Source: Candidatus Caenarcanales bacterium | Lineage (GTDB): Bacteria > Cyanobacteriota > Vampirovibrionia > LMEP-6097 | Length of the DNA stretch: 49,849 nt | Direction of reading: 5' to 3' | NCBI GenBank assembly: GCA_947459525.1 | Contig: CANHDW010000003.1 | Coordinates: 1-49,849, forward strand | Part shown: positions 1 to 49,849 of the stretch, one piece after another | Layout: each line of letters opens with the position of its first letter | Numbering within the stretch: the stretch's first letter is position 1 | Notes under the pieces: model-generated | Told to the model about the DNA's origin: nothing | Databases searched by the model: none | Seen by the model: the letters and a program-made list of their open reading frames with translations, nothing else | Made by a program: the position numbers and the translations under genes

Positions 1-93
1 ACTATTAATTATTACAATACCGAAAGAATGCATACCGCTCTTAAAGCTAGTCCAAATGAGTTTCTTGCTGCATATTATCAACAAACTGCTTAA
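1..93 (+). pseudogene. C-terminal end of an IS3/IS481-type transposase (cut by window edge)
   Basis: Frame 1 is open from the window edge to the TAA at 91-93 and gives 30 residues, including YNTERMHTALKASPNEF. This matches the end of DDE integrase-core transposases, where an asparagine-tyrosine-arginine-histidine stretch is followed by a leucine and a xTPxEF-like tail. The rest of the gene lies outside the window, so I cannot tell whether it is intact. No terminal inverted repeat is evident between 94 and 107. The family call rests on this short tail only. Confidence 0.45.
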
Positions 94-107
94 TTAAACT
101 CATACTC

Positions 108-665
108 CTAAAAGTTTAATTTCTTAAGTCGTAAATTAGGAAGTTGACACTCTTTATCAACAGGTTCAACATAGCGTAAAGAAGCCTCTCTAATATCAAA
201 ATTTACCTTATTAGTATTCAGAAATTTTTTTTTAATATATTCTGCAGCGAATAAATTTTCTAAATTGGCGGAATAACTAGCTACTACCGCGATACGAGCT
301 ATGGGTGATTGAAATTTCTTTGCAAAATTAAACAAACTTTTAAAATGTGATTTCTGTTCACTGAAATCTTTAATGTGTTCATCATCAGCCAATCTCCAAT
401 TAAAATTTATTTTTTTCTTTGTAGCACTACATTCATGGAATTGATCTTTAGACACTAGGCTAATAAGAGGAATGTCATTAATAATTGCATCTGAAACTCC
501 TAAGTTTGTTGGAGCTGTATAGAAGGTAGCTTCCTCTTCAAATAAATTTGATTCAAAAGCTTTTCTAATGTCAATATCAAAACTAGATTTCCAAGTAGCA
601 CCTTGACTAGATAATTCGTCTTTAAAATAAATAGAGAAAAAATAAGATATTGTTTTTACATCCAT
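108..665 (-). CDS. hypothetical protein, 185 aa
   Basis: An open frame of 185 codons with ATG at 665. I do not recognise a family. The product is soluble-looking and lysine- and phenylalanine-rich, with no signal peptide and no clear membrane segment. Residues about 125-160 alternate hydrophobic strand (ARIAVVASYSANL) and helix, which could be part of an alpha/beta fold. It lies immediately beside the transposase tail and faces away from the small membrane-protein pair at 760, so it could be accessory. The upstream 95 bases are very AT-rich and would have to hold divergent promoters. The coding call is plausible because the frame is long for such an AT-rich region. Confidence 0.55.
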   Translation of the reverse strand: MDVKTISYFFSIYFKDELSSQGATWKSSFDIDIRKAFESNLFEEEATFYTAPTNLGVSDAIINDIPLISLVSKDQFHECSATKKKINFNWRLADDEHIKDFSEQKSHFKSLFNFAKKFQSPIARIAVVASYSANLENLFAAEYIKKKFLNTNKVNFDIREASLRYVEPVDKECQLPNLRLKKLNF

Positions 666-759
666 AGTCCTGATTATAGTCTGGAAAATTTTCTAGTTTT
701 TAACTCTGAGGAAAAATGACCCCTAAAAATTTTTTTTAATTTTTGCGAAGCTAATTTAA

Positions 760-1017
760 ATGAAAGATCTTCCAGAATCTATTAAACATCGGGCTAATCT
801 TCTTCAATACATTGGCTTTGGGTTATTAAGTTCTTTTGCAAGCATGATTTTTATGGAATTAACTAATGCTAATTATAGGATTGAAGATATTGGTATATTG
901 AAATTCATAATAGTTTCTAGCATAAGCTTAGTTGGCATCATTTGCATCTACCGCAGCATTGACATTCTAGATGAGTGGTACTACCATTCAGAAAATAAGG
1001 AGAAGGTTTATGAGTGA
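760..1017 (+). CDS. small membrane protein, 85 aa
   Basis: The product has two hydrophobic segments, roughly residues 17-33 (IGFGLLSSFASMIFMEL) and 48-64 (FIIVSSISLVGIICIYR), joined by a short polar loop. It ends in an acidic-basic tail, as expected of a small inner-membrane protein with both ends on the same side. I recognise no family. Its last eight bases overlap the start of the next gene, so the two are probably translated together. No strong ribosome binding site is visible; the upstream sequence is mostly A and T. Confidence 0.5.
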   Translation: MKDLPESIKHRANLLQYIGFGLLSSFASMIFMELTNANYRIEDIGILKFIIVSSISLVGIICIYRSIDILDEWYYHSENKEKVYE

Positions 1018-1180
1018 GTCTAATTTAGATTATGTGACAACCATGGTTATTGCATTTTCATGGCTACTTTTCTTGCTTATCCATCCTTTCTTTCGCTTTT
1101 ATTATAAAAAGAAAAAACTAGGTCGCTTAGACCCAAATAAAACTTTCTTCCAGAATCTTTGGGATGCAATCCTACCTTAA
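1010..1180 (+). CDS. small single-pass membrane protein, 56 aa
   Basis: I chose the ATG at 1010 rather than the in-frame ATG at 971. An AAGGAG Shine-Dalgarno sequence sits at 997-1002, seven bases upstream of 1010, and this start overlaps the previous gene by only eight bases. The product has one hydrophobic segment (VTTMVIAFSWLLFLLIHPFF, about residues 9-28) followed by a very basic YYKKKK cluster, the usual cytoplasmic anchor of a type II or N-out protein. I do not recognise a family. The two-gene arrangement with the 85-residue membrane protein suggests a small complex, which is inference. The 3' end overlaps the convergent gene by nine bases. Confidence 0.5.
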   Translation: MSESNLDYVTTMVIAFSWLLFLLIHPFFRFYYKKKKLGRLDPNKTFFQNLWDAILP

Positions 1181-2002
1181 CTCCACCGATTCCACTAAAT
1201 CAATAACCCCAATATTTTTCTTAACCTCTTTCCCAGCCACCATCATAGATAGGATAATAGGCAATTTACTGTTTTCGGGTATTTCATCTAGAGTGATATT
1301 AGCAATTATCATTTTTTTGTTAATCAAATCCGCTTTCTGATTATTGATTTTCATATTCGTGATATTTTTTTCTAAATTAAAACCATAAGTTTCTATATCA
1401 CCTATGCTAATAAACATTTTCTTGGAATATAATCTAGGATTAGGTCCTAGTATTTTAGCTTTCGTGATTCCAAAAAAAGGTAATAAATCATCTTCTTTGG
1501 TGATGCTTATCACAGTGCTAATAAGCTTAGTGTCTAATTCTTTACCGAAATCAGCTACAAGCTCAGCACTTAAAACTTTTGCACTCAATTTTCCAGCATA
1601 GTTAAGCCTTTTAAGCTTTCCTTTTATTTCTATAGTTTCTGAATTACTGTCCTTAATTACAGCAGAGACGCTTTTAGTATTCAGAAGATTAGCTGTACTC
1701 GTCTTAAATGAAACATTAATAAGTGAACCTTGCGGGTCGACATTCTTAAAGAAAGTCTGCCTATTTATATTAATCTCTTTATCAAGCTCACAGTATTTTT
1801 TAGGATCTACAGAAAGTTTAATGCTTAATGCTGAGAGGTTATCTAAATGAGGTCCAGTGATTTTTATAATGAAATCATCTGCCTGTAAGGCATTTAGAGA
1901 GCTTATGGTAAAAGTGAAACAGAAAAGAATTAGCAGGAAAATTCTTCTTTTACTATCAGGCAGTTGCCTAGTCTTGAACTTTAGGTCTGATAATATTCTC
2001 AC
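1172..2002 (-). CDS. secreted or membrane-anchored hypothetical protein, 276 aa
   Basis: The N-terminus is basic (KFKTRQLPDSKRR), followed by a hydrophobic stretch at about residues 20-37 and then NALQADDF, a reasonable signal peptide with cleavage near residue 41. The remainder is rich in alternating beta-type residues with repeated short K/N/I-rich strands, resembling extracytoplasmic Ig-like or IPT/TIG-type beta domains; the assignment is weak. Its ATG overlaps the stop codon of lpxC by four bases, so it is co-transcribed and probably translationally coupled with lipid A synthesis. That location hints at an envelope role. No enzyme motif is visible. Confidence 0.65.
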   Translation of the reverse strand: MRILSDLKFKTRQLPDSKRRIFLLILFCFTFTISSLNALQADDFIIKITGPHLDNLSALSIKLSVDPKKYCELDKEININRQTFFKNVDPQGSLINVSFKTSTANLLNTKSVSAVIKDSNSETIEIKGKLKRLNYAGKLSAKVLSAELVADFGKELDTKLISTVISITKEDDLLPFFGITKAKILGPNPRLYSKKMFISIGDIETYGFNLEKNITNMKINNQKADLINKKMIIANITLDEIPENSKLPIILSMMVAGKEVKKNIGVIDLVESVELR

Positions 2003-2844
2003 AGCTTACTTAATTCCCTCGCGAGCAGAGAATTTAAATAATGCCCGCCCTGATTACTGATCACCTGCATTTGAAAACTTAGTGGATTAATTCCTGAAAG
2101 ATAAAGATCACCGATGAGATCTAAAACCTTATGCCTACTAGGTTCGTCTGGAAATCTTAAAGGCACAGTGAAATCAGTTTCAGTAATACCCACTATCCAG
2201 CCACTTAAGCCGAGCATCTGATTTTCAGCTTCAGTACTGAAAGTTCTAGCGTTAGCGACTTCGTCTATCGCATCTTTATCTAAAGCCCAAGTGTAAGCCT
2301 GCTTTCCTATTTTAGGATGATTCCAATCCATCTGATAAGTAGCGCTGAAATTAGCATCTGTAGGAATGGCTTTAATATATTTATGTGTTTGATGAGGATC
2401 TTCGATATAAATTTCTTCTTTAAGCTTTATCTGTGATTCTTTTACAGTCTGAATTAGATTATGCTTTTTAAAAAGCTCTAACCATAAGTTAGCAGAACCA
2501 TCCCCGAAAGGCAGTTCTTCATTATCTAGGTAAACATCTATATTATTAAGATTCGCTAGAGCGCAAGCTGCTAGAAAATGTTCCGTAAGGCAGATAGAAC
2601 CTGTACCATTACTTAGAACAGTGTTTCTCTGTGTGCTGGAGATATTCTTTACATGAGCGAGTATCGCGGTATCTTCAGGAATATTTATTAACTCTTGTTC
2701 AGGAATATTGATTAAATCTCTCTGAACAAAAAATCTAATCCCTTTATTAGTATTTTTAATAATTTTAGCTTTTACATCAGCTCTACTAATAAGTCCTTTA
2801 GCGGATATCTCAAGACTTTTAAAAGTCGCATTAGGTAAGCCCAT
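1999..2844 (-). CDS. lpxC: UDP-3-O-acyl-N-acetylglucosamine deacetylase
   Basis: LpxC removes the acetyl group from UDP-3-O-acyl-GlcNAc, the committed step of lipid A synthesis, and is a cytosolic zinc enzyme. Recognisable landmarks in order are the TEHFLAA segment (zinc-binding His, usually VEHLLSA), GDGSANLW (usually DGSA), and near the C-terminus RHKVLDLIGDLYL, the HKxxDxxGD zinc and catalytic motif, followed by GGHYLNSLL. At 281 residues it is slightly shorter than the usual 300. It heads a two-gene minus-strand operon with the secreted protein at 1172. Its presence implies an outer membrane with lipopolysaccharide. The call is secure although several motif residues deviate from the proteobacterial consensus. 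Confidence 0.93.
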   Translation of the reverse strand: MGLPNATFKSLEISAKGLISRADVKAKIIKNTNKGIRFFVQRDLINIPEQELINIPEDTAILAHVKNISSTQRNTVLSNGTGSICLTEHFLAACALANLNNIDVYLDNEELPFGDGSANLWLELFKKHNLIQTVKESQIKLKEEIYIEDPHQTHKYIKAIPTDANFSATYQMDWNHPKIGKQAYTWALDKDAIDEVANARTFSTEAENQMLGLSGWIVGITETDFTVPLRFPDEPSRHKVLDLIGDLYLSGINPLSFQMQVISNQGGHYLNSLLARELSKL

Positions 2845-2921
2845 TCTGAAAATTATATACTGCCAAGAAAAAATTATTCTTTTTTCTGAAATCTGATAAG
2901 TTCCTAATATCTTAAAAGTGT

Positions 2922-2927
2922 TAAAAT
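2922..2927 (+). promoter_or_regulatory. possible -10 box for tRNA-Met
   Basis: TAAAAT at 2922-2927 would place transcription start a few bases before the tRNA at 2940. No convincing -35 hexamer is present at standard spacing; TTCCTA at 2901-2906 is only 15 bases upstream. The assignment rests mainly on position. Confidence 0.25.
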
Positions 2928-2939
2928 CTTAGTTCGCGT

Positions 2940-3016
2940 GGCTGGGTAGCTCAGTTGGCTAGAGCAGAGGATTCATACCCCTCAGGTCGGCGGTTCGATT
3001 CCGCCCCCAGCTACCA
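2940..3016 (+). tRNA. tRNA-Met (anticodon CAT)
   Basis: The acceptor strand at 2940-2946 pairs with 3006-3012, with a G-T wobble at the first pair, followed by discriminator A and an encoded CCA ending at 3016. The D arm (TAGCTCAGTTGGCTAGAGCA), an anticodon loop TTCATAC and a T arm with GGTTCGATTCC are all present. The CAT anticodon could belong to elongator methionine or to an isoleucine tRNA modified with lysidine. The first acceptor pair is not the mismatch typical of initiator tRNA, so an elongator or tRNA-Ile2 is preferred. The AsmA-like gene begins 15 bases downstream and may share its transcript. Confidence 0.93.
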
Positions 3017-3031
3017 CTTATTAAAAAATTT

Positions 3032-4981
3032 ATGACCAAAACCATAGCCTCTTTTGGAAAAATACTTTTAATCTGCCTATTAGTTTTTACCTTAATCTTG
3101 ACTGGCGTTTATGCTTTTTTTGAGTTTTATTTTAAAAACAACTGGGCGAAAATCGTAAAAGAGCAGATCGTTAAGAACACTGGGCTGAGTGTCGAGTTTA
3201 ATCAGGTGAGATTCAGTTTTCTGAGTTTTATTAAGCTAAATCCTAGTCTAGTAATAGAAGATATTAAAATCGGTGAAGCTTTAACTGTAGATAAATTTTA
3301 TATAGAAGCGAAATTAAAATCTTTACTGAAAAGAAAGCTGCTAGTAGAAGCTCTTCTAGTTGAATCACCAGTATTTACTTTAGTCGAGAACCAGAAAAGG
3401 GAAGTTTCCTTAAAGGGCTTAGATTTCACTAAATTACAGGAACTACTAAAACCTAGTGAAGATGATCTAATGCGCGAGGAGATGAATACTGGAGATAAAG
3501 GTCTTAAGAGTCTTAGCCTAGATCTACTGAAAATTAAAAACGCAAATATCCTTTTCGAGCCATATAAAGGAGCTCCACTTAGATTTAGAAATTTAAATTT
3601 AGATATTAAGGATATTTACATCAGTGATAAGCCAAGAGAAAAGCTCTCTGAGATAGATTTTCATACGAATTTCTTTGATAAGGGTGATTCTAAGCTGAGC
3701 TTTAAAGGTTCATTAGAGACTATTCCTTTAGATGTAAGCAGTATTCCAGTGAAAGGATCTTTAAGAGCGCAGATTAATCTTAAAGATTTACCTAAAGCTA
3801 TGCTGGATACTTCTGCTAAGCTGCTTGCTTTTAATGGTTCACAGAAGCATGTAGATATTAATGCTAGTTTGCGTGGTGATATTTTAAAAACTCTGTATGG
3901 CTCTGGCACTCTTACTTTAAATGATTTTAGAATAGGTGCGGCTGAAAGAAATCTTTTAAAGATAAGCTCCCTATTAAATTTAAATACGGCTATAAGTTTA
4001 ATAAAAAACCCTAATCTACAGTTTAATGTCAGTAAGGGTTCTATGAAGATTGAGAGTGTAGATAAGAATAAAAATGCTACAGGAAATTTAAATTTTACTT
4101 TAAATACTAATATAGATTTAGTGAGCTTTGCTATGCAAGTCAGTTCCACTGGGGCTTTGAGTGGTCTTAAAATTCATGAAGTTCTGCATGCTTTTGATCC
4201 GAAGTTTAAAGCACCAGTAGAAGGGACTTTTGAGATACCTCAGTATAGACTTAGTTTCAGTGGTAAAACTCCAGAGCAGCAGTCTAGAAGCCTTATAGCT
4301 AATGGTAAACTAAAATTCACGGATATTAATATCCCAGTGATATTAGATCTGAAAAAGAAAAAAGATAAATATATTAAATTCTTACCTATAGACACTACTA
4401 GTATAGATAAAGCTTTAGAAGGACATTTCCTTGCTGCAAGCTCTGATTTCTCTGTTGTGAGCAAGCTTATACAGATGAATAATCTTTTAGCTGAAAGTAA
4501 ATATGCGACTTTAAAAGGCAGTGGCAGCTCAAGTTTTAAAGGCTTTTTAAATTTTGATTTAAATTTAACTGTGCCAGAGAGGCTTATGATGGCTTTTAAT
4601 GTTCATGGTGAATCGAAAAAACCTAAAGTTAAAGTAAGAGATTTTCAATTGATCGGTGATCAGCCTTTAGCATTACCGAATGGTTTAGGACTTAAAATCA
4701 CTCGCGAGCCTGTAGCTAAGGCAGTTACGGAGAGAGTAGATAAAGCTGTTAATAAAGTAAACACCAAGCTTGATTCTATTCCTCTTACAGATGAGACTAA
4801 AGCTAAAGCGAAAAAGAGTATTAATAAGCTTTTAGATTTAGGGGCTAAATATGGGGTTTACACTAAACCAGCTCAGGGTCCAGTTCCAGCACCTGCTCCA
4901 GTCTCTGTGCCTGGTACTCCTGTGACCGATACCAGTTCGAGTGCTGCTGCTGCGCCAGCAGAGACATCCGTTACTCCTTAG
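3032..4981 (+). CDS. AsmA-family envelope protein
   Basis: The 649-residue product begins with a basic-hydrophobic signal anchor (about residues 8-32). It is followed by the NTGLSVEFNQVRFSF-type opening of the AsmA N-terminal domain and long beta-rich stretches. Proteins of this group (AsmA, TamB-like) span the periplasm and are implicated in phospholipid transport or outer-membrane assembly. Residues near 600-649 form a low-complexity proline/alanine/threonine tail (PVPAPAPVSVPGTP), unusual for the family and possibly a cell-wall spacer. There is no Shine-Dalgarno sequence before the ATG; the leader is only AT bases after the tRNA. It faces away from lpxC across the tRNA, consistent with envelope work but not proof. 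Confidence 0.72.
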   Translation: MTKTIASFGKILLICLLVFTLILTGVYAFFEFYFKNNWAKIVKEQIVKNTGLSVEFNQVRFSFLSFIKLNPSLVIEDIKIGEALTVDKFYIEAKLKSLLKRKLLVEALLVESPVFTLVENQKREVSLKGLDFTKLQELLKPSEDDLMREEMNTGDKGLKSLSLDLLKIKNANILFEPYKGAPLRFRNLNLDIKDIYISDKPREKLSEIDFHTNFFDKGDSKLSFKGSLETIPLDVSSIPVKGSLRAQINLKDLPKAMLDTSAKLLAFNGSQKHVDINASLRGDILKTLYGSGTLTLNDFRIGAAERNLLKISSLLNLNTAISLIKNPNLQFNVSKGSMKIESVDKNKNATGNLNFTLNTNIDLVSFAMQVSSTGALSGLKIHEVLHAFDPKFKAPVEGTFEIPQYRLSFSGKTPEQQSRSLIANGKLKFTDINIPVILDLKKKKDKYIKFLPIDTTSIDKALEGHFLAASSDFSVVSKLIQMNNLLAESKYATLKGSGSSSFKGFLNFDLNLTVPERLMMAFNVHGESKKPKVKVRDFQLIGDQPLALPNGLGLKITREPVAKAVTERVDKAVNKVNTKLDSIPLTDETKAKAKKSINKLLDLGAKYGVYTKPAQGPVPAPAPVSVPGTPVTDTSSSAAAAPAETSVTP

Positions 4982-4998
4982 TTAAATCATCTCAATTA

Positions 4999-6861
4999 TT
5001 AGTCTGGTTTCCAGAAATTAGCAGTTTCTGTCCAGAATTTTAGTAAGCTTTTAGTGGTACCGATCTCTGTGCGAAGAGCTGCAGCAGATATTCTGCCAGC
5101 ATCTGTATTAATGCCAAGAGCTACTGCCATCTGTCCTTCAAGATCAGAAAGTATTTCATTGTGTAAATCGATAAAATGTTTACTTTGCTCATAGCGGTCA
5201 GGTAAAATACCTTCTTTATTGTTAAAACCGAACTGTCTCTCTAATTCACTGACGACATGTTTAGTTATCTTCATCTCAGTATTCAATGCAGCAAAACTAA
5301 TTTTACTAGCATCTGTATCAATAGCTAAGGCTTCTGATATCTGATTTTCTAAATCAGTGGCGATATCTAGATTCAAACCATAAAGAAACTTAGCTTGCTC
5401 TTGATTGATATTACCAAAGTCTATTTGGGTTTTATCTACAAGCTGATTCATCACATCTAAGCTGTCACCATATACTTCTGTTAACTTATCACCCTCAGCT
5501 AATTCTTGTCTTATTACTGCTGCTGATTCCCTTCCGGCAGCAGTATCAAGGCTTAAAGCTACTGTTAATTGATTTTCTAGATATGGTGTAGCACTAGAAT
5601 TCATTTCTTGAAAAAACTCTAATTGTGCTGCACGCATTATTGGACTAGGTCCCCGCGGATTAACGAAATTATCGTAACTCATGGTTATGCTTTCTGTATT
5701 ATCCAGTAGATTATCACCTTTAATATCTAACTGCTCTTGTAGTTGACTAGCCTTGGTCGTATCACCAGATTGTATTGCTTCAGATAATTGATCGAAAATA
5801 CCATTGTAAGCGTCAAAAGCAACATCAAATGGCTTGTTTTCACCTTCCAAGTGTGAAAGAAATTTATCCAACTGAGGAGATCTCATATCTACTACTAATT
5901 GATCTGTCGTTATAGGACCGTTGTTTGTAGCATTTATTCCGACAGCACCAACAAATTTATTAGCTTCATTAATTAGTGCCATTTTTTCATTTAAATTAAG
6001 TTTCCCATCTGTGTCTTTATCAAATGATTTTAGAATAAACTCTTTCGCATCTTGTTCTTTAACTTCCTCTGGCGAAGGGGAATTATTTAGTGCTTTAAAT
6101 TTAATTTCCTCAACATCATTTTTGATATTGATAATACTACCAGAAGCTCTGTGAGTGTAGGTCTTATTACCTGCAGCGTCTACTCCTAATCCATAATCTT
6201 CTTCACGACCTGAAAGGATAACTGTATCATCGCCACTACCACCCCTAATATCTAATAAGCCCGTGCTGGTTCCAGCTGGACTAGTATTAACGATGATGGT
6301 ATCGTTACCCGCACCACCACGTATTTTATTACTTCCCATCGTGTCTGAGATTATAATATCGTCACCAATACCACCTCTGATGGTGTTACCAGTGCCATTG
6401 CTATTTCTAATCACATCATTACCTATGCCGCCACGAATAGAGTTATTAGCTCCCAAGCTGTCAATGACATCATCCCCCCGACCAGCATGAATAGAATTAC
6501 TTGAACCATTATTGACTATAATGTCGTTTCCCCAACCACTGCTTATATAGTTGGAATTTACTTTAGAAGCATTTACGCCTAGGGTATTATTGGATATAAC
6601 ATCATCTCCTAGACCCGTTGTAATTGAAATATTACTTTTATTGAAATTATTTTTTGTGTCATCATTTAAACTGTTACCAATATCATATTCCCCATTTGGA
6701 GTGATACCTAATTCTTGTCTGAGTCCATCTGCACGTTGTAATACTGAATTGGCTTGTTGTTGAATAGCATCTTGATTTGCTGTATCAGATTCATTAACCT
6801 TGAATTTATTACTCAGGTTAGTTAAATCTACGTTGAGGTTTGAAAGTCTATTGTTCAGCAT
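4999..6861 (-). CDS. RTX-like calcium-binding repeat protein with EF-hand
   Basis: The longest frame starts at 6885, but I prefer the ATG at 6861 because MLNNRLSNLNVDL then aligns with the start of the neighbouring 831-residue protein. In order, the product has this shared N-terminal helix-rich domain (about 60 residues) and five to six glycine-aspartate nonapeptide units such as GRGDDVI, GGIGNDVI, GGIGDDII and GGAGNDTI (about residues 100-215), which form a calcium-binding parallel beta roll. Next comes one EF-hand loop (DKDTDGKLNLNE, about residue 285). The C-terminal half carries three related helical repeats of the form LExQxxxALxxxTxAxRxSxAAxxxE. No Sec signal peptide is visible, which fits RTX proteins exported by type I secretion, although no exporter is in the window. 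Confidence 0.75.
   Translation of the reverse strand: MLNNRLSNLNVDLTNLSNKFKVNESDTANQDAIQQQANSVLQRADGLRQELGITPNGEYDIGNSLNDDTKNNFNKSNISITTGLGDDVISNNTLGVNASKVNSNYISSGWGNDIIVNNGSSNSIHAGRGDDVIDSLGANNSIRGGIGNDVIRNSNGTGNTIRGGIGDDIIISDTMGSNKIRGGAGNDTIIVNTSPAGTSTGLLDIRGGSGDDTVILSGREEDYGLGVDAAGNKTYTHRASGSIINIKNDVEEIKFKALNNSPSPEEVKEQDAKEFILKSFDKDTDGKLNLNEKMALINEANKFVGAVGINATNNGPITTDQLVVDMRSPQLDKFLSHLEGENKPFDVAFDAYNGIFDQLSEAIQSGDTTKASQLQEQLDIKGDNLLDNTESITMSYDNFVNPRGPSPIMRAAQLEFFQEMNSSATPYLENQLTVALSLDTAAGRESAAVIRQELAEGDKLTEVYGDSLDVMNQLVDKTQIDFGNINQEQAKFLYGLNLDIATDLENQISEALAIDTDASKISFAALNTEMKITKHVVSELERQFGFNNKEGILPDRYEQSKHFIDLHNEILSDLEGQMAVALGINTDAGRISAAALRTEIGTTKSLLKFWTETANFWKPD
6240..6545 (-). repeat. 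coding repeats of the RTX-like beta-roll
   Basis: This segment encodes successive units that each begin with GG or GRG and contain G-x-G-(N/D)-D-x-I/V, separated by variable asparagine- and serine-rich spacers. The nucleotide sequence of the units is diverged, so the array is old rather than a recent expansion. Spacers are longer than the strict nine-residue RTX period, giving units of about 20-22 residues. Confidence 0.7.
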
Positions 6862-6925
6862 CTTGATCGAATACGTAACACGCATAGGTTAAATATAAGT
6901 TAACTGGGGTATTATTTTGAATAAC

Positions 6926-9421
6926 TTAATTGCTACTATTCATTAATAAAGCAAGTTTCTCCACAAGTTCTGCTGGATGGAAATTTGAACTGCCCCCAAT
7001 TATTACCATTCCAGTATTATCATTATTTGAGAAATTAACGTAAGTACTAGTACCGGGTATGGAACCTAATTTTAAAATATGCCCATCATTTAGATACCAG
7101 CCGAGTCCAATTTCACTAGAGCCAACCTCGCCCCCTGTAATAGAATTTTTCTGAACTTCTTGAGCTAATAACAGGGCAGATTCTATGGGAGATAGCTCTA
7201 AACCTTGTTCAGCTTTGTCTTTAGCTTGCATATTAGCTTGTAAGAATTTAACTAAATCTTCCGTTGTTGAATGGATGCCACCACTTCCGACAAAGGTATC
7301 GGTTACACCTGCGATTTTACCTTGATTAAACCCTTTTGCTAAATTTGCACTCTCGCTTGAGGATAAAGTTATTTTAGTTGTATCTAATCCTAGCGGGTCT
7401 AAAACACGATCATTTAGAAGATTTTCAAAGGTTGTTTCTGGAATATATTCTTCTCCAGATTCTTGGGTATGAGCAAAGGCTAGGGCTTCTTCTAATAAAC
7501 CATAACCATAATTACTATATTTATATTCTTTACCTGGTTCGCTTGCAAGTGTCGTAGATTCTACAAATGAAAATAAATCATCGACATCTTTACTGTCGGT
7601 GGGGTTCGTTGCAGGGTCTCTTAAGCCCGATGTGTGGGTTGCTAAATCTTCAAGAGTGATTTCTTTACCATTGTATTTTGGTAACTCAACGCCCGGGGGA
7701 AGGTACTGCTGCACTGGATCATCTAAATCTACTTCACCGCGTTCAACCATGTCAGCAAGTAGGGTTGCCGTTAAAGTTTTACTTACTGAACCGATTGAGA
7801 ATGTAGTATCTTCTGTTGGTGCCTGTACTCCATTTTTGGTATTAAGATCTGTGTCACCGACACTGTAGTACTTGGTTTGATCTCCATTGATTAATGCTAT
7901 GGATATTGGATAATTCTTTCCTGCTGAGTTTGCATATTCATTTAATAAATCTTGTACTGCTTTATCGCTTGGGAAACTTTTACTATTATTACTTTCTATG
8001 GCTTCATAATTTCCAGCCCAATACTGACTCATTTCACCAGTATTAAGATCGCCCCCGAGTACACCATCTTTATCGGTATCAAACTGTTCCCAGACATTTA
8101 AAAGCTCGTCAAAGTTTAATTTCCCATCTTTATCCGCATCATTTTTACTCACATGCTCATTCCAAGCACCTTTATTCCAGCCGAAAGAAGCCATTTCTTT
8201 ACCATCAAGGCTGCCATCTTTGTTTTTATCCCAAACATTATTGAAATTCACTTTATATTGTTCTTTAAATTTTATATCCTGTGCTGAATCACTAGGATCT
8301 TCATAATTTCCAGCCCAATACTGACTCATTTCACCAGTATTAAGATCGCCCCCGAGTACACCATCTTTATCGGTATCAAACTGTTTCCAGACATTTAAAA
8401 GCTCGTCAAAGTTTAATTTCCCATCTTTATTCGCATCATTTTTACTCACATGCTCATTCCAAGCACCTTTATTCCAGCCGAAAGAAGCCATTTCTTTACC
8501 ACCAAGGCTGCCATCTTTATTTTTATCCCAAACATTATTAAAATCAGCTTTATACTGCTCTGTAAATTTTGTATCTTGGAATGTTTCCACTGCACCGCCA
8601 TCTGGGTCTCCCATATCTTGAGGGTTTTCAGGAAAATGATCGCCATATCTTGGTCTAACAAACTCTCCAAGCTTATCTGTTAAGTGATAATCTACAAATT
8701 GTTCATTTAGTAAACTTACATATTTATTATCGGGGTCAGCAGATTTATATCCTTCTTCACCCCAGAAGTCAAACTGTATGTCATAAGCTTTGATTTCCTC
8801 CTGTATAGAATTTGTTTTTCCTTCTAGCGCACCATCTTTAGGATCATGCAGGTCTACATGAGCAAGTTCATGTATGAGTAAAGCTGCAACTACCTCAGCT
8901 GGAGCTTCTTCTAATAATTTCTTATCTAATTGTACTTCCTGCTTATCGCTACCTAGATTTTTAACTCGTGCCAAAATATTTTGACCAGTTACCGCTTTAG
9001 CATCAAATGATGATATTTTAGTATTTTCAAGATTATCAAGTATGCTAGAAAGTTCTGGATTTTCTACAATGTAATTTGCTATTAATTCTTTCGCATCATC
9101 TAGCTTAGTGCCTTTATTGGGACTTTGACTTCCCTCAAACTTCACCTCTTCTATACCACTGTCAATCTGTATTTGTGAGTTAGTAGCTTTGTTCGTTTTA
9201 TTATCAGATTTGATGACATTGTTTGAACTATCAACAATCAGCGTGTCATCACCAATTTTAGATTGATGATTCGTCGTAATACCTAATTCACTAGCCCGCT
9301 GTCTTACGGTATTAGTCTGTTTTTGAATATCAGCCTGATCAAGAGAAGAGTCTCCCTTTGTAAGCTGTTTATTCAAAGAGCCTAAGTCTGTTCTTAGGTT
9401 ATTGATCCTTGGGTTAAGCAT
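6926..9421 (-). CDS. zincin / EF-hand / serine beta-lactamase-like fusion protein
   Basis: The 831-residue product is a mosaic. Residues 1-60 share the MLNxRxxNLxxDL domain with the preceding RTX-like protein. Around 175-195 lies AALLIHELAHVDLHD, a HExxHxxxHD zincin metalloprotease motif (residues 184-193). Residues about 290-470 hold two near-identical blocks of three EF-hand-like loops (DKNKDGSLxGKE, DAxKDGKLNFDE, DTDKDGVLGG). Residues about 485-831 form a class C beta-lactamase/DD-peptidase-type serine hydrolase, with SVSK at 545-548 (nucleophile Ser545, Lys548), YSN at 635-637 and KLGSIPG near 784 as the third motif. No signal peptide is seen. Substrates are likely peptides or esters outside the cell, which is inferred. 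Beta-lactam resistance should not be assumed. Confidence 0.82.
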   Translation of the reverse strand: MLNPRINNLRTDLGSLNKQLTKGDSSLDQADIQKQTNTVRQRASELGITTNHQSKIGDDTLIVDSSNNVIKSDNKTNKATNSQIQIDSGIEEVKFEGSQSPNKGTKLDDAKELIANYIVENPELSSILDNLENTKISSFDAKAVTGQNILARVKNLGSDKQEVQLDKKLLEEAPAEVVAALLIHELAHVDLHDPKDGALEGKTNSIQEEIKAYDIQFDFWGEEGYKSADPDNKYVSLLNEQFVDYHLTDKLGEFVRPRYGDHFPENPQDMGDPDGGAVETFQDTKFTEQYKADFNNVWDKNKDGSLGGKEMASFGWNKGAWNEHVSKNDANKDGKLNFDELLNVWKQFDTDKDGVLGGDLNTGEMSQYWAGNYEDPSDSAQDIKFKEQYKVNFNNVWDKNKDGSLDGKEMASFGWNKGAWNEHVSKNDADKDGKLNFDELLNVWEQFDTDKDGVLGGDLNTGEMSQYWAGNYEAIESNNSKSFPSDKAVQDLLNEYANSAGKNYPISIALINGDQTKYYSVGDTDLNTKNGVQAPTEDTTFSIGSVSKTLTATLLADMVERGEVDLDDPVQQYLPPGVELPKYNGKEITLEDLATHTSGLRDPATNPTDSKDVDDLFSFVESTTLASEPGKEYKYSNYGYGLLEEALAFAHTQESGEEYIPETTFENLLNDRVLDPLGLDTTKITLSSSESANLAKGFNQGKIAGVTDTFVGSGGIHSTTEDLVKFLQANMQAKDKAEQGLELSPIESALLLAQEVQKNSITGGEVGSSEIGLGWYLNDGHILKLGSIPGTSTYVNFSNNDNTGMVIIGGSSNFHPAELVEKLALLMNSSN
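8002..8595 (-). repeat. 297-bp tandem duplication encoding an EF-hand block
   Basis: Two copies, 8002-8298 and 8299-8595, have a period of 297 bp, exactly 99 codons. Over the first roughly 235 bases the copies differ at only about five positions, then diverge toward the end of each unit. Each copy encodes three EF-hand-like calcium loops and the MSQYWAGNYE linker. High identity with a frame-preserving period indicates a recent duplication or ongoing homogenisation. Confidence 0.9.
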
Positions 9422-9497
9422 GCAAGCACTCCAATTAGAGACTGATCTTCAACATCTCAACCAGTTACATAACACTTATCCCTTAAACATTGGTTAA

Positions 9498-9530
9498 GAG
9501 AGACTGCTGCATGTCGTGCAGTGGTCTCTA
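9498..9530. repeat. hairpin resembling a deleted copy of the interspersed element
   Basis: Thirteen bases pair with thirteen (two G-T wobbles) around a five-base loop, beginning AGAGACTGCTGCA and ending TGCAGTGGTCTCT. The outer bases GAGAC...GTGGTCTC equal the terminal inverted repeats of the element at 16938-17127. It lies just beyond the 3' end of ruvX and lacks a T-tract, so it is not a standard terminator for that gene. An internally deleted element with only its two ends left is my preferred reading. Confidence 0.45.
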
Positions 9531-9537
9531 AGATGTA

Positions 9538-9954
9538 CTAGCATCTGGAATGATTACTAAAATACTGCTCAAGAATAATAGAAGCAGCATGCATATCTAT
9601 AAGCCCTTTATTTTTTTCAGTGATATGAACCCCCATATCTAAAAGCCTTTCTTTAGCAGCACTACTAGTAAGTATTTCATCTTCAAAGCATATATCTAAA
9701 TTAGAAAACCTTTCCCGAATCAGCTCTGTAAAGCTTTCTACTTTAAGAGTCTGCTCGCTTTTATTTCCGTCTCTGTGCTTAGGAAGACCGATTACTAGTT
9801 TAATAACTTCATACTCTTTCATCAATGACTCAAGGGTTTTTATAAGTTCAGCTTTAAGCACAGTTTTGTAAGGTCTGATGCCTAGTCCAAGAGTGTCACT
9901 GGTGGCGATGCCTACACGTTTTTCACCTATATCTAAAGCTACTATTTGTTCCAT
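9538..9954 (-). CDS. ruvX: putative Holliday junction resolvase / pre-16S rRNA nuclease YqgF
   Basis: The 138-residue protein has the whole YqgF signature: ALDIGEKRVGIATSD near the N-terminus (first acidic residue of the RNase H-like site), VIGLPKHRDGNKSEQ in the middle, FEDEILTSSAAKERL (second acidic residue), and IDMHAASIILEQYF at the end (third). In E. coli this protein matures the 5' end of 16S rRNA; recombination roles have also been proposed. It follows the SpoU methyltransferase gene with 16 bases between them, so both likely sit on one minus-strand transcript. Confidence 0.9.
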   Translation of the reverse strand: MEQIVALDIGEKRVGIATSDTLGLGIRPYKTVLKAELIKTLESLMKEYEVIKLVIGLPKHRDGNKSEQTLKVESFTELIRERFSNLDICFEDEILTSSAAKERLLDMGVHITEKNKGLIDMHAASIILEQYFSNHSRC

Positions 9955-9970
9955 GTTTTAAATCTCCATT

Positions 9971-10885
9971 TTAAAGATCATTGCAAGGTCTGTATAAGTC
10001 TCTTTTGTTAAAACTTTGAAAATGAAATAATAGTACTGTAGTTGCAGATAGTACATTTAAACTTTCAACTTTAGGATTAATCGGAATATTTAGTGTGGTA
10101 TCGCAGGCAGAGAAAGCTTTTTCACTTAGACCTTTTCCTTCATTCCCCATCATTAAAATTATTTTTTCGTTGTTTTCGGGCTTAAAATCATAGTAAGCAT
10201 GTTTAGCTCTAGGAGAGGTCGCAACTAAAGTTATTTTTTCTTGAATATTTAAATTCATTTTTAATTTCAAAAATTCTTCTAAATTTATTTCATGAAATTT
10301 CACATGAAAAACGGCTCCAGCACTGGCTCTGATTAATTTAGGATTATAAATATCCACGCAGTTATCTAGGAAAATATTCTCACAGCCACTGGCGAGTGCA
10401 GTTCTAATGATGCCACCTAAATTACCCGGGTCTTGGAGGTTTTCACAATATAGGCTAACTTTCTCTAAATTAGCTAAAAGATTACTTAAAGGAAAATCAG
10501 CTTCAATTTTATTATTAGAAGACTCTTGCTGAACCAATTTTTTAGAAAATATAGCTAGTGCTTCTGCTGCCGTTTCAGTGCTAACGATCTTTTTCATAAG
10601 CCCCTCTGGAATTGAAAATATTTTTTTTACGTTATTAGTAGTACTTATTTTTTTAAAAGCTTCTTGGGCAGAAAGATTCAGCTCAATATTATTTTGTGAT
10701 TCTTCTTCAAGGATATAAAGATATTTAAGACTGAAATCAGCTGCTAGAGCTTCATCTATTAACTTAAAACCTTCAACTATAAACAGATTTTCTTTATCTC
10801 GGCTCTTTTTCTCCAAGAGAGACCTAGCGAGCTTAATAAACTGATTAGTGTCACTGGTTACTTTAGTAAACAAAACCTTCGTCAA
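9971..10885 (-). CDS. SpoU/TrmH-family RNA 2'-O-methyltransferase
   Basis: The 304-residue product has an N-terminal substrate-binding segment (KENLFIVEGFKLIDEAL, residues about 32-48) followed by a SPOUT knot domain. Motif 1 is LQDPGNLGGIIRTALASG, motif 2 is MMGNEGKGLSE and motif 3 is IPINPKVESLNVLSATTVLLFHF. These bind S-adenosylmethionine in the trefoil knot and methylate a ribose in rRNA or tRNA; the exact target cannot be read from sequence. A long insertion between the two domains is lysine- and serine-rich. Its ATG overlaps the end of the 122-residue gene by 23 bases, indicating coupling. Confidence 0.88.
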   Translation of the reverse strand: MTKVLFTKVTSDTNQFIKLARSLLEKKSRDKENLFIVEGFKLIDEALAADFSLKYLYILEEESQNNIELNLSAQEAFKKISTTNNVKKIFSIPEGLMKKIVSTETAAEALAIFSKKLVQQESSNNKIEADFPLSNLLANLEKVSLYCENLQDPGNLGGIIRTALASGCENIFLDNCVDIYNPKLIRASAGAVFHVKFHEINLEEFLKLKMNLNIQEKITLVATSPRAKHAYYDFKPENNEKIILMMGNEGKGLSEKAFSACDTTLNIPINPKVESLNVLSATTVLLFHFQSFNKRDLYRPCNDL

Positions 10886-11231
10886 CTTCAGGATGAGGGG
10901 TTACATTATTTAAAGTGCAGTGGCGAATATAGTCACCAGCGACTTTATCGTAATTTTTTTTATAAGATTGGGAATCTGCCATGCTGTCTAAATAGTTTTT
11001 AATATGCTCAGGTACAGTCTTTTTAAAGGAAGAGCCAGATTTGAGATATAGGCTTTTCACTGCAAGTCTAAGATTCTCTTTAGTACCCCTGAACATTACA
11101 GAAACCTTATCACCAATAAATCTCAGGCTTAATAGGGTTACACTATAGTTTGCTAAAAAACGCTCTAATTGGTCGAGGGAAAAATTAGATATACAATCCC
11201 TTTCCAATTCAGCACTTGCATTAACTTTCAT
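10863..11231 (-). CDS. hypothetical protein, 122 aa
   Basis: I do not recognise a family. The product is a small soluble alpha/beta protein. Residues about 15-55 contain a helix and strands (LDQLERFLANYSVTLLSLRFIGDKVSVMFRG) that could be an ACT- or ferredoxin-like half fold, followed by a basic helix (AVKSLYLKSGSSFKKTVPEHIKNYL). It overlaps the downstream methyltransferase gene by 23 bases and is transcribed with it, so a role in RNA modification or translation is possible but unproven. It is preceded by 67 bases without a gene, rich in A and T. Confidence 0.6.
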   Translation of the reverse strand: MKVNASAELERDCISNFSLDQLERFLANYSVTLLSLRFIGDKVSVMFRGTKENLRLAVKSLYLKSGSSFKKTVPEHIKNYLDSMADSQSYKKNYDKVAGDYIRHCTLNNVTPHPEVDEGFVY

Positions 11232-11298
11232 TCTATTTATATTTTATAGCAAAATTTTGAATTTGTAGCTTAGATAAATTTTAGAAAAAAAAGTTAAA

Positions 11299-12474
11299 TT
11301 ATGCTGCTAGAGCTATTGACAAAGCTGTACAAAAGCTGAGAATCTGATGGTGAGTGTGTTTGCTGCTGATGCATATTCTCAATCGGGGGATTTTTACAGT
11401 AGGTGGTCTGATGCTTGTGCAGATAAACCCTTTTTCTAGAAGCTTGTTACTAACAGTAAGGCATTCATTTATATCTTGAAATTGTATGGTGAATATTGGG
11501 CTGCCGAAATTTGTCCAGTGAAATTTGTTTTTAATATTAGCCTCATTCTTGGCTTGAAGATTAGTAAGTAGCGAGTCTAAGTATTTAATATTATTGAAAA
11601 GCTTTTGACGCAGATCATTCTCTTGAATGATTTTTTGGATATTATGCTGAGCTATTTTCATTAAAAACGGCGAGCTCGCTGTTGAATAAACGTAAGTGCG
11701 TGCTTTATTACGTAAGAAGTCTATCAAGAAAGATGATCCAGAGATATAGCCACCTTCAAGACCGATGGCTTTAGATAGAGTGCCCATTTGAATAAGGTTA
11801 CTGAAATCGTGCTTGGGATTTTTTTCTTTGTATTCACTGATAAGCCCTGCTCCAGTTATGCCATAGATGCCAGTACTGTGAGCTTCGTCTATATATAAAA
11901 ACGATGAATATTCGTCAGCGATAGCTTTTAAATCACCTAAGGGGGCGATATCACCATCCATGCTAAATACAGACTCAGTTATGATGAAAGAGTTGGTGTA
12001 TTGATGACGATATTTCTGGATAAGTGTCTTTAGTTCTTGACTGTCATTATGTGCAAAAATATATTTTCTTACATTATGAATTCTGAGAGCATCCCACATA
12101 CAGGAGTGTGCAAGTTCATCGATGAAGACTACATCCTCTTTATCTATCAATGCAGACAATGCACCAAGATTTGCTAAATAACCACTACTGAAAATGATAG
12201 TATCTTCACAGCCTTTCCAGTTTGAAATGCAGTCTTCAAGCTCCTTATGCTCTAGGTGCGTGCCAGTTGTTAATCTTGAACCACTGCTGCCAAAGGGGAT
12301 TTGAGCGACATTTGATATTCCTGAAATGGAGCATTCCGCAAGTCCAAGATAGTCATTGCTTGAGAAATTTATCAGTTCTTTCTGTCTTGAAAGTCGCTCA
12401 TTAATTGAATTTTGATCTCTGTATAAATTTTGTTTTTTAAGATCATTGATTTTATCTTGAAAAATCCTGTCCAT
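11299..12474 (-). CDS. bioF: 8-amino-7-oxononanoate synthase (BioF-like)
   Basis: This is a PLP enzyme of the alpha-oxoamine synthase family, 391 residues. BioF condenses pimeloyl thioester with alanine in biotin synthesis. Visible landmarks are NFSSNDYLGLA near residue 38, GSSGSRLTTGTHLEHKELE (glycine-rich segment), FIDELAHSCMWDAL, FLYIDEAHSTGIYG (PLP-binding Asp and His) and MGTLSKAIGLEGGYISG carrying the Schiff-base lysine. Family relatives include glycine C-acetyltransferase and serine palmitoyltransferase; the lack of other bio genes here leaves that open. It follows the M14 carboxypeptidase gene with three bases between stop and start and shares its operon. Confidence 0.82.
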   Translation of the reverse strand: MDRIFQDKINDLKKQNLYRDQNSINERLSRQKELINFSSNDYLGLAECSISGISNVAQIPFGSSGSRLTTGTHLEHKELEDCISNWKGCEDTIIFSSGYLANLGALSALIDKEDVVFIDELAHSCMWDALRIHNVRKYIFAHNDSQELKTLIQKYRHQYTNSFIITESVFSMDGDIAPLGDLKAIADEYSSFLYIDEAHSTGIYGITGAGLISEYKEKNPKHDFSNLIQMGTLSKAIGLEGGYISGSSFLIDFLRNKARTYVYSTASSPFLMKIAQHNIQKIIQENDLRQKLFNNIKYLDSLLTNLQAKNEANIKNKFHWTNFGSPIFTIQFQDINECLTVSNKLLEKGFICTSIRPPTVKIPRLRICISSKHTHHQILSFCTALSIALAA

Positions 12475-12477
12475 TAT

Positions 12478-13317
12478 TTAGATAGTCTTAGTGCTGAGTT
12501 CAGAATTTTGATTTTTAAATAGAGAGATTATATTTTCTGTAAAAGCTTTAAGGTACTTATTATTTAGTTCTTCTGCTGTAATATTATCATCAAACTCAAT
12601 GGTAATGCAGTCCAGTCCTTTGTCTTTAGAGTAAGAACCAAGTGAGCCAGGAGTTGGATAGCCGATATCTTCGGTGAATTCCAGTTCTGTATCGCGTGCA
12701 AGTTTTATCGCAAAGTCTTTATGAGTACCTAGCCCATCATAGTTGACTTGTGGGGGATTTGGGAAGCGAATGAAATGGTTAGTATGAAAACTAATAATTA
12801 AATCAAAATCAAGACCCTCTATTAATTTAGTTAAAAGCTGAGTTTCGATTTCACTTGCAGGAAAGTCACCAGGGTAATAGGGGTTTTTTTCACCATCTAT
12901 TCTAAATTTTGCACTCTGCCAGTTTTGGCTTGGCATATTACGATTTAAATCTACGTCATTATGGTTATGACGAGTAAAATTTTTCAGGCCATGTGGATTT
13001 AATGCGGGAATTGCGATGATTTTAAAATCTTTAAGTTGATCTATATTGAGCTCTAGATCATTAATTTGGAGAGCAGTTTCTTCGACTGAATGTGCTGTTA
13101 GTCCAAGTAATTGAGATATTGACAATATGCCTATTGATCTTTTGTTGAGATCAGTATTTATAGAGCTATGCACTACTCCATTTTCTGAATTTTCATCAGT
13201 CTCATCTATAGATAGTATTTGGGTAAGTAGACTGTTCAAAAAGGCAGAACTTTGAGGCTCTACTCCGTGCGTTCCTGCTACTAATAATAGCCTCATTGGC
13301 AACGGTTCCCTTATCAA
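12478..13317 (-). CDS. M14-family zinc carboxypeptidase (MpaA/AstE-like)
   Basis: The 279-residue protein has the zinc ligands of M14 peptidases: GTHGVEPQ (HxxE), the NPHGL...VDLNRNMPSQNW region that binds substrate, SFHTN (third ligand His) and CITIEF (catalytic Glu). The DLNRN-NW combination resembles MpaA, which cleaves the gamma-D-Glu-diaminopimelate bond of murein peptides, so a role in cell-wall peptide recycling is inferred. I accept the TTG at 13315-13317 because a GGAG lies six bases upstream; ATG at 13296 is an alternative. Residues near 38-53 (ETDENSENGVVHSSIN) look like an in-frame piece of the interspersed element and interrupt the usual helix after the HxxE motif. Confidence 0.8.
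   Translation of the reverse strand: MIREPLPMRLLLVAGTHGVEPQSSAFLNSLLTQILSIDETDENSENGVVHSSINTDLNKRSIGILSISQLLGLTAHSVEETALQINDLELNIDQLKDFKIIAIPALNPHGLKNFTRHNHNDVDLNRNMPSQNWQSAKFRIDGEKNPYYPGDFPASEIETQLLTKLIEGLDFDLIISFHTNHFIRFPNPPQVNYDGLGTHKDFAIKLARDTELEFTEDIGYPTPGSLGSYSKDKGLDCITIEFDDNITAEELNNKYLKAFTENIISLFKNQNSELSTKTI
13155..13205 (-). mobile_element. in-frame right-end fragment of the interspersed element
   Basis: On the minus strand this stretch encodes DENSENGVVHSS. At DNA level it matches the right end of the full element (17075-17127): CAGAAAATGGAGT is shared exactly and the flanks are similar on both sides. The reading frame is the one used in argJ and queA. It sits in a surface region of the M14 peptidase, between the zinc-binding HxxE motif and the next conserved block. 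Confidence 0.55.
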
Positions 13318-13326
13318 CTCTCGCTC

Positions 13327-13653
13327 CTATGCTTTAATAGGAAAAATGTTTTGTAGTTTCATGGCAAGTCCCATGTCGCCCTTAACTTTTAGCTTACCTT
13401 GCATAAAAGCCATTTGACTATTGAGTCTGCCTTCGCGAATAGAGATCCAGTCTTTATCGCTCATTGCTATTTCTACACTAGGATTTGGCACCGCAGTGGA
13501 ACTGAAATCACATTCCTTATCTTTTATTGAAAAAACCCATGTTCCGCCCTCTGGGCCAGAAATATTAAATTGATAAGTCGCAGCGATTCCTGCTGCTCCC
13601 TCTGGGTTGAAATGCTTGTGCATTTCTTCGAAAACTTCACCAATAGTCGCCAT
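13327..13653 (-). CDS. SCP2 sterol-binding domain protein
   Basis: The 108-residue protein is a single SCP2 fold: an N-terminal helix (IGEVFEEMHKHFNPEGA), a beta sheet with GTWVFSIKDKEC, then PSVEIAMSDKDWISIREGRLNSQMAFMQGKLKVKGDMGLAMKL, the hallmark C-terminal half that binds lipid. Bacterial members bind fatty acids, isoprenoids or acyl-CoA and function in the cytosol; here the ligand is unknown. It is the first gene of the minus-strand run through the M14 peptidase and bioF and diverges from rpsB, with a shared 119-base control region. Confidence 0.85.
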   Translation of the reverse strand: MATIGEVFEEMHKHFNPEGAAGIAATYQFNISGPEGGTWVFSIKDKECDFSSTAVPNPSVEIAMSDKDWISIREGRLNSQMAFMQGKLKVKGDMGLAMKLQNIFPIKA

Positions 13654-13685
13654 GATTTTTATCTTATCACTGAATTTTCAAAAGA

Positions 13686-13715
13686 TTGCAAACCTAGTAA
13701 GTTAATTGCTAGAAT
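13686..13715 (+). promoter_or_regulatory. candidate promoter of rpsB-tsf
   Basis: TTGCAA at 13686-13691 and TAGAAT at 13710-13715 are separated by 18 bases and lie about 55 bases before the rpsB ATG. A second TTGAC at 13736-13740 has no good -10 partner. The spacing and position fit a sigma-70 promoter; nothing else supports it. Confidence 0.4.
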
Positions 13716-13772
13716 AGTTAGCCTGCTTAATTGTCTTGACTTGGGACTAATAATGTAGATGGTGAAAATAAT

Positions 13773-14558
13773 ATGTCAATAGAAATAAAAGAAGCAAATA
13801 GCGTGAATGATACAGTAACAGAAGCTGAAAAATTGGAGAAGCTTGAGGCGAAGAAAGCTGAAGCTAAAGAATTATTAAGAGCGCTGGTAGCAGCTGGTTC
13901 ACATTTAGGACACCCTACGCGCAAGAAGAATCCTAAGATGGATGCCTATATTCACTCTGCGAAGAATGGCTTACACGTTATTGATGTTTCTATAACTGTC
14001 TCTAATATGATGAGGGCCGCAGAATTTTTAAAAAAACAAGTGAAACTTGATAGAAATATCCTACTAGTAGGTACTTCTAAGCAGGCTTCCGAGTTAGTTA
14101 AGCTTGAGGCTGAGAGAGCTGGTATTTTCTTTATTAACCAAAGATGGTTAGGTGGATTGATTACTAACTTTGACATAATTAGATCTAGATTAAATACTCT
14201 TAGAGAGCTTGAGCACTCTAGAGATACTGGTGGTTTTAAAGGTCTTGGCAAAAAGGAAATCGCATCTATTAATAGACAGATTCTAAAACTTAATAGATCG
14301 TTAGGTGGTCTTAAGAAGATGAAGGGTAGACCAGATGTGGTTATGGTTCTTGATCAGAAGAAAGATGCATTAGCTATAACTGAGTCTAAGAAACAAGGTA
14401 ATATTACTATAATTTCTTTAGTGGATACAGATGGTGATCCGACTGGTATAGATTTTCCTATCCCTGCTAATGATGACTCTATTAGTTCACTTAGCTTCTT
14501 GCTTAAGTATTTTATGGATGTGATTTTGGCGGCTAGGCAAAAAATATCTAAGAGATAA
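13773..14558 (+). CDS. rpsB: 30S ribosomal protein S2
   Basis: The 261-residue protein is S2: VAAGSHLGHPTRKKNPKMDAYI, NGLHVIDVSIT, ILLVGTSKQAS, FINQRWLGGLITNF and GRPDVVMVLDQKKDALAITE followed by VDTDGDPTGIDFPIPANDDS are all conserved in order. S2 joins the small subunit late and contacts S1. There is a charged N-terminal extension of about 33 residues (NSVNDTVTEAEKLEKLEAKKAEAKELL) before the conserved start of the family, longer than usual. The gene is followed by tsf in the near-universal rpsB-tsf order. Confidence 0.98.
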   Translation: MSIEIKEANSVNDTVTEAEKLEKLEAKKAEAKELLRALVAAGSHLGHPTRKKNPKMDAYIHSAKNGLHVIDVSITVSNMMRAAEFLKKQVKLDRNILLVGTSKQASELVKLEAERAGIFFINQRWLGGLITNFDIIRSRLNTLRELEHSRDTGGFKGLGKKEIASINRQILKLNRSLGGLKKMKGRPDVVMVLDQKKDALAITESKKQGNITIISLVDTDGDPTGIDFPIPANDDSISSLSFLLKYFMDVILAARQKISKR

Positions 14559-14598
14559 GCTATCATATTTTTCGAGAGATAAAGGAATTTAAAAGAAG

Positions 14599-15486
14599 AT
14601 GAGTTTTGGAGCAAAAGACGTAGCTGAATTAAGGGCGATGACAGGTGTTGGCATGATGAAGTGCAAAGAGGCCTTGACCGAATCTAATGGAAATATAGAA
14701 GAAGCTGTTAATTATTTACGTAAAAAAGGTATAGCTGGTGCTGCTAAGAAGATAGGAAACATCGCTGCTGAAGGGATTATCGCTGTTGCGATAGCGGATG
14801 ATAAAAAATCTGCGACTCTTATTGAACTTAATTGCCAGACTGATTTCGTTGCGAAGAATGATGATTTTATTAACTTTGCTAAGAAAATTGCGAAGATAGC
14901 TTTAGATACGAAGTCTAATAATTTGGAAGAAGTTTTAGCTGTGAATTTCGAAGGAAAGCCTCTGAGCGAGACTATTCTTGAGCAGATTTCTAAAATTGGT
15001 GAAAAGATAGAGCTTAGAAGATTAGCTTATTTAAAGACTGATGGCGTGGTAGCTCCATATATACACCCTGTTGGTTATAAAATTGGTGCTTTAGTTGCTT
15101 TATCTACTGCTGCTGCGACTGAAGATAAGGCCTTAGATATTGCTATGCATGTGGCTGCTAGCAATCCAGCTCCAGAATTTAAAACCAGGGCTGATATTTC
15201 TGCTGAGGTAGTTGCTGCAGAGAAGAATATAGAGATGCAGAAAGATGATCTTAAAGGGAAACCAGATGAGATTAAAGAGAAGATTGTTGAGGGTAGAATC
15301 AGTAAGCTACTTGCTGTGAAGACTTTAGATGAACAGCCGTTTATTAAAAATCCAGACCAGAAGGTTAAAGATTATTTAGGCGGAGCGATTATTGAGGCTT
15401 TTGTTTTACTTAAAGTTGGTGAAGGTATACAGAAAAAAGAAGATAACTTCGCAGATGAAGTCGCTTCTATGATGGCTGGATCTTAA
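14599..15486 (+). CDS. tsf: elongation factor Ts
   Basis: EF-Ts is the nucleotide exchange factor for EF-Tu. The N-terminal UBA-like domain (VAELRAMTGVGMMKCKEALTE...EAVNYLRKKG) and the core TDFVAKNDDF motif, whose Asp-Phe pair displaces magnesium in EF-Tu, are present. VAPYIHPVGYKIGALVAL and MHVAASNP follow, then EKIVEGRISKLL. Length 295 fits the two-core-domain form of the family. A purine-rich AAAGGA-AAAGAAGATG leader precedes the ATG. It lies 40 bases after rpsB and the tRNA-Leu gene follows 17 bases after its stop. Confidence 0.98.
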   Translation: MSFGAKDVAELRAMTGVGMMKCKEALTESNGNIEEAVNYLRKKGIAGAAKKIGNIAAEGIIAVAIADDKKSATLIELNCQTDFVAKNDDFINFAKKIAKIALDTKSNNLEEVLAVNFEGKPLSETILEQISKIGEKIELRRLAYLKTDGVVAPYIHPVGYKIGALVALSTAAATEDKALDIAMHVAASNPAPEFKTRADISAEVVAAEKNIEMQKDDLKGKPDEIKEKIVEGRISKLLAVKTLDEQPFIKNPDQKVKDYLGGAIIEAFVLLKVGEGIQKKEDNFADEVASMMAGS

Positions 15487-15503
15487 CTTTAAACTCTGGT
15501 ATT

Positions 15504-15589
15504 GCCGCAGTGGCGGAATCGGTAGACGCGCTTGACTCAAAATCAAGTTCCCTTAAAGAGTGTCGGTTCGAGTCCGACCTGCGGTACCA
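15504..15589 (+). tRNA. tRNA-Leu (anticodon CAA)
   Basis: The acceptor GCCGCAG at 15504-15510 pairs with 15579-15585 (G-T first pair), followed by A and encoded CCA ending at 15589. The D loop contains GGTAGACGC, the anticodon stem CTTGA/TCAAG encloses CTCAAAA giving anticodon CAA, and a long variable arm (about 15526-15563) precedes the T arm GTCGGTTCGAGTCCGAC. A long variable arm with CAA is diagnostic of leucine. It sits between tsf and the Cys-cluster gene and is probably processed from that transcript. Confidence 0.96.
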
Positions 15590-15617
15590 CTAAATTAAAA
15601 AAGGGATTAATATATCT

Positions 15618-16922
15618 ATGTCACAAGATCAACACAGGTTAAAGTCCCTAGATGCGCTGAAGACTTACGACTCAGGTTATCAGGACATTTTTTATAAAAG
15701 AAGCCAAAAAGATAGGTTTAACAAATATTTAAGTAGATATCTTCAGGGTCAATCTCTTGGCCTGCATGATGAATTAACTAACAGACCAGACTTAATGGAC
15801 TCTTTAGATATTAAGAGTTTGTTTATTTTAAATGCTTTGACCTATGAAATTCATTTAGAGGAAAAGAATCTCTTTGCAATAAAAAGAAATGAATTTATAG
15901 CTAACTCTCTTGTAAAGAAGCTTATAGATATTTATACGAAGATTTATAAATATGTTCAGTTAGATGAGGAATTAGATAAAAGATTTAAGAATATAGATTT
16001 TTATACTATTGCCAACTTATTACCAACTGTAATCGTTTACTATACTGATTTTATATTAGTGAACCAGCTTGAAGAGCTTTATCCTAAAGCATTTGAAATA
16101 TTATCTAATAAAAATTTATTTGATAATTTAAAAGAAGAATCTTTAAAGCCAGAGAGGTTGCGTTTACTTGCTCTATATCATAGACGTAATAAGGATTTGG
16201 GGAAAGCTGATGATGTGATGCTAGAGTATAGAGAGCAGTATCTCCCGGACTTAACCAAGAAAGTTAATTTAAAGAAATTACCAAACAAGCATAGTTACCC
16301 ACCTTCGGAAGTGGTTAATAATCTAGGTGTCCTTTATCAGGAGATCAAAGATATTCAGACAGAGGTCTGTGACCTAACTGGGGTTAATGAAGACACTTGT
16401 TTCTATTATAGTTGTTCAGAATGCTGTCATAATGACTATCCTGTACTCTATTATTCTGAATATAAATATTTGGTCCAAAAACTCAAAGAAGAAGGACGTG
16501 ATATCGAAATTTATAAAGCCAAGGCGAGAGATATTCAAAGCCAGCATGTAGAAAAGTATGGCTATGAGCTAAAGATCACGAATAAACATAGACCAACTAA
16601 AGAAGATGCGAATCCTAATGATTTTAAATATAGTTGTCCTTTTTTAGGTGAATCGGGTGGCTGTTCGGTACACCAGATTCGTCCGATGATGTGCAGGGCC
16701 TACGGTCTTTCTACTTCTGACAACAGAAATGTTCAGTCTTGTAATTATTATCTAAAACAGCATCAGTACAATTCCAATTATGAGAACATTCGTTATGTTT
16801 ATGACGTCAGGCCTTATGTAGCTTTAATTGAGGCTAGCGATGCTTACCAAATCAAGCAGGATCTTAATGAGAGTAAAAATCTCTGTGGTACTTTTATTGC
16901 TTGGCTGTGTAGTGATTATTAA
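15618..16922 (+). CDS. YkgJ-type cysteine cluster protein, 434 aa
   Basis: The C-terminal third holds a metal-binding cysteine pattern: CFYYSCSECC around residue 270, then SCPFLGESGGCSVHQIRPMMCRAYG near residue 345. This is the CxxxxCxxCC plus CPxL...GxCxxHxxRPxxCRxYG signature of the YkgJ/UPF0153 family, thought to bind zinc or an iron-sulfur cluster; its biochemical activity is unknown. The first 230 residues form a helical region specific to this protein, with DELTNRPDLMDSLDIKSLFIL resembling a helical-repeat or scaffold segment. It follows the tRNA-Leu gene by 28 bases and may be read through from rpsB-tsf. Downstream lies the intact interspersed element. Confidence 0.72.
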   Translation: MSQDQHRLKSLDALKTYDSGYQDIFYKRSQKDRFNKYLSRYLQGQSLGLHDELTNRPDLMDSLDIKSLFILNALTYEIHLEEKNLFAIKRNEFIANSLVKKLIDIYTKIYKYVQLDEELDKRFKNIDFYTIANLLPTVIVYYTDFILVNQLEELYPKAFEILSNKNLFDNLKEESLKPERLRLLALYHRRNKDLGKADDVMLEYREQYLPDLTKKVNLKKLPNKHSYPPSEVVNNLGVLYQEIKDIQTEVCDLTGVNEDTCFYYSCSECCHNDYPVLYYSEYKYLVQKLKEEGRDIEIYKAKARDIQSQHVEKYGYELKITNKHRPTKEDANPNDFKYSCPFLGESGGCSVHQIRPMMCRAYGLSTSDNRNVQSCNYYLKQHQYNSNYENIRYVYDVRPYVALIEASDAYQIKQDLNESKNLCGTFIAWLCSDY

Positions 16923-16937
16923 AAGCTCGCTCAGGAA

Positions 16938-17127
16938 GAGACCACTGCACAACGTGCAGTTTCAAGGCTGAGGAGGACGAATGACCGCAGTGTAATTTCC
17001 AGCGATGCCGAGTATGCGACACGAGTGTCGTACGCGAGCAAGCGGAAATACAAGCTCCGCTTACTACAAGTACATGAGGATCATGAGGACGACAAAAACG
17101 CAGAAAATGGAGTTGTGCAGTGGTCTC
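16938..17127. mobile_element. 190-bp miniature inverted-repeat element, intact copy
   Basis: The ends are perfect 16-bp inverted repeats: GAGACCACTGCACAAC at 16938-16953 and its exact complement at 17112-17127. AGGAA occurs directly outside both ends (16933-16937 and 17128-17132), which reads as a 5-bp target duplication. The interior is visibly more GC-rich than its surroundings. On the plus strand one frame is open across the whole element and beyond, encoding RLRRTND, KRKYKLRLL and HEDHEDDKNAENGVVQ segments that match the piece translated inside argJ. There is no transposase, so it would move in trans. It separates two convergent genes and abuts the argJ stop codon. Confidence 0.85.
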
Positions 17128-18940
17128 AGGAAGTGTATTCTGCATTAATCTTCACATAGTCATAACTTAAATCATTCCCAAGAAAATGTGCAGAATTTAG
17201 AGCTTTGTTTTCGATAGTCGATTTATTTTTAGTTAAACTTATAACTATCTCTACGTGCCTTGCTTGTTTCAATCGCTTAGCGAGTCTATCTAAATCCTCG
17301 CCAAAAATCTGTGCAGAAGCATTTTTAAAAACACAGCTATCTAATAGATTTACTTCAATTAAACTCATGTCTAAACCTTCTAGTAGAGCTTCTTCCCGTG
17401 CGAAAGCTGCAACTATGCGCCCCCAATTGGGGTCATTACCAAAGATGGCGGTTTTAACCAACATTGAGTTAATAATATTTCTGCCGATTTTTTGAAGATT
17501 TAACTGACTGATAGGTAAGTTTTCTAGCTTGAGGTCTATGATTTTGGTTAAACCTTCACCATCTGCGATAATCTGATAGCAGAGTCCTTTGCAGACTTCT
17601 TCAAGAGATGCTTTGAATTCTTCTTTGCTGATTTCTTCTCCAGTAAAATTATTTAATAGGAGAACCATATCATTAGTACTGGTATCACCGTCTACGCTGA
17701 TGTTATTAAAAGTAGTGCTGACGATTTCACTTACAGTTTCCTGCATAAATTCCGTGGCTTTTTCATTATTAAGACCTAAAATTTTTACATCTGTAATAAT
17801 AAAGCCAAGCATGGTCGCCATGTTTGGAGCTATCATGCCAGAACCTTTACAGATGCCAAGGAATCGCTGTTTCTGATCCTGACTGATCTTTGGAACAGTA
17901 TCTGTGGTCATAATCGCTCTGGCGAAATCATAGACAGCTTCATAAGATTTAGAATTTTTCTTTTCTTTTATTTTTTCTGTGAAAACCTTTTTAGCGTGAC
18001 TCAGGTCAAGCTTACGTCCTATAACCCCCGTACTCGCCGACAGTACTTTTGGACACTGCTTGCAGTCTCCAATTTCTGCGATATTTTCAATAAAATCTTC
18101 AAGCAGTTTCCTTAAATCATTATCTGCTTTAACCCCTTCTTCTCCAGTGCAGCAGTTAGCATTACCAGAATTGGCGATAAGACCATGGACGGTTTTAGAT
18201 TTTAATTCTATGTTATGTTCTACGCATACAGCTTTCATCGCATTTTTTGTAAAAGTACCAGCCCAAGAACAGGGTTTTTCTGAAAATAAAACTGCCATAT
18301 CTAAATTATTTATTTTAGAGACAGCTTTAATTCCCGAGTGAAAACCCGTGAGGGAGAAGTATTTAGGTAGTGATGGTATGTAGGCTTTAGCTAAAAGAGT
18401 GTAGCCTTCTGCACAGTAGTAAAGGGCTAGAGGCATTAAAGCATAACTGTAAGCTTGTATGCCCTGTGCAAGTAATAAGGATTTCTCTTCTTCAGAGGGT
18501 ATTTCACCGTCGGCAAGAGCAGCTACTTTAATTCCTAGGCACTGCTGCTGAACTCCAATTTCTGCGTTTTCGTCGTCCTCATGATCCTCATGTACGTTAA
18601 GTAAGCGGAGCTTGTATTTCCGCTTGCTCGCATACGACACTGGTGTCGCATCCTCGGCATCGCTGGAAATTACATTGCGGTCATTCGTCCTCCTCAGCCT
18701 TGAACTTGCACGTTCGGCAGCAGTGCCCTCTAAGGACTGCTGCCGAACTCCAAGTTCTGCGTCTTCGTCGTTAATCTGGGATGTATACAATTCAGTAACA
18801 GGGATAAAACCTATATTCCTAGGACTAGAACCTGTTAAATTCAGATGATCTACTATCCTCAGTTCTTTTCCAGCAAGCTCTTCTGTAAGTGGAATTACAG
18901 GGATAAATATTTCTTTGATTTTCATCTTTCCATTAGCCAT
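17126..18940 (-). CDS. argJ: glutamate N-acetyltransferase/amino-acid acetyltransferase with N-terminal extension
   Basis: From about residue 192 onward the protein is ArgJ, the self-cleaving Ntn-hydrolase that moves acetyl from N-acetylornithine to glutamate. GFHSGIK...AVLFSEKPCSWAGTFTKN, LIANSGNANCCTG, LSASTGVIGRKL and MIAPNMATMLGF are present, with the autoproteolytic Thr in ATMLGF. Later GDTSTNDM, NDPNWGRIVAA and the usual C-terminus DYVKINAEYTS follow. Residues 1-190 precede this. About 110 of them form an unidentified domain with VDHLNLTG, reminiscent of purine nucleoside phosphorylases. About 81 (57-137) are an in-frame mobile-element insertion. ATG at 18925 (ATGA overlap with the sppA stop) is an alternative start. 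Residues conserved for catalysis look intact. Confidence 0.9.
   Translation of the reverse strand: MANGKMKIKEIFIPVIPLTEELAGKELRIVDHLNLTGSSPRNIGFIPVTELYTSQINDEDAELGVRQQSLEGTAAERASSRLRRTNDRNVISSDAEDATPVSYASKRKYKLRLLNVHEDHEDDENAEIGVQQQCLGIKVAALADGEIPSEEEKSLLLAQGIQAYSYALMPLALYYCAEGYTLLAKAYIPSLPKYFSLTGFHSGIKAVSKINNLDMAVLFSEKPCSWAGTFTKNAMKAVCVEHNIELKSKTVHGLIANSGNANCCTGEEGVKADNDLRKLLEDFIENIAEIGDCKQCPKVLSASTGVIGRKLDLSHAKKVFTEKIKEKKNSKSYEAVYDFARAIMTTDTVPKISQDQKQRFLGICKGSGMIAPNMATMLGFIITDVKILGLNNEKATEFMQETVSEIVSTTFNNISVDGDTSTNDMVLLLNNFTGEEISKEEFKASLEEVCKGLCYQIIADGEGLTKIIDLKLENLPISQLNLQKIGRNIINSMLVKTAIFGNDPNWGRIVAAFAREEALLEGLDMSLIEVNLLDSCVFKNASAQIFGEDLDRLAKRLKQARHVEIVISLTKNKSTIENKALNSAHFLGNDLSYDYVKINAEYTS
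18533..18770 (-). mobile_element. composite in-frame insertion of the interspersed element inside argJ
   Basis: A full-length copy (about 18538-18727) resembles the intact copy at 16938 in opposite orientation. It matches nearly base for base through the interior, from the CTGAGGAGGACGAATGACCGC block to the CATGAGGATCATGAGGACGAC block. Its ends, GGCACTGCTGCTGAAC and GTTCGGCAGCAGTGCC, are inverted repeats with one mismatch and a variant of the other copy's ends. A truncated second right end (about 18733-18770) is joined to it. The 5-mer TTAAT flanks the composite at 18528-18532 and 18771-18775. The distance between these repeats, 243 bp, equals 81 codons, and no stop codon is introduced. Confidence 0.82.
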
Positions 18941-19944
18941 AGTGGTTGAAATACGGAAGAAGCTGTACCATTTTCACCAGTTAAAAGATTTTTTATAGAA
19001 TCTTTCTGTGACATCTTCATGCCGAAGAGACCCTCTAGGGAAGAAAATTGACCACCATCCCAAGTCTCTCTGAATGCTAGGCTGTCAGCACCTCTTACTT
19101 TATATTTAGTTTTTAATAAATCTTTCAGAATAACTTTAGAGTCTTCTAATGTTCCAAGATGATCGACTAGACCGACTTCTTTTGCTTGAGAGCCCGTATA
19201 AATTATCCCTCTTGCGATAATCTGAAGCTTATCTATTTCGATACCCCTACCAGCATGAATATCATTTAAAAATTGATCATAACTGTTTTCTAGGAGCTTA
19301 TTTAAGATACTTATTTCTTCAGGTATTAATTCTCTTTGACTAGAGCCTATATCCTTAAATTTACCTGCTTTAAATGTCTGGTCTTTAATACCAAGCCTAT
19401 CAAAAAAACCTTTAAGATTCACGCCCTGACTGATAACCCCGATGCTACCAGTAAGAGTACCGGGGTTCGCGACGATGGAATCAGCGGCACTCGCTATGTA
19501 ATAGCAACCACTGCCACATATGTCTCCCATAGAGACTAATACTGGTTTTTTAGCTTCACGAAGTTTTTTTACTAATTGATAAATTTCTTGACTAGCTGCG
19601 ACCGTTCCACCAGGACTATTCATTCTTAAAAGAACTGCTTTCGCTTTTTTATCATCTAAGGCTTTTTGTAATTCTTGTTTACAGCTAATGGCATCGGTAG
19701 CAGAGCTAAAAGGACTACTTTTCGCAAATCCATCATAAATAACACCTTCAAGCCCAATGATTGGAATGTAATCTTGATAATTACCGATTTGAGATAATAG
19801 TTCCTTCTTAACTTCATTTCCAGAATGCATCTGCCCTTGTCCGTCTTTTAAAAGAACCATACCAAGGACCGAAGATAATAAACAGAGAGCTACCAATGTG
19901 ATAACTACTATTATCTCTCTTTTTTCTTGCTTAATTAAACTCAT
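18922..19944 (-). CDS. sppA: signal peptide peptidase SppA, short form
   Basis: The 340-residue protein is a family S49 serine peptidase that degrades signal peptides left in the membrane. One N-terminal membrane anchor lies at about residues 10-33. LLRMNSPGGTVAASQEIY forms the oxyanion region. Ser146 in GDICGSGCYYIASAAD is the nucleophile and Lys197 in KAGKFKDIGSSQRE is the general base of the Ser-Lys dyad. GSIGVISQGVNLKGFFDRLGI lies between them. Length fits the one-domain form found in Gram-positives and cyanobacteria rather than the double-length E. coli enzyme. Its stop overlaps the start of argJ, so the pair forms an operon; no functional link is evident. Confidence 0.9.
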   Translation of the reverse strand: MSLIKQEKREIIVVITLVALCLLSSVLGMVLLKDGQGQMHSGNEVKKELLSQIGNYQDYIPIIGLEGVIYDGFAKSSPFSSATDAISCKQELQKALDDKKAKAVLLRMNSPGGTVAASQEIYQLVKKLREAKKPVLVSMGDICGSGCYYIASAADSIVANPGTLTGSIGVISQGVNLKGFFDRLGIKDQTFKAGKFKDIGSSQRELIPEEISILNKLLENSYDQFLNDIHAGRGIEIDKLQIIARGIIYTGSQAKEVGLVDHLGTLEDSKVILKDLLKTKYKVRGADSLAFRETWDGGQFSSLEGLFGMKMSQKDSIKNLLTGENGTASSVFQPLWLMER

Positions 19945-19986
19945 ATCAATTAATTGTAACGCTATTTTAATTTTTAAAGCTCTATA

Positions 19987-20017
19987 TTGGCGGCAGTTCT
20001 ATGAATTTTGCTACAAT
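19987..20017 (+). promoter_or_regulatory. candidate promoter for the nucleotidyltransferase gene
   Basis: TTGGCG at 19987-19992 and TACAAT at 20012-20017 are spaced 19 bases. Transcription would start near 20024, only a few bases before the ATG at 20028, giving a nearly leaderless message with no ribosome binding site. Spacing is on the long side. Confidence 0.35.
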
Positions 20018-20027
20018 AGGCTAGCAG

Positions 20028-21044
20028 ATGGAAGAGAAAAAATTAAAAGCAATGGTCCTTGCCGCTGGAATCGGTTCTAGACTCGAACCACTGACTAGTA
20101 TTTTACCAAAACCACTTGTGCAGATAGCTGGAAGACCGGTGATGGAGCATATACTCCTCTTACTAAAGAAGCATGGTATTACAGATGTAGTGTCTAATAC
20201 ATATCATCTTGCACCGAAGTTGCACGATTATTTTGCTGATATTAAACAGAGAGAAGGTATTGATATTCATTTTATACATGAATCGAAACTCTCTGGCGTT
20301 GCTGGTGGTATCAGGGCTTGTAGAGAATATTTGAAAGGTTCTACTGTTTGTATTATTATGGGCGATGCACTTACTAACGCTGATTTAACTAAATTATTAC
20401 AAGCACACCAAAAAGCAGTTAAAGAAAATAACTGCAAAGTTACTATCGCGAAGATGCAGGTGGAAGATACGACGCATTTCGGTGTAGTCGTGACTGATGG
20501 TAAAGGTCGGGTTATTAATTTTCAAGAAAAGCCAAAGCCAGAAGAAGCTCTCTCTAACTGGGCGAATACTGGTATTTATTTCTTTGAGCCTGAAATTTTA
20601 GATATGATTCCTAGTATAGAAGAGGCACCTGTATATGATGTGGCTCATGATCTTTTCCCGAAGCTTTTAGAAGCTGGAGTCTATATGCAGGCTGTGCCAG
20701 TGGATGCAGATACTTATTGGGCTGATATTGGCACACCTCAGCAGTATATTCAGACGATGAAAGATATAGCTTCTGGTGCAGTGAACTTTGAAAGCTTTAA
20801 ACCTTTAATTCGTTCTCAGGATATATCTCCACTAGCAAGTTTGATTGAGGATAATGAAATTGGTGACAAGACTGTAATTGCTGATACTGCTAGTTTAAAA
20901 AACTGCGTGATCTGGGATAATGTAGAAATCGGTGAGGGTGCTGATCTTGAAGATTGTATAGTAGTTTCTGGTGCGAAAATTAATCCTTATGAAAAACATA
21001 AAGGAAAGATTCTTGTAGCAGAAATGCCTGTTGCTGCTAAGTAA
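20028..21044 (+). CDS. NDP-sugar pyrophosphorylase (mannose-1-phosphate guanylyltransferase-like)
   Basis: The protein begins with the nucleotidyltransferase signature MVLAAGIGSRLEPLTSILPKPLVQIAGRP (GxGxRLxPLT...PKP). IIMGDALTNADL carries the metal-binding Asp, and FQEKPKPEEALSNWANTGIYFFEPEIL and DADTYWADIGTPQQYIQT bind sugar phosphate and complete the Rossmann-like domain. The last 70 residues contain isoleucine-patch repeats (IGDKTVIADTASLKNCVIWDNVEIGEGADLEDCIV) that form a short left-handed beta helix. This layout is that of bacterial GDP-mannose pyrophosphorylase-like or glucose-1-phosphate transferases. The exact sugar cannot be read from sequence; envelope polysaccharide supply is the probable role. 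The alternative start is Met9. Confidence 0.85.
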   Translation: MEEKKLKAMVLAAGIGSRLEPLTSILPKPLVQIAGRPVMEHILLLLKKHGITDVVSNTYHLAPKLHDYFADIKQREGIDIHFIHESKLSGVAGGIRACREYLKGSTVCIIMGDALTNADLTKLLQAHQKAVKENNCKVTIAKMQVEDTTHFGVVVTDGKGRVINFQEKPKPEEALSNWANTGIYFFEPEILDMIPSIEEAPVYDVAHDLFPKLLEAGVYMQAVPVDADTYWADIGTPQQYIQTMKDIASGAVNFESFKPLIRSQDISPLASLIEDNEIGDKTVIADTASLKNCVIWDNVEIGEGADLEDCIVVSGAKINPYEKHKGKILVAEMPVAAK

Positions 21045-21102
21045 AAGCTTTGTTCTTTTTCAACAAACTATTGAGACTGAGACATGTCATAATTTCTTAT
21101 GT

Positions 21103-22176
21103 ATGATTATCGGTGTTCCTAAAGAAATACTTGCACATGAAAATAGAGTAGCCATGACTCCAGATTGGACTCGGACTCTTCATGAAGCTGGACATAATGT
21201 CTATGTTCAGGCTGGTGCTGGTGTCGGTAGTAGTTTTCATGACGAGGCTTATAGAAAGGCTGGAGCGGTTATCCTGGATACAGCGGAAGAAGTTTTTAAA
21301 AAATCCGATATTATCGTTAAGGTAAAACAGCCTTTAGAGCAGGAGTATAAGTTAATCGAGGAGAGACATATACTCTTTACTTATTTACACTTAGCTTCTA
21401 GTAAGGCTTTAACTGATGCACTTACTCGCACTGGGGCTCACTGTATAGCCTATGAGACTATAGAAGATAGATCTGGTAGATTACCGCTCTTGAAGCCGAT
21501 GTCAGAAGTGGCTGGGCGTATGTCTGTTCAGATCGGGGCGAGATTTTTAGAAAGAGGTGTTAATGATCAGCATCCAGGCAGGGGCATTCTTTTAGGTGGT
21601 GCTGCTGGCGTACCTCCTGCGATAGTAACTATTCTTGGTGCTGGTATAGTCGGCAGAGCAGCTTTGAAGATAGCCGTGGGAATGGGCGCGCATGTTAATG
21701 TTTTTGATAATAATTTAAATGCTCTTTCAGAGATAGATGATTTATACGGTAGTAGAGTAGCTACTATTTTTAGTACTTCTTCTGCTATAGAGAAGAGAGT
21801 CTTAGAATCTGATTTAGTTATAGGTGCTGTATTAATTACTGGTAAAAAAGCACCTATGTTAGTCACTGAGAGTATGGTTAAGCAGATGCGTTACGGTTCA
21901 GTAATCGTAGATGTGGCTGTAGATCAGGGTGGCTGTATAGAAACTAGTGAAGTTACTAGCCATGATAATCCGATAATCGTTAAACATAACGTGCTTCATT
22001 ATGGTGTGGCTAATATGCCTGGTGCTGTGCCTAACACTAGTACTCATGCACTGTGTAACTCGACTATGCCTTATTTATTAAAGCTTGCGAATCGTGGTAT
22101 TTCTGCATTAGATGAAGATCCAGGTTTTAAAAAAGGCTTGAATATAGCTGACGGTAAGCTTTTGATTGATATTTAA
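21103..22176 (+). CDS. ald: alanine dehydrogenase
   Basis: I take the ATG at 21103, because MIIGVPKEILAHENRVAMTPDWTRTL is the exact start of this family; the open frame extends upstream to 21031 but has no counterpart. Ald converts alanine reversibly to pyruvate and ammonia with NAD. KVKQPLEQEY (catalytic Lys), FTYLHLASS (His), and the NAD-binding TILGAGIVGRAALKIAVGMGAHVNVFD are visible, followed by NMPGAVPNTSTHALCNSTMPY. Length 357 fits. It is 58 bases downstream of the sugar nucleotidyltransferase on the same strand. No clear Shine-Dalgarno sequence is present. Confidence 0.95.
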   Translation: MIIGVPKEILAHENRVAMTPDWTRTLHEAGHNVYVQAGAGVGSSFHDEAYRKAGAVILDTAEEVFKKSDIIVKVKQPLEQEYKLIEERHILFTYLHLASSKALTDALTRTGAHCIAYETIEDRSGRLPLLKPMSEVAGRMSVQIGARFLERGVNDQHPGRGILLGGAAGVPPAIVTILGAGIVGRAALKIAVGMGAHVNVFDNNLNALSEIDDLYGSRVATIFSTSSAIEKRVLESDLVIGAVLITGKKAPMLVTESMVKQMRYGSVIVDVAVDQGGCIETSEVTSHDNPIIVKHNVLHYGVANMPGAVPNTSTHALCNSTMPYLLKLANRGISALDEDPGFKKGLNIADGKLLIDI

Positions 22177-22230
22177 GGCTGCTTGTTGCTAGGATCGACT
22201 TTTGATGAATTTTTTATCTGCTGCGTTTAA

Positions 22231-23202
22231 TTATTTATCAAACAATTCACTTTTATTTACAAGCTCAACAAGCCTTTCTCTAAAATTTTTCTGAAACTCA
22301 TCAGAATTTATATCCTCGGTCCACATGATTAAGGCTGACTCTAGAGTATCTTCGTAGTATCTTTTACGAATGCCCTGTCTTTTAAATAAATATTTTTCAT
22401 AAAGACCTTGAGCCTTAATATTACTTACTCTTACTTCAAGAGTGAGTGCTTTAATATTCTGCTCTAGAGCTTTAAAAATTTGGGCTATGAGAAGGGCCTC
22501 TGCGACACCTTTTCTCGTATGGTTTTTAGCAGTAGCTATAGTTGTAATGTGCATTTCATCTATAATCATCCAAGAGCCGAGATAGCCTAAAATTTCATTC
22601 TCATCTTTATATAGGACATTATAGTCACCGACAGTATTATCTAACTCACTGACGAAATTATCTCGCGTCCAATGCACTTCACCATAGGCATCTGCTTCTA
22701 TGATAGAGACCTCATCTAAATCTGAAAGCATCATTCTGCGAATTTTATATTCGGGTTTAAGTTTAAAATAAGAATAAACGGTTTCTTGCACTATTTTAGG
22801 TTCTATCTCATCAAGCGGCTTTAAGACGAAATTCCTGCTAAGCATTCTCGGGTGAGGAATAGTCAGTTCCGCAGAATCTAGTTTAAGTCTATCAAAAAGC
22901 AGAATATCTATATCTATAATTCGTGCTGATTTTCTACCTCGCTCCGCTCTATTACAGTCGATGTTTAATTCAATTCGCTGTAATTCTTTTAAGAGCTCTA
23001 TGGGAGATAAATTTACAGATATTTTAATGACGCCATTCAAGAAGGGATTCGGACCTGCTTCTTCTATAGCGGGATTTTCAAGCCAAGTCGAGCATTTTAA
23101 AATTTTAACTCCCTTGCACTCAGCTATCTGTGAAAGAGCAGTTTCTAAATTTTTTTGTCTATTCCCTAGATTAGATCCTAGAGACAGGTAAGCGGTGTGC
23201 AT
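22231..23202 (-). CDS. folK: FolK-RimI fusion: HPPK and N-acetyltransferase in one chain
   Basis: Residues 1 to about 145 are hydroxymethyldihydropterin pyrophosphokinase (FolK), which attaches pyrophosphate to the folate pterin. LSLGSNLGNRQKNLETAL, NPFLNGVI, RAERGRKSARIIDIDILLFD and IPHPRMLSRNFVLKPL are all conserved. Residues about 150-310 form a GNAT acetyltransferase like RimI: IRRMMLSDLDEVSIIEADAYG, GYLGSWMIIDEMHITTIATAKNHTRKGVAEALL (acetyl-CoA loop) and LEVRVSNIKAQGLYEKYLFKRQGIRKRYYED. RimI acetylates the N-terminus of ribosomal protein S18. One uninterrupted frame covers both domains with a short linker and no internal ribosome binding site that I can see. The joining is unusual, and a gene fusion is more likely than an artefact. 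Confidence 0.88.
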   Translation of the reverse strand: MHTAYLSLGSNLGNRQKNLETALSQIAECKGVKILKCSTWLENPAIEEAGPNPFLNGVIKISVNLSPIELLKELQRIELNIDCNRAERGRKSARIIDIDILLFDRLKLDSAELTIPHPRMLSRNFVLKPLDEIEPKIVQETVYSYFKLKPEYKIRRMMLSDLDEVSIIEADAYGEVHWTRDNFVSELDNTVGDYNVLYKDENEILGYLGSWMIIDEMHITTIATAKNHTRKGVAEALLIAQIFKALEQNIKALTLEVRVSNIKAQGLYEKYLFKRQGIRKRYYEDTLESALIMWTEDINSDEFQKNFRERLVELVNKSELFDK

Positions 23203-23362
23203 GGCATTCTTTAAATATCGAATTAATAATCCGCCGAAAAATGCTTATCTAAAGTAAAGGAAAATAACAAATCTGCAAGCGGAATATATAATGTAAATTA
23301 TAGGAAATATAGTCATAGGATTTGCAGTTTTTTATTCCTTAATCGCTTTTATACTAGCTTCA

Positions 23363-24412
23363 TTGTTTGGAAGCTTTGCTAATGTGCTTATTTACAGGCT
23401 TCCATTGGGGCTTTCCATTGCAAAGCCAGCATCCTTCTGCCCTGCCTGCAATCATAAATTAGGCTTCTGGGAAAAAATTCCGATCTTTAGTTACGTTTTT
23501 TTGCAAGGAAGATGCTTTCACTGTGATACTAGAATTGATATTCGCTATCTAAATGTTGAGCTTCTTGTGAGCCTATGTTCTATTCCCTTTATATATAAAT
23601 TAGTTTTTGTGCCGATTCGGGCTTTCGTTGAAGTAGGCATGCTATTACCAGAATGTTTAAAAAGTATATTTTCTTTTTTATTTATTTTGGTCTTTTTAGT
23701 AATAGCAATAGCTGTGGCTGTTATTGATAATGATTCAGCAAGAATCCCACATTCTTTAAGCTATTCTGGGATTATCTTGGCGATATTTTTCGCAAAGATT
23801 TTTTTAACAGTGCCGTTTATAGAGAGTTTTGCGAATCTTGGTTTAATATTAGTATTCTTTGATGCGTTTAATCATTTCGCTAATAAAATAATTTATAAAA
23901 AATTCGCCTTGCCCATCTGTCCTAGTGCACTTACTTTAAGGTTTAAGTTTTTAGAAAAGTATATTTCTTTTATTTATATCTCCCTATTTACCTTTATGCT
24001 TATTTTATTTTTCGGAGCTCATTTCATGGGACTGAAGATACTACTCTGCTATTTAGGTTTCGCTTATTTTATTAATGAAATAGTTTTCGATTTTTACTTA
24101 TTTCGTTTTTATTCTCCTAAGTTAATTCATGAGCAGGAGGAGGAGAATAAAATTTACGATAAAAATAGTGAATTTTTCTCATCAGCTGAATTTAAGCCAA
24201 GTGAGCTTAAAAATGCTTGGGGTGGTGGGGATACTATTATGATCGCTTTTATTGCCATGATAGGGGGTATAGAATGCTCATTACTTAGCGTGGCTGTAGC
24301 TTTTTCAGCTTTATTAATTTTTCGAGTGCTTACGAAAGATAAATCTAAGACAGTCCGTTTGGGGCCAGCATTGGCTCTTGCCGTATTTGTTGCTATTATA
24401 CTAAGAGTTTGA
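23363..24412 (+). CDS. prepilin peptidase (type IV leader peptidase)
   Basis: The enzyme cleaves and methylates type IV prepilins in the inner membrane. FGSFANVLIYRLP is the N-terminal signature, followed by CPACNHKLGFWEKIPIFSYVFLQGRCFHCD with paired CxxC motifs of the methylase domain. The two catalytic aspartates are in AVAVIDNDSARIPHSL and in WGGGDTIMIAFIAMIGG, the GxGD motif. About eight membrane segments are visible. The TTG at 23363 begins inside the first membrane segment, and the same frame is open back to 23297, adding IGNIVIGFAVFYSLIAFILAS. The real start is therefore probably upstream at a non-standard codon, since an ATG at 23291 is immediately followed by TAA. Confidence 0.88.
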   Translation: MFGSFANVLIYRLPLGLSIAKPASFCPACNHKLGFWEKIPIFSYVFLQGRCFHCDTRIDIRYLNVELLVSLCSIPFIYKLVFVPIRAFVEVGMLLPECLKSIFSFLFILVFLVIAIAVAVIDNDSARIPHSLSYSGIILAIFFAKIFLTVPFIESFANLGLILVFFDAFNHFANKIIYKKFALPICPSALTLRFKFLEKYISFIYISLFTFMLILFFGAHFMGLKILLCYLGFAYFINEIVFDFYLFRFYSPKLIHEQEEENKIYDKNSEFFSSAEFKPSELKNAWGGGDTIMIAFIAMIGGIECSLLSVAVAFSALLIFRVLTKDKSKTVRLGPALALAVFVAIILRV

Positions 24413-25746
24413 AAGATAGTAATCAGACTTTAATAATAGATTTTAGTTTAGAGAAAATACTCGTCTCTATAAATTCTGTCGTCCGTAAAACCCAAGTCCA
24501 CAGTGAAGATTTTTTTAAAAAACCTAAACAGGCTCACCAAGATTTAAAACAAGAACTGAAATCTTATGGCATTAGCTCGGCTAAGGTCATTTTTTCTTTA
24601 CCAATTCGTTATATAACCTATCAAGTTATCCCGCTTCCAGATGAGGCTCCACAAGATGAGAAGCTGAAGCTTATGAGTATTGAGTTAGATAGGGCTAATT
24701 TTCTAGATCTATTTTCTTGTGAAAGATTAAATGTTACAGAAAGAATGGTCGCTGGAGAGAGAATCTGTGACTATCTTTTAGTAGCCCCACAGAAGACCGT
24801 TAGGCTTAACTGTCAGAGTTTTTTAAAGAAAATAAATTCTAAGCTTTATAAATTCGTCGCTAATTATAATCTTTTTAAACCAGAGCGAGATTCTGAGATT
24901 TTATCAGCGTTCACACATTCGTCTAATATGGAGATAGTATTCTGGAGCTATTCTTTCCCTATCGCTATTTCTAATTTAAGTTCTACTAATGACCCAGCGA
25001 ATGACCTGAATCGTTTTTTAGATATTTATCAGAATGATCTTGAGAATAAAAGTTTAAGTATAGAAAATATAGATATCTATGGTAATAATCTAGGTGAGTA
25101 TTCTTTTAGTAATTTAACTCATAAAATAACCCTCAGAGAGGATTATGAAAGCTTCTTAATAGAGAATCTTCCTGCTGTAAGCTCCTTTCATGATATTACT
25201 AAAAAAGTTAAACTTCCCTCAGAGCCTTTTAGGCTAGATTTCCCGAATCTTACTTATTTATTTGCGGTGATATTTTTAGCCTTTAGTTTACTCTTGGGGT
25301 TGTTTGCGACTCTACAGAATATGAGTTTAGACCAGAAATACTTAGTGTTCCAAAACGAAGTCTCTCGGTATGAAAGGCAGATCGCTGAGAAAAAACGTAT
25401 TAAGCAAGAGATAAGCGATTTAGAAAAAGAAAGAGAATTCTATTATTCGATAACTAGAAGGCGAGCACCTTGGGATTTAATCTTAAAGGAACTCAGTAAA
25501 TTAACCCCTAAAGGTTTATGGATAGAGCGTTTTAGCGCAGCTAAAAATAATTTAGTGATGATCGGTAAGGCAGAAAAAGTAAATGAGGTTTCAGCCTTTG
25601 CTGTGAATTTAAGTCATAGCTCAAAGTATTTCTCTGAGGTACTTTTAAGTGGCTCACGAGATTATAGTGATGGACTAGTTTATAAGGAATTCCAGATTAC
25701 GGCGAAGCTTAAGGCGCCAGAGGATTTTTCTGTGCCAGTAAATTAG
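24409..25746 (+). CDS. type IV pilus / type II secretion assembly protein, GspL or fused PilM-PilN type
   Basis: The TTG start at 24409 overlaps the TGA of the prepilin peptidase gene, so the two are coupled. The N-terminal about 270 residues form a cytoplasmic domain resembling PilM/GspL (FSLPIRYITYQVIPLPDEAPQDEKLKLMSIEL). One membrane helix follows at about residues 285-303 (TYLFAVIFLAFSLLLGLFA), then a coiled coil (QNEVSRYERQIAEKKRIKQEISDLEKEREF). A PilN-like domain ends the chain, with LSKLTPKGLWIERF and GKAEKVNEVSAFAVNLSHSSKYFSEVLLS. The arrangement of both roles in one chain resembles GspL. Its tail overlaps the convergent IS30-derived gene by 38 bases. Confidence 0.68.
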   Translation: MKDSNQTLIIDFSLEKILVSINSVVRKTQVHSEDFFKKPKQAHQDLKQELKSYGISSAKVIFSLPIRYITYQVIPLPDEAPQDEKLKLMSIELDRANFLDLFSCERLNVTERMVAGERICDYLLVAPQKTVRLNCQSFLKKINSKLYKFVANYNLFKPERDSEILSAFTHSSNMEIVFWSYSFPIAISNLSSTNDPANDLNRFLDIYQNDLENKSLSIENIDIYGNNLGEYSFSNLTHKITLREDYESFLIENLPAVSSFHDITKKVKLPSEPFRLDFPNLTYLFAVIFLAFSLLLGLFATLQNMSLDQKYLVFQNEVSRYERQIAEKKRIKQEISDLEKEREFYYSITRRRAPWDLILKELSKLTPKGLWIERFSAAKNNLVMIGKAEKVNEVSAFAVNLSHSSKYFSEVLLSGSRDYSDGLVYKEFQITAKLKAPEDFSVPVN

Positions 25747-26095
25747 TTCTTACCTCTTCTAACGTCTTTAGGGTATGTATTTCTGCTGCATTTAATTTAA
25801 TAGGACTTTTGCTGAATATAGTTTTGCCGGCTCTATTTACTTCTAGTGACTCCAATTTAAAAATTTCTTCCAATTGCTTTAGCCTTATAGCCCTCATAAC
25901 AGGACTAAATTCTAGAGAATTATTTAAATCTTGTAAAGTAATCGGCAGTGATTTTTGGGTTGTTAGTTTGGTGAAATTATGATAAATATTCAATTGATTT
26001 AGCATAGTTCTGTAACCTAGCCTTTTTCTAGGACGATTATTAATCAAGAATGCTATTCGATCAAGCTGCTCTTGAGTCACTTCTTTTAGACTCAT
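25709..26095 (-). pseudogene. chimeric remnant: IS30-type transposase tail fused to unrelated sequence
   Basis: Residues about 8-35 (EQLDRIAFLINNRPRKRLGYRT) match the C-terminus of IS30-family transposases, where LNxRPRKxLGxxTP ends the protein. What follows (NIYHNFTKLTTQKSLP...) is unrelated and I do not recognise it. There is no upstream transposase body, so this is a leftover fragment whose frame continued into adjacent sequence. It overlaps the 3' end of the pilus assembly gene by 38 bases, convergent. Whether the 128-codon frame is expressed is unclear; it has ATG at 26095. Confidence 0.5.
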
Positions 26096-26137
26096 GCCTT
26101 TTGGTAAAAACTGTCTATTCCTAGTAAAATAAAGTTT

Positions 26138-26830
26138 ATGGAAAAGAAAAAAATTTTAGTTTTACTCGCTGGCTCTGGAGCGAAGGATGGCAGTGAAATT
26201 CGTGAAGCCGTGCTAACACTGACAGCGATAGAGAAAGCTGGAATGAGTTTTCAATGTACTGCACCTAACAAGCTACAAACAGATGTAATTAATTTTATGG
26301 ATGGCTCTGTATTAAATGAAGAGCGTAATGTTCTTGTGGAAGCCGCTCGCATAGCTCGCGGCGACATACTTAATCTTGCAACTGTTTCCATGAATGATTA
26401 TGATGCTCTTGCGATTCCTGGTGGTTTTGGGGTAGCGAAAAATCTCTGTAGTTTTGCTTTAGACGGGGTGAAAGCTACTGTTGATGCAGATGCTAAAAGA
26501 ATTATTCGCGAAGCATTTACTATGAAGAAAGCTATTTTAGCTATCTGTATCGCCCCAGCTTTAGTCGCTCTTTCCCTTTATGATTTAGAACCTAGTATCT
26601 TAGTTACCCTAGGTCTTGATGATGGTCCTAATCAGGCTCTTGAAGCGATAGGTGTAAGAGCGACTAAATGTTTAAGTACGGAATGTGTAGTGGATGAAAA
26701 GAATAAAATAATATCTTCGCCTGCTTATATGGATGATGGAGCGAGTCTCGTAGACTTAGATATGGGGATTAATAAAGCCATTATAGCTTTTAGTAATTTA
26801 GTAGAGGATTTAGAAACTGTTCAGGACTAA
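26138..26830 (+). CDS. elbB: isoprenoid biosynthesis glyoxalase ElbB (DJ-1/PfpI superfamily)
   Basis: The 230-residue protein is ElbB-like: ILVLLAGSGAKDGSEIREAVLTLTAIEKAG, NVLVEAARIARGDI, DALAIPGGFGVAKNLCSFALDG, and AICIAPALVAL with the conserved reactive cysteine. VTLGLDDGPNQALEAIGVRA and ISSPAYMDDG follow. E. coli ElbB has been reported to have glyoxalase III activity and to raise isoprenoid yields. The physiological role is unresolved. It lies alone on the plus strand between the IS30 remnant and the convergent permease gene, with stops overlapping by four bases. Confidence 0.9.
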   Translation: MEKKKILVLLAGSGAKDGSEIREAVLTLTAIEKAGMSFQCTAPNKLQTDVINFMDGSVLNEERNVLVEAARIARGDILNLATVSMNDYDALAIPGGFGVAKNLCSFALDGVKATVDADAKRIIREAFTMKKAILAICIAPALVALSLYDLEPSILVTLGLDDGPNQALEAIGVRATKCLSTECVVDEKNKIISSPAYMDDGASLVDLDMGINKAIIAFSNLVEDLETVQD

Positions 26831-27864
26831 ATATCCTTTATTCTCGGATCTATCTTTTTTAAAACCAAATCAGCTAACAGGTTCCCTAAGACTAGCATTA
26901 AGCTTCCTAGTAAAAGGTTAGCCATAACTATATTAATATCCTGTTTTCTTGCTGCTTCTAAAGTAAGTAAGCCTAGCCCAGGGTAAGCTAGAACCATCTC
27001 TATCAAGGCAGAGCCAGCGAATAAGCCAGCGAACTCGAAACCAAATAAAGTAATTAAAGGGTTAATCGCATTTCTTAAAGCGTGTTTCCAGATCACTATG
27101 TTGAATTTCAGACCTTTCGCTAAGGCAGTTCTAATATAAGGTCTATCTAATATCTCTAGTAAATTTGCTCGCATCTGTCTCTGTATGCTAGGTATGCTGA
27201 GTAGAGTAAGTATGCTTACTGGAATAAAGAGGTGTCTTGTTATATCTATAAGGCGTTCAAAAAAATTCATCTCATCTATAACGACACTTGTAAGTCCGCC
27301 AATAGGAAACCAGCCACTATAAAGAGCGAACAGTAACATAAAGATGGCGAGTATAAAACTGGGCATCGCCATTAAAGAGGATAGTAAGAACCTAACAGAG
27401 AGATCCAGTACGCTGTTTTGCTTAATCGCACAGATTATTCCAAGCGGAATAGCGATAAGCCAACTGAAGAAAATCGCACAGAGATTTAAAATCAAGGTAT
27501 TTTTTAAGGCTGGTATTATGACATCTATGACTTTTTGATTAGCTTGAGTGTAACCGAGATCTCCTTTAATTAAATTACTTAACCATGTTAAATACTGATA
27601 GAAAAAGCCTTTATTTAAGCCTAGTCTTTTAGATTCAGCTTCTATTTGAGCAGCTGAAATCGCTGGATTTAACCTAAGGTCAGCAAGAGGATCACCAGTC
27701 TGTATCTGAATTTCTTTAGTATCAAGATGTATAAAAGCTATATCTAACTTTATTTTAGGGATTTTAAAATCAGCTTTCATTAAGCTAAAAGTTAGAAAGC
27801 TTATAAACAGTGAAAGAAAGATGAGGTGAATAAATCTTTTAGAAATATAAATTAAATCACTCAT
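26827..27864 (-). CDS. DppB/OppB-type ABC transporter permease
   Basis: This is an inner-membrane subunit of a peptide/nickel-type ABC importer. The N-terminal helix (RFIHLIFLSLFISFLTFSLMKADF) and GDPLADLRLNPAISAAQIEAESKRLGLNKGFFYQYLTWLSNLIKGDLGYT typify DppB. Five further membrane segments are visible. The EAA-like loop that contacts the ATPase reads RTALAKGLKFNIVIWKHALRNAINPLITLFG. Its start overlaps the stop of the ClC gene by four bases, so it ends the seven-gene operon. No partner permease, ATPase or binding protein is nearby; the partners must be elsewhere. Confidence 0.86.
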   Translation of the reverse strand: MSDLIYISKRFIHLIFLSLFISFLTFSLMKADFKIPKIKLDIAFIHLDTKEIQIQTGDPLADLRLNPAISAAQIEAESKRLGLNKGFFYQYLTWLSNLIKGDLGYTQANQKVIDVIIPALKNTLILNLCAIFFSWLIAIPLGIICAIKQNSVLDLSVRFLLSSLMAMPSFILAIFMLLFALYSGWFPIGGLTSVVIDEMNFFERLIDITRHLFIPVSILTLLSIPSIQRQMRANLLEILDRPYIRTALAKGLKFNIVIWKHALRNAINPLITLFGFEFAGLFAGSALIEMVLAYPGLGLLTLEAARKQDINIVMANLLLGSLMLVLGNLLADLVLKKIDPRIKDI

Positions 27865-29579
27865 GGCTCGTCTATTTCTTTAGTCGCCTCAAAATTAATA
27901 ATATCGGATCTAGTCATTATACCGATTAGCTTTTTAGGATTATGTCTATCGACGATTAATAATCTGCCTATATTATGCTCATGTAAGCTAATAATCGCTT
28001 GGTGCAGATTATCATCTTCGGTAAGTATGATAAGTGATTTTGACATTACCTGAGAGACTTTAGTATTTCTTTTGAGATTTTCTTCTAGAGCCTGTTTCAG
28101 GTCATTACGGGTGACTATGCCGACTAAATTCTGCTCAGCATCTACTACAGGTAATGCACCGTGTGTGGTTCTTTGAAATACTCGATTTAGAGAACCAAGT
28201 GAAATATTCTCCTCCACGCATTCTGGGTCTAGGGCCATAGCCTCTTTAACACTAAACTGCTGTAAATAAGAGGGACTGGTGTATTGATTTAGCTTTATAC
28301 CTTGGCGGGAGAGCAGGTTTTCGTATATTCCACCTAGATGTAATTTTTCAGAGGTTACATTTGCGATAATACAGGAAAACATTAAAGGCAGCACTAAATC
28401 ATAGTTACCAGTTAATTCAAAAAGCATAACTATGCTTGTGATGGGCGCTCTAGAAATAGCTGTAAAAAAAGCCCCCATCCCCACAAAAGCGAAAGTCGAA
28501 GGATTTAAATCAAGAAAAGGAAATAATGAATTTAAACTATTTCCGAACATGGCTCCAAGTAAGGCTCCTAGAATTAATGAAGGTGCAAATATACCACCAG
28601 GAACGCCACTACCACAAGCTACTAAGGTGAGAATATATTTAAACAAGAATATTAATGGGATCATCCACCAAATATAAGCTTGCGCCAGCGTGCCTTCTAG
28701 AGTAGCGTGTCCTTCACCTATAGCTTCAGGTAACCATAGGGCGACTATGCCTGTTAAAAAACCAGCTATGCCACCATGCGCCCAAGCTGGAATGAAACTT
28801 AATTTCTGTTGATAGAAATTTAAGGATTTTAAGATGGATTTTTGGAAGCTGATGCCAATAACACCACAGACTATGCCTAATATTATATAAAGAGGAATTG
28901 AGCTGAGGCTCATTCCAGAACTGGATTGAAAATGAAAAGCAAAGAAATCGCCATAGAGTAATCTACAGGTGATCGCAGCAGAGACCGTGCCGACTATGGC
29001 GGGTCCAAGAGAAGTGCTGGAAAAATCTTTATCTAATTCTTCGATAATAAAAAGTACGCCAGCAATGGGAGTATTAAAAGCAGCAGCAAGACCAGCTCCA
29101 GCACCGCTCGCCAAGGCTCTTTTCTGATGTTTACTATTCATTAGCCTTGCGATTTTACCGCCTAGACCCGCACCTATATGAATGGTCGGTCCCTCACGTC
29201 CTAGTGATAAACCTGAAGCGATGCCTACTATAGCTCCGAAGAATTTAACGATTACAGTTCTTAGTCTAATCGTGATGTTTGGGTTATTTAGAGCGTGCTT
29301 AACTTGTGGAATGCCACTGCCGCCAGCGTCTTTAGCGTATTTCTGAGTAATAAATCCAGCGAATAAACCTCCAGAGGTACAAATGATAATCGGGTAGAGC
29401 CATTCATACCAGTATTCACGATGATAGAGGTTATAGTAAAAAAGGTGACTTAATTTTTCAGTAAGAACTCTGAAGGCTACTGCTATACAACCAACAACGA
29501 CTCCTATTAAAGCTGCTCTGAGCAGGATCTGAGTCTTGGTGTCAAAGCTTTTTAAAAAAAGATATTTAAGACGTCGCAA
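27861..29579 (-). CDS. ClC chloride channel/transporter with CBS domains
   Basis: The 572-residue product has the ClC core with all three ion-binding signatures: GSGIPQVKHAL (first selectivity-filter motif), GREGPTIHIGAGLGG whose glutamate is the proton/chloride gating residue, and GSGVPGGIFAPSLILGALLGA. Roughly ten to eleven hydrophobic helices are present. Residues about 440-565 form a CBS pair (AMALDPECVEENISLGSLNRVF...GIVTRNDLKQAL and KSLIILTEDDNLHQAIISLHEHNIGRLLIVDR...GIMTRSDI), likely an adenine-nucleotide sensor. The gating glutamate suggests a coupled H+/Cl- exchanger rather than a pure channel. It lies between der and the permease in the operon. Confidence 0.93.
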   Translation of the reverse strand: MRRLKYLFLKSFDTKTQILLRAALIGVVVGCIAVAFRVLTEKLSHLFYYNLYHREYWYEWLYPIIICTSGGLFAGFITQKYAKDAGGSGIPQVKHALNNPNITIRLRTVIVKFFGAIVGIASGLSLGREGPTIHIGAGLGGKIARLMNSKHQKRALASGAGAGLAAAFNTPIAGVLFIIEELDKDFSSTSLGPAIVGTVSAAITCRLLYGDFFAFHFQSSSGMSLSSIPLYIILGIVCGVIGISFQKSILKSLNFYQQKLSFIPAWAHGGIAGFLTGIVALWLPEAIGEGHATLEGTLAQAYIWWMIPLIFLFKYILTLVACGSGVPGGIFAPSLILGALLGAMFGNSLNSLFPFLDLNPSTFAFVGMGAFFTAISRAPITSIVMLFELTGNYDLVLPLMFSCIIANVTSEKLHLGGIYENLLSRQGIKLNQYTSPSYLQQFSVKEAMALDPECVEENISLGSLNRVFQRTTHGALPVVDAEQNLVGIVTRNDLKQALEENLKRNTKVSQVMSKSLIILTEDDNLHQAIISLHEHNIGRLLIVDRHNPKKLIGIMTRSDIINFEATKEIDEP

Positions 29580-29587
29580 TTGAGCTT

Positions 29588-30934
29588 TTATTCTTCTTGT
29601 GTTTTAAATTTTATCAGAATAGGTGTACCGATAAAGCCGAAATACTCTCGAAGTTTTTTCTCCATAAATCTTACGAAGGTAGGAGGGATTAATTCAGGAT
29701 AGTTCGCAAATAGCAGAAACTCTGGTGGTTCTGTAGTAATCTGTGTCGCATATTTAATCTTAATCGCTTTTTGTTTTACTATCGGTGGCGGCTGTAAAGA
29801 GAGGATATCTCTTAGAACTTTATTAAGTAGATTGGTTTCTATACGACGTTTATGCTGAGCACTGACTTCTATGGCTCTAGTCCATATCTTGTCAGTTCTA
29901 GTACCTTCTAGGGCTGATATAAATTCTATTGGTGCATAGTCGATGAATCTTAACTTAAATAAAAGCTCTTCTTTAAAGGCTTTGAGTTTAGTCTGATCAT
30001 TCTTAATTTCAGGATCTACGATGTCCCATTTATTCATAGCGATTACACAAGCCCTGCCTTTACTCTGTATCAGCGCTGCGATTTTCTGATCTTGCTCGCT
30101 TACTATATCGTCTTGAGTGCTATCTAGAATTAAAATAGCTACATCACAGCGAGCTATGCTGTGAGTCGTTCTTATCGTCGAGTATCTTTCTATTTCTTCT
30201 TGAACTTTAGACTTTCTTCTGAGTCCAGCTGTATCTATTAACTCAAATTTATGCCCATGCCTATTTAGAAAAATATTTATGGAATCCCGTGTAGTGCCAC
30301 TAACATCACTCACGATGGATCTCTCTTCACCGATAAGTTTATTATAGAGACTGGATTTCCCTACATTAGGCTTACCAATAAAAGCGATCTTAATAGACTC
30401 TTCTGGCTTTTCATCACTAGCTTTTAGTCCGACACCATAATTTTCAATAATATCGGTTAGCATATTATTTAATCCTACTGAACCGTGTAAGGCACTGAAG
30501 CCATAAACCCTGTCGAAGCCTAGCTTATAGAAATCATAAACAAGACTTTCTCTTTCTACGCTATCGACTTTATTGACAGCGACATAGACTCTATCAAAAA
30601 ATTTCTCTCTTAAGATGCTGCATATCCTCTGGTCTTCTGTCGTCATACCAGTATTAACGTCGAGTAAAAATACTATCGCATCTGAATTTTCCATGGCGAT
30701 TACCGCTTGGCGGTAAATATCGTCAGAAAAAGGATCTTGTTTATCAAAAGTTATTCCACCAGTGTCTAGGATAGTAAAAGGGGTGTCTTCCCATTCAAAA
30801 GTAACTTCCTTGCGATCTCGCGTAATACCAGCTTTTTCGCCTACTATGCATACTTGTCTACCAGCTAATCTATTTACTAGAGTGCTTTTGCCGACATTAG
30901 GTCTGCCTATCAGTGAGATGCGAATGCTTTTCAT
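29588..30934 (-). CDS. der: ribosome biogenesis GTPase Der (EngA)
   Basis: Der has two tandem G domains followed by a KH-like domain and is needed for 50S subunit assembly. The first domain shows GRPNVGKSTLVNRLAGR, DTGGI and NKVD; the second GKPNVGKSSLYNKLIGEERSIVSDVSGTTRDSI, DTAGLRRKSK and MNKWD. The C-terminal RIETNLLNKVLRDIL...PPIVKQKAIKIKYATQITTEPPEFLLFANYPELIPPTFVRFMEKKLREYFGFIGTPI is the KH-like domain. Length 448 is typical. Its ATG overlaps the end of coaBC by 38 bases. Confidence 0.97.
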   Translation of the reverse strand: MKSIRISLIGRPNVGKSTLVNRLAGRQVCIVGEKAGITRDRKEVTFEWEDTPFTILDTGGITFDKQDPFSDDIYRQAVIAMENSDAIVFLLDVNTGMTTEDQRICSILREKFFDRVYVAVNKVDSVERESLVYDFYKLGFDRVYGFSALHGSVGLNNMLTDIIENYGVGLKASDEKPEESIKIAFIGKPNVGKSSLYNKLIGEERSIVSDVSGTTRDSINIFLNRHGHKFELIDTAGLRRKSKVQEEIERYSTIRTTHSIARCDVAILILDSTQDDIVSEQDQKIAALIQSKGRACVIAMNKWDIVDPEIKNDQTKLKAFKEELLFKLRFIDYAPIEFISALEGTRTDKIWTRAIEVSAQHKRRIETNLLNKVLRDILSLQPPPIVKQKAIKIKYATQITTEPPEFLLFANYPELIPPTFVRFMEKKLREYFGFIGTPILIKFKTQEE

Positions 30935-32267
30935 GTTTTGATTTTAGGATTAGGCTTAAGTGATCTAATATATGGTCAGCACTTAAGGATTTATCCTGCT
31001 TAATTAATTTTATAATTTCGAGTTCATTAGGATCATCTAATTTAGGATAAATTATATTAATTTCGCTTTCTTTGCTATTTATAGCATCAACGCCATTTGC
31101 GATTATCATATCCAGATTTTTTTCTATTAATTTTTTTCGAGCATTTTCTATTAGGTCTTCAGATTCGAGAGAAAAGCCTACTGTTATTTGGAATGGGCTT
31201 TTTAGGGAAGATAAATGCTTGATTATGTCGGGATTTTCTTTGAGTTCTAGGGTGACGGTATCTGCGGTATTATTATCTTTTTTAATTTTCTTCGATAAAT
31301 GTTTCATCGGACTGTAATCTGATACGGCTGCTGCCATGATTACAGCATCTATCGATTCATTAAAGTTTCCTTCCATGGCTTTAAGCATTTCTTCTGATGA
31401 GCTAACTTTTAAAAGTAATAAATTGGGATGATCTAGTAGAGCGGATTTGATAGGATCTTTTCTATAATTTACTGTAGATACAAGTATGACATTAGCTCCA
31501 CGATAGAGGGCTTCTTGTGCTAGTGCAAATCCCATTTCTCCAGAGCTGTCGTTAGAAATGAATCTAACGGGATCTAAATATTCTTTAGTTCCACCAGCAC
31601 TGATAAGTATATTGTTGTCTAGCAAGTTCTGGGGTTTTCCTTTAGAGTTGAATTGTAATTTAGAATACTTAGACAATATCTTTTTGCTTAGTATTTTATT
31701 TACTGCATTGAGGATAGAGTCTAAATCTGCTAACCTACCTATTCCACTTGTTTTACAAGCCAAAGCTCCTGCGCTAGGTTGAATTACTGAATAAGCATAG
31801 TTATCTCTTAGCTTTTTGATATTATCTTGAACTCCTAGGTGTAGCCACATATTGGTATTCATGGCTGGAGCTATTACTACAGGGGCTTTAGTCGCTAGGA
31901 TTATATCGTAGATTAAATCATCACTAATAGCATGAGCGAGTTTGCCGATGCAGTTAGCAGTCGCTGGAGCTATCAATATGAGATCCGCTATTTGAGCTAA
32001 ATGTATATGGTCTATGTAAGAGTTATTGAGAAAGGGATTTACGGTTGATTCTTCGACTGTATGTTTAGAGTCTTTAGTAAATACTCTGTTGCAGCTTATG
32101 ACTTCTAAGCTTAGTGCACTGACGAAGCTTGCAGCTGAACTGCTTAAAACCACATAGACATTAGCTCCTAGTTTTTTTAACTGGGAAACTAATTCGACAG
32201 ACTTATAACTAGCTATGCCGCCAGTAACCCCAAGAACTATAGTCTTATTTTCAAGAGTTAGTTCCAC
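30897..32267 (-). CDS. coaBC: bifunctional phosphopantothenoylcysteine decarboxylase/synthetase
   Basis: The product joins CoaC and CoaB, successive coenzyme A synthesis steps. The N-terminal flavoprotein part shows LGVTGGIASYKSVELVSQLKK, HIHLAQIADLILIAPATANCIGKLAHAISDDL, the PAMNTNMW motif and LACKTSGIGRLAD with the active-site Cys. The C-terminal synthetase part shows ILISAGGTKEYLDPVRFISNDSSGEMGFALA, MAAAVSDYSP and VGFSLESEDLIENARKKLIEKNLDMIIAN. Length 456 is slightly above average because of lysine-rich linkers. It starts five bases after the small omega-like gene. Confidence 0.96.
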   Translation of the reverse strand: MELTLENKTIVLGVTGGIASYKSVELVSQLKKLGANVYVVLSSSAASFVSALSLEVISCNRVFTKDSKHTVEESTVNPFLNNSYIDHIHLAQIADLILIAPATANCIGKLAHAISDDLIYDIILATKAPVVIAPAMNTNMWLHLGVQDNIKKLRDNYAYSVIQPSAGALACKTSGIGRLADLDSILNAVNKILSKKILSKYSKLQFNSKGKPQNLLDNNILISAGGTKEYLDPVRFISNDSSGEMGFALAQEALYRGANVILVSTVNYRKDPIKSALLDHPNLLLLKVSSSEEMLKAMEGNFNESIDAVIMAAAVSDYSPMKHLSKKIKKDNNTADTVTLELKENPDIIKHLSSLKSPFQITVGFSLESEDLIENARKKLIEKNLDMIIANGVDAINSKESEINIIYPKLDDPNELEIIKLIKQDKSLSADHILDHLSLILKSKHEKHSHLTDRQT

Positions 32268-32272
32268 TTGAG

Positions 32273-32476
32273 TTAGTAACGATTTTCTACTCTGTGTAGG
32301 TAAACTTCTTTAATCGCTTTAAGAATGGGTGGGTAAGGACTAGGTTCTTCTTTATCCTGCTCTTTAATTCTTTTAGCTACACCAGCGATTTCTCTAGTCA
32401 TCTCATAGATATTCTCTTCGTAATCTATAATCTCACTTAAGAACTTATTAGTAGAATCACTCTGATCATTAGGCAT
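32273..32476 (-). CDS. rpoZ: possible RNA polymerase omega subunit, 67 aa
   Basis: The small protein sits directly upstream of coaBC, the common place of rpoZ. ENIYEMTREIAGVAKRIKEQ resembles the omega core helix (NRYELVxxAAxRAxxL), and PPILKAIKEVYLHRV resembles the following conserved segment. The usual NRF-type start of omega is replaced by YEENIYEM, so the call leans on position as much as on sequence. The ATG at 32476 lies 11 bases after the adk stop codon. An unrelated small protein is the alternative. Confidence 0.5.
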   Translation of the reverse strand: MPNDQSDSTNKFLSEIIDYEENIYEMTREIAGVAKRIKEQDKEEPSPYPPILKAIKEVYLHRVENRY

Positions 32477-32487
32477 AAGTCAAGTAA

Positions 32488-33150
32488 TTATACCACAGCT
32501 TGAGCTAAAGACTGTGTAATGCTTTTATAAACTTCGCCTGGGCTGAGTTCCGCATCTAATTCAATAAATTTACCTGCTTTATAATTATTATAGAATTGAG
32601 TTAAAGGTAAACCAGTTTCCACTTCATAAGTGCTGAGTCTTTTTTCTATAATTTCAGGATTATCATCTTTTCTTTGGTATAGATCTGAGCCACATAAATC
32701 ACAGCGGCCTTCTACTTTAGGTGGAGTGAATAGGATGTGAAACATACCTTTACAGCTCGGATCTTGAGTTTTAGAACACATTCTTCTGCCACTCAGTCTT
32801 TCTACAAGAATTTCTTTACGGACGTTTAAAGCGAATATATAATCGAGTGGGCTAACCTCGGCTAAGAATTTAGCTTGCTCTAATGTTCTTGGGTAACCAT
32901 CTAACAGAAATCTATTAGTGGCTTTTAATTTACTTTTAACTATTTCATTGACGATGTCGTCAGAGACTAGTTCTCCACGCTCAACTATAGCTTTAACTTC
33001 TTTCCCTAAAGCAGATTCACTCTTGATTTCAGTTCTGATAAGATCACCAGTGCTGATGTGCTCAAGTTTAAATTCCTCTGCAAGCCGAGCTGCTTGCGTT
33101 CCCTTTCCTGCACCCGCTGGACCGATAAATAAGATTCTTAGGTTTTCCAT
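32488..33150 (-). CDS. adk: adenylate kinase, zinc-binding LID type
   Basis: Adenylate kinase equilibrates ATP, ADP and AMP. IGPAGAGKGTQAARLAEEF is the P-loop, HISTGDLIRTEI the AMP site, LDGYPRTLEQAKFL the conserved PR motif and SGRRMCSKTQDPSCKGMFH...CDLCGSDLYQRKDDNPEIIEKRL the LID. Four cysteines in the LID suggest structural zinc, a feature of Gram-positive-type enzymes. Length 220 fits the long form. It lies between queA and the omega-like gene in the operon. Confidence 0.96.
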   Translation of the reverse strand: MENLRILFIGPAGAGKGTQAARLAEEFKLEHISTGDLIRTEIKSESALGKEVKAIVERGELVSDDIVNEIVKSKLKATNRFLLDGYPRTLEQAKFLAEVSPLDYIFALNVRKEILVERLSGRRMCSKTQDPSCKGMFHILFTPPKVEGRCDLCGSDLYQRKDDNPEIIEKRLSTYEVETGLPLTQFYNNYKAGKFIELDAELSPGEVYKSITQSLAQAVV

Positions 33151-33177
33151 CTATGGAGAAATTTTAACATGGGCGTG

Positions 33178-33201
33178 TAGCGAAACTCCAATTTCTGCGT
33201 T
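33178..33201 (-). mobile_element. truncated right end of the interspersed element after queA
   Basis: The 51-base gap between the queA stop and adk contains, on the minus strand, AAAACGCAGAAATTGGAGTT. This 20-base string is identical to one in the argJ copy. It begins right at the queA TAA codon. No matching left end is present. Confidence 0.6.
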
Positions 33202-34386
33202 TTAAAGCAAAAGGCAGCAGTCACCATAACTAAAGAATCGATATTTTTCTTCAACGGCTATCTGGTAAAGGGTTTTACATTCCTCTATGCCAATTAATGT
33301 GCTTACTAATAGTAGTAAAGTGGATTTAGGTAGATGAAAATTAGTGAGAAGCCCATCTATAATTTTAAATTTAAAATTTCCAGGATAAATATATAAATCA
33401 GTCTCACCACGTAATTTACCAGTAATAGCTATGCTTTCAAGACAGCGTAAGCTAGTAGTGCCGATAGCGATTACCCTCCTCCCTTCGGCTTTGGCTGACT
33501 GAATTTTATCCCAGTTTTCAGAGATAATTTCATAAGTCTCGAAATGCATCTTATGGTCTTTTACTTCGCTTACGCTGACAGGCTTAAAGGTTCCTATGCC
33601 TACATCTAGATTTAAGTCTATAAATTCAACTCCTTTTCTTGTAAGTGCTTGAATAATTTCTTCGGTGAAATGCAATCCAGCAGTAGGCGCTGCAATGCTG
33701 CTACCTAGAGAGTCTTGTTTAGAATAGACTGTCTGATAGCGTTCTTTATCACTATCTTCAGCACTCCTTTGTAGATAAGGTGGTATCGGCATAGTGCCGT
33801 GATTCGTGATTATGTTTATAAATTGCTCATAGCTTTTGAATTCAACTATCATCATCCCATCTTCATTCGAAGATCGCTGCACAACTCCATTTTCTGTGTT
33901 TCCCTTGAAAATAATTATTTCTTCGGATGAGCCACTTATGATATAAGATCGAGGGTTAGTTTTAATTTTTTTCCCAGGCTTAGCTAGAGCCGTCCAGCAA
34001 TATTTTTTATCATGGGACTGCTCGAAAATTCTAAATTCTGCATTTCCATAATCTCCATCATCCTCATGATCCGACAATTCTTTAACTAAAAGTATTTCGA
34101 TAGCTTTGTTTTCAGGCTTCTCTTTATCTATCACAAAAAATCTCGCTGCTAGCACTCTAGTGACATTCCTCACTAAAATATCACCGGCTTTTAGAATGGA
34201 GCATATATCTTTAAAGGATTTATGTTCGATATTTTTATTAAGTTCTTGTGAAATAGTGCCTTGGAGATTTGGTGCTTCCTGGATTTCTCGCTTATAATAG
34301 AGCAAGCGAGAATTATCCCTTTTATCTAGTGGATACTTAGCGACTAATTCCTCTGGTAGCTCAAAATCAAAATCGTCAATTAACAT
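33202..34386 (-). CDS. queA: tRNA preQ1(34) S-adenosylmethionine ribosyltransferase-isomerase, with insertions
   Basis: QueA converts preQ1 in tRNA to epoxyqueuosine. FDFELPEELVAKYPLDKRDNSRLL, LVRNVTRVLAARF, WTALAKPGKKIK, GTMPIPPYLQR, YQTVYSKQDSLGSSIAAPTAGLHFTEEI and LDVGIGTFKPVSVSEVKDHKMHFETYEI are conserved, followed by GTTSLRCLES and the end YRFFSYGDCCLLL. Length 394 exceeds the usual 340-356. The excess lies in SDHEDDGDYGNAEFRIFEQSHD after AIEILLVKEL and in NGVVQRSSNE before DGMMIVEF. Both match the interspersed element at DNA level, so both are in-frame insertions in loop positions. It is the first gene of the seven-gene operon. Confidence 0.95.
   Translation of the reverse strand: MLIDDFDFELPEELVAKYPLDKRDNSRLLYYKREIQEAPNLQGTISQELNKNIEHKSFKDICSILKAGDILVRNVTRVLAARFFVIDKEKPENKAIEILLVKELSDHEDDGDYGNAEFRIFEQSHDKKYCWTALAKPGKKIKTNPRSYIISGSSEEIIIFKGNTENGVVQRSSNEDGMMIVEFKSYEQFINIITNHGTMPIPPYLQRSAEDSDKERYQTVYSKQDSLGSSIAAPTAGLHFTEEIIQALTRKGVEFIDLNLDVGIGTFKPVSVSEVKDHKMHFETYEIISENWDKIQSAKAEGRRVIAIGTTSLRCLESIAITGKLRGETDLYIYPGNFKFKIIDGLLTNFHLPKSTLLLLVSTLIGIEECKTLYQIAVEEKYRFFSYGDCCLLL
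33870..33899 (-). mobile_element. 30-bp in-frame element fragment in queA
   Basis: This piece encodes NGVVQRSSNE, inserted between GNTE and DGMMIVEF. The surrounding string CACAGAAAATGGAGTTGTGCAG differs by one base from the right end of the intact element (17098-17120). The net addition is ten codons. Confidence 0.7.
34014..34075 (-). mobile_element. about 62-bp in-frame element fragment in queA
   Basis: The segment encodes HEDDGDYGNAEFRIFEQS, comparable residue by residue with HEDHEDDENAEIGVQQQC of the argJ copy. CATGAGGAT, GCAGAA and GCAGT are kept at the DNA level, with decay between them, so this insertion is older than those in argJ. It lies between AIEILLVKEL and the WTALAKPG block of QueA. 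Confidence 0.6.
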
Positions 34387-34395
34387 AGTTCCTCA

Positions 34396-35508
34396 ATGAT
34401 TAAACTGAGTATAATAATCACCACATATAATAGAGCAAATTTGCTTGAGCAATTGTTAAATGATATTTTAGAGCAGCATGTAACTTTAGCTCCTGAAGAG
34501 CAGTCTATTGAATTAATTCTTGTTGATAATAATTCTGGAGATGACACTAAAGCTGTTATTTATAAATTTATTGAAGCGAATACTTTAAGCGTGAAGTATG
34601 TCTTTGAACCTATACAAGGTATTGCCGCTGCACGCAATACTGGAATAGAGAAGTCGCAAGGTAATCTGCTGGCCTTTCTGCATGATGATATTTCTTTGGA
34701 TGAGGACTGGCTGAGAGAAGCTTATAAGTTAGCTTCTAATTGCTTGCAGCATGAAATAGGTGTCTATGGTGGGCGTTCTATACCTCTTTGGGAGGATGCT
34801 TTACCTGAATGGCTTGATTTAGAACCACCTTATGGTGTTGACCAAGATGTCTTCAGAGGACATAGTTATGGTGATGAAGAGAGATTTTATCCTTTCAATA
34901 CAGAGTTTGGTAAGGCGGATTATCCATCTGGCATAAATGTTTTTATCCGCAGAGAAATTTTTATTAACTGTGGAATTTTCAGAGTGGACTTAGGAGCTAA
35001 TGCTGAAGGTGGTCTTGGCTCACATGAGGATTATGAATTTTTTGATTACCTTGCTGCCATAAACATTCCAATGTTGTATGTGCCACAGTGTATAGTCTTT
35101 CACCCCATTAAACCAGAGCATCTAGACGAGCATTATGTAAGGACTAGTTATTTTAAAACAGGTAGAAGTCTTTATTGGATAGCTCATACTGACAGGCTTA
35201 AACGCTCTGCCCCAGATTTATTCCAAATTAATAGTGGAGATAGATTGTTTTATCCAGAGTTTACTAAAATTAAGATAGCTAGAATTCCTCTTTATCTTCA
35301 TTTAAAGATATTTTATGTAGCTTGTGAATTGCTCTACGTCCTAGTTTTATTTGATAAGAAAAAGTTACATTATGTTACTTTTAAGCTTTGTAGGACTTTA
35401 GGCGAGATGAATGCAGCTGTTCTTTTGGCACAAAGAGAGAAAAATAAGAAGTTTAGTTTTAAAGACAGGATTATAAAAAAGAAAGTGATCGAATTTAGAG
35501 AAGTGTGA
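34396..35508 (+). CDS. family 2 glycosyltransferase
   Basis: The 370-residue protein has a GT-A fold: LSIIITTYNRANLLEQLLNDIL at the start, ELILVDNNSGDDT (nucleotide-binding Asp), GIAAARNTGIEKSQGNLLAFLHDDISLDEDWL with the metal-binding HDD, and LGSHEDYEFFDYLA (ED catalytic motif). An amphipathic or hydrophobic C-terminal segment (LYLHLKIFYVACELLYVLVLF) suggests membrane association. The sugar and acceptor cannot be inferred; surface polysaccharide synthesis is probable. The start is nine bases from the divergent queA start, and the stop overlaps the convergent nagZ by 14 bases. Confidence 0.88.
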   Translation: MIKLSIIITTYNRANLLEQLLNDILEQHVTLAPEEQSIELILVDNNSGDDTKAVIYKFIEANTLSVKYVFEPIQGIAAARNTGIEKSQGNLLAFLHDDISLDEDWLREAYKLASNCLQHEIGVYGGRSIPLWEDALPEWLDLEPPYGVDQDVFRGHSYGDEERFYPFNTEFGKADYPSGINVFIRREIFINCGIFRVDLGANAEGGLGSHEDYEFFDYLAAINIPMLYVPQCIVFHPIKPEHLDEHYVRTSYFKTGRSLYWIAHTDRLKRSAPDLFQINSGDRLFYPEFTKIKIARIPLYLHLKIFYVACELLYVLVLFDKKKLHYVTFKLCRTLGEMNAAVLLAQREKNKKFSFKDRIIKKKVIEFREV

Positions 35509-37114
35509 GAATCTTGGTTAGTGCTTTATAGTGTACGAGGTTCGCACCAGCTAGATTAATGTCAGCGATTTTACTATCGAAATCACATTCAACATGAACA
35601 GTATTAGGAAAGTGTTTTTTAAAATTTAAAATAAGAGACAGCTGTGCAACTCCATCTTTAATAAGATTTTCTAATTTCGGATCGCTCCAGCACTGGAAAG
35701 TTAATATCAAATATTTTAAAGTACTCTTTGAGATTTCGTTTGATTCTTTTTCTAGGTGGTCTAATATTAAATCAATCAGAGACTCAGTTCCCGCGGAAAA
35801 TTTTATTAATTTGGCTTCTGGAAATACTTTCATGATCACTTCGCTCTCTAGCTTAGGGTGTTCAAAAACAAGAATATAATCAGGCTTAAGTGGGAGCAAA
35901 CTGGACAACTCAGCATTTAAACCATTTTGAGCTTTGTATTTTATTTGAATGCTGTCTTGAACTATGTTTGACATCTCTTGTATTAATTTTTCTCTATGGC
36001 TAGCGCCTAAAGTGTGTTTTATAGTACTGTTCTTATCTAAGTTAGAACTGTGTTGGCTTTCTAACACTGTTATTTTTTTAGTTTTAAGCTGATTTTTAGT
36101 TAGTTTAATTTTTTCGATGGAATTTTCGATACGCTCACGCAAAGATTTACTGAAATGGCAGGTAGGGCTAGATCTCTCTATCTCTAAGGCTTCGTCTAGA
36201 TTAGTGTTCCAGATAATTAGATCATTGCCAGCCTTTATCATTAATTCACAGATTCTTTTATAATCCCCAAATGCATTCAGAGCTTTCATCGTAATTTCAT
36301 CAGTTACACACAGACCTTTAAACTTAAGTTCTTGCTGAAGAAGACCTTCTACGAAAAAAGGATTAATGCTTGCTGGTAGTTTTTCTAATATTTCCTGCGT
36401 AACTTTATTGTGATGAGAAGTATTTCCTAAGAGTTTTTTTTGAATGCTCTCTGGAAGCTTATAAATAGCGTGGGCCGTCATGACCATGTCTATTTCAGAG
36501 TTTATCGCTGCACGAAAAGGCTCTAGATGATTATTAAAGGATGATTCTTCGCTTAGATCTATGTAAGGTAGAGAATAGTGAGAATCTTTACTAGAGTCGC
36601 CATGTCCAGGAAAGTGTTTGGCACAGTTAAGCAAGGGGTATTTTTTTAATTCATTGATGATAGTGGTAGCCTGCTTGGAGACTAGCTTGGCATCGTTCCC
36701 AAGGCTTCTCGTGCCGATAATGGGATTAAGAGGGTTAGTATTTAAATCTAAGCAGGGAGCGAAAACTAGATTAAAGCCCAAATCAATTAATTCAGAAGCA
36801 AAGAGCTGAGTGTGTGAATTTAAATAATCAGGATTCTTTCTGCTAGCAGTACCTAGAGCATAGAGACTTGGCAAGCTTGCTGAAACTTTTCTAAGGCGCT
36901 CTACCTTACCGCCTTCTTGATCGACGCTAATTAAAATATCTTCGCCTAATAAATCTTTTAAATCGGCGATGAGTTTTTTTAACTGAGCGGTTTCTTCTAT
37001 ATTGGTATCAAAAAGAATTAATCCAGCTGGCTTTAACTCTAAAAGTTTACTTACGGTTTCTTTGTCTAAAGTGGCTCCCTTAAAGCCACAGATGAAGAGA
37101 TTGCTGAGTTGCAT
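35495..37114 (-). CDS. nagZ: glycoside hydrolase family 3 (beta-N-acetylhexosaminidase, NagZ-like)
   Basis: The first 340 residues form the GH3 barrel. LNLVFAPCLDLNTNPLNPIIGTRSLG, NCAKHFPGHGDSSKDSHYSLP (the mobile loop with the acid/base His-Asp pair of NagZ) and KGLCVTDEITMKAL (nucleophile Asp) are conserved. NagZ removes GlcNAc from anhydro-muropeptides in wall recycling, here matching the M14 murein-type peptidase elsewhere in the window. A C-terminal extension of about 190 residues is not part of canonical cytosolic NagZ and resembles the second GH3 domain. LENLIKDGVAQLSL near the end may contain a decayed piece of the interspersed element. Confidence 0.85.
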   Translation of the reverse strand: MQLSNLFICGFKGATLDKETVSKLLELKPAGLILFDTNIEETAQLKKLIADLKDLLGEDILISVDQEGGKVERLRKVSASLPSLYALGTASRKNPDYLNSHTQLFASELIDLGFNLVFAPCLDLNTNPLNPIIGTRSLGNDAKLVSKQATTIINELKKYPLLNCAKHFPGHGDSSKDSHYSLPYIDLSEESSFNNHLEPFRAAINSEIDMVMTAHAIYKLPESIQKKLLGNTSHHNKVTQEILEKLPASINPFFVEGLLQQELKFKGLCVTDEITMKALNAFGDYKRICELMIKAGNDLIIWNTNLDEALEIERSSPTCHFSKSLRERIENSIEKIKLTKNQLKTKKITVLESQHSSNLDKNSTIKHTLGASHREKLIQEMSNIVQDSIQIKYKAQNGLNAELSSLLPLKPDYILVFEHPKLESEVIMKVFPEAKLIKFSAGTESLIDLILDHLEKESNEISKSTLKYLILTFQCWSDPKLENLIKDGVAQLSLILNFKKHFPNTVHVECDFDSKIADINLAGANLVHYKALTKILTLL

Positions 37115-37159
37115 AATGCTTTAATTATCTCACGGATATTTTATCATTAAGTTTTAAAG

Positions 37160-37177
37160 TATCTAATTTATTAGATA
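37160..37177. promoter_or_regulatory. HipB operator O1
   Basis: An 18-bp palindrome of the form TATC-N10-GATA, TATCTAATTTATTAGATA. This is the spacing of the E. coli HipB operator (TATCC-N8-GGATA). It is the most distal of three sites 40 bp apart in front of hipA. Confidence 0.75.
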
Positions 37178-37199
37178 TTTTGTAAATAATATTATTAAG

Positions 37200-37217
37200 T
37201 ATCTAATTTATTAGATA
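37200..37217. promoter_or_regulatory. HipB operator O2
   Basis: Identical 18-bp palindrome to the site at 37160, exactly 40 bp downstream, close to where a -35 element would be. Confidence 0.75.
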
Positions 37218-37234
37218 CTTAATAATATGGTGGG

Positions 37235-37257
37235 TATAATATCTGATAGATTGGATA
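37235..37257 (+). promoter_or_regulatory. hipA promoter -10 box overlapping HipB operator O3
   Basis: TATAAT at 37235-37240 overlaps the first base of TATCTGATAGATTGGATA (37240-37257), a third TATC-N10-GATA site, again 40 bp from O2. Binding here would block polymerase directly. The ATG of hipA follows six bases after the operator, so the leader is very short and has no Shine-Dalgarno sequence. Confidence 0.7.
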
Positions 37258-37263
37258 TTTTAT

Positions 37264-38445
37264 ATGGCTAATTCTGATTGGGCGAAAGTCTATTTAAATG
37301 ATGATTTTGTTGGTTATTTAGAAGAACAACCAGGTGGAAGAACTTGTTTTACTTATGATGAGAGTTTTATACAAAGCAGTAATAATCCAGTATCGGTAAC
37401 ATTACCTTTAAATATAAATAAGCATTATTCTGAAAATGGCTTACATCCTTTTTTTGATAATCTTGTCGCAGAGGGATGGCTTGCACAGATTCAAGCTAAA
37501 GCTTTAGGTATCCGTGAAAATGATCGATTTAAATTATTAATGGCTTTTGGTTATGATTTGATCGGGGCTATGACGGTAGTCGATCCAGATCCACAGTATC
37601 AAATCCACCTTGATAAAAATGATTATGTAAAAAAAATAGCTGTAAAATCTAAAGCTTCTATGTCTGGTGTGCAGCCTAAAATACTAGTAACTTTAGGAGA
37701 AAATGGTTTCGTACCTGTCAATTTAGGAGAGACTTCTACGTATATTGCGAAGCTGAAAGGTAAGTATCCATTAATTTTAGAGAATGAATATCTTTGCATG
37801 AAGGTAGCTGAAATTTTACTCAGACCTGATGAAGTTGCAGAAACTCAGCTTGCTGAGATAGAAGGTATTGGTGAGGCATTATTGGTGAAACGCTTTGACA
37901 GGCTTGAAAATAAAACTAAAGTACATTTTGAAGAATTTGCTTCGCTGCTACACATGAAGGCTATAGATAAATATGATTTAAGCTATAAAGATTTAGCTGA
38001 TTATATGAATAACAGTGAACTATGTAATAAAGTTGACGTTGAAAAGCTCTTTAGAAGGGTTTTGGCTTGTATACTTTTAGGCAATACTGATGCACATTTG
38101 AAAAATTTTGCTATGTTATATAATGCTGCTGGTCTAAAGTTAAGCCCTCTGTATGATATGGTTTTTGTGAGATATTATGAAGAACTGACCCCTAATCTAG
38201 CTTTAGGGTTTAATTCTAAACTTGACTTGCCCTTAGGCGATATCAAAGCTAAGCATTTAAAGATACTTTGTGCAGATTTTAATTTACGTGAAGCTGTTTT
38301 AGAACAGGCAGTAAAAGATTTTTCTTCTAAGTTGGATCAAGTCTATGATTTTATAGAAGCTTGTAAAAAGGTAAATCCTTCGTTGAGAAAAGCTTTTAGG
38401 GAGCATATTAAAAAAAGATGGAACGGCATATTCAAAAATATTTAA
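37264..38445 (+). CDS. hipA: HipA-family serine/threonine kinase toxin
   Basis: The 393-residue protein has the N-terminal subdomain-1 segment (VYLNDDFVGYLEEQPGGRTCFTYD...PVSVTLPL) and the kinase-like core. SKASMSGVQPKILVTL is the ejectable P-loop, LLVKRFDRLENKTKVHFEEFASLL follows, LLGNTDAHLKNFAMLY is the catalytic loop Asp and LSPLYDMVFVRYY the metal-binding DFG-like segment. HipA phosphorylates a tRNA synthetase and induces dormancy in E. coli; the target here is unknown. It is a full-length single-chain form. The gene precedes hipB, the opposite of the E. coli order, and overlaps it by 28 bases. Confidence 0.9.
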   Translation: MANSDWAKVYLNDDFVGYLEEQPGGRTCFTYDESFIQSSNNPVSVTLPLNINKHYSENGLHPFFDNLVAEGWLAQIQAKALGIRENDRFKLLMAFGYDLIGAMTVVDPDPQYQIHLDKNDYVKKIAVKSKASMSGVQPKILVTLGENGFVPVNLGETSTYIAKLKGKYPLILENEYLCMKVAEILLRPDEVAETQLAEIEGIGEALLVKRFDRLENKTKVHFEEFASLLHMKAIDKYDLSYKDLADYMNNSELCNKVDVEKLFRRVLACILLGNTDAHLKNFAMLYNAAGLKLSPLYDMVFVRYYEELTPNLALGFNSKLDLPLGDIKAKHLKILCADFNLREAVLEQAVKDFSSKLDQVYDFIEACKKVNPSLRKAFREHIKKRWNGIFKNI

Positions 38446-38756
38446 AAACTATAGTTACTGAGATTAAGTCTGAGCGAAAAAAGCAGAAAGTATCTCAAAA
38501 AAGATTATCTGCCTTAACGGGAATTAGCACTCAAACTATTTCACGTTTTGAACAAGCTGAGGAGAATATACAGTTTTCTACTGTACTTCAACTTGCAGAT
38601 GCCTTAGGCTTGCATCTCGAAATTGCTTCACCAAGAGGTTTTCAATTGCTAGTTAAAAGACTTTTGCGATATGCTTTAGAGAAAGATATACCTGAAGTGG
38701 CTGATTTAATGCTTGATGAGGAGATTAGAGCTATCGTGCAGAGGGTGATTCAGTAA
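38418..38756 (+). CDS. hipB: HipB-like XRE-family antitoxin/repressor
   Basis: The 112-residue protein has a helix-turn-helix at about residues 15-65: IKSERKKQKVSQKRLSALTGISTQTISRFEQAEENIQFSTVLQLADALGL. It ends in a helical tail (LLKRLLRYALEKDIPEVADLMLDEEIRAIVQRV) that presumably pairs with HipA or forms the dimer. It neutralises HipA and represses its own operon by binding the three palindromes at 37160-37257. Its start overlaps the hipA end by 28 bases, so both come from one message and toxin is made first. Confidence 0.9.
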   Translation: MERHIQKYLKTIVTEIKSERKKQKVSQKRLSALTGISTQTISRFEQAEENIQFSTVLQLADALGLHLEIASPRGFQLLVKRLLRYALEKDIPEVADLMLDEEIRAIVQRVIQ

Positions 38757-38782
38757 TTTTAAGAGACTAGGGTTATATTTAT

Positions 38783-39694
38783 TTAAATCAAAGACCATTT
38801 ATTTAAATAGCTTTCGTATAAAGCTAATCCCTGTATATGTTCATCGGTGAAATCATAATTTAAAGTCTGAAAATAATTACTTAAAATATTTTTCTGTAAG
38901 TTTGTCTTAGAGTGGCTTATGTCTATTATTTCATCTAAATTTTCATTGAGTCCCATGGTTTTTGCTCTAATAATAAGGCTTTGTAGGAATTCCTCTTTCT
39001 TAGGGTTTAGTTTATGAGCCCATACTCCAAATACCATTGGCAGTCCATTTGATAAATCAAACCATTCTTCGCCAAGATCATAAATGTATTGATAATTCAC
39101 AGCGTGAATATCTTCAGGTATTGGATTCGCTTCGAGTAAAGCTTTATCACCTATTAATAATTTATTAGGCAAACCTGCTCCCCTGCCAGAAAATTTAATA
39201 AATTCGATATTTTTAAGATCTAGATTATATTTTTCAGCTAATAGTATTTTTAATAAACCTACTGAACTTGCACTTTCTTCGCTTACGTTTATTTTAGGTT
39301 TTAAGCCATTCTCTTGTAAACTTTTTAGCTCTTTAAAGCTTTGATTAGAGAAGAATAATACGCTTTTCACTTTACCAAAGGCGCTGATAGAAATTCGTTT
39401 AAGTAATTTGTAGTGTTTTTTCCTTTTGAGATAGGCGAAGCTAGAAATAGGTGCTGCGTCTATTAGGCCTTCTGCAAAGAGTTTATTTAAATCATTTGGT
39501 ACGCCTGTGTTAATCTCTATTTTAAAATCATCCTCTTTAGTTTCAGTGCTTTCATCTTTTAAATACTGAGATTGAATAATTTTATTTAAAGGGTAATTGA
39601 AAATTTCACAGTTAATATATGATATTTCACCAAGTTTAATTAAGGGAGAGTTATCCAAAGAACCTCTGCTCATCTGTATTTCAGTAATGTTCAT
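38783..39694 (-). CDS. mqnA: chorismate dehydratase (futalosine pathway of menaquinone)
   Basis: MqnA dehydrates chorismate to 3-enolpyruvyl-benzoate, the first committed step of the futalosine route. LGEISYINCEIFNYPL, TGVPNDLNKLFAEGLIDAAPISSFAYL, GKVKSVLFFSNQSFKEL, SEESASSVGLLKILL, KLLIGDKALL and DLGEEWFDLSNGLPMVFGVWA are in the correct order of the periplasmic-binding-like fold. At 303 residues it is a little long, with an extra segment near residues 38-60. It overlaps the upstream nadE stop by 14 bases. No other mqn gene is in the window. Confidence 0.9.
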   Translation of the reverse strand: MNITEIQMSRGSLDNSPLIKLGEISYINCEIFNYPLNKIIQSQYLKDESTETKEDDFKIEINTGVPNDLNKLFAEGLIDAAPISSFAYLKRKKHYKLLKRISISAFGKVKSVLFFSNQSFKELKSLQENGLKPKINVSEESASSVGLLKILLAEKYNLDLKNIEFIKFSGRGAGLPNKLLIGDKALLEANPIPEDIHAVNYQYIYDLGEEWFDLSNGLPMVFGVWAHKLNPKKEEFLQSLIIRAKTMGLNENLDEIIDISHSKTNLQKNILSNYFQTLNYDFTDEHIQGLALYESYLNKWSLI

Positions 39695-41384
39695 ATTTAG
39701 CTGCTATCGGCATTTTCCTGCCATAGCCGAAAGTTAATTCTTTAACTTTAATAATGGGTGGATATTGCTGTCTTTTATATTCGTTTCTATCTATCATGCC
39801 TAAGATGCTGAGTACAGTCGGTTCATAGAAGCCCATTTCGACTATTTCTGTAAGTGATTTTCGCTTCTCGACGTAATTCATAATAATGGCATCTAGCTTA
39901 GAATAAGGTGGCAGGCTATCTTCATCTTTTTGATTTTCTCTTAGTTCAGCTGTCGGAGCTTTCTTGCAGATGTTATCGGGAATAGTTAGTCCTACATCTA
40001 ATGAAACGGTGTTTTGGTTAATGTAGTCTACGAGAGCATAGACTTCTGTTTTTAAAAGATCACCTATAGGAGCTATGCTGCCACAGGTGTCACCGTAAAT
40101 AGTGGCATAACCTACAGCTAACTCGGATTTATTGCTTGTAGCTAATAGTAGAGAGTTTTCTGTATTAGAAATAGCTAAGAGTATATTGGCTCTGAGTCGT
40201 GCTTGAACATTCTCATTTGCAAGTTTGCTTATTTTGGGCACAGTCTCCAGCATCGTTTCATGAAGTTCCTTTATGCTAATGTTGCGGTAGTCTATACCAA
40301 GATTTTTTGCTAGCTGTTGAGCGTCTTTTAGGCTTTCTTTACTTGTAAATTTAGAAGCTAACATTATGCCACTGACATTCTCTTTGCCGAGGGCTTGAAC
40401 TGCTAAATATGCTACTAGGGCAGAATCTATTCCACCAGAGAGGCCTAATATCGCTTTTTTAAAACCACATTTTTTAAAGTAATCTTGTATGCCGAGCTTT
40501 AAAGCTGAGAGTATTTCGCCATAAGCTTTTATATCGCTGATAAAGAGTTCAGTATTGTTTTCTTCGACTATGTTTAAGCCTAGATTGTCGTGAAATGCTT
40601 TTTCCTCATTCTTCATAAGAGACTCGATATCTATCTCCATAAGGTCTTCAATAAAAGAACGTCCCTGTCTAGTTACATAGCCGTATTTATTTACCACGAG
40701 CGAAGCACCGTCAAAGACTAGATGGTCATTAGAACCTACTTGGTTACAGTAGAGTATCGGTACTTGGTGTTTTTCAGCTGCATGAGTAATAAGGCTCTGT
40801 CTAAGTTTAATTTTATTAATGTAATAGGGAGAAGCTGAGCAGTTAATGATTAATTTAGCTCCAAGTTTAATTAATTTAGCGATGGGATCTATGTCATAGA
40901 GATTCTTAAGCTCATCTGCCCACAGGTCTTCACAGATGCTGATTCCTAGCTTATATCCACCGAAATCTAAAGTTTTAAATTCTTTATTAGATTCGAAATA
41001 TCTTGTCTCATCAAACACATCATAATTAGGGAGTAAAGTTTTTCTAAATACGTCAGCTACTTTATTCCAAGTTATAAAGAACACTGAATTGAAAAGCTCT
41101 TTACCAGTAGTGTCGTTAGAACTTACTCCACCTACTAATATACCTAAATTCGCAGGGCAGAGTTCGGAGAGCTGTTTTAAATAGTCACCTTGCCTAATTA
41201 ACAATTCTTTTTTAAATAGTAAGTCTCTTGCGGGGTAGCCGATTAAACTAAGCTCTGGAAATATGATTAACTTAGGATTAGAATCTTTTTTACTATTAAC
41301 TATATTAATAATATCTACGTGCTTCTCGAAATTAGTTCTAAGATCGCCGACTATAGGGTTAATTTGTGCTAAAAAGGCTTTCAT
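39681..41384 (-). CDS. nadE: glutamine-dependent NAD+ synthetase
   Basis: NadE amidates nicotinate adenine dinucleotide to NAD. The N-terminal nitrilase domain supplies ammonia from glutamine with a Glu-Lys-Cys triad in FPELSLIGYPARDLL, RKTLLPNYDVFDETRYF and ISICEDLWADE. The C-terminal synthetase domain shows LGLSGGIDSALVAYLAVQALG (ATP PP-loop), ATSNKSELAVGYATIYGDTCGSIAPIGDLLKTEVYAL and PPYSKLDAIIMNYVE. Length 567 is normal for the glutamine-using form. It diverges from lysA with only three bases between the two annotated start codons. Confidence 0.96.
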   Translation of the reverse strand: MKAFLAQINPIVGDLRTNFEKHVDIINIVNSKKDSNPKLIIFPELSLIGYPARDLLFKKELLIRQGDYLKQLSELCPANLGILVGGVSSNDTTGKELFNSVFFITWNKVADVFRKTLLPNYDVFDETRYFESNKEFKTLDFGGYKLGISICEDLWADELKNLYDIDPIAKLIKLGAKLIINCSASPYYINKIKLRQSLITHAAEKHQVPILYCNQVGSNDHLVFDGASLVVNKYGYVTRQGRSFIEDLMEIDIESLMKNEEKAFHDNLGLNIVEENNTELFISDIKAYGEILSALKLGIQDYFKKCGFKKAILGLSGGIDSALVAYLAVQALGKENVSGIMLASKFTSKESLKDAQQLAKNLGIDYRNISIKELHETMLETVPKISKLANENVQARLRANILLAISNTENSLLLATSNKSELAVGYATIYGDTCGSIAPIGDLLKTEVYALVDYINQNTVSLDVGLTIPDNICKKAPTAELRENQKDEDSLPPYSKLDAIIMNYVEKRKSLTEIVEMGFYEPTVLSILGMIDRNEYKRQQYPPIIKVKELTFGYGRKMPIAAKYEHY

Positions 41385-41387
41385 TTT

Positions 41388-42788
41388 ATGCTAGTATCGT
41401 GTCCTATGATAGCTCAAGGTGCTTCTCTTAGTTCTAAATTAGACCAAATTTCTAGCCACTTGAAACCGCTTAGTTATGCGGTCGATGCAAACAATAATAT
41501 TACAATAGCAGGACTTAAAGTAAAAGATTTACTTACTAAATATGGCAGTCCTCTATATATTCTCTGTGAAGAAACTATTCGTACTCGTGCAAGGCTCTAT
41601 GTAAATACCTTTAAGAAATTTTATTCAGGCGAAAGCTTAGTTATTTATGCAAGTAAGGCACTTAACTGTAAAGCCGTCTGTAAGATTATAGATTCTGAGG
41701 GCTTAGGCATAGATGTGGTTAGTGGTGGAGAGCTGTTTACTGCATTATCAGTAGGCTTCCCGAAAGAAAAAATTATTTTTCATGGTAATAATAAGGCTAA
41801 AGATGAACTTAAGATGGCGATAGAGAATCAAATCGGCTCTATTATGCTGGATAATTTTTATGAATTAGAACTTATTTCAGAGCTGCTCTGCGAAGAATTT
41901 TCTGTAGATACGGTAGTGAACCTCTCTATTAGAGTGACTCCGGGTATTGAATGTCATACCCATGAATATATTAAGACTGGCAGAATTGATAGTAAGTTTG
42001 GTTTCGATCTGTCTCAGGTTGATGAACTTATTTCTAAAATACTGACTCTGAAAGAGAAGTATAAAAATATAAATATTAAAGGTCTGCATGCCCATATAGG
42101 TTCACAGATATTTGAAACTATGCCGCATAACGACGTAGCGGGAGTTTTACTGAATCAATACAAAAGCCTTAAGGATAAATACGGCATTAGCTTACAGGAT
42201 ATTAATGTCGGTGGTGGTTTAGGTATTAAATATCATGAACACGATGATCCTCCAGAGATTAATGACTGGGTGAAAGTTGTGGCTGATTCTATAGTTGCTA
42301 ACTGTAAAGCACTGAATTTAGATTTGCCAAGAGTAATAGTGGAGCCTGGTAGAAGTATAGTAGGACCCGCTGGTATAACAGCTTATAAGGTCGGGAATAT
42401 TAAGAATATTCCGAATCTGCGTAAGTATGTGGCTGTTGATGGTGGTATGGCAGATAATGTTAGGCACATTATGTATCAAGCTCGTTACTATGCTGAGGTA
42501 GATGGAAAGATTAATGACGCTAAAACTGAAAAAGTCACTATTGCAGGTAAATTCTGTGAGTCTGGGGATATACTGATCCGTGATATCGATCTTCCAGAAC
42601 TAAATCATGATGATGTCCTTGTGGTCTATTCGACAGGTGCTTATAACTATAGTATGGCAAGTAACTATAATCGCGTGCGAAGACCAGCCATGCTACTTGT
42701 AAATAACGGCAGAGCCGATATTATTATAAGAAGAGAGACTTATGAGGACGTCCTACAATGGGATGAGCTACCTCAGAACTTATCTTAG
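41388..42788 (+). CDS. lysA: diaminopimelate decarboxylase
   Basis: LysA decarboxylates meso-diaminopimelate to lysine, a PLP enzyme with a TIM barrel. IYASKALNCKAVCK holds the PLP lysine; HGNNKAKDELKMA, GLHAHIGSQI, DINVGGGLGIKY (phosphate loop), EPGRSIVGPAG, AGKFCESGDIL (catalytic Cys from the partner subunit) and TGAYNYSMASNYN are all conserved. The 466 residues include about 45 before the family's usual start, so translation may begin later, for example at Met7 (41406). This is likely since the annotated ATG is only three bases from the divergent nadE start. Confidence 0.95.
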   Translation: MLVSCPMIAQGASLSSKLDQISSHLKPLSYAVDANNNITIAGLKVKDLLTKYGSPLYILCEETIRTRARLYVNTFKKFYSGESLVIYASKALNCKAVCKIIDSEGLGIDVVSGGELFTALSVGFPKEKIIFHGNNKAKDELKMAIENQIGSIMLDNFYELELISELLCEEFSVDTVVNLSIRVTPGIECHTHEYIKTGRIDSKFGFDLSQVDELISKILTLKEKYKNINIKGLHAHIGSQIFETMPHNDVAGVLLNQYKSLKDKYGISLQDINVGGGLGIKYHEHDDPPEINDWVKVVADSIVANCKALNLDLPRVIVEPGRSIVGPAGITAYKVGNIKNIPNLRKYVAVDGGMADNVRHIMYQARYYAEVDGKINDAKTEKVTIAGKFCESGDILIRDIDLPELNHDDVLVVYSTGAYNYSMASNYNRVRRPAMLLVNNGRADIIIRRETYEDVLQWDELPQNLS

Positions 42789-42825
42789 AGAACTAGCAGA
42801 AAGCCTTTAAGGAGGTTGTACCACT

Positions 42826-43758
42826 ATCCCAGCTGATAACACTAGTCTAGAGCTGAACTATTTAGATGTAGGCGAGCTTTTATATAAGTTCTTAGATATA
42901 GAGTTTAATACTGTAAGTCTTTTTACGGTAGCGATACAGCTTGCGATTTTAGCTTGGTTAGTATATCAGGCTTATGATCGTTTTAAAGGCACACAAGCAG
43001 AGAGAATCTTAAGAGGTTTAATTATGCTTCTGCCAGTAATGATGCTTTGCTATATCCTGAAACTTAGTATACTAACTAAGATTTTTGAGATATTTTCGCA
43101 GACTTTTATTGTGGGCTTGATAGTTATATTCGCCCCTGAATTTCGCAGAGTATTAATTCAGTTAGGTGGTGAGTTTAATCTTTTAAATTATATAGACGGC
43201 CATAAATCTTTAGATCAGCTAGAGAATGCGAATAAAAATATTGTCGCTTCTTTGGAGATGCTACAGAAAAAGCGAGTAGGGGCTTTGATTATCGTAGAAA
43301 AGTCTCAGGCAGAGCGTTATTATATTAATGCAGGTTTCCCTATTAATGCAGATATCTCTAAGGAGCTGATGATGACTATCTTTGATAATAAATCTCCTTT
43401 GCATGATGGTGCTGTTATTATTCGTGGAACTCAGCTTGCTCTAGCTAGTGTTATATTGCCAATGACAGAGAACCCTAAGTTGGATTGGCAGTATGGAACT
43501 AGGCATAGGGCTGCTATTGGTTTTAGTGAAGTTACAGATGCTCTGTGCTTCGTGGTTTCAGAAGAGACTGGTGATATTTCTATGGCAAAGCAGGGGAAAT
43601 TAAAGCGATATGAGAGCCTCCTAGCTTTAGAGCAAGAGCTGAGTGATTTTTATCAGCATATTTATCATAATCGCAGTAAAAGAACGCAGATATTTAGTAC
43701 TTTGGGTAAGGTTTTAAGGAAAAGAAAAAAAATAATAGCTAGCGATGACGGTGTTTGA
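42826..43758 (+). CDS. cdaA: diadenylate cyclase (c-di-AMP synthase, CdaA-like), non-ATG start
   Basis: CdaA makes cyclic di-AMP from two ATP at the membrane. The catalytic DisA_N domain shows HDGAVIIRG (DGA, residue about 194) and YGTRHRAAIGFSEVTDAL (RHR, about 225). The longest ATG frame begins at 43024, but the same frame is open upstream. It adds LFTVAIQLAILAWLVYQAYDRFKGTQAERILRGLI, the first membrane helix and the TRAxxLLRGL signature of the family. A perfect AAGGAGGT lies at 42809-42816, so the start is probably the in-frame ATC at 42826; this is inference. Three hydrophobic helices then precede the enzyme domain. It sits between lysA and a response regulator. Confidence 0.88.
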   Translation: MPADNTSLELNYLDVGELLYKFLDIEFNTVSLFTVAIQLAILAWLVYQAYDRFKGTQAERILRGLIMLLPVMMLCYILKLSILTKIFEIFSQTFIVGLIVIFAPEFRRVLIQLGGEFNLLNYIDGHKSLDQLENANKNIVASLEMLQKKRVGALIIVEKSQAERYYINAGFPINADISKELMMTIFDNKSPLHDGAVIIRGTQLALASVILPMTENPKLDWQYGTRHRAAIGFSEVTDALCFVVSEETGDISMAKQGKLKRYESLLALEQELSDFYQHIYHNRSKRTQIFSTLGKVLRKRKKIIASDDGV

Positions 43759-43774
43759 TAGAATGTTATGAGCT

Positions 43775-44512
43775 ATGAATCAGGAACTAAAAAAAGATAT
43801 TCTCGTCATCGATGATGATCCAGCTATACTCGAACTTGTGAGTTTTAATCTAGAATTGCAAGGCTATAATGTTGAATCTTGCGATAATGCTATAGATGGC
43901 TTGGCGATGGCTTTTCAGAAGCCACCACATCTAATTATTCTTGATTTAATGATGCCTAATATGGATGGTTTTACAGCCTGTCAGCGCATTAGACAGAATG
44001 ATGTAACGAAAGAAACACCAGTATTAATGCTTACGGCTCTTAACCGCACTAATGATAAAGTGACTGGTTTTGATTCTGGCGCTGATGATTATTTAACTAA
44101 GCCTTTTGAGCTTCCTGAGCTTTTTGTGCGTGTTAAAGCACTTCTCAGAAGATCTGGAGCTATTACTTTAGCTCAGTCGATTCCTGAAGTTCTTCATTCT
44201 GGAGATATTACTTTAATGCCAGAATCTAGAGAAGTTAAAATCGAAGATAAAATTTTAAGACTTACGCCGATTGAGTTTGAAGTCCTACATTGCTTAATGC
44301 AGAATCATGGTCAAACAGTATCACCAGGTCTTATTCTTAAAGAAGTCTGGGGTTATTCACCTGAAGATGATATAGATACCATCAGAGTACATATCCGTCA
44401 TTTAAGGTCTAGAATAGAAGCTGGGGTTAAGAAGTATATTAAGACAGTCTATGGTGGTGGCTATCAGTTAATTCCAGAGGGATTTTTAAAGAGCCATTCT
44501 GGGGCAGTCTAA
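43775..44512 (+). CDS. OmpR/PhoB-family response regulator, RpaB-like
   Basis: The receiver domain has the acidic pocket DDDP near residue 12, phospho-acceptor Asp in LIILDLMMPNMDG, the Thr in MLTALN and Lys in LTKPFELPELFVRVKALLRR. The C-terminal winged helix (LTPIEFEVLHCLMQNHGQTVSPGLILKEVWGY...DTIRVHIRHLRSRIEAG...IKTVYGGGYQL) is of OmpR type. The general look is that of cyanobacterial RpaB/Ycf27, which controls stress and high-light genes there. No sensor kinase is adjacent, so it may be an orphan or be paired elsewhere. The gap to cdaA is 16 bases, so both are likely co-expressed. Confidence 0.92.
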   Translation: MNQELKKDILVIDDDPAILELVSFNLELQGYNVESCDNAIDGLAMAFQKPPHLIILDLMMPNMDGFTACQRIRQNDVTKETPVLMLTALNRTNDKVTGFDSGADDYLTKPFELPELFVRVKALLRRSGAITLAQSIPEVLHSGDITLMPESREVKIEDKILRLTPIEFEVLHCLMQNHGQTVSPGLILKEVWGYSPEDDIDTIRVHIRHLRSRIEAGVKKYIKTVYGGGYQLIPEGFLKSHSGAV

Positions 44513-44565
44513 AACTTGTTAAAGGCTGATGCACAACCTGTATCGGTCTCTGCTAGAATGTTCTT

Positions 44566-44967
44566 ATGACTTTTCTTAAAAGATTATCTTTCTTGGTTCT
44601 TGCCTTAAGTTTATTCTTAACTGCAAGTCCCGTCTATAGCTCTCATGGAGCCGCTTCTAAAATTACTTCATCATTAATTTCTGTGCCTTTGGGTGGTTTT
44701 TTTGGTCTTGCACGTGGAGCTGTTTCTAAGTCTTCACAGTATGCTTCATCATTTTCTACAGAGTTCGGCGAAGGGTTGCTGCCAAGATTAATTGGTGTGC
44801 CAACGGGCTTCCTTATTGGTGGTGTCGCTGGTGGTGTGACAGGTCTTTTACGTGGTGTAATTAATGGTGTAAGTATTAGTCAGGACAGTCCCTTTTCAGC
44901 AGCTGCTATGAGCTTGGATGGTGATTTTATTGATTTCGATCCATATGATTTTAATGCTACATATTAA
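44566..44967 (+). CDS. secreted small glycine-rich protein, 133 aa
   Basis: Residues 1-28 are a clean signal peptide: basic MTFLKR, hydrophobic LSFLVLALSLFL and ASPVYSS at the cleavage site. The mature part contains repeated small-residue hydrophobic patches, GGFFGLARGAVS, LIGVPTGFLIGGVAGGVTGLLRGVI, separated by serine-rich spacers, typical of proteins that insert into or attach to a membrane or of glycine-zipper families. I recognise no named family. Its final base overlaps the ATG of cimA. A -10-like TAGAAT lies at 44551-44556, a few bases before its ATG. Confidence 0.6.
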   Translation: MTFLKRLSFLVLALSLFLTASPVYSSHGAASKITSSLISVPLGGFFGLARGAVSKSSQYASSFSTEFGEGLLPRLIGVPTGFLIGGVAGGVTGLLRGVINGVSISQDSPFSAAAMSLDGDFIDFDPYDFNATY

Positions 44968-46595
44968 TGCGAGCGATAGAGATTTACGATACTACACTTA
45001 GAGACGGTGCACAGATGCGGGGTATCTCTTTTAGCGTGAATGATAAGCTCAAAGTGCTGAGGCTATTAGATGATATCGGTGTCGCTTTCGTGGAGGGTGG
45101 TTGGCCTGGAGCGAATCCGAAGGATATAGATTTTTTTACTGAAGCGAAAAAGATTAACCTGAAAACCACTCAGCTAGTAGCTTTTGGCAGTACTCGCAAG
45201 GCTAATACTAAGGTGGAGTCAGATCCTATATTAGCTGCTCTTTTGCGAGCGGAAACTGAAGTGATTTGTATAGTCGGGAAAAGCTCTGCCCCGCAGGTTA
45301 CCAATACTTTAAAGATTTCCTTAGGCAAGAATTTAGATATGCTAGCTGAAAGTATATCTTTCCTGAAATCAGAAGGACGCCGAGTGATAATAGATGCCGA
45401 GCATTTCTTTGATGGTTATGCGGCTGATTCTGATTATTCACTTAAGTTTGCTAAAATTGCGGTGGAGGCTGGGGCTGAGACATTAGTTCTCTGTGATACT
45501 AATGGTGGTAGTCTGCCCGAGCAGGTTTTTAAAATTACTAAAGAGATTATTGAGGCTTATGATAAAAAGCTTAAAATCGGTATACATGCACATAATGACT
45601 GTGAACTTGCGGTAGCTAACAGCATTAGAGCAGTGAGAGCTGGTGCTACTCAAGTACAGGGAACTATTAATGGATATGGAGAACGCTGTGGTAATGCGAA
45701 TCTGATCTCTATAATTCCTAATTTAGAGCTTAAGTATAATGAAGAGAAATTAAAGTGTTTACCGAAGGATAAGCTAAAACATTTGAGCAGCCTATCCCAT
45801 GCTGTCGCTGAAATTGCTAATCAGCACCATAATGCTCATCAGCCTTTCGTGGGAGCTAGTTCCTTTGCTCATAAGGCTGGTCTGCATGCTAGTGCAATGA
45901 AGAAGCAGGATTTTAGTTATGAACACATAGACCCTGTTCTAGTCGGTAATGCGACTAAGATTATTATCTCAGAGCAGTCTGGGGTGAGTAATATACTAGA
46001 TTGGCTACAGAAGAAAAAGCTTTCTCCGAAGGCGAGTGATGAGATTATTGGGGAATTCGCTAAAACTGTTTTAGAGAGAGTGAAGAAGCTGGAGCACAAG
46101 GGATATAGCTTTGAGAATGCTGATGCGAGCTTAGAGTTAATGGTACGCAAGTTGATAGATGTAGAAGAGTCTGCTGAAACTAAACTCAAGGCTTATAAGC
46201 CTTACTTTAAGCTAGTGGAGCATAATGTATATATTTCAAATGGCGAGAAGACAGAGGCTACTGTGCGAATCCAAATAGCAGGTGAGGAAATTCACTCTGC
46301 AAGCGTGGGTAATGGTCCTGCTAATGCCTTAGATAAGGCTCTCAGAAAAGCTTTAGTAAGCTTCTATCCTAAGATAGAAGAGTTTCAGCTATTAGATTAT
46401 AAAGTAAGGATTCAGGATAGTTCACTTGGAACGGCGGCCCTGACTAAGGTTCAGGTTAATACTGGAAATTTGGCTGAGGATTGGGATACTATCGGAGTTA
46501 GCACTAATATTATCAAAGCCTCTTGGGATGCGATTGTTGACAGTATTGAATATGGCTTGATCAAGTATGGCGTTAAACCCGTTGAATTAGCTTAG
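44967..46595 (+). CDS. cimA: (R)-citramalate synthase
   Basis: CimA condenses acetyl-CoA with pyruvate to citramalate, the threonine-independent route to isoleucine. The barrel starts IEIYDTTLRDGAQMRGISFSVNDKLKVLRLLDDIGVAFVEGGWPGANPKD, and HAHNDCELAVANSIRAVRAGATQVQGTINGYGERCGNANL holds the zinc ligands. HQPFVGASSFAHKAGLHASAM follows. The C-terminal LeuA-dimer regulatory domain contains HSASVGNGPANALDKALRKAL and IQDSSLGTAALTKV. The long form (542) and the GGWPGANPKD segment separate it from isopropylmalate synthase. Start overlaps the previous stop by one base. Confidence 0.93.
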   Translation: MRAIEIYDTTLRDGAQMRGISFSVNDKLKVLRLLDDIGVAFVEGGWPGANPKDIDFFTEAKKINLKTTQLVAFGSTRKANTKVESDPILAALLRAETEVICIVGKSSAPQVTNTLKISLGKNLDMLAESISFLKSEGRRVIIDAEHFFDGYAADSDYSLKFAKIAVEAGAETLVLCDTNGGSLPEQVFKITKEIIEAYDKKLKIGIHAHNDCELAVANSIRAVRAGATQVQGTINGYGERCGNANLISIIPNLELKYNEEKLKCLPKDKLKHLSSLSHAVAEIANQHHNAHQPFVGASSFAHKAGLHASAMKKQDFSYEHIDPVLVGNATKIIISEQSGVSNILDWLQKKKLSPKASDEIIGEFAKTVLERVKKLEHKGYSFENADASLELMVRKLIDVEESAETKLKAYKPYFKLVEHNVYISNGEKTEATVRIQIAGEEIHSASVGNGPANALDKALRKALVSFYPKIEEFQLLDYKVRIQDSSLGTAALTKVQVNTGNLAEDWDTIGVSTNIIKASWDAIVDSIEYGLIKYGVKPVELA

Positions 46596-46782
46596 AGGGC
46601 TGCTTGCAATCTTTAAGGTACTTGTTGTCGAACTTTAAGCTCTGCATTTCTTAAAAAATTTTCATAAAAGATAATACCGTATGAAGGACTTTTAACTTTG
46701 TAATTACTAAATAGGGTTTATACTACTTCTTGTAAGCGTTTGATTGATTTAAAAAAAATTAGTTAAACGTGACTTCCTCACA

Positions 46783-46828
46783 CTTTTCCAAGTTTATGTA
46801 TTAAATTTGGTTGGCAAGTCCTTAAAAC
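46783..46828 (+). promoter_or_regulatory. conserved leader RNA motif, copy 1
   Basis: Stem CCAAGTTT (46788-46795) pairs with AAATTTGG (46803-46810) around a seven-base loop, followed by TTGGCAAGTCCTTAAAA. The same layout occurs at 47287 and 47509. Stem changes relative to copy 2 include a flipped T-A to A-T pair and a C-G to G-T pair, which support an RNA fold. This copy is two bases shorter in the second hairpin. I do not recognise it as a known riboswitch. Confidence 0.6.
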
Positions 46829-46850
46829 ACCTGAAATATTTTGAGGTGTT
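46826..46850 (+). promoter_or_regulatory. hairpin sequestering the ribosome binding site of the small gene
   Basis: AACACCT (46826-46832) is the complement of AGGTGTT (46844-46850), with an 11-base AT-rich loop. The Shine-Dalgarno GAGGTG for the ATG at 46853 is inside the right arm, so folding would lower initiation. The hairpin begins where leader motif copy 1 ends, so the two could be alternative folds. Confidence 0.5.
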
Positions 46851-46852
46851 GA

Positions 46853-47038
46853 ATGAGTCCATTTGTTTCTATTTTTGCGGCTGGTGCTTTAGGTCTTATG
46901 GGAGCTATGAGATCAGCTTCTTCTAATTTAAAGAGAAGTCATAATCCCCAACAAGATGAGCTTCCATTGGGCAATCAGCCTTCCCCGCGTTCACTGGCTT
47001 CATCTATATCGCAGTCCGCTGTATTGCGGCCAGCTTAA
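46853..47038 (+). CDS. small hydrophobic peptide, 61 aa
   Basis: The product starts MSPFVSIFAAGALGLMGAMRSASSN, a short hydrophobic helix with small residues, followed by a polar, proline- and serine-rich tail. It resembles the start of the peptide at 47632 (MNPLLISTFAALGVYFGAARLAQSA). Shared points are the third-position proline, the FAA cluster and the helix ending in A-x-R, so the two are probably paralogues. GAGGTG precedes the ATG and a terminator follows at 47062. Function unknown; a membrane-active peptide or leader peptide is conceivable. Confidence 0.55.
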   Translation: MSPFVSIFAAGALGLMGAMRSASSNLKRSHNPQQDELPLGNQPSPRSLASSISQSAVLRPA

Positions 47039-47061
47039 ACCTAAATAAACTAAACACAATT

Positions 47062-47098
47062 AACAAAGGCAAGAATGAAAATTTTTGCTTTTGTTTTT
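47062..47098 (+). terminator. rho-independent terminator of the 61-aa gene
   Basis: Eleven bases AACAAAGGCAA (47062-47072) pair with TTGCTTTTGTT (47085-47095), with one G-T wobble and a 12-base loop. Further T residues follow at 47096-47098. It lies 23 bases after the small gene's stop codon. Confidence 0.7.
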
Positions 47099-47157
47099 GG
47101 AGGCTGATGTATAGTGGGATTGCTTGTGAAAATATAAGTTCAAGGCAATGCTCGCAA

Positions 47158-47200
47158 GTGTGCAAGTTTAAGGCGGGGGGGCGAATGACCGCAAAATGTA
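47158..47200 (+). mobile_element. left-interior fragment of the interspersed element
   Basis: The run GTGTGCAAGTTTAAGG, seven Gs, then CGAATGACCGCAAAATGTA parallels the left interior of the element in argJ (GTGCAAGTTCAAGG ... GACGAATGACCGCAATGTAA). CGAATGACCGCA is identical to both full copies. Both ends are missing. A second shorter match to AAGTTCAAGGC precedes it at 47136-47146. Confidence 0.6.
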
Positions 47201-47268
47201 GCAGGCTACTTGCCTCTTTAAAAGATTAAATTATCCTAAACTCACTTGCCTAGCTGCATTAGAGGCTG

Positions 47269-47333
47269 TATAATAATCCTTCTATAACTTTCCATGTTTC
47301 TGTACCAAACATGGTTGACGCAAGTCTTAAAAT
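47269..47333 (+). promoter_or_regulatory. TATAAT box and conserved leader RNA motif, copy 2
   Basis: TATAAT at 47269-47274 is about 18 bases before the motif, so the RNA would sit at the 5' end of its transcript. CCATGTTT (47292-47299) pairs perfectly with AAACATGG (47307-47314) over the loop CTGTACC, followed by GAC-GCAA-GTC, a GNRA tetraloop hairpin. No gene like the neighbouring small peptides follows, so this copy appears orphaned or decayed. Confidence 0.6.
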
Positions 47334-47483
47334 GTTTAATTTTTAAACAGTAATTGAATAAAAATCTTCAAATGTGTGAGGAGAGGTTTTTTATTTTTAT
47401 TGTTTTCTTTTGAGGTTGATTTATACTGATCGAGGGAATCTTAAATAATTATAAACAATATAGTAATTATAAAGTCTCTGTAG

Positions 47484-47555
47484 TATTATAGTAAAAACCA
47501 AATTAATAACTTTCCGTGTTTCTGTACCAAATCCGGTTGGCGAGAGTCGTAAAAC
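47484..47555 (+). promoter_or_regulatory. TATTAT box and conserved leader RNA motif, copy 3
   Basis: TATTAT at 47484-47489 is 25 bases before the motif. CCGTGTTT (47514-47521) pairs with AAATCCGG (47529-47536) with one mismatch, over the identical loop CTGTACC, and GGC-GAGA-GTC forms another GNRA hairpin with a G-T pair. The third stem pair is G-C here and A-T in copies 1 and 2, a compensatory change. Confidence 0.6.
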
Positions 47556-47605
47556 TTTTAAAAATTAAAAACTATAAATCTTATTTACTGTGTGAGGAGG
47601 GATTT

Positions 47606-47635
47606 ATGTTTATATCTGGGGAGGTTCTTTTATGA
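47606..47635 (+). CDS. nine-codon upstream ORF
   Basis: ATG at 47606 follows GAGGAGGG with five bases between, encodes MFISGEVLL and stops with TGA at 47633-47635, overlapping the ATG of the 53-codon gene as ATGA. A second Shine-Dalgarno (GGGGAGG) lies inside it. It may couple or gate translation of the following gene. Confidence 0.4.
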   Translation: MFISGEVLL

Positions 47636-47793
47636 ACCCTTTGCTTATTTCTACTTTTGCAGCGTTAGGTGTTTATTTTGGTGCTGCTAGGTTGGCTCAA
47701 TCGGCTGCTTCTACTAGTAGCAATCAAAGTGCTGGTCTTAATGCTGCTCTTAAAAATAATCGTAAGGCAGCAATGCAATTGTGTGCATATTAG
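47632..47793 (+). CDS. small hydrophobic peptide, 53 aa
   Basis: ATG at 47632 with GGGGAGG (47618-47624) in front, stop TAG at 47791-47793. The product is MNPLLISTFAALGVYFGAAR, then a serine-, alanine- and asparagine-rich tail ending KNNRKAAMQLCAY. The N-terminal half is an alanine/glycine-rich hydrophobic helix like that of the 61-residue peptide at 46853, and both follow the same leader motif. No family is recognised. The convergent 670-residue gene ends 11 bases further on. Confidence 0.55.
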   Translation: MNPLLISTFAALGVYFGAARLAQSAASTSSNQSAGLNAALKNNRKAAMQLCAY

Positions 47794-47804
47794 TTCCGTA
47801 TCAT

Positions 47805-49817
47805 TTAGCTAAAAGCTTGAGCTAATTGCTTTTCCTGAGCTCTGTTTCTCAGTTGGGTTGTTGCTACTATGTTGTTAGCAGAACTAGCCTGAATTTTCTC
47901 TTTGAGCGTATTCTTGAGATTAGCTGCTGATGCGATGTTGCTCGTGAGATTAGAGTAAATCTTGTTAGCTTCTTGTGATTTCCTGAACCAATCTGTGACA
48001 TTAAGTGGGGTTTTTAGAATGCTCTTCACGGCTAGGAGCAAGGTTTTCCCGATGCCAGTATCTTTATAGCTTGCTAAGTGATCTGGTAATTCCTTGGCGA
48101 AAACTTCTTCTTCTTTATCTTTGAATAATCCAGGTATATCCTTCGGAGTGCGTCCTGTTATTTTACTTGTGATTTGTTGAACAAGCCAGAATGGACTCGA
48201 TGCTGGGCTTAATTTTATTACAGCTGGATAAGTACCCACTGCGGCGTGGAAGTTTTTACCCCACCACATCCAGCCTTTTTTAAGGACGTTTATAAGTTCA
48301 GATAGCGGAGGTTTTATTAATGAATGAGAAACGAATTGAGTATCATTGTCAATGGCTCTCTTCTCTGATTTTGGCATAAAGCTCTGTACGAAAGGTGGAG
48401 CGATGAATTCCACAAGCATATTCAATAGAATAGACTTGGTGGCAGGGTTCAATACCTCGCCAGGTAGTAGATTCGATAAGCCTTTCATGAAATTCTGACA
48501 CATCGGCATTAGTAGTTTTTTCGGAATAATACTATGGAAAATGCCCATAAAGGATTCGCCTTTGCGAACTGCCGTGTGTGCGTAGCTGGTCATAGCGGAG
48601 TCTATGCGGTTTGCGTTACTGAGTATCATTGAGCTAAAGGCTTTTAGCGGAGTATTTGCATCTTGGAAGCCAGTCGCTTGAGCTTTTTTATCTAGTGTGA
48701 GTGCTGTTAAGCCAAGGCTGGCTAGGGATGTTATGCCGAAATGAATAGGGTTGAATTTTGCGAGTGATTTAATTTCTTCTTTTTTGCCATAAGAGTTTGT
48801 GGCATAGATGGTTTGACCTTCTGCATCTTTTAGTATTTCACCAGGTGTAATGCCAAGAAGGTATTTATTTACATTATTAACAAATGGATCAAGGACTTTT
48901 TTAAGATTAAAGCCCGCCTCTTCTTTGACTAATTCACCATTTCCTTTATTTATAATCTTAAATTTTTTTTCGCCATTTTCATCTTCCCCTCTTATCCACC
49001 CGATTAGTTTAGCTACACCAGTGTCTTTCATGGCTTCGATTATGAGTTGCTGCTCAGGACTCACGTCACCTCCATGGTTCGAAGAATTCGCGAGTATGTT
49101 ATTCTCAGCGGTAATAGTTCTTAAAATAAAGGTCAGTGGTCTTGCGACCATGTCACCAATAAGCGTATTAATTATTGGATATTTTTTAGCAAAATGAGGA
49201 AAAACTCGACGAAAAGTAGCTATAGATTGATCTACGCCGATGTCTGTGATTAGGCGTGATAGGAATGAGTCAGAGAAGGTCTTTTCAATATTATTGTTTA
49301 AAGCGTTATATTCTATACTATTTGGGTCAATTTTTGCGCTTTCAAGCTTTTTGATCTGCTGAAGAGTTGCTTCTCTTTCCGTCTCCGAAAGGTTGCCGGT
49401 TTCAAGAAGATTCTTTAATTCTTTACAGTGCTCATCTAAATTGTTGGATAGCTTGGTCGCGTCACCTTCTTGAATGATCGCATTTACTACTGCTTCTGCT
49501 GAGGAACTCGTTAATAAAGCATTAGTCCAAGATTTTAGAACACTTTCCCAGACTGAATAAATAAAGCTTTTGTTCCAATTTCGCTCGCCATAATAATTAT
49601 TAGCATGGTAGCCAGATATCGATTTATCGTAGATAGGCTCTTTATTTTTTTTGTTAATCTTATCAGACCTAGCAGAAGAGACTTCTCCCTTTAAACCTTG
49701 ATTAAAAGCTTTAGCGGCGTTAAAAATCGATCCAGTTGGCTCTGGGCTTGTTGCAGTATTTGGATTTATTCCTTGTTCTAGAAAGCTCTTGTTTGTACCT
49801 ATAGAAGTACTAACCAA
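47805..49817 (-). CDS. hypothetical protein, 670 aa
   Basis: The frame begins at TTG (49815-49817), directly after an in-frame TGA and eight bases downstream of GGGAGGG, so the start is well supported. I do not recognise any domain. The first 70 residues are polar and probably disordered. A charged helical stretch follows (LSNNLDEHCKELKNLLETG...LQQIKKLESAK), then several moderately hydrophobic segments (for example FGITSLASLGLTALTL and KSILLNMLVEFIAPPFVQSFM) and an alanine-rich helical end. There is no signal peptide. It may be a membrane-associated or effector-type structural protein; this is a guess from composition. Little else lies near it, apart from the two small peptides that converge on it. 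Confidence 0.7.
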   Translation of the reverse strand: MVSTSIGTNKSFLEQGINPNTATSPEPTGSIFNAAKAFNQGLKGEVSSARSDKINKKNKEPIYDKSISGYHANNYYGERNWNKSFIYSVWESVLKSWTNALLTSSSAEAVVNAIIQEGDATKLSNNLDEHCKELKNLLETGNLSETEREATLQQIKKLESAKIDPNSIEYNALNNNIEKTFSDSFLSRLITDIGVDQSIATFRRVFPHFAKKYPIINTLIGDMVARPLTFILRTITAENNILANSSNHGGDVSPEQQLIIEAMKDTGVAKLIGWIRGEDENGEKKFKIINKGNGELVKEEAGFNLKKVLDPFVNNVNKYLLGITPGEILKDAEGQTIYATNSYGKKEEIKSLAKFNPIHFGITSLASLGLTALTLDKKAQATGFQDANTPLKAFSSMILSNANRIDSAMTSYAHTAVRKGESFMGIFHSIIPKKLLMPMCQNFMKGLSNLLPGEVLNPATKSILLNMLVEFIAPPFVQSFMPKSEKRAIDNDTQFVSHSLIKPPLSELINVLKKGWMWWGKNFHAAVGTYPAVIKLSPASSPFWLVQQITSKITGRTPKDIPGLFKDKEEEVFAKELPDHLASYKDTGIGKTLLLAVKSILKTPLNVTDWFRKSQEANKIYSNLTSNIASAANLKNTLKEKIQASSANNIVATTQLRNRAQEKQLAQAFS

Positions 49818-49849
49818 TCAGAGCCCTCCCTCGGAATGTTGGCGCTGAC

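Follow-up and report, generated by a model that had tools for sequence, protein, structure and literature searches.

Element copies in the window

The window, i.e. the whole stretch of 49,849 nucleotides that was analysed, carries a 190-bp copy of a repeated element on the plus strand at 16938-17127, in the intergenic region between a zinc-cluster-like ORF and argJ. This copy is bounded by two terminal inverted repeats (TIRs), GAGACCACTGCACAAC on the left (16938-16953, plus strand) and GTTGTGCAGTGGTCTC on the right (17112-17127, plus strand), which match perfectly over 16 bp. The pentamer AGGAA, the target site duplication (TSD), lies directly outside both ends, at 16933-16937 and 17128-17132. 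The G+C content of the copy is 51%, vs 36% for the window. These perfect ends, the flanking AGGAA and the raised G+C had all been pointed out in a previous reading of the letters alone (hereafter, the sequence-only reading), and all three are borne out.

The locus was compared between the window's own genome (G000) and two congeneric genomes (G001 and G002; genus g1). The orthologous site of G001 carries a 121-bp short form, which lacks the 69-bp tip segment with two extra hairpins found at 16995-17063 in the window copy (plus strand, boundary ambiguous by ~1 bp). Since the G001 orthologue is the 121-bp form, this segment must have been gained or lost at the window site. In G002 only a degraded remnant was found and no clean empty site, so that the window site had to be discarded as a clean empty/filled pair.

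Similar sequences exist elsewhere in the window, as the sequence-only reading had proposed, and most of them can now be specified. The one in argJ is a second long-form copy of 190 bp (18538-18727, minus strand), inserted in frame on the sense strand of the gene (frame 0); G001 has a 40-bp version of it and G002 lacks it. A right-hand fragment adjoins this copy on its 5' side (18735-18771, minus strand) with a direct-repeat spacing of 195 bp, and argJ contains a second right-hand fragment (18052-18088, minus strand) at a site where G002 has a full 121-bp copy. The matches in queA and in the M14-peptidase-like gene are right-hand fragments as well: one is in frame in queA (33871-33906, minus strand), another straddles the queA stop codon (33175-33207, minus strand) and the third, in the peptidase gene (13163-13197, minus strand), is degenerate and also present in G001. 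As for the two intergenic matches formerly listed, the one at 47160-47193 (plus strand) matches part of the left arm (83.8% in 37 aligned columns) and the other, at 9507-9528, is only a TIR-like palindrome. Finally, the window contains an empty target at approximately 22598-22606 (minus strand), which is filled in G001 by a 121-bp in-frame copy. It lies in an ORF where folK and rimI are apparently fused (22231-23202) and whose G001 orthologue matches both families.

Other repeats were observed in the window. The ORF at 6926-9421 contains a 280-nt direct repeat (8002-8281 and 8299-8578, 95% identity) that encodes DxDxDG-like calcium-binding motifs, N-terminal of a serine-hydrolase-like part. 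At 37155-37262, two 53-nt arms that are 79% complementary and separated by 2 nt lie directly upstream of a HipA-like/HTH gene pair (37264-38445 and 38418-38756).

Abundance, length and mobility of the family

The genome of the window contains 74 significant BLAST pieces of the element. A 20-base pattern of its core occurs 39 times in G000, 72 times in G001 and 65 times in G002 (all three incomplete MAGs, 54-93%), whereas the reversed control pattern does not occur. The core pattern was found in the named records of Candidatus Melainabacteria LMEP_6097, Cyanobacteria bacterium REEB446 and the Caenarcanales MAG DT_14, which places the host in the Caenarcaniphilales ("Melainabacteria"), among the non-photosynthetic relatives of cyanobacteria; an assignment to Rickettsiales, prompted by the in-frame insertions, proved wrong. 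One match each in a Flavobacteriaceae and a Fimbriiglobus record is what we would expect by chance. None of the window copies or their distant relatives has a relevant match in Rfam, and a literature search on Caenarcaniphilales among open-licence papers found no title about such repeats.

TIRs match at at least 13 of 16 positions in 95 of 115 copies. Of these 95, 79 are exactly 121 bp long and the remainder mainly measure 190-202 bp, the full range extending up to 211 bp. The long forms have an extra ~69-81 bp at the hairpin tip, and pairs of long and short forms are also found at further orthologous sites. The 190-bp copy described in the sequence-only reading is therefore real, but 190 bp is not the unit of the family. 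Several TIR types (GGGCGTGTAGC, GGCACTGTTGCC, GGGACTGCTC and GAGACC) are common to many copies each. No copy found encodes a transposase gene, and the search for a full-length transposon with the same ends, which the sequence-only reading had suggested, yielded no parent element.

The evidence for mobility comes from the flanks. A perfect 5-bp TSD surrounds 23 of the 95 g1 copies, vs 0.8 expected from shuffled flanks, and 20 more have a TSD with one mismatch; TSDs of other lengths are few or absent among g1 copies. Clean empty sites were found in sister species for the folK-rimI copy and for the pairs L109/L188 and L217/L242, where the difference amounts to the element plus 5 bp and the TSD has one mismatch in each case. 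The sequence-only reading took the element for a MITE with an apparent TSD of 5 bp, noting that a lack of further copies in the genome, or relatives with the same sequence and no empty site, would argue against mobility. Neither is observed: further copies abound, clean empty sites exist, and the TSDs, the empty sites and the lack of a transposase support the MITE proposal. Many other orthologous pairs differ by exactly one step of 126 bp beside an existing right-hand fragment, which fits a tandem duplication or its reversal. At one more site (L154, 1202-1322, compared with L002), the flanks of a full copy in G001 are separated in G000 by nothing but GATACTC, a possible excision footprint.

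Copies inside genes

A 121-bp insertion together with its 5-bp duplication adds 126 bp, i.e. 42 codons. Among 96 independent sites, 34 are in long ORFs and 62 elsewhere. All 34 genic copies lie on the sense strand of the gene in frame 0, and the sum of their length and 5 is always divisible by 3, long forms included, in agreement with the earlier suggestion that an insertion does not shift the reading frame. We found no out-of-frame or antisense genic copies, as the removal of the element restored a long ORF in none of the 62 other cases. Since the antisense frame is usually open too (65 of 95 copies), stop codons alone do not explain the bias towards the sense strand.

The host genes recognized by NCBIfam/Pfam profiles include guaA, gltX, glyS, valS, trmD, lepB, tsaE, argJ, a purine-nucleoside phosphorylase gene and the folK-rimI fusion (ten checked in total, some of the ORFs being truncated where the fetched stretch ends and some matches being below the curated cut-off). 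In gltX and the purine-nucleoside phosphorylase gene, the insert falls within the match to the catalytic domain. The stop-free frame of the genic copies reads (G-x-x-x-x-R)-SSRLRRTNDRSVL-x-VHEDHEDDENAEI, and peptides such as TNDRSVL or VHEDHEDDENAE are predicted in GuaA, GltX or TrmD. Judging from these open frames, the host proteins would be made with the insert.

Decay of the copies

Truncated copies are strongly asymmetric: around the copies, in the loci that were fetched and to which these counts refer, 99 fragments retain only the right-hand part and 12 only the left-hand part. In long ORFs, 46 of 48 frame assignments of fragments correspond to the sense frame of full copies. At several orthologous sites, a full copy in one species corresponds to a shortened copy in another, the right end being the same; because a sister species keeps the full copy with that end, truncation at these sites can be attributed to deletion. 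In a subset of the g1 right-hand fragments (e.g. L151, L167, L253), GCGGGCG replaces GACGACG. Full copies only rarely show this variant (L151), a hint that it spread separately or through gene conversion.

A conserved predicted fold

The gap-free alignment of 78 independent 121-bp copies leads to one long predicted hairpin of the sense strand, made up of a terminal stem, facing GA/GA mismatches, a short core and a tip hairpin with a variable loop. In this alignment, 97.1% of the fold cells are paired, vs 85.6% in shuffles and at most 44% when the fold is slid along the sequence, and the covariation score is 0.315 vs at most 0.080 when slid. Pairs changed on both sides number 25 vs 13.2 in shuffles, a comparison in which the shuffle control overstates independence, as subfamily descent and kinship of the copies account for part of the TIR covariation. 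The relatedness of the copies inflates this test, but the evidence from other genera (see below) is independent of it.

The terminal stem differs in sequence between copies, both sides changing together so that complementarity is kept, and even private TIR changes of single copies are mirrored on the opposite side. The core has another organization: pairing is confined to every third position and, in between, a GA on the left faces a GA on the right (70-76 of 78 sequences at four sites). We take these facing dinucleotides to be tandem sheared G.A pairs, which is their natural reading; the G.A contacts of the core are possible only on the sense strand. Thus, the conserved feature of the family is a predicted fold, while the sequence of its terminal stem changes.

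Relatives beyond the genus

A covariance model built from the g1 copies was run on a class sample and a phylum sample. In the class sample, it had matches in each of the nine genomes of family f1 and in four genomes of family f8, but in none of the other 276; the phylum sample added two genomes of family f13. By BLAST, clear copies were detected in two f1 genera and one weak match in a third. The f13 copies have a G+C content of 61-74% and ends that differ from those of g1, namely GTAACTGCTCACC with a TSD of ~8 bp in G321. These may resemble IS66-type ends: GTAA ends and an 8-bp TSD, the features of IS66-derived elements, are found in 3-4 of the 5 G321 copies. The core fold is kept across genera that range from ~34 to 74% G+C while the ends change, and single-sequence folds of relatives from several genera have much the same architecture.

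The relatives also differ in their relationship to genes. A recent subfamily of genus g3 measures 119-120 bp and is frame-shifting with its 5-bp TSD (perfect in 8 of 40 copies vs 0.3 expected); almost all copies lie outside long ORFs, with 3 of the 40 inside. The simplest history that we can infer is that of a frame-shifting intergenic ancestor which gave rise to a coding-compatible derivative in g1. The copies of G006 (e.g. L325, L326, L328, L329) share a nearly identical core and tip loop, yet their terminal repeats differ in every copy and are still complementary; no TSD above chance was found in G006. Copies of G015 and G025 (e.g. L316, L324) are enclosed by an outer palindrome, GACCTCTTGC...GCAAGAGGTC.

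Possible mechanisms of mobility

On balance, we find it probable, by a modest measure, that the family is an RPE-like, coding-compatible MITE recognized largely by its fold. A single long hairpin is predicted for the sense strand of this non-autonomous element. Machinery supplied in trans would mobilize the element by recognizing mainly this folded strand, either as RNA or as single-stranded DNA, and to a lesser extent any fixed sequence at its ends. Copies with unpaired ends would drop out. The g1 lineage may have turned coding-compatible from its frame-shifting intergenic ancestor, and its copies could then persist in essential genes. Once inserted, copies would decay by deletions that keep the frame and mostly spare the acidic right-hand part, and they would also grow or shrink by steps of 126 bp. 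A more far-reaching proposal, which we only advance tentatively, is that the fold constitutes the identity of the element: the machinery would read the folded sense strand and leave the TIRs free to change while they remain paired, so that the family would include different ends and TSDs (5 bp in f1, ~8 bp in f13) and one translation-neutral lineage that puts a 42-codon insert in essential proteins.

The recognition of the fold is favored by the covarying ends around a conserved core. Nevertheless, these features would also be consistent with several transposases, each specific for certain ends, that act on subfamilies, and conserved pairing alone is compatible with the recognition of RNA, of folded single-stranded DNA or of ordinary TIRs by several transposases. 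In the context of an ordinary MITE, one or several DDE transposases would read the TIR, the TIR types would correspond to subfamilies and the fold would be incidental or a leftover. The 5-bp TSDs, the perfect TIRs, the existence of several TIR types each common to many copies and the f13 ends GTAACTGCTCACC with a ~8-bp TSD, which may be IS66-like, can all be accounted for in this way. Yet the core fold persists over the whole ~34-74% G+C range of the genera while the ends change, single copies have private TIR changes mirrored on both sides and no long element with such ends was seen; the single intact DDE_Tnp_1 gene found in G002 has ends, AGGGCTGTCTCATTCTAA, unlike those of the element. This explanation is possible but less likely in our opinion. 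Candidates for the mobilizing function were also sought among other machineries. RAYT, reverse transcriptase and rve integrase were rejected because they are not consistently present in the genus (the rve integrase is absent from G002), as was mobility by phages, viral contigs or plasmids, for which there were no matches (a 42-nt query gave only E ~0.2-0.7).

The sense-strand structure with its G.A pairs and the excess of right-hand-only remnants over left-hand-only ones (99 vs 12) would be expected from a SINE-like retroposition, in which a folded RNA is reverse transcribed and integrated, leaving 5'-truncated copies. This seems improbable, as RVT_1 (PF00078) was not found in 8 of the 9 f1 genomes (G000-G005, G007, G008) and full and truncated copies with the same right end occupy the same sites. 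REP/BIME-like hairpins moved by a Y1 (RAYT) transposase are likewise dispersed, multi-copy and hairpin-shaped, but Y1_Tnp (PF01797) was not found in G000, G001 and G002, where copies are most numerous. Moreover, 5-bp TSDs are not known to fit Y1 chemistry. MAG incompleteness apart, this hypothesis is largely refuted for g1 and we give it hardly any credence. Equally remote is an intron-like element that would be removed from the mRNA or the protein, leaving host proteins unchanged. The location of all genic copies on one strand and their strong predicted transcript fold would be congruent with it. Nonetheless, removal from RNA would tolerate any phase and is therefore disfavored by the lack of out-of-frame or antisense genic copies (0/62); the fragments in ORFs keep the frame too (46/48), which bears on removal at the RNA level and not at the protein level. 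The reading that we prefer remains that of a coding-compatible MITE recognized largely by its fold.

Comparison with known systems

Palindromic elements lying in frame in genes were recognized in Rickettsia as early as 2000, with orthologues tending to share the insert. The case described here is an independent RPE-like one from a remote phylum, where duplications are fresh, sister species have empty sites and a related genus has frame-shifting versions. It makes testable what moves such elements, whether their fold is recognized and by what route a selfish element turns so harmless that essential genes can accommodate it; the covariance model can be used right away to look for further copies.

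Among the systems that may be compared by description, PARCELs are palindromic amphipathic repeat coding elements that form intragenic tandem repeats in repeat proteins (PMC2996958); they resemble our family, as described, in being palindromic repeats with coding capacity. The mitochondria of Nematomorpha have coding palindromes, perfect inverted repeats inside protein genes (PMC6649704), whereas ours is a dispersed mobile family with TSDs. The bacterial MITEs Correia/NEMIS, ERIC and RUP, whose stems have A-G mispairs (PMC2229807), share with it a small size, the lack of a transposase, TIRs, TSDs and stem-loop transcripts. Contrary to them, the TIR sequence varies here with pairing kept, no parent transposon was found and genic insertion is strictly in the sense frame.

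The RPEs, together with the Wolbachia elements, are palindromes of ~100-150 bp with long stem-loops, found in frame in conserved genes (PMC2229807, PMC10969869, PMC3767692). The likeness consists in a small palindrome with an open frame, inserted in frame in conserved genes (34/34 here). For the RPEs, PMC2229807 lists an unknown target duplication; in R. japonica, orthologues carry an insert at the same locus (PMC3767692). By comparison, the present family belongs to a different phylum, is set beside the RPEs by description, and differs from them in its 5-bp TSDs, empty sites, recent copies, single fixed frame and fold conserved across genera.

Follow-up and report, generated by a model that had tools for sequence, protein, structure and literature searches.

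A short, palindromic, non-autonomous mobile element has very probably inserted twice, in separate events, into the queA gene of this Candidatus Caenarcanales genome, and the two extra loops in the QueA protein would be what these insertions left behind after shrinking in frame. The window analysed is the whole stretch of 49,849 nucleotides of contig CANHDW010000003.1. Dozens of comparable cases exist in the genome, queA among them, and it is the element family and not queA itself that is of interest.

Remnants of the element in queA

The queA gene (33202..34386, minus strand) is an ORF of 394 aa for S-adenosylmethionine:tRNA ribosyltransferase-isomerase, and the Pfam family PF02547 Queuosine_synth matches it over residues 4-393 (E 2.8e-109). 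The solved QueA homologues 1vky, 1yy3, and 1wdi have 345-347 residues, which bears out an earlier sequence-only reading that this protein exceeds the usual length by 40-50 residues. Insert 1 (34014..34072, minus strand; residues ~105-128) is an in-frame right-end remnant of subfamily GTTTGCGAGCAGTCCC and scores 17.5 bits with nhmmer (E 8.5e-5). Insert 2 (33871..33901, minus strand; residues ~163-175) is likewise an in-frame right-end remnant, of subfamily GTTGTGCAGCGGTCT (16.3 bits, E 2.1e-4). The right-end HMM used in these nhmmer searches was built from 41 copies of the repeat. Both scores are about twice the top score of 8.7 bits in a control of 20 simulated 50-kb sequences (1 Mb), and the assignment of both loops to one repeat family therefore holds. 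The reported single-base difference from the intact element over 22 bases was also recovered, in CGCTGCACAACTCCATTTTCTG at position 33875. A third right end (33172..33203, minus strand; subfamily GTTTCGCTACACGCCC, nhmmer E 1.1e-6) abuts the stop codon of queA upstream of adk and is common to all three congeneric species.

In an AlphaFold2 model, both inserts (residues 106-126 and 164-175) fall between predicted strands with pLDDT below 50, which is consistent with the proposed placement of the extra residues in loops. The model is of moderate quality, with a mean pLDDT of 67.5 from a 9-sequence alignment, and it retrieves the structures 1vky, 1yy3, and 1wdi with a loose fit (TM 0.49-0.52 by query length). 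QueA also has a 15-residue genus-specific insertion at residues 34-48 (window 34243-34287), for which the HMM search gave neither a right-end nor a left-end match to the element.

Structure of the element and its copies in the window

The short form of the element (~121 nt) has a conserved core and a terminal stem of 16 pairs. Copies in the window show a long form of ~190 nt with extra sequence in the middle, and the two forms read in the same frame. The middle part of the element can be gained or lost in place. In an alignment of 18 sequences, the element folds into a hairpin of 39 pairs with 95.2% of cells paired and double-sided changes at 21 pairs, and all 500 shuffles fall short on each of five hairpin measures. 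The terminal stems form subfamilies: 12.4 of 15 end positions pair within copies versus 9.1 between copies, a value not equalled in 20000 permutations. The element thus has the terminal inverted repeats that are characteristic of a MITE. One sense frame runs through the core without a stop in 40/41 copies, and one antisense frame is also open in 29/41. These 41 copies have both ends present and were drawn from 54 loci of best blastn matches, a sample biased to good copies; 38 of them come from the genus and three from its sister genus G006. In columns 29-93 of alignment A2, the pairs in part of the core recur with a three-base period that matches the codon phase of the open frame. One insertion site is occupied by the long form in one of the genomes G000 (the present one) and G001 and by the short form in the other (L001 and L091). 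No match to any of 4227 Rfam covariance models was found up to E = 5 for the copy at 16900-17160, and the phage and plasmid collections gave no blastn match at E 1e-5.

The window contains two full elements. The first (16938..17127, plus strand; cmsearch 120.7 bits) has a 15-bp perfect terminal inverted repeat and the flanking direct repeat TCAGGAA. The second (18538..18727, minus strand; cmsearch 120.1 bits) lies in frame inside argJ, an ORF of 615 aa, and a right end stands directly upstream of it in the sense of argJ (18734..18771, minus strand; nhmmer E 6e-8). A second argJ site has a right-end remnant (18052..18080, minus strand; nhmmer E 0.004), which is also seen in the ArgJ alignment. 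A possible remnant, with a weak score (nhmmer E 0.056), is located at 13169..13204 on the minus strand in an M14-type peptidase ORF (12478-13317). A left-end-only fragment (47147..47193, plus strand; E 0.0046) lies where no ORF of 120 aa is listed. The tally for the window is six right-end-only matches versus one left-end-only match. Apart from these, the window contains a direct repeat of 280 nt and 95% identity (8002-8578) inside an 831-aa ORF (6926-9421), and the duplicated segment is presumably EF-hand-like.

Insertion sites and reading frame

In a purine nucleoside phosphorylase-like gene, a long copy in G000 has an ATCAAG motif on either side, and the aligned site in the congener G002 has one ATCAAG. 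The insertion adds 207 bp, a multiple of three, and a 6-bp target duplication is seen. G001 has no copy in this gene, judged by search coordinates. The flanking direct repeats of the 41 copies have a mean of 4.3 bases versus 2.6 in shuffled pairings (0/300 as high), a mean that includes long repeats from tandem copies and one site counted in two species. By the occupied/empty pair and the population test together, the element makes the target-site duplication of a MITE. At the Radical-SAM-like gene of locus L025 no empty site was found, and both congeners align over the whole query. The first argJ site has a full element in G000 and a reduced one in each of the congeners G001 and G002. At the second site G000 and G001 have the right-end remnant, and G002 has the remnant together with a complete 42-aa unit, a pattern explained equally well by loss or by insertion next to a right end that was already present. 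The full and reduced states of argJ interconvert in frame, and the pattern is compatible with either direction of change.

The exact 16-base right-end core occurs 74 times in the 1.02-Mb assembly of G000, which is 54.5% complete, and its reversed control occurs 0 times. Half of the cores (37/74) lie over ORFs of at least 150 aa, and 33 of these 37 are in the open sense frame of the element. Three of the four off-frame right ends are within 9 codons of the end of the ORF, and the fourth is that of locus L024. The short right ends in such ORFs keep the same frame in 19/21 cases, though 4-6 frames are open per piece; the product of 1/open frames is 2e-14, with tandem neighbours not independent. 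This bias is expected if the short right ends are the remains of complete copies, and selection for the encoded peptide is an alternative account. The host genes include QueA and ArgJ, identified by Pfam, and what we take from their translations to be ArgS, ValS, TrpD, LepB, TsaE, and purine nucleoside phosphorylase. An example of the peptide predicted from the element in housekeeping proteins is ..HEDHEDDENAEIGV... The open frame is thus inserted in frame within unrelated conserved genes, as in the Rickettsia palindromic elements (RPE).

Origin of the queA loops

A queA match is present in 51 of 60 genomes, and 30 QueA loci were compared. Both loops occur in all three genomes of the genus (G000, G001, and G002) and in none of the 27 QueA of other genera (2/27 partial), so that no element-free relative in this set carries them. 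The sister genus G006 has the element, and its QueA is without either loop. Relative to G000, loop 1 lacks 9 bases in G001 and 33 in G002, and all steps are multiples of three. Outside the inserts, queA has a dN of 0.013-0.024 versus a dS of 0.16-0.37, and insert 1 has a dN of 0.125-0.185 over few sites. The gene is thus under strong purifying selection outside the inserts, and the constraint is relaxed in insert 1.

The identity of insert 1 to the best genomic right ends is 25/31 in G000, 27/31 in G001, and 30/31 in G002. Insert 2 matches a genomic right-end copy at 29/31 positions in G000 and 26/31 in G001, and the right end at the queA stop codon (31/31) has exact matches elsewhere in the genome. 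At 30/31 (in G002), 29/31, and 31/31, the three pieces belong to three different end-stem subfamilies, and they are therefore assigned to separate insertions and not to one rearranged copy. The proposal of separate events is supported on this ground. The sequence-only reading had taken one piece to be decayed and had derived two insertion times from the decay. Insert 1 is indeed diverged in the present genome, but the same insert is nearly perfect in G002, and both inserts are present in all three species and predate their split. The age estimate from decay was therefore dropped; the decay of insert 1 is a lineage-specific change within a relaxed loop and no clock. Two hits in one gene are unremarkable: when six pieces were randomly placed on the 40 ORFs of the window, a double hit occurred in 37% of trials, as a rough estimate. 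A TrpD-like protein (L122:1294-2550) has three element-like peptides, and multiple hits are not special to queA.

Three other explanations were weighed. The right end alone (~31 nt) might be mobile or copied, for example through the insertion of 5'-truncated copies, and queA might have received it directly. Such a direct insertion is conceivable because the queA of the three species contains neither a complete copy nor a left end. Moreover, short right ends are common (25 of the 58 in a first sample have the whole 26-nt upstream consensus, while the other 33 start at varied points), and right-end-only matches prevail in the window. However, the one frame shared by nearly all short right ends, though most frames are open, is expected only from complete copies or from peptide selection. 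In addition, the length of insert 1 varies among the species at one site, and length change after insertion thus occurs. This explanation is on balance unlikely. The other option of the sequence-only reading, one queA insertion that was subsequently broken up or rearranged to give both pieces, is very improbable: both pieces are right ends with matching orientation and frame, but their subfamilies differ (AAT..GTTGTGCAGCGGTCT vs ATT..GTTTGCGAGCAGTCCC), which contradicts a common origin, and the QueA sequence between them aligns with that of relatives. The least credible account holds that the loops are native QueA extensions specific to the lineage and only look like the repeat by chance. Loop 1 does vary in length in other QueA (L037, L038, and L040 have unrelated residues there), but the HMM scores far exceed the simulated control, insert 1 of G002 is almost identical to genomic copies, and the loops are absent from all 27 QueA of other genera.

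Distribution of the element

The named congeners are Cyanobacteria bacterium REEB446 and Candidatus Melainabacteria LMEP_6097. With 18 candidates per genome scored by the covariance model, members of the element family were found in 14 of 194 genomes of the class: the family's nine genomes without exception, four from a second family, and, by a weak match, one from a third. G003, G005, G007, and G008, in which blastn finds nothing, were considered to be without the element, and this was rejected as the covariance model gives at least 3-9 diverged copies in each. Among 41 copies from outside the genus (G003-G008, G015, and G025), 6 are stop-free from the first base of the match, and three of these 6 are inside ORFs of 373-428 aa in that frame. 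The translatable form is therefore rare outside the genus and common within it, in copy samples that were both picked by match score.

It is quite possible, if still tentative, that a hairpin repeat long present in several Melainabacteria families, and mostly interrupted by stops, became translatable in one genus, with the frame opened and the added length a multiple of three, and so could spread through housekeeping genes. The ends would then be recognised by the shape of the hairpin and not by sequence, because the terminal stems differ between subfamilies yet keep pairing.

Proposed mechanism

In the preferred explanation of two shrunken insertions, a complete copy would duplicate ~6 bp on insertion and lengthen the site by a multiple of three bases. 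Because one sense frame stays open through the core, a copy inserted in the matching phase and orientation would extend the host protein by ~42-69 residues and not truncate it. Insertions would persist in proteins that can accommodate an additional flexible loop. Such an insert may then shrink through in-frame deletion, mostly keeping the right end. We infer that each queA piece started out as a complete copy, that the remainder was lost by deletion, and that the element is mobilised by a transposase encoded elsewhere.

Comparison with known systems

Rickettsia and Wolbachia are the best-known hosts of in-frame palindromic repeats, and the movement and peptide role of the repeats there are open questions. 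In the open-licence literature, such elements were not found described in Melainabacteria. The element supplies an independent case from a distant group. With three genomes of one genus, relatives rich in stops, an occupied/empty site, and ends that covary, it makes the questions on movement and peptide role testable. A caution also follows, as odd protein loops in these genomes may be repeat remnants.

In the parts of the sources consulted, RPE are palindromic repeats of ~100-150 bp with an open frame, are located in frame in genes, and are shared by orthologues, and one insert-bearing enzyme is reported to be active (PMC2229807, PMC10969869, PMC3767692). By the same excerpts, the element resembles the Rickettsia/Wolbachia palindromic elements as a stem-loop of ~100-200 bp in many copies, with one conserved open frame, in-frame positions in unrelated conserved genes, and insertions shared by orthologues (PMC2229807, PMC10969869, PMC3767692). 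The 39-pair hairpin agrees with the long stem-loop of a ~100-150 bp palindromic repeat. In contrast to RPE, which occur in Rickettsiales, the element is present in genomes of the Melainabacteria group, in another phylum. A target duplication is seen here, whereas the RPE entry is '?' in the consulted part of PMC2229807. The terminal stems of the element, unlike those of RPE, vary between copies but covary within copies, and the element has many right-end remnants, and its relatives elsewhere in the class, in other genera and families, are rich in stops. Judged by descriptions of RPE, the element appears to work like RPE and is filed as a non-member.

Similar to MITEs with open frames (ERIC, the 107-bp form of Correia, YPAL, and the Coxiella MITEs), as far as these are covered in the consulted text of PMC2229807 and PMC5896051, the element is short and non-autonomous, has inverted terminal repeats and target duplications, and forms some in-frame fusions. 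Unlike in these MITEs, the ends are a set of covarying stems and not one fixed sequence, and nearly all copies in long ORFs share one frame. Like REP/BIME, the element consists of dispersed palindromes. REP/BIME are 20-40 bp long and extragenic in the consulted part of PMC3733652, whereas the copies described here are long hairpins, about half of which are located in long ORFs.

Follow-up and report, generated by a model that had tools for sequence, protein, structure and literature searches.

A nearly fixed structured leader, possibly acting in cis, ahead of hypervariable small membrane-type proteins in Candidatus Caenarcaniphilales

Small hydrophobic proteins encoded behind a structured leader are familiar from type I toxin-antitoxin mRNAs of the Hok, TisB, Fst and AapA kinds. 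Within the cyanobacterial phylum, the downstream-peptide motif, a type 2 glutamine riboswitch of picocyanobacteria, precedes small-protein genes and often occurs in multiple copies (PMC6316151), and Yfr1 of cyanobacteria is marked by the core CUCCUCACAC (PMC2190773). Here we describe a locus from a non-photosynthetic cyanobacterial family with almost no known biology. It lies in the window, by which we mean the whole stretch of DNA analysed (49,849 nucleotides of contig CANHDW010000003.1). An earlier note on this DNA had described an unrecognised structured leader before small, paralogous membrane-type peptides, a description that is borne out by further matches in relatives, by the association with small ORFs and by covariation. 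The locus comprises the following features:

46697..46724, + strand: candidate promoter of unit 1 (TTTGTA, 16 nt, TATACT), a sequence match only, 8/12 (9/12 in two sister species)
46780..46827, + strand: motif copy 1, with an 8-bp hairpin, ATGTATT loop, weak second hairpin and TTAAAA (model R1, 64.6 bits)
46826..46850, + strand: predicted hairpin AACACCT..AGGTGTT that pairs the Shine-Dalgarno sequence of ORF 1 (7 bp, -10 kcal/mol, z -3.8)
46853..47038, + strand: small ORF 1, 61 aa, hydrophobic N-terminus, hypervariable (frame-keeping indels, dN 0.5-0.8 against the sister species)
47062..47098, + strand: terminator-like inverted repeat behind ORF 1, with a T run, aligned across three species
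47246..47274, + strand: candidate promoter of unit 2 (TTGCCT, 17 nt, TATAAT), 10/12 in all three species, -10 box at 47269-47274
47284..47333, + strand: motif copy 2, the closest fit to the consensus (R1, 73.2 bits)
47334..47432, + strand: remainder of leader 2, ORF 2 lost, with ATA at 47423 in place of the start codon (intact 54-aa ORF in sister species G002)
47484..47489, + strand: candidate -10 box of unit 3 (TATTAT), a weak match, 8/12
47506..47554, + strand: motif copy 3, a match of covariance model R1
47606..47635, + strand: putative upstream ORF of 9 codons (MFISGEVLL), read from the sequence, overlapping the start of ORF 3 by ATGA
47632..47793, + strand: small ORF 3, 53 aa, hydrophobic N-terminus, hypervariable; its stop is the end (47793) of the region singled out by the earlier note
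47805..49817, - strand: convergent gene for a 670-aa helical protein, the constant neighbour of the array

Predicted fold and distribution of the motif

All three motif copies that had been proposed are present in the window. Each contains TTTCC, a stem of 8 bp whose loop has 7 nt (either ATGTATT or CTGTACC), GGTT, another short hairpin and TAAAA, and the general plan of about 50 nt is an 8-bp hairpin with a conserved 7-nt loop, a TT linker, the second hairpin and a TAAAA tail. GNRA loops (GCAA, GAGA) close the second hairpin in copies 2 and 3, as had been noticed, and copy 1 carries a weak GG-CAAGT-CC without GNRA. The partial compensation reported for the stem is real: pairing holds for 97% of the stem cells over 13 distinct family sequences, whereas column shuffles give 85% and controls with one strand slid 27-50%, and two pairs per helix have changed on both sides (in stem 1, A-U to G-C and A-U to U-A); the alignment was fitted to the model and thus leans towards structure, and nine genomes amount to few independent events. 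When sequences are folded singly, a pair of adjacent hairpins is predicted for most relatives (z -1.1 to -3.25), with hairpin 2 varying between a few base pairs and a long, branched arm; copy 3 folded alone does no better than its shuffles.

A covariance-model search of the lineage, proposed earlier as a check, was run with a model built from the three window copies (R1) and a second one built from 16 copies (R2). R1 found matches in all nine family genomes, spanning five genera, with 16 copies in total, one to three per genome, at E 1e-16 to 4e-6 and always at a single locus per genome. In a search of 289 genomes of the class, R2 scored E 1e-15 to 5e-10 for members of the family. Outside it the best values were about 0.005 (R1) and 0.011 per genome (R2), with nothing credible among the 289 genomes, and the weak matches at E 0.005-0.05 per genome are no more than chance would give. 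When 84,980 species were scanned for the exact pattern, 12 records came back, seven of them from the window's family and five near a chance expectation that we estimate at about 2 from base counts and higher in AT-rich DNA; two of these five are Clostridia with a common hairpin upstream of one gene, which matches nothing in Rfam. At gathering as well as permissive thresholds (E up to 10), the motif copies match no Rfam 15 family, and elsewhere in the region Rfam 15 gives chance-level matches only.

In viral contigs, the exact-pattern scan yielded four matches in two sequence groups, which is chance level. In these contigs (L079-L082) a perfectly paired 8-bp hairpin that starts with the same GTTTCTGTA stands a few dozen nucleotides before a gene start, and the complementary ACAGAAAC lies upstream of the hairpin; the resemblance is probably due to chance.

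Throughout the family the array is followed by the convergent gene, which encodes a helical protein of 530-670 aa, and then by coaD, with thiL between the two in some genomes (coaD and thiL identified by eye). Upstream lies cimA in two genera and glmU in the others; contig G008:C176 ends before the upstream gene. The large helical protein is restricted to the family; it has no Pfam match above cut-off, nothing convincing in PHROG or PADLOC, no sequence match in the PDB and no fold-search match with E < 0.1. In G006 (L064, contig C37), two paralogues of the large protein flank both leader-ORF units, which suggests that the large gene belongs with the small ORFs to a single functional locus.

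Conserved leaders and fast-changing small proteins

A homologous ORF of 53-65 aa with a hydrophobic N-terminus follows 14 of the 16 motif copies at a distance of 68-316 nt. These proteins open with a hydrophobic stretch of about 20 residues that lacks a leading positive charge, followed by a hydrophilic middle part and a tail of the form R-x-x-A-x-x-L-x-A, and their best 19-residue hydropathy (1.4-2.1) is N-terminal in every case. The relatedness claimed for the two window peptides stands in so far as one profile finds them all, but their likeness is weak and lies mainly in the hydrophobic start and the tail. With this profile, members were found in nine of nine genomes and almost only at the motif locus. 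A search of viral contigs found no relatives of the small ORFs, and the proteins had no PADLOC match and none above chance in Pfam. One unlinked member of the small-ORF family in G002 (contig C6, L119:5122-5325) has no leader motif; it sits downstream of a gene for a tyrosine recombinase-like protein (identified by eye).

Leader and protein differ sharply in rate. Between sister species, leaders 1-3 are 93-100% identical (0-7% differences), against 61-94% for the 100 bases upstream, whereas amino-acid identity of the small ORFs is down to 24-51% and their indels keep to multiples of three. The small ORFs reach dN 0.37-1.21 and dS 0.47-0.86 in these comparisons, compared with dN 0.01-0.02 and dS 0.34-0.42 for the nearby cimA and dN 0.06-0.09 for the large convergent gene; the small protein changes faster than every neighbour measured. 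Between G003 and G007 the small-ORF values are dN 0.17 and dS 0.21. Because the ORFs are short and the dN/dS intervals wide, several of them including dN = dS, we regard diversifying selection as likely and go no further, relaxed constraint or replacement of segments being alternative causes of the same pattern.

Two of the 16 motif copies, among them copy 2 of the window, have kept the leader and lost the ORF. The ORF 2 stretch is missing from the window species (G000), where ATA... is left, and from G001, where ATG TTG CTT TAG is left, and behind the second leader of G002 stand an intact ORF of 54 aa and a repeat resembling a terminator. The 50-nt motif of copy 2 is nevertheless identical in the sister species save for its last base, and leader 2 differs between the window species and G001 by 5 mismatches in 133 nt, against 19 in the 100 nt just upstream. 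Leader 2 may now serve as a second tandem leader on ORF 3, or act as an RNA.

Candidate promoters and ribosome sites

Sigma-70-like sites lie roughly 10-60 nt ahead of the motif in nearly all units. The -10 boxes noted earlier close ahead of two copies are plausible for copies 2 and 3 (47269-47274 and 47484-47489), and that of copy 1 is placed some 60 nt upstream of the motif. In G003, G004, G005, G007 and G008 the promoter-like sites have spacers of 17 nt and share a conserved block, AAGACTRGACA...NATAGAAC. Transcription would start ahead of each motif copy. No terminator was found between motif and ORF in the window.

The hairpin ahead of ORF 1 has an 11-bp counterpart before ORF A of G006 that likewise pairs the ribosome site. 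For the window genus and unit A of G006, predicted accessibility of the site falls below the median of the controls; in unit B of G006 it does not. Hiding of the ribosome site as a universal feature is ruled out by G003, G004, G005, G007 and G008, in which such pairing is not seen (unpaired 0.58-0.93, controls mean 0.53). The output step accordingly does not appear to be conserved, and translational control would apply to part of the family only. The 9-codon upstream ORF before ORF 3 is kept at the same length in G001 and G002, and its ATGA overlap with ORF 3 in three species suggests translational coupling.

Interpretation and relation to known systems

We give somewhat better than an even chance to the reading that this is a lineage-specific structured 5' leader acting in cis on hypervariable small membrane-type proteins, judging from comparative sequence data. 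Each unit would run from a promoter through the two-hairpin leader to a membrane-type protein of 53-65 aa and form a self-contained short transcription unit, in which the leader most likely sets translation start or mRNA stability in cis. The window genus and one relative have additional hairpins that pair the ribosome-binding site or lie beside it, so the output is likely translational there. The level would be set by a partner, whether protein, small RNA or small molecule, that recognises the A-rich tail and the conserved loop CUGUAYC. More tentatively, the leader could represent a ligand- or partner-sensing RNA class that governs small membrane proteins under diversifying selection, the RNA being fixed and the protein variable, possibly in an arms race, beside a lineage-specific large helical protein.

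The conservation of copy 2 without its ORF in two species also fits a self-acting RNA. Under this explanation the RNA would itself be the functional product: a small RNA, dual-function or acting in trans, that uses its loop and single-stranded tail to pair with other RNAs, the ORF being a secondary passenger. The much stronger conservation of the RNA relative to the peptide speaks for it as well; every sequenced relative, however, has at least one copy before an in-frame ORF, no terminator stands directly behind the motif, and copy 2 may simply be the second tandem leader of the ORF 3 transcript. We hold this explanation to be unlikely, and equally so a strict metabolite riboswitch class, which the earlier note had also raised and which is the small-molecule special case of a cis-acting leader. 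The compact conserved loop, linker and tail, the family-wide conservation and the several copies would suit a riboswitch, for which the glutamine-sensing downstream-peptide leader on small proteins sets a precedent (PMC6316151), but Rfam has no match up to E 10, no expression platform was seen that is conserved across genera, and one locus with one gene family offers no hint of a ligand.

Two further explanations had been raised by the earlier note. A toxin-like peptide agrees with the small size and hydrophobic N-terminus of the proteins, and tandem copies, the terminator-like repeat after ORF 1 and the ribosome-site pairing of some units would also be in keeping with a type I toxin-antitoxin-like array, in which a structured leader hides the ribosome site and a cis-antisense RNA is the antidote. 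No antisense candidate was found opposite unit 1 or unit 3, however: the sole minus-strand promoter-like site of a consensus scan is located upstream of copy 3 and has another sequence in G002, and such sites are no commoner than in shuffles. Since so fast a protein evolution is also unusual for these toxins and the PADLOC and Pfam searches gave them no support, we think such an array decidedly improbable. A small mobile cassette could draw on the tandem leader and ORF copies in the window genus and G006 and on the unlinked G002 relative beside a recombinase-like gene. It is contradicted by synteny, as in five genera each genome has the array at a single place, next to the convergent gene and then coaD, with local tandem duplication only. 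The motif is missing at the unlinked ORF, no transposase was seen in the array and the spread follows the lineage, and we give the cassette very little chance of being correct.

With the cis-acting leader that we favour, a little-known lineage of the cyanobacterial phylum would gain a structured RNA family that Rfam 15 lacks. A regulatory leader that is nearly fixed above a small protein that changes fast poses a puzzle, and the contrast points to an interaction under pressure, for example contact with phage, competitor or host.

Compared with type I toxin-antitoxin mRNAs, the units are alike in the small hydrophobic protein, the structured leader, the tandem copies and some paired ribosome sites, and unlike in the 53-65 aa length with long hydrophilic tails, the very fast evolution and the lack of an antisense candidate. 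A resemblance to Yfr1 biology arises from GTGTGAGGAG, the exact complement of the Yfr1 core, in leader 3 (47590-47599), leader 2 (47374-47383) and unit B of G006. A reading as Yfr1 targets is ruled out, as the family yielded no intergenic gene of the Yfr1 type, with ACUCCUCACAC flanked by two hairpins, and the remaining occurrences of the core there all lie in or opposite long open frames. From the downstream-peptide motif, the family differs by the lack of a covariance-model match at the motif copies (E up to 10) and by another small-protein family; the two are alike as structured 5' leaders of the same phylum that stand, often in several copies, before small-protein genes.
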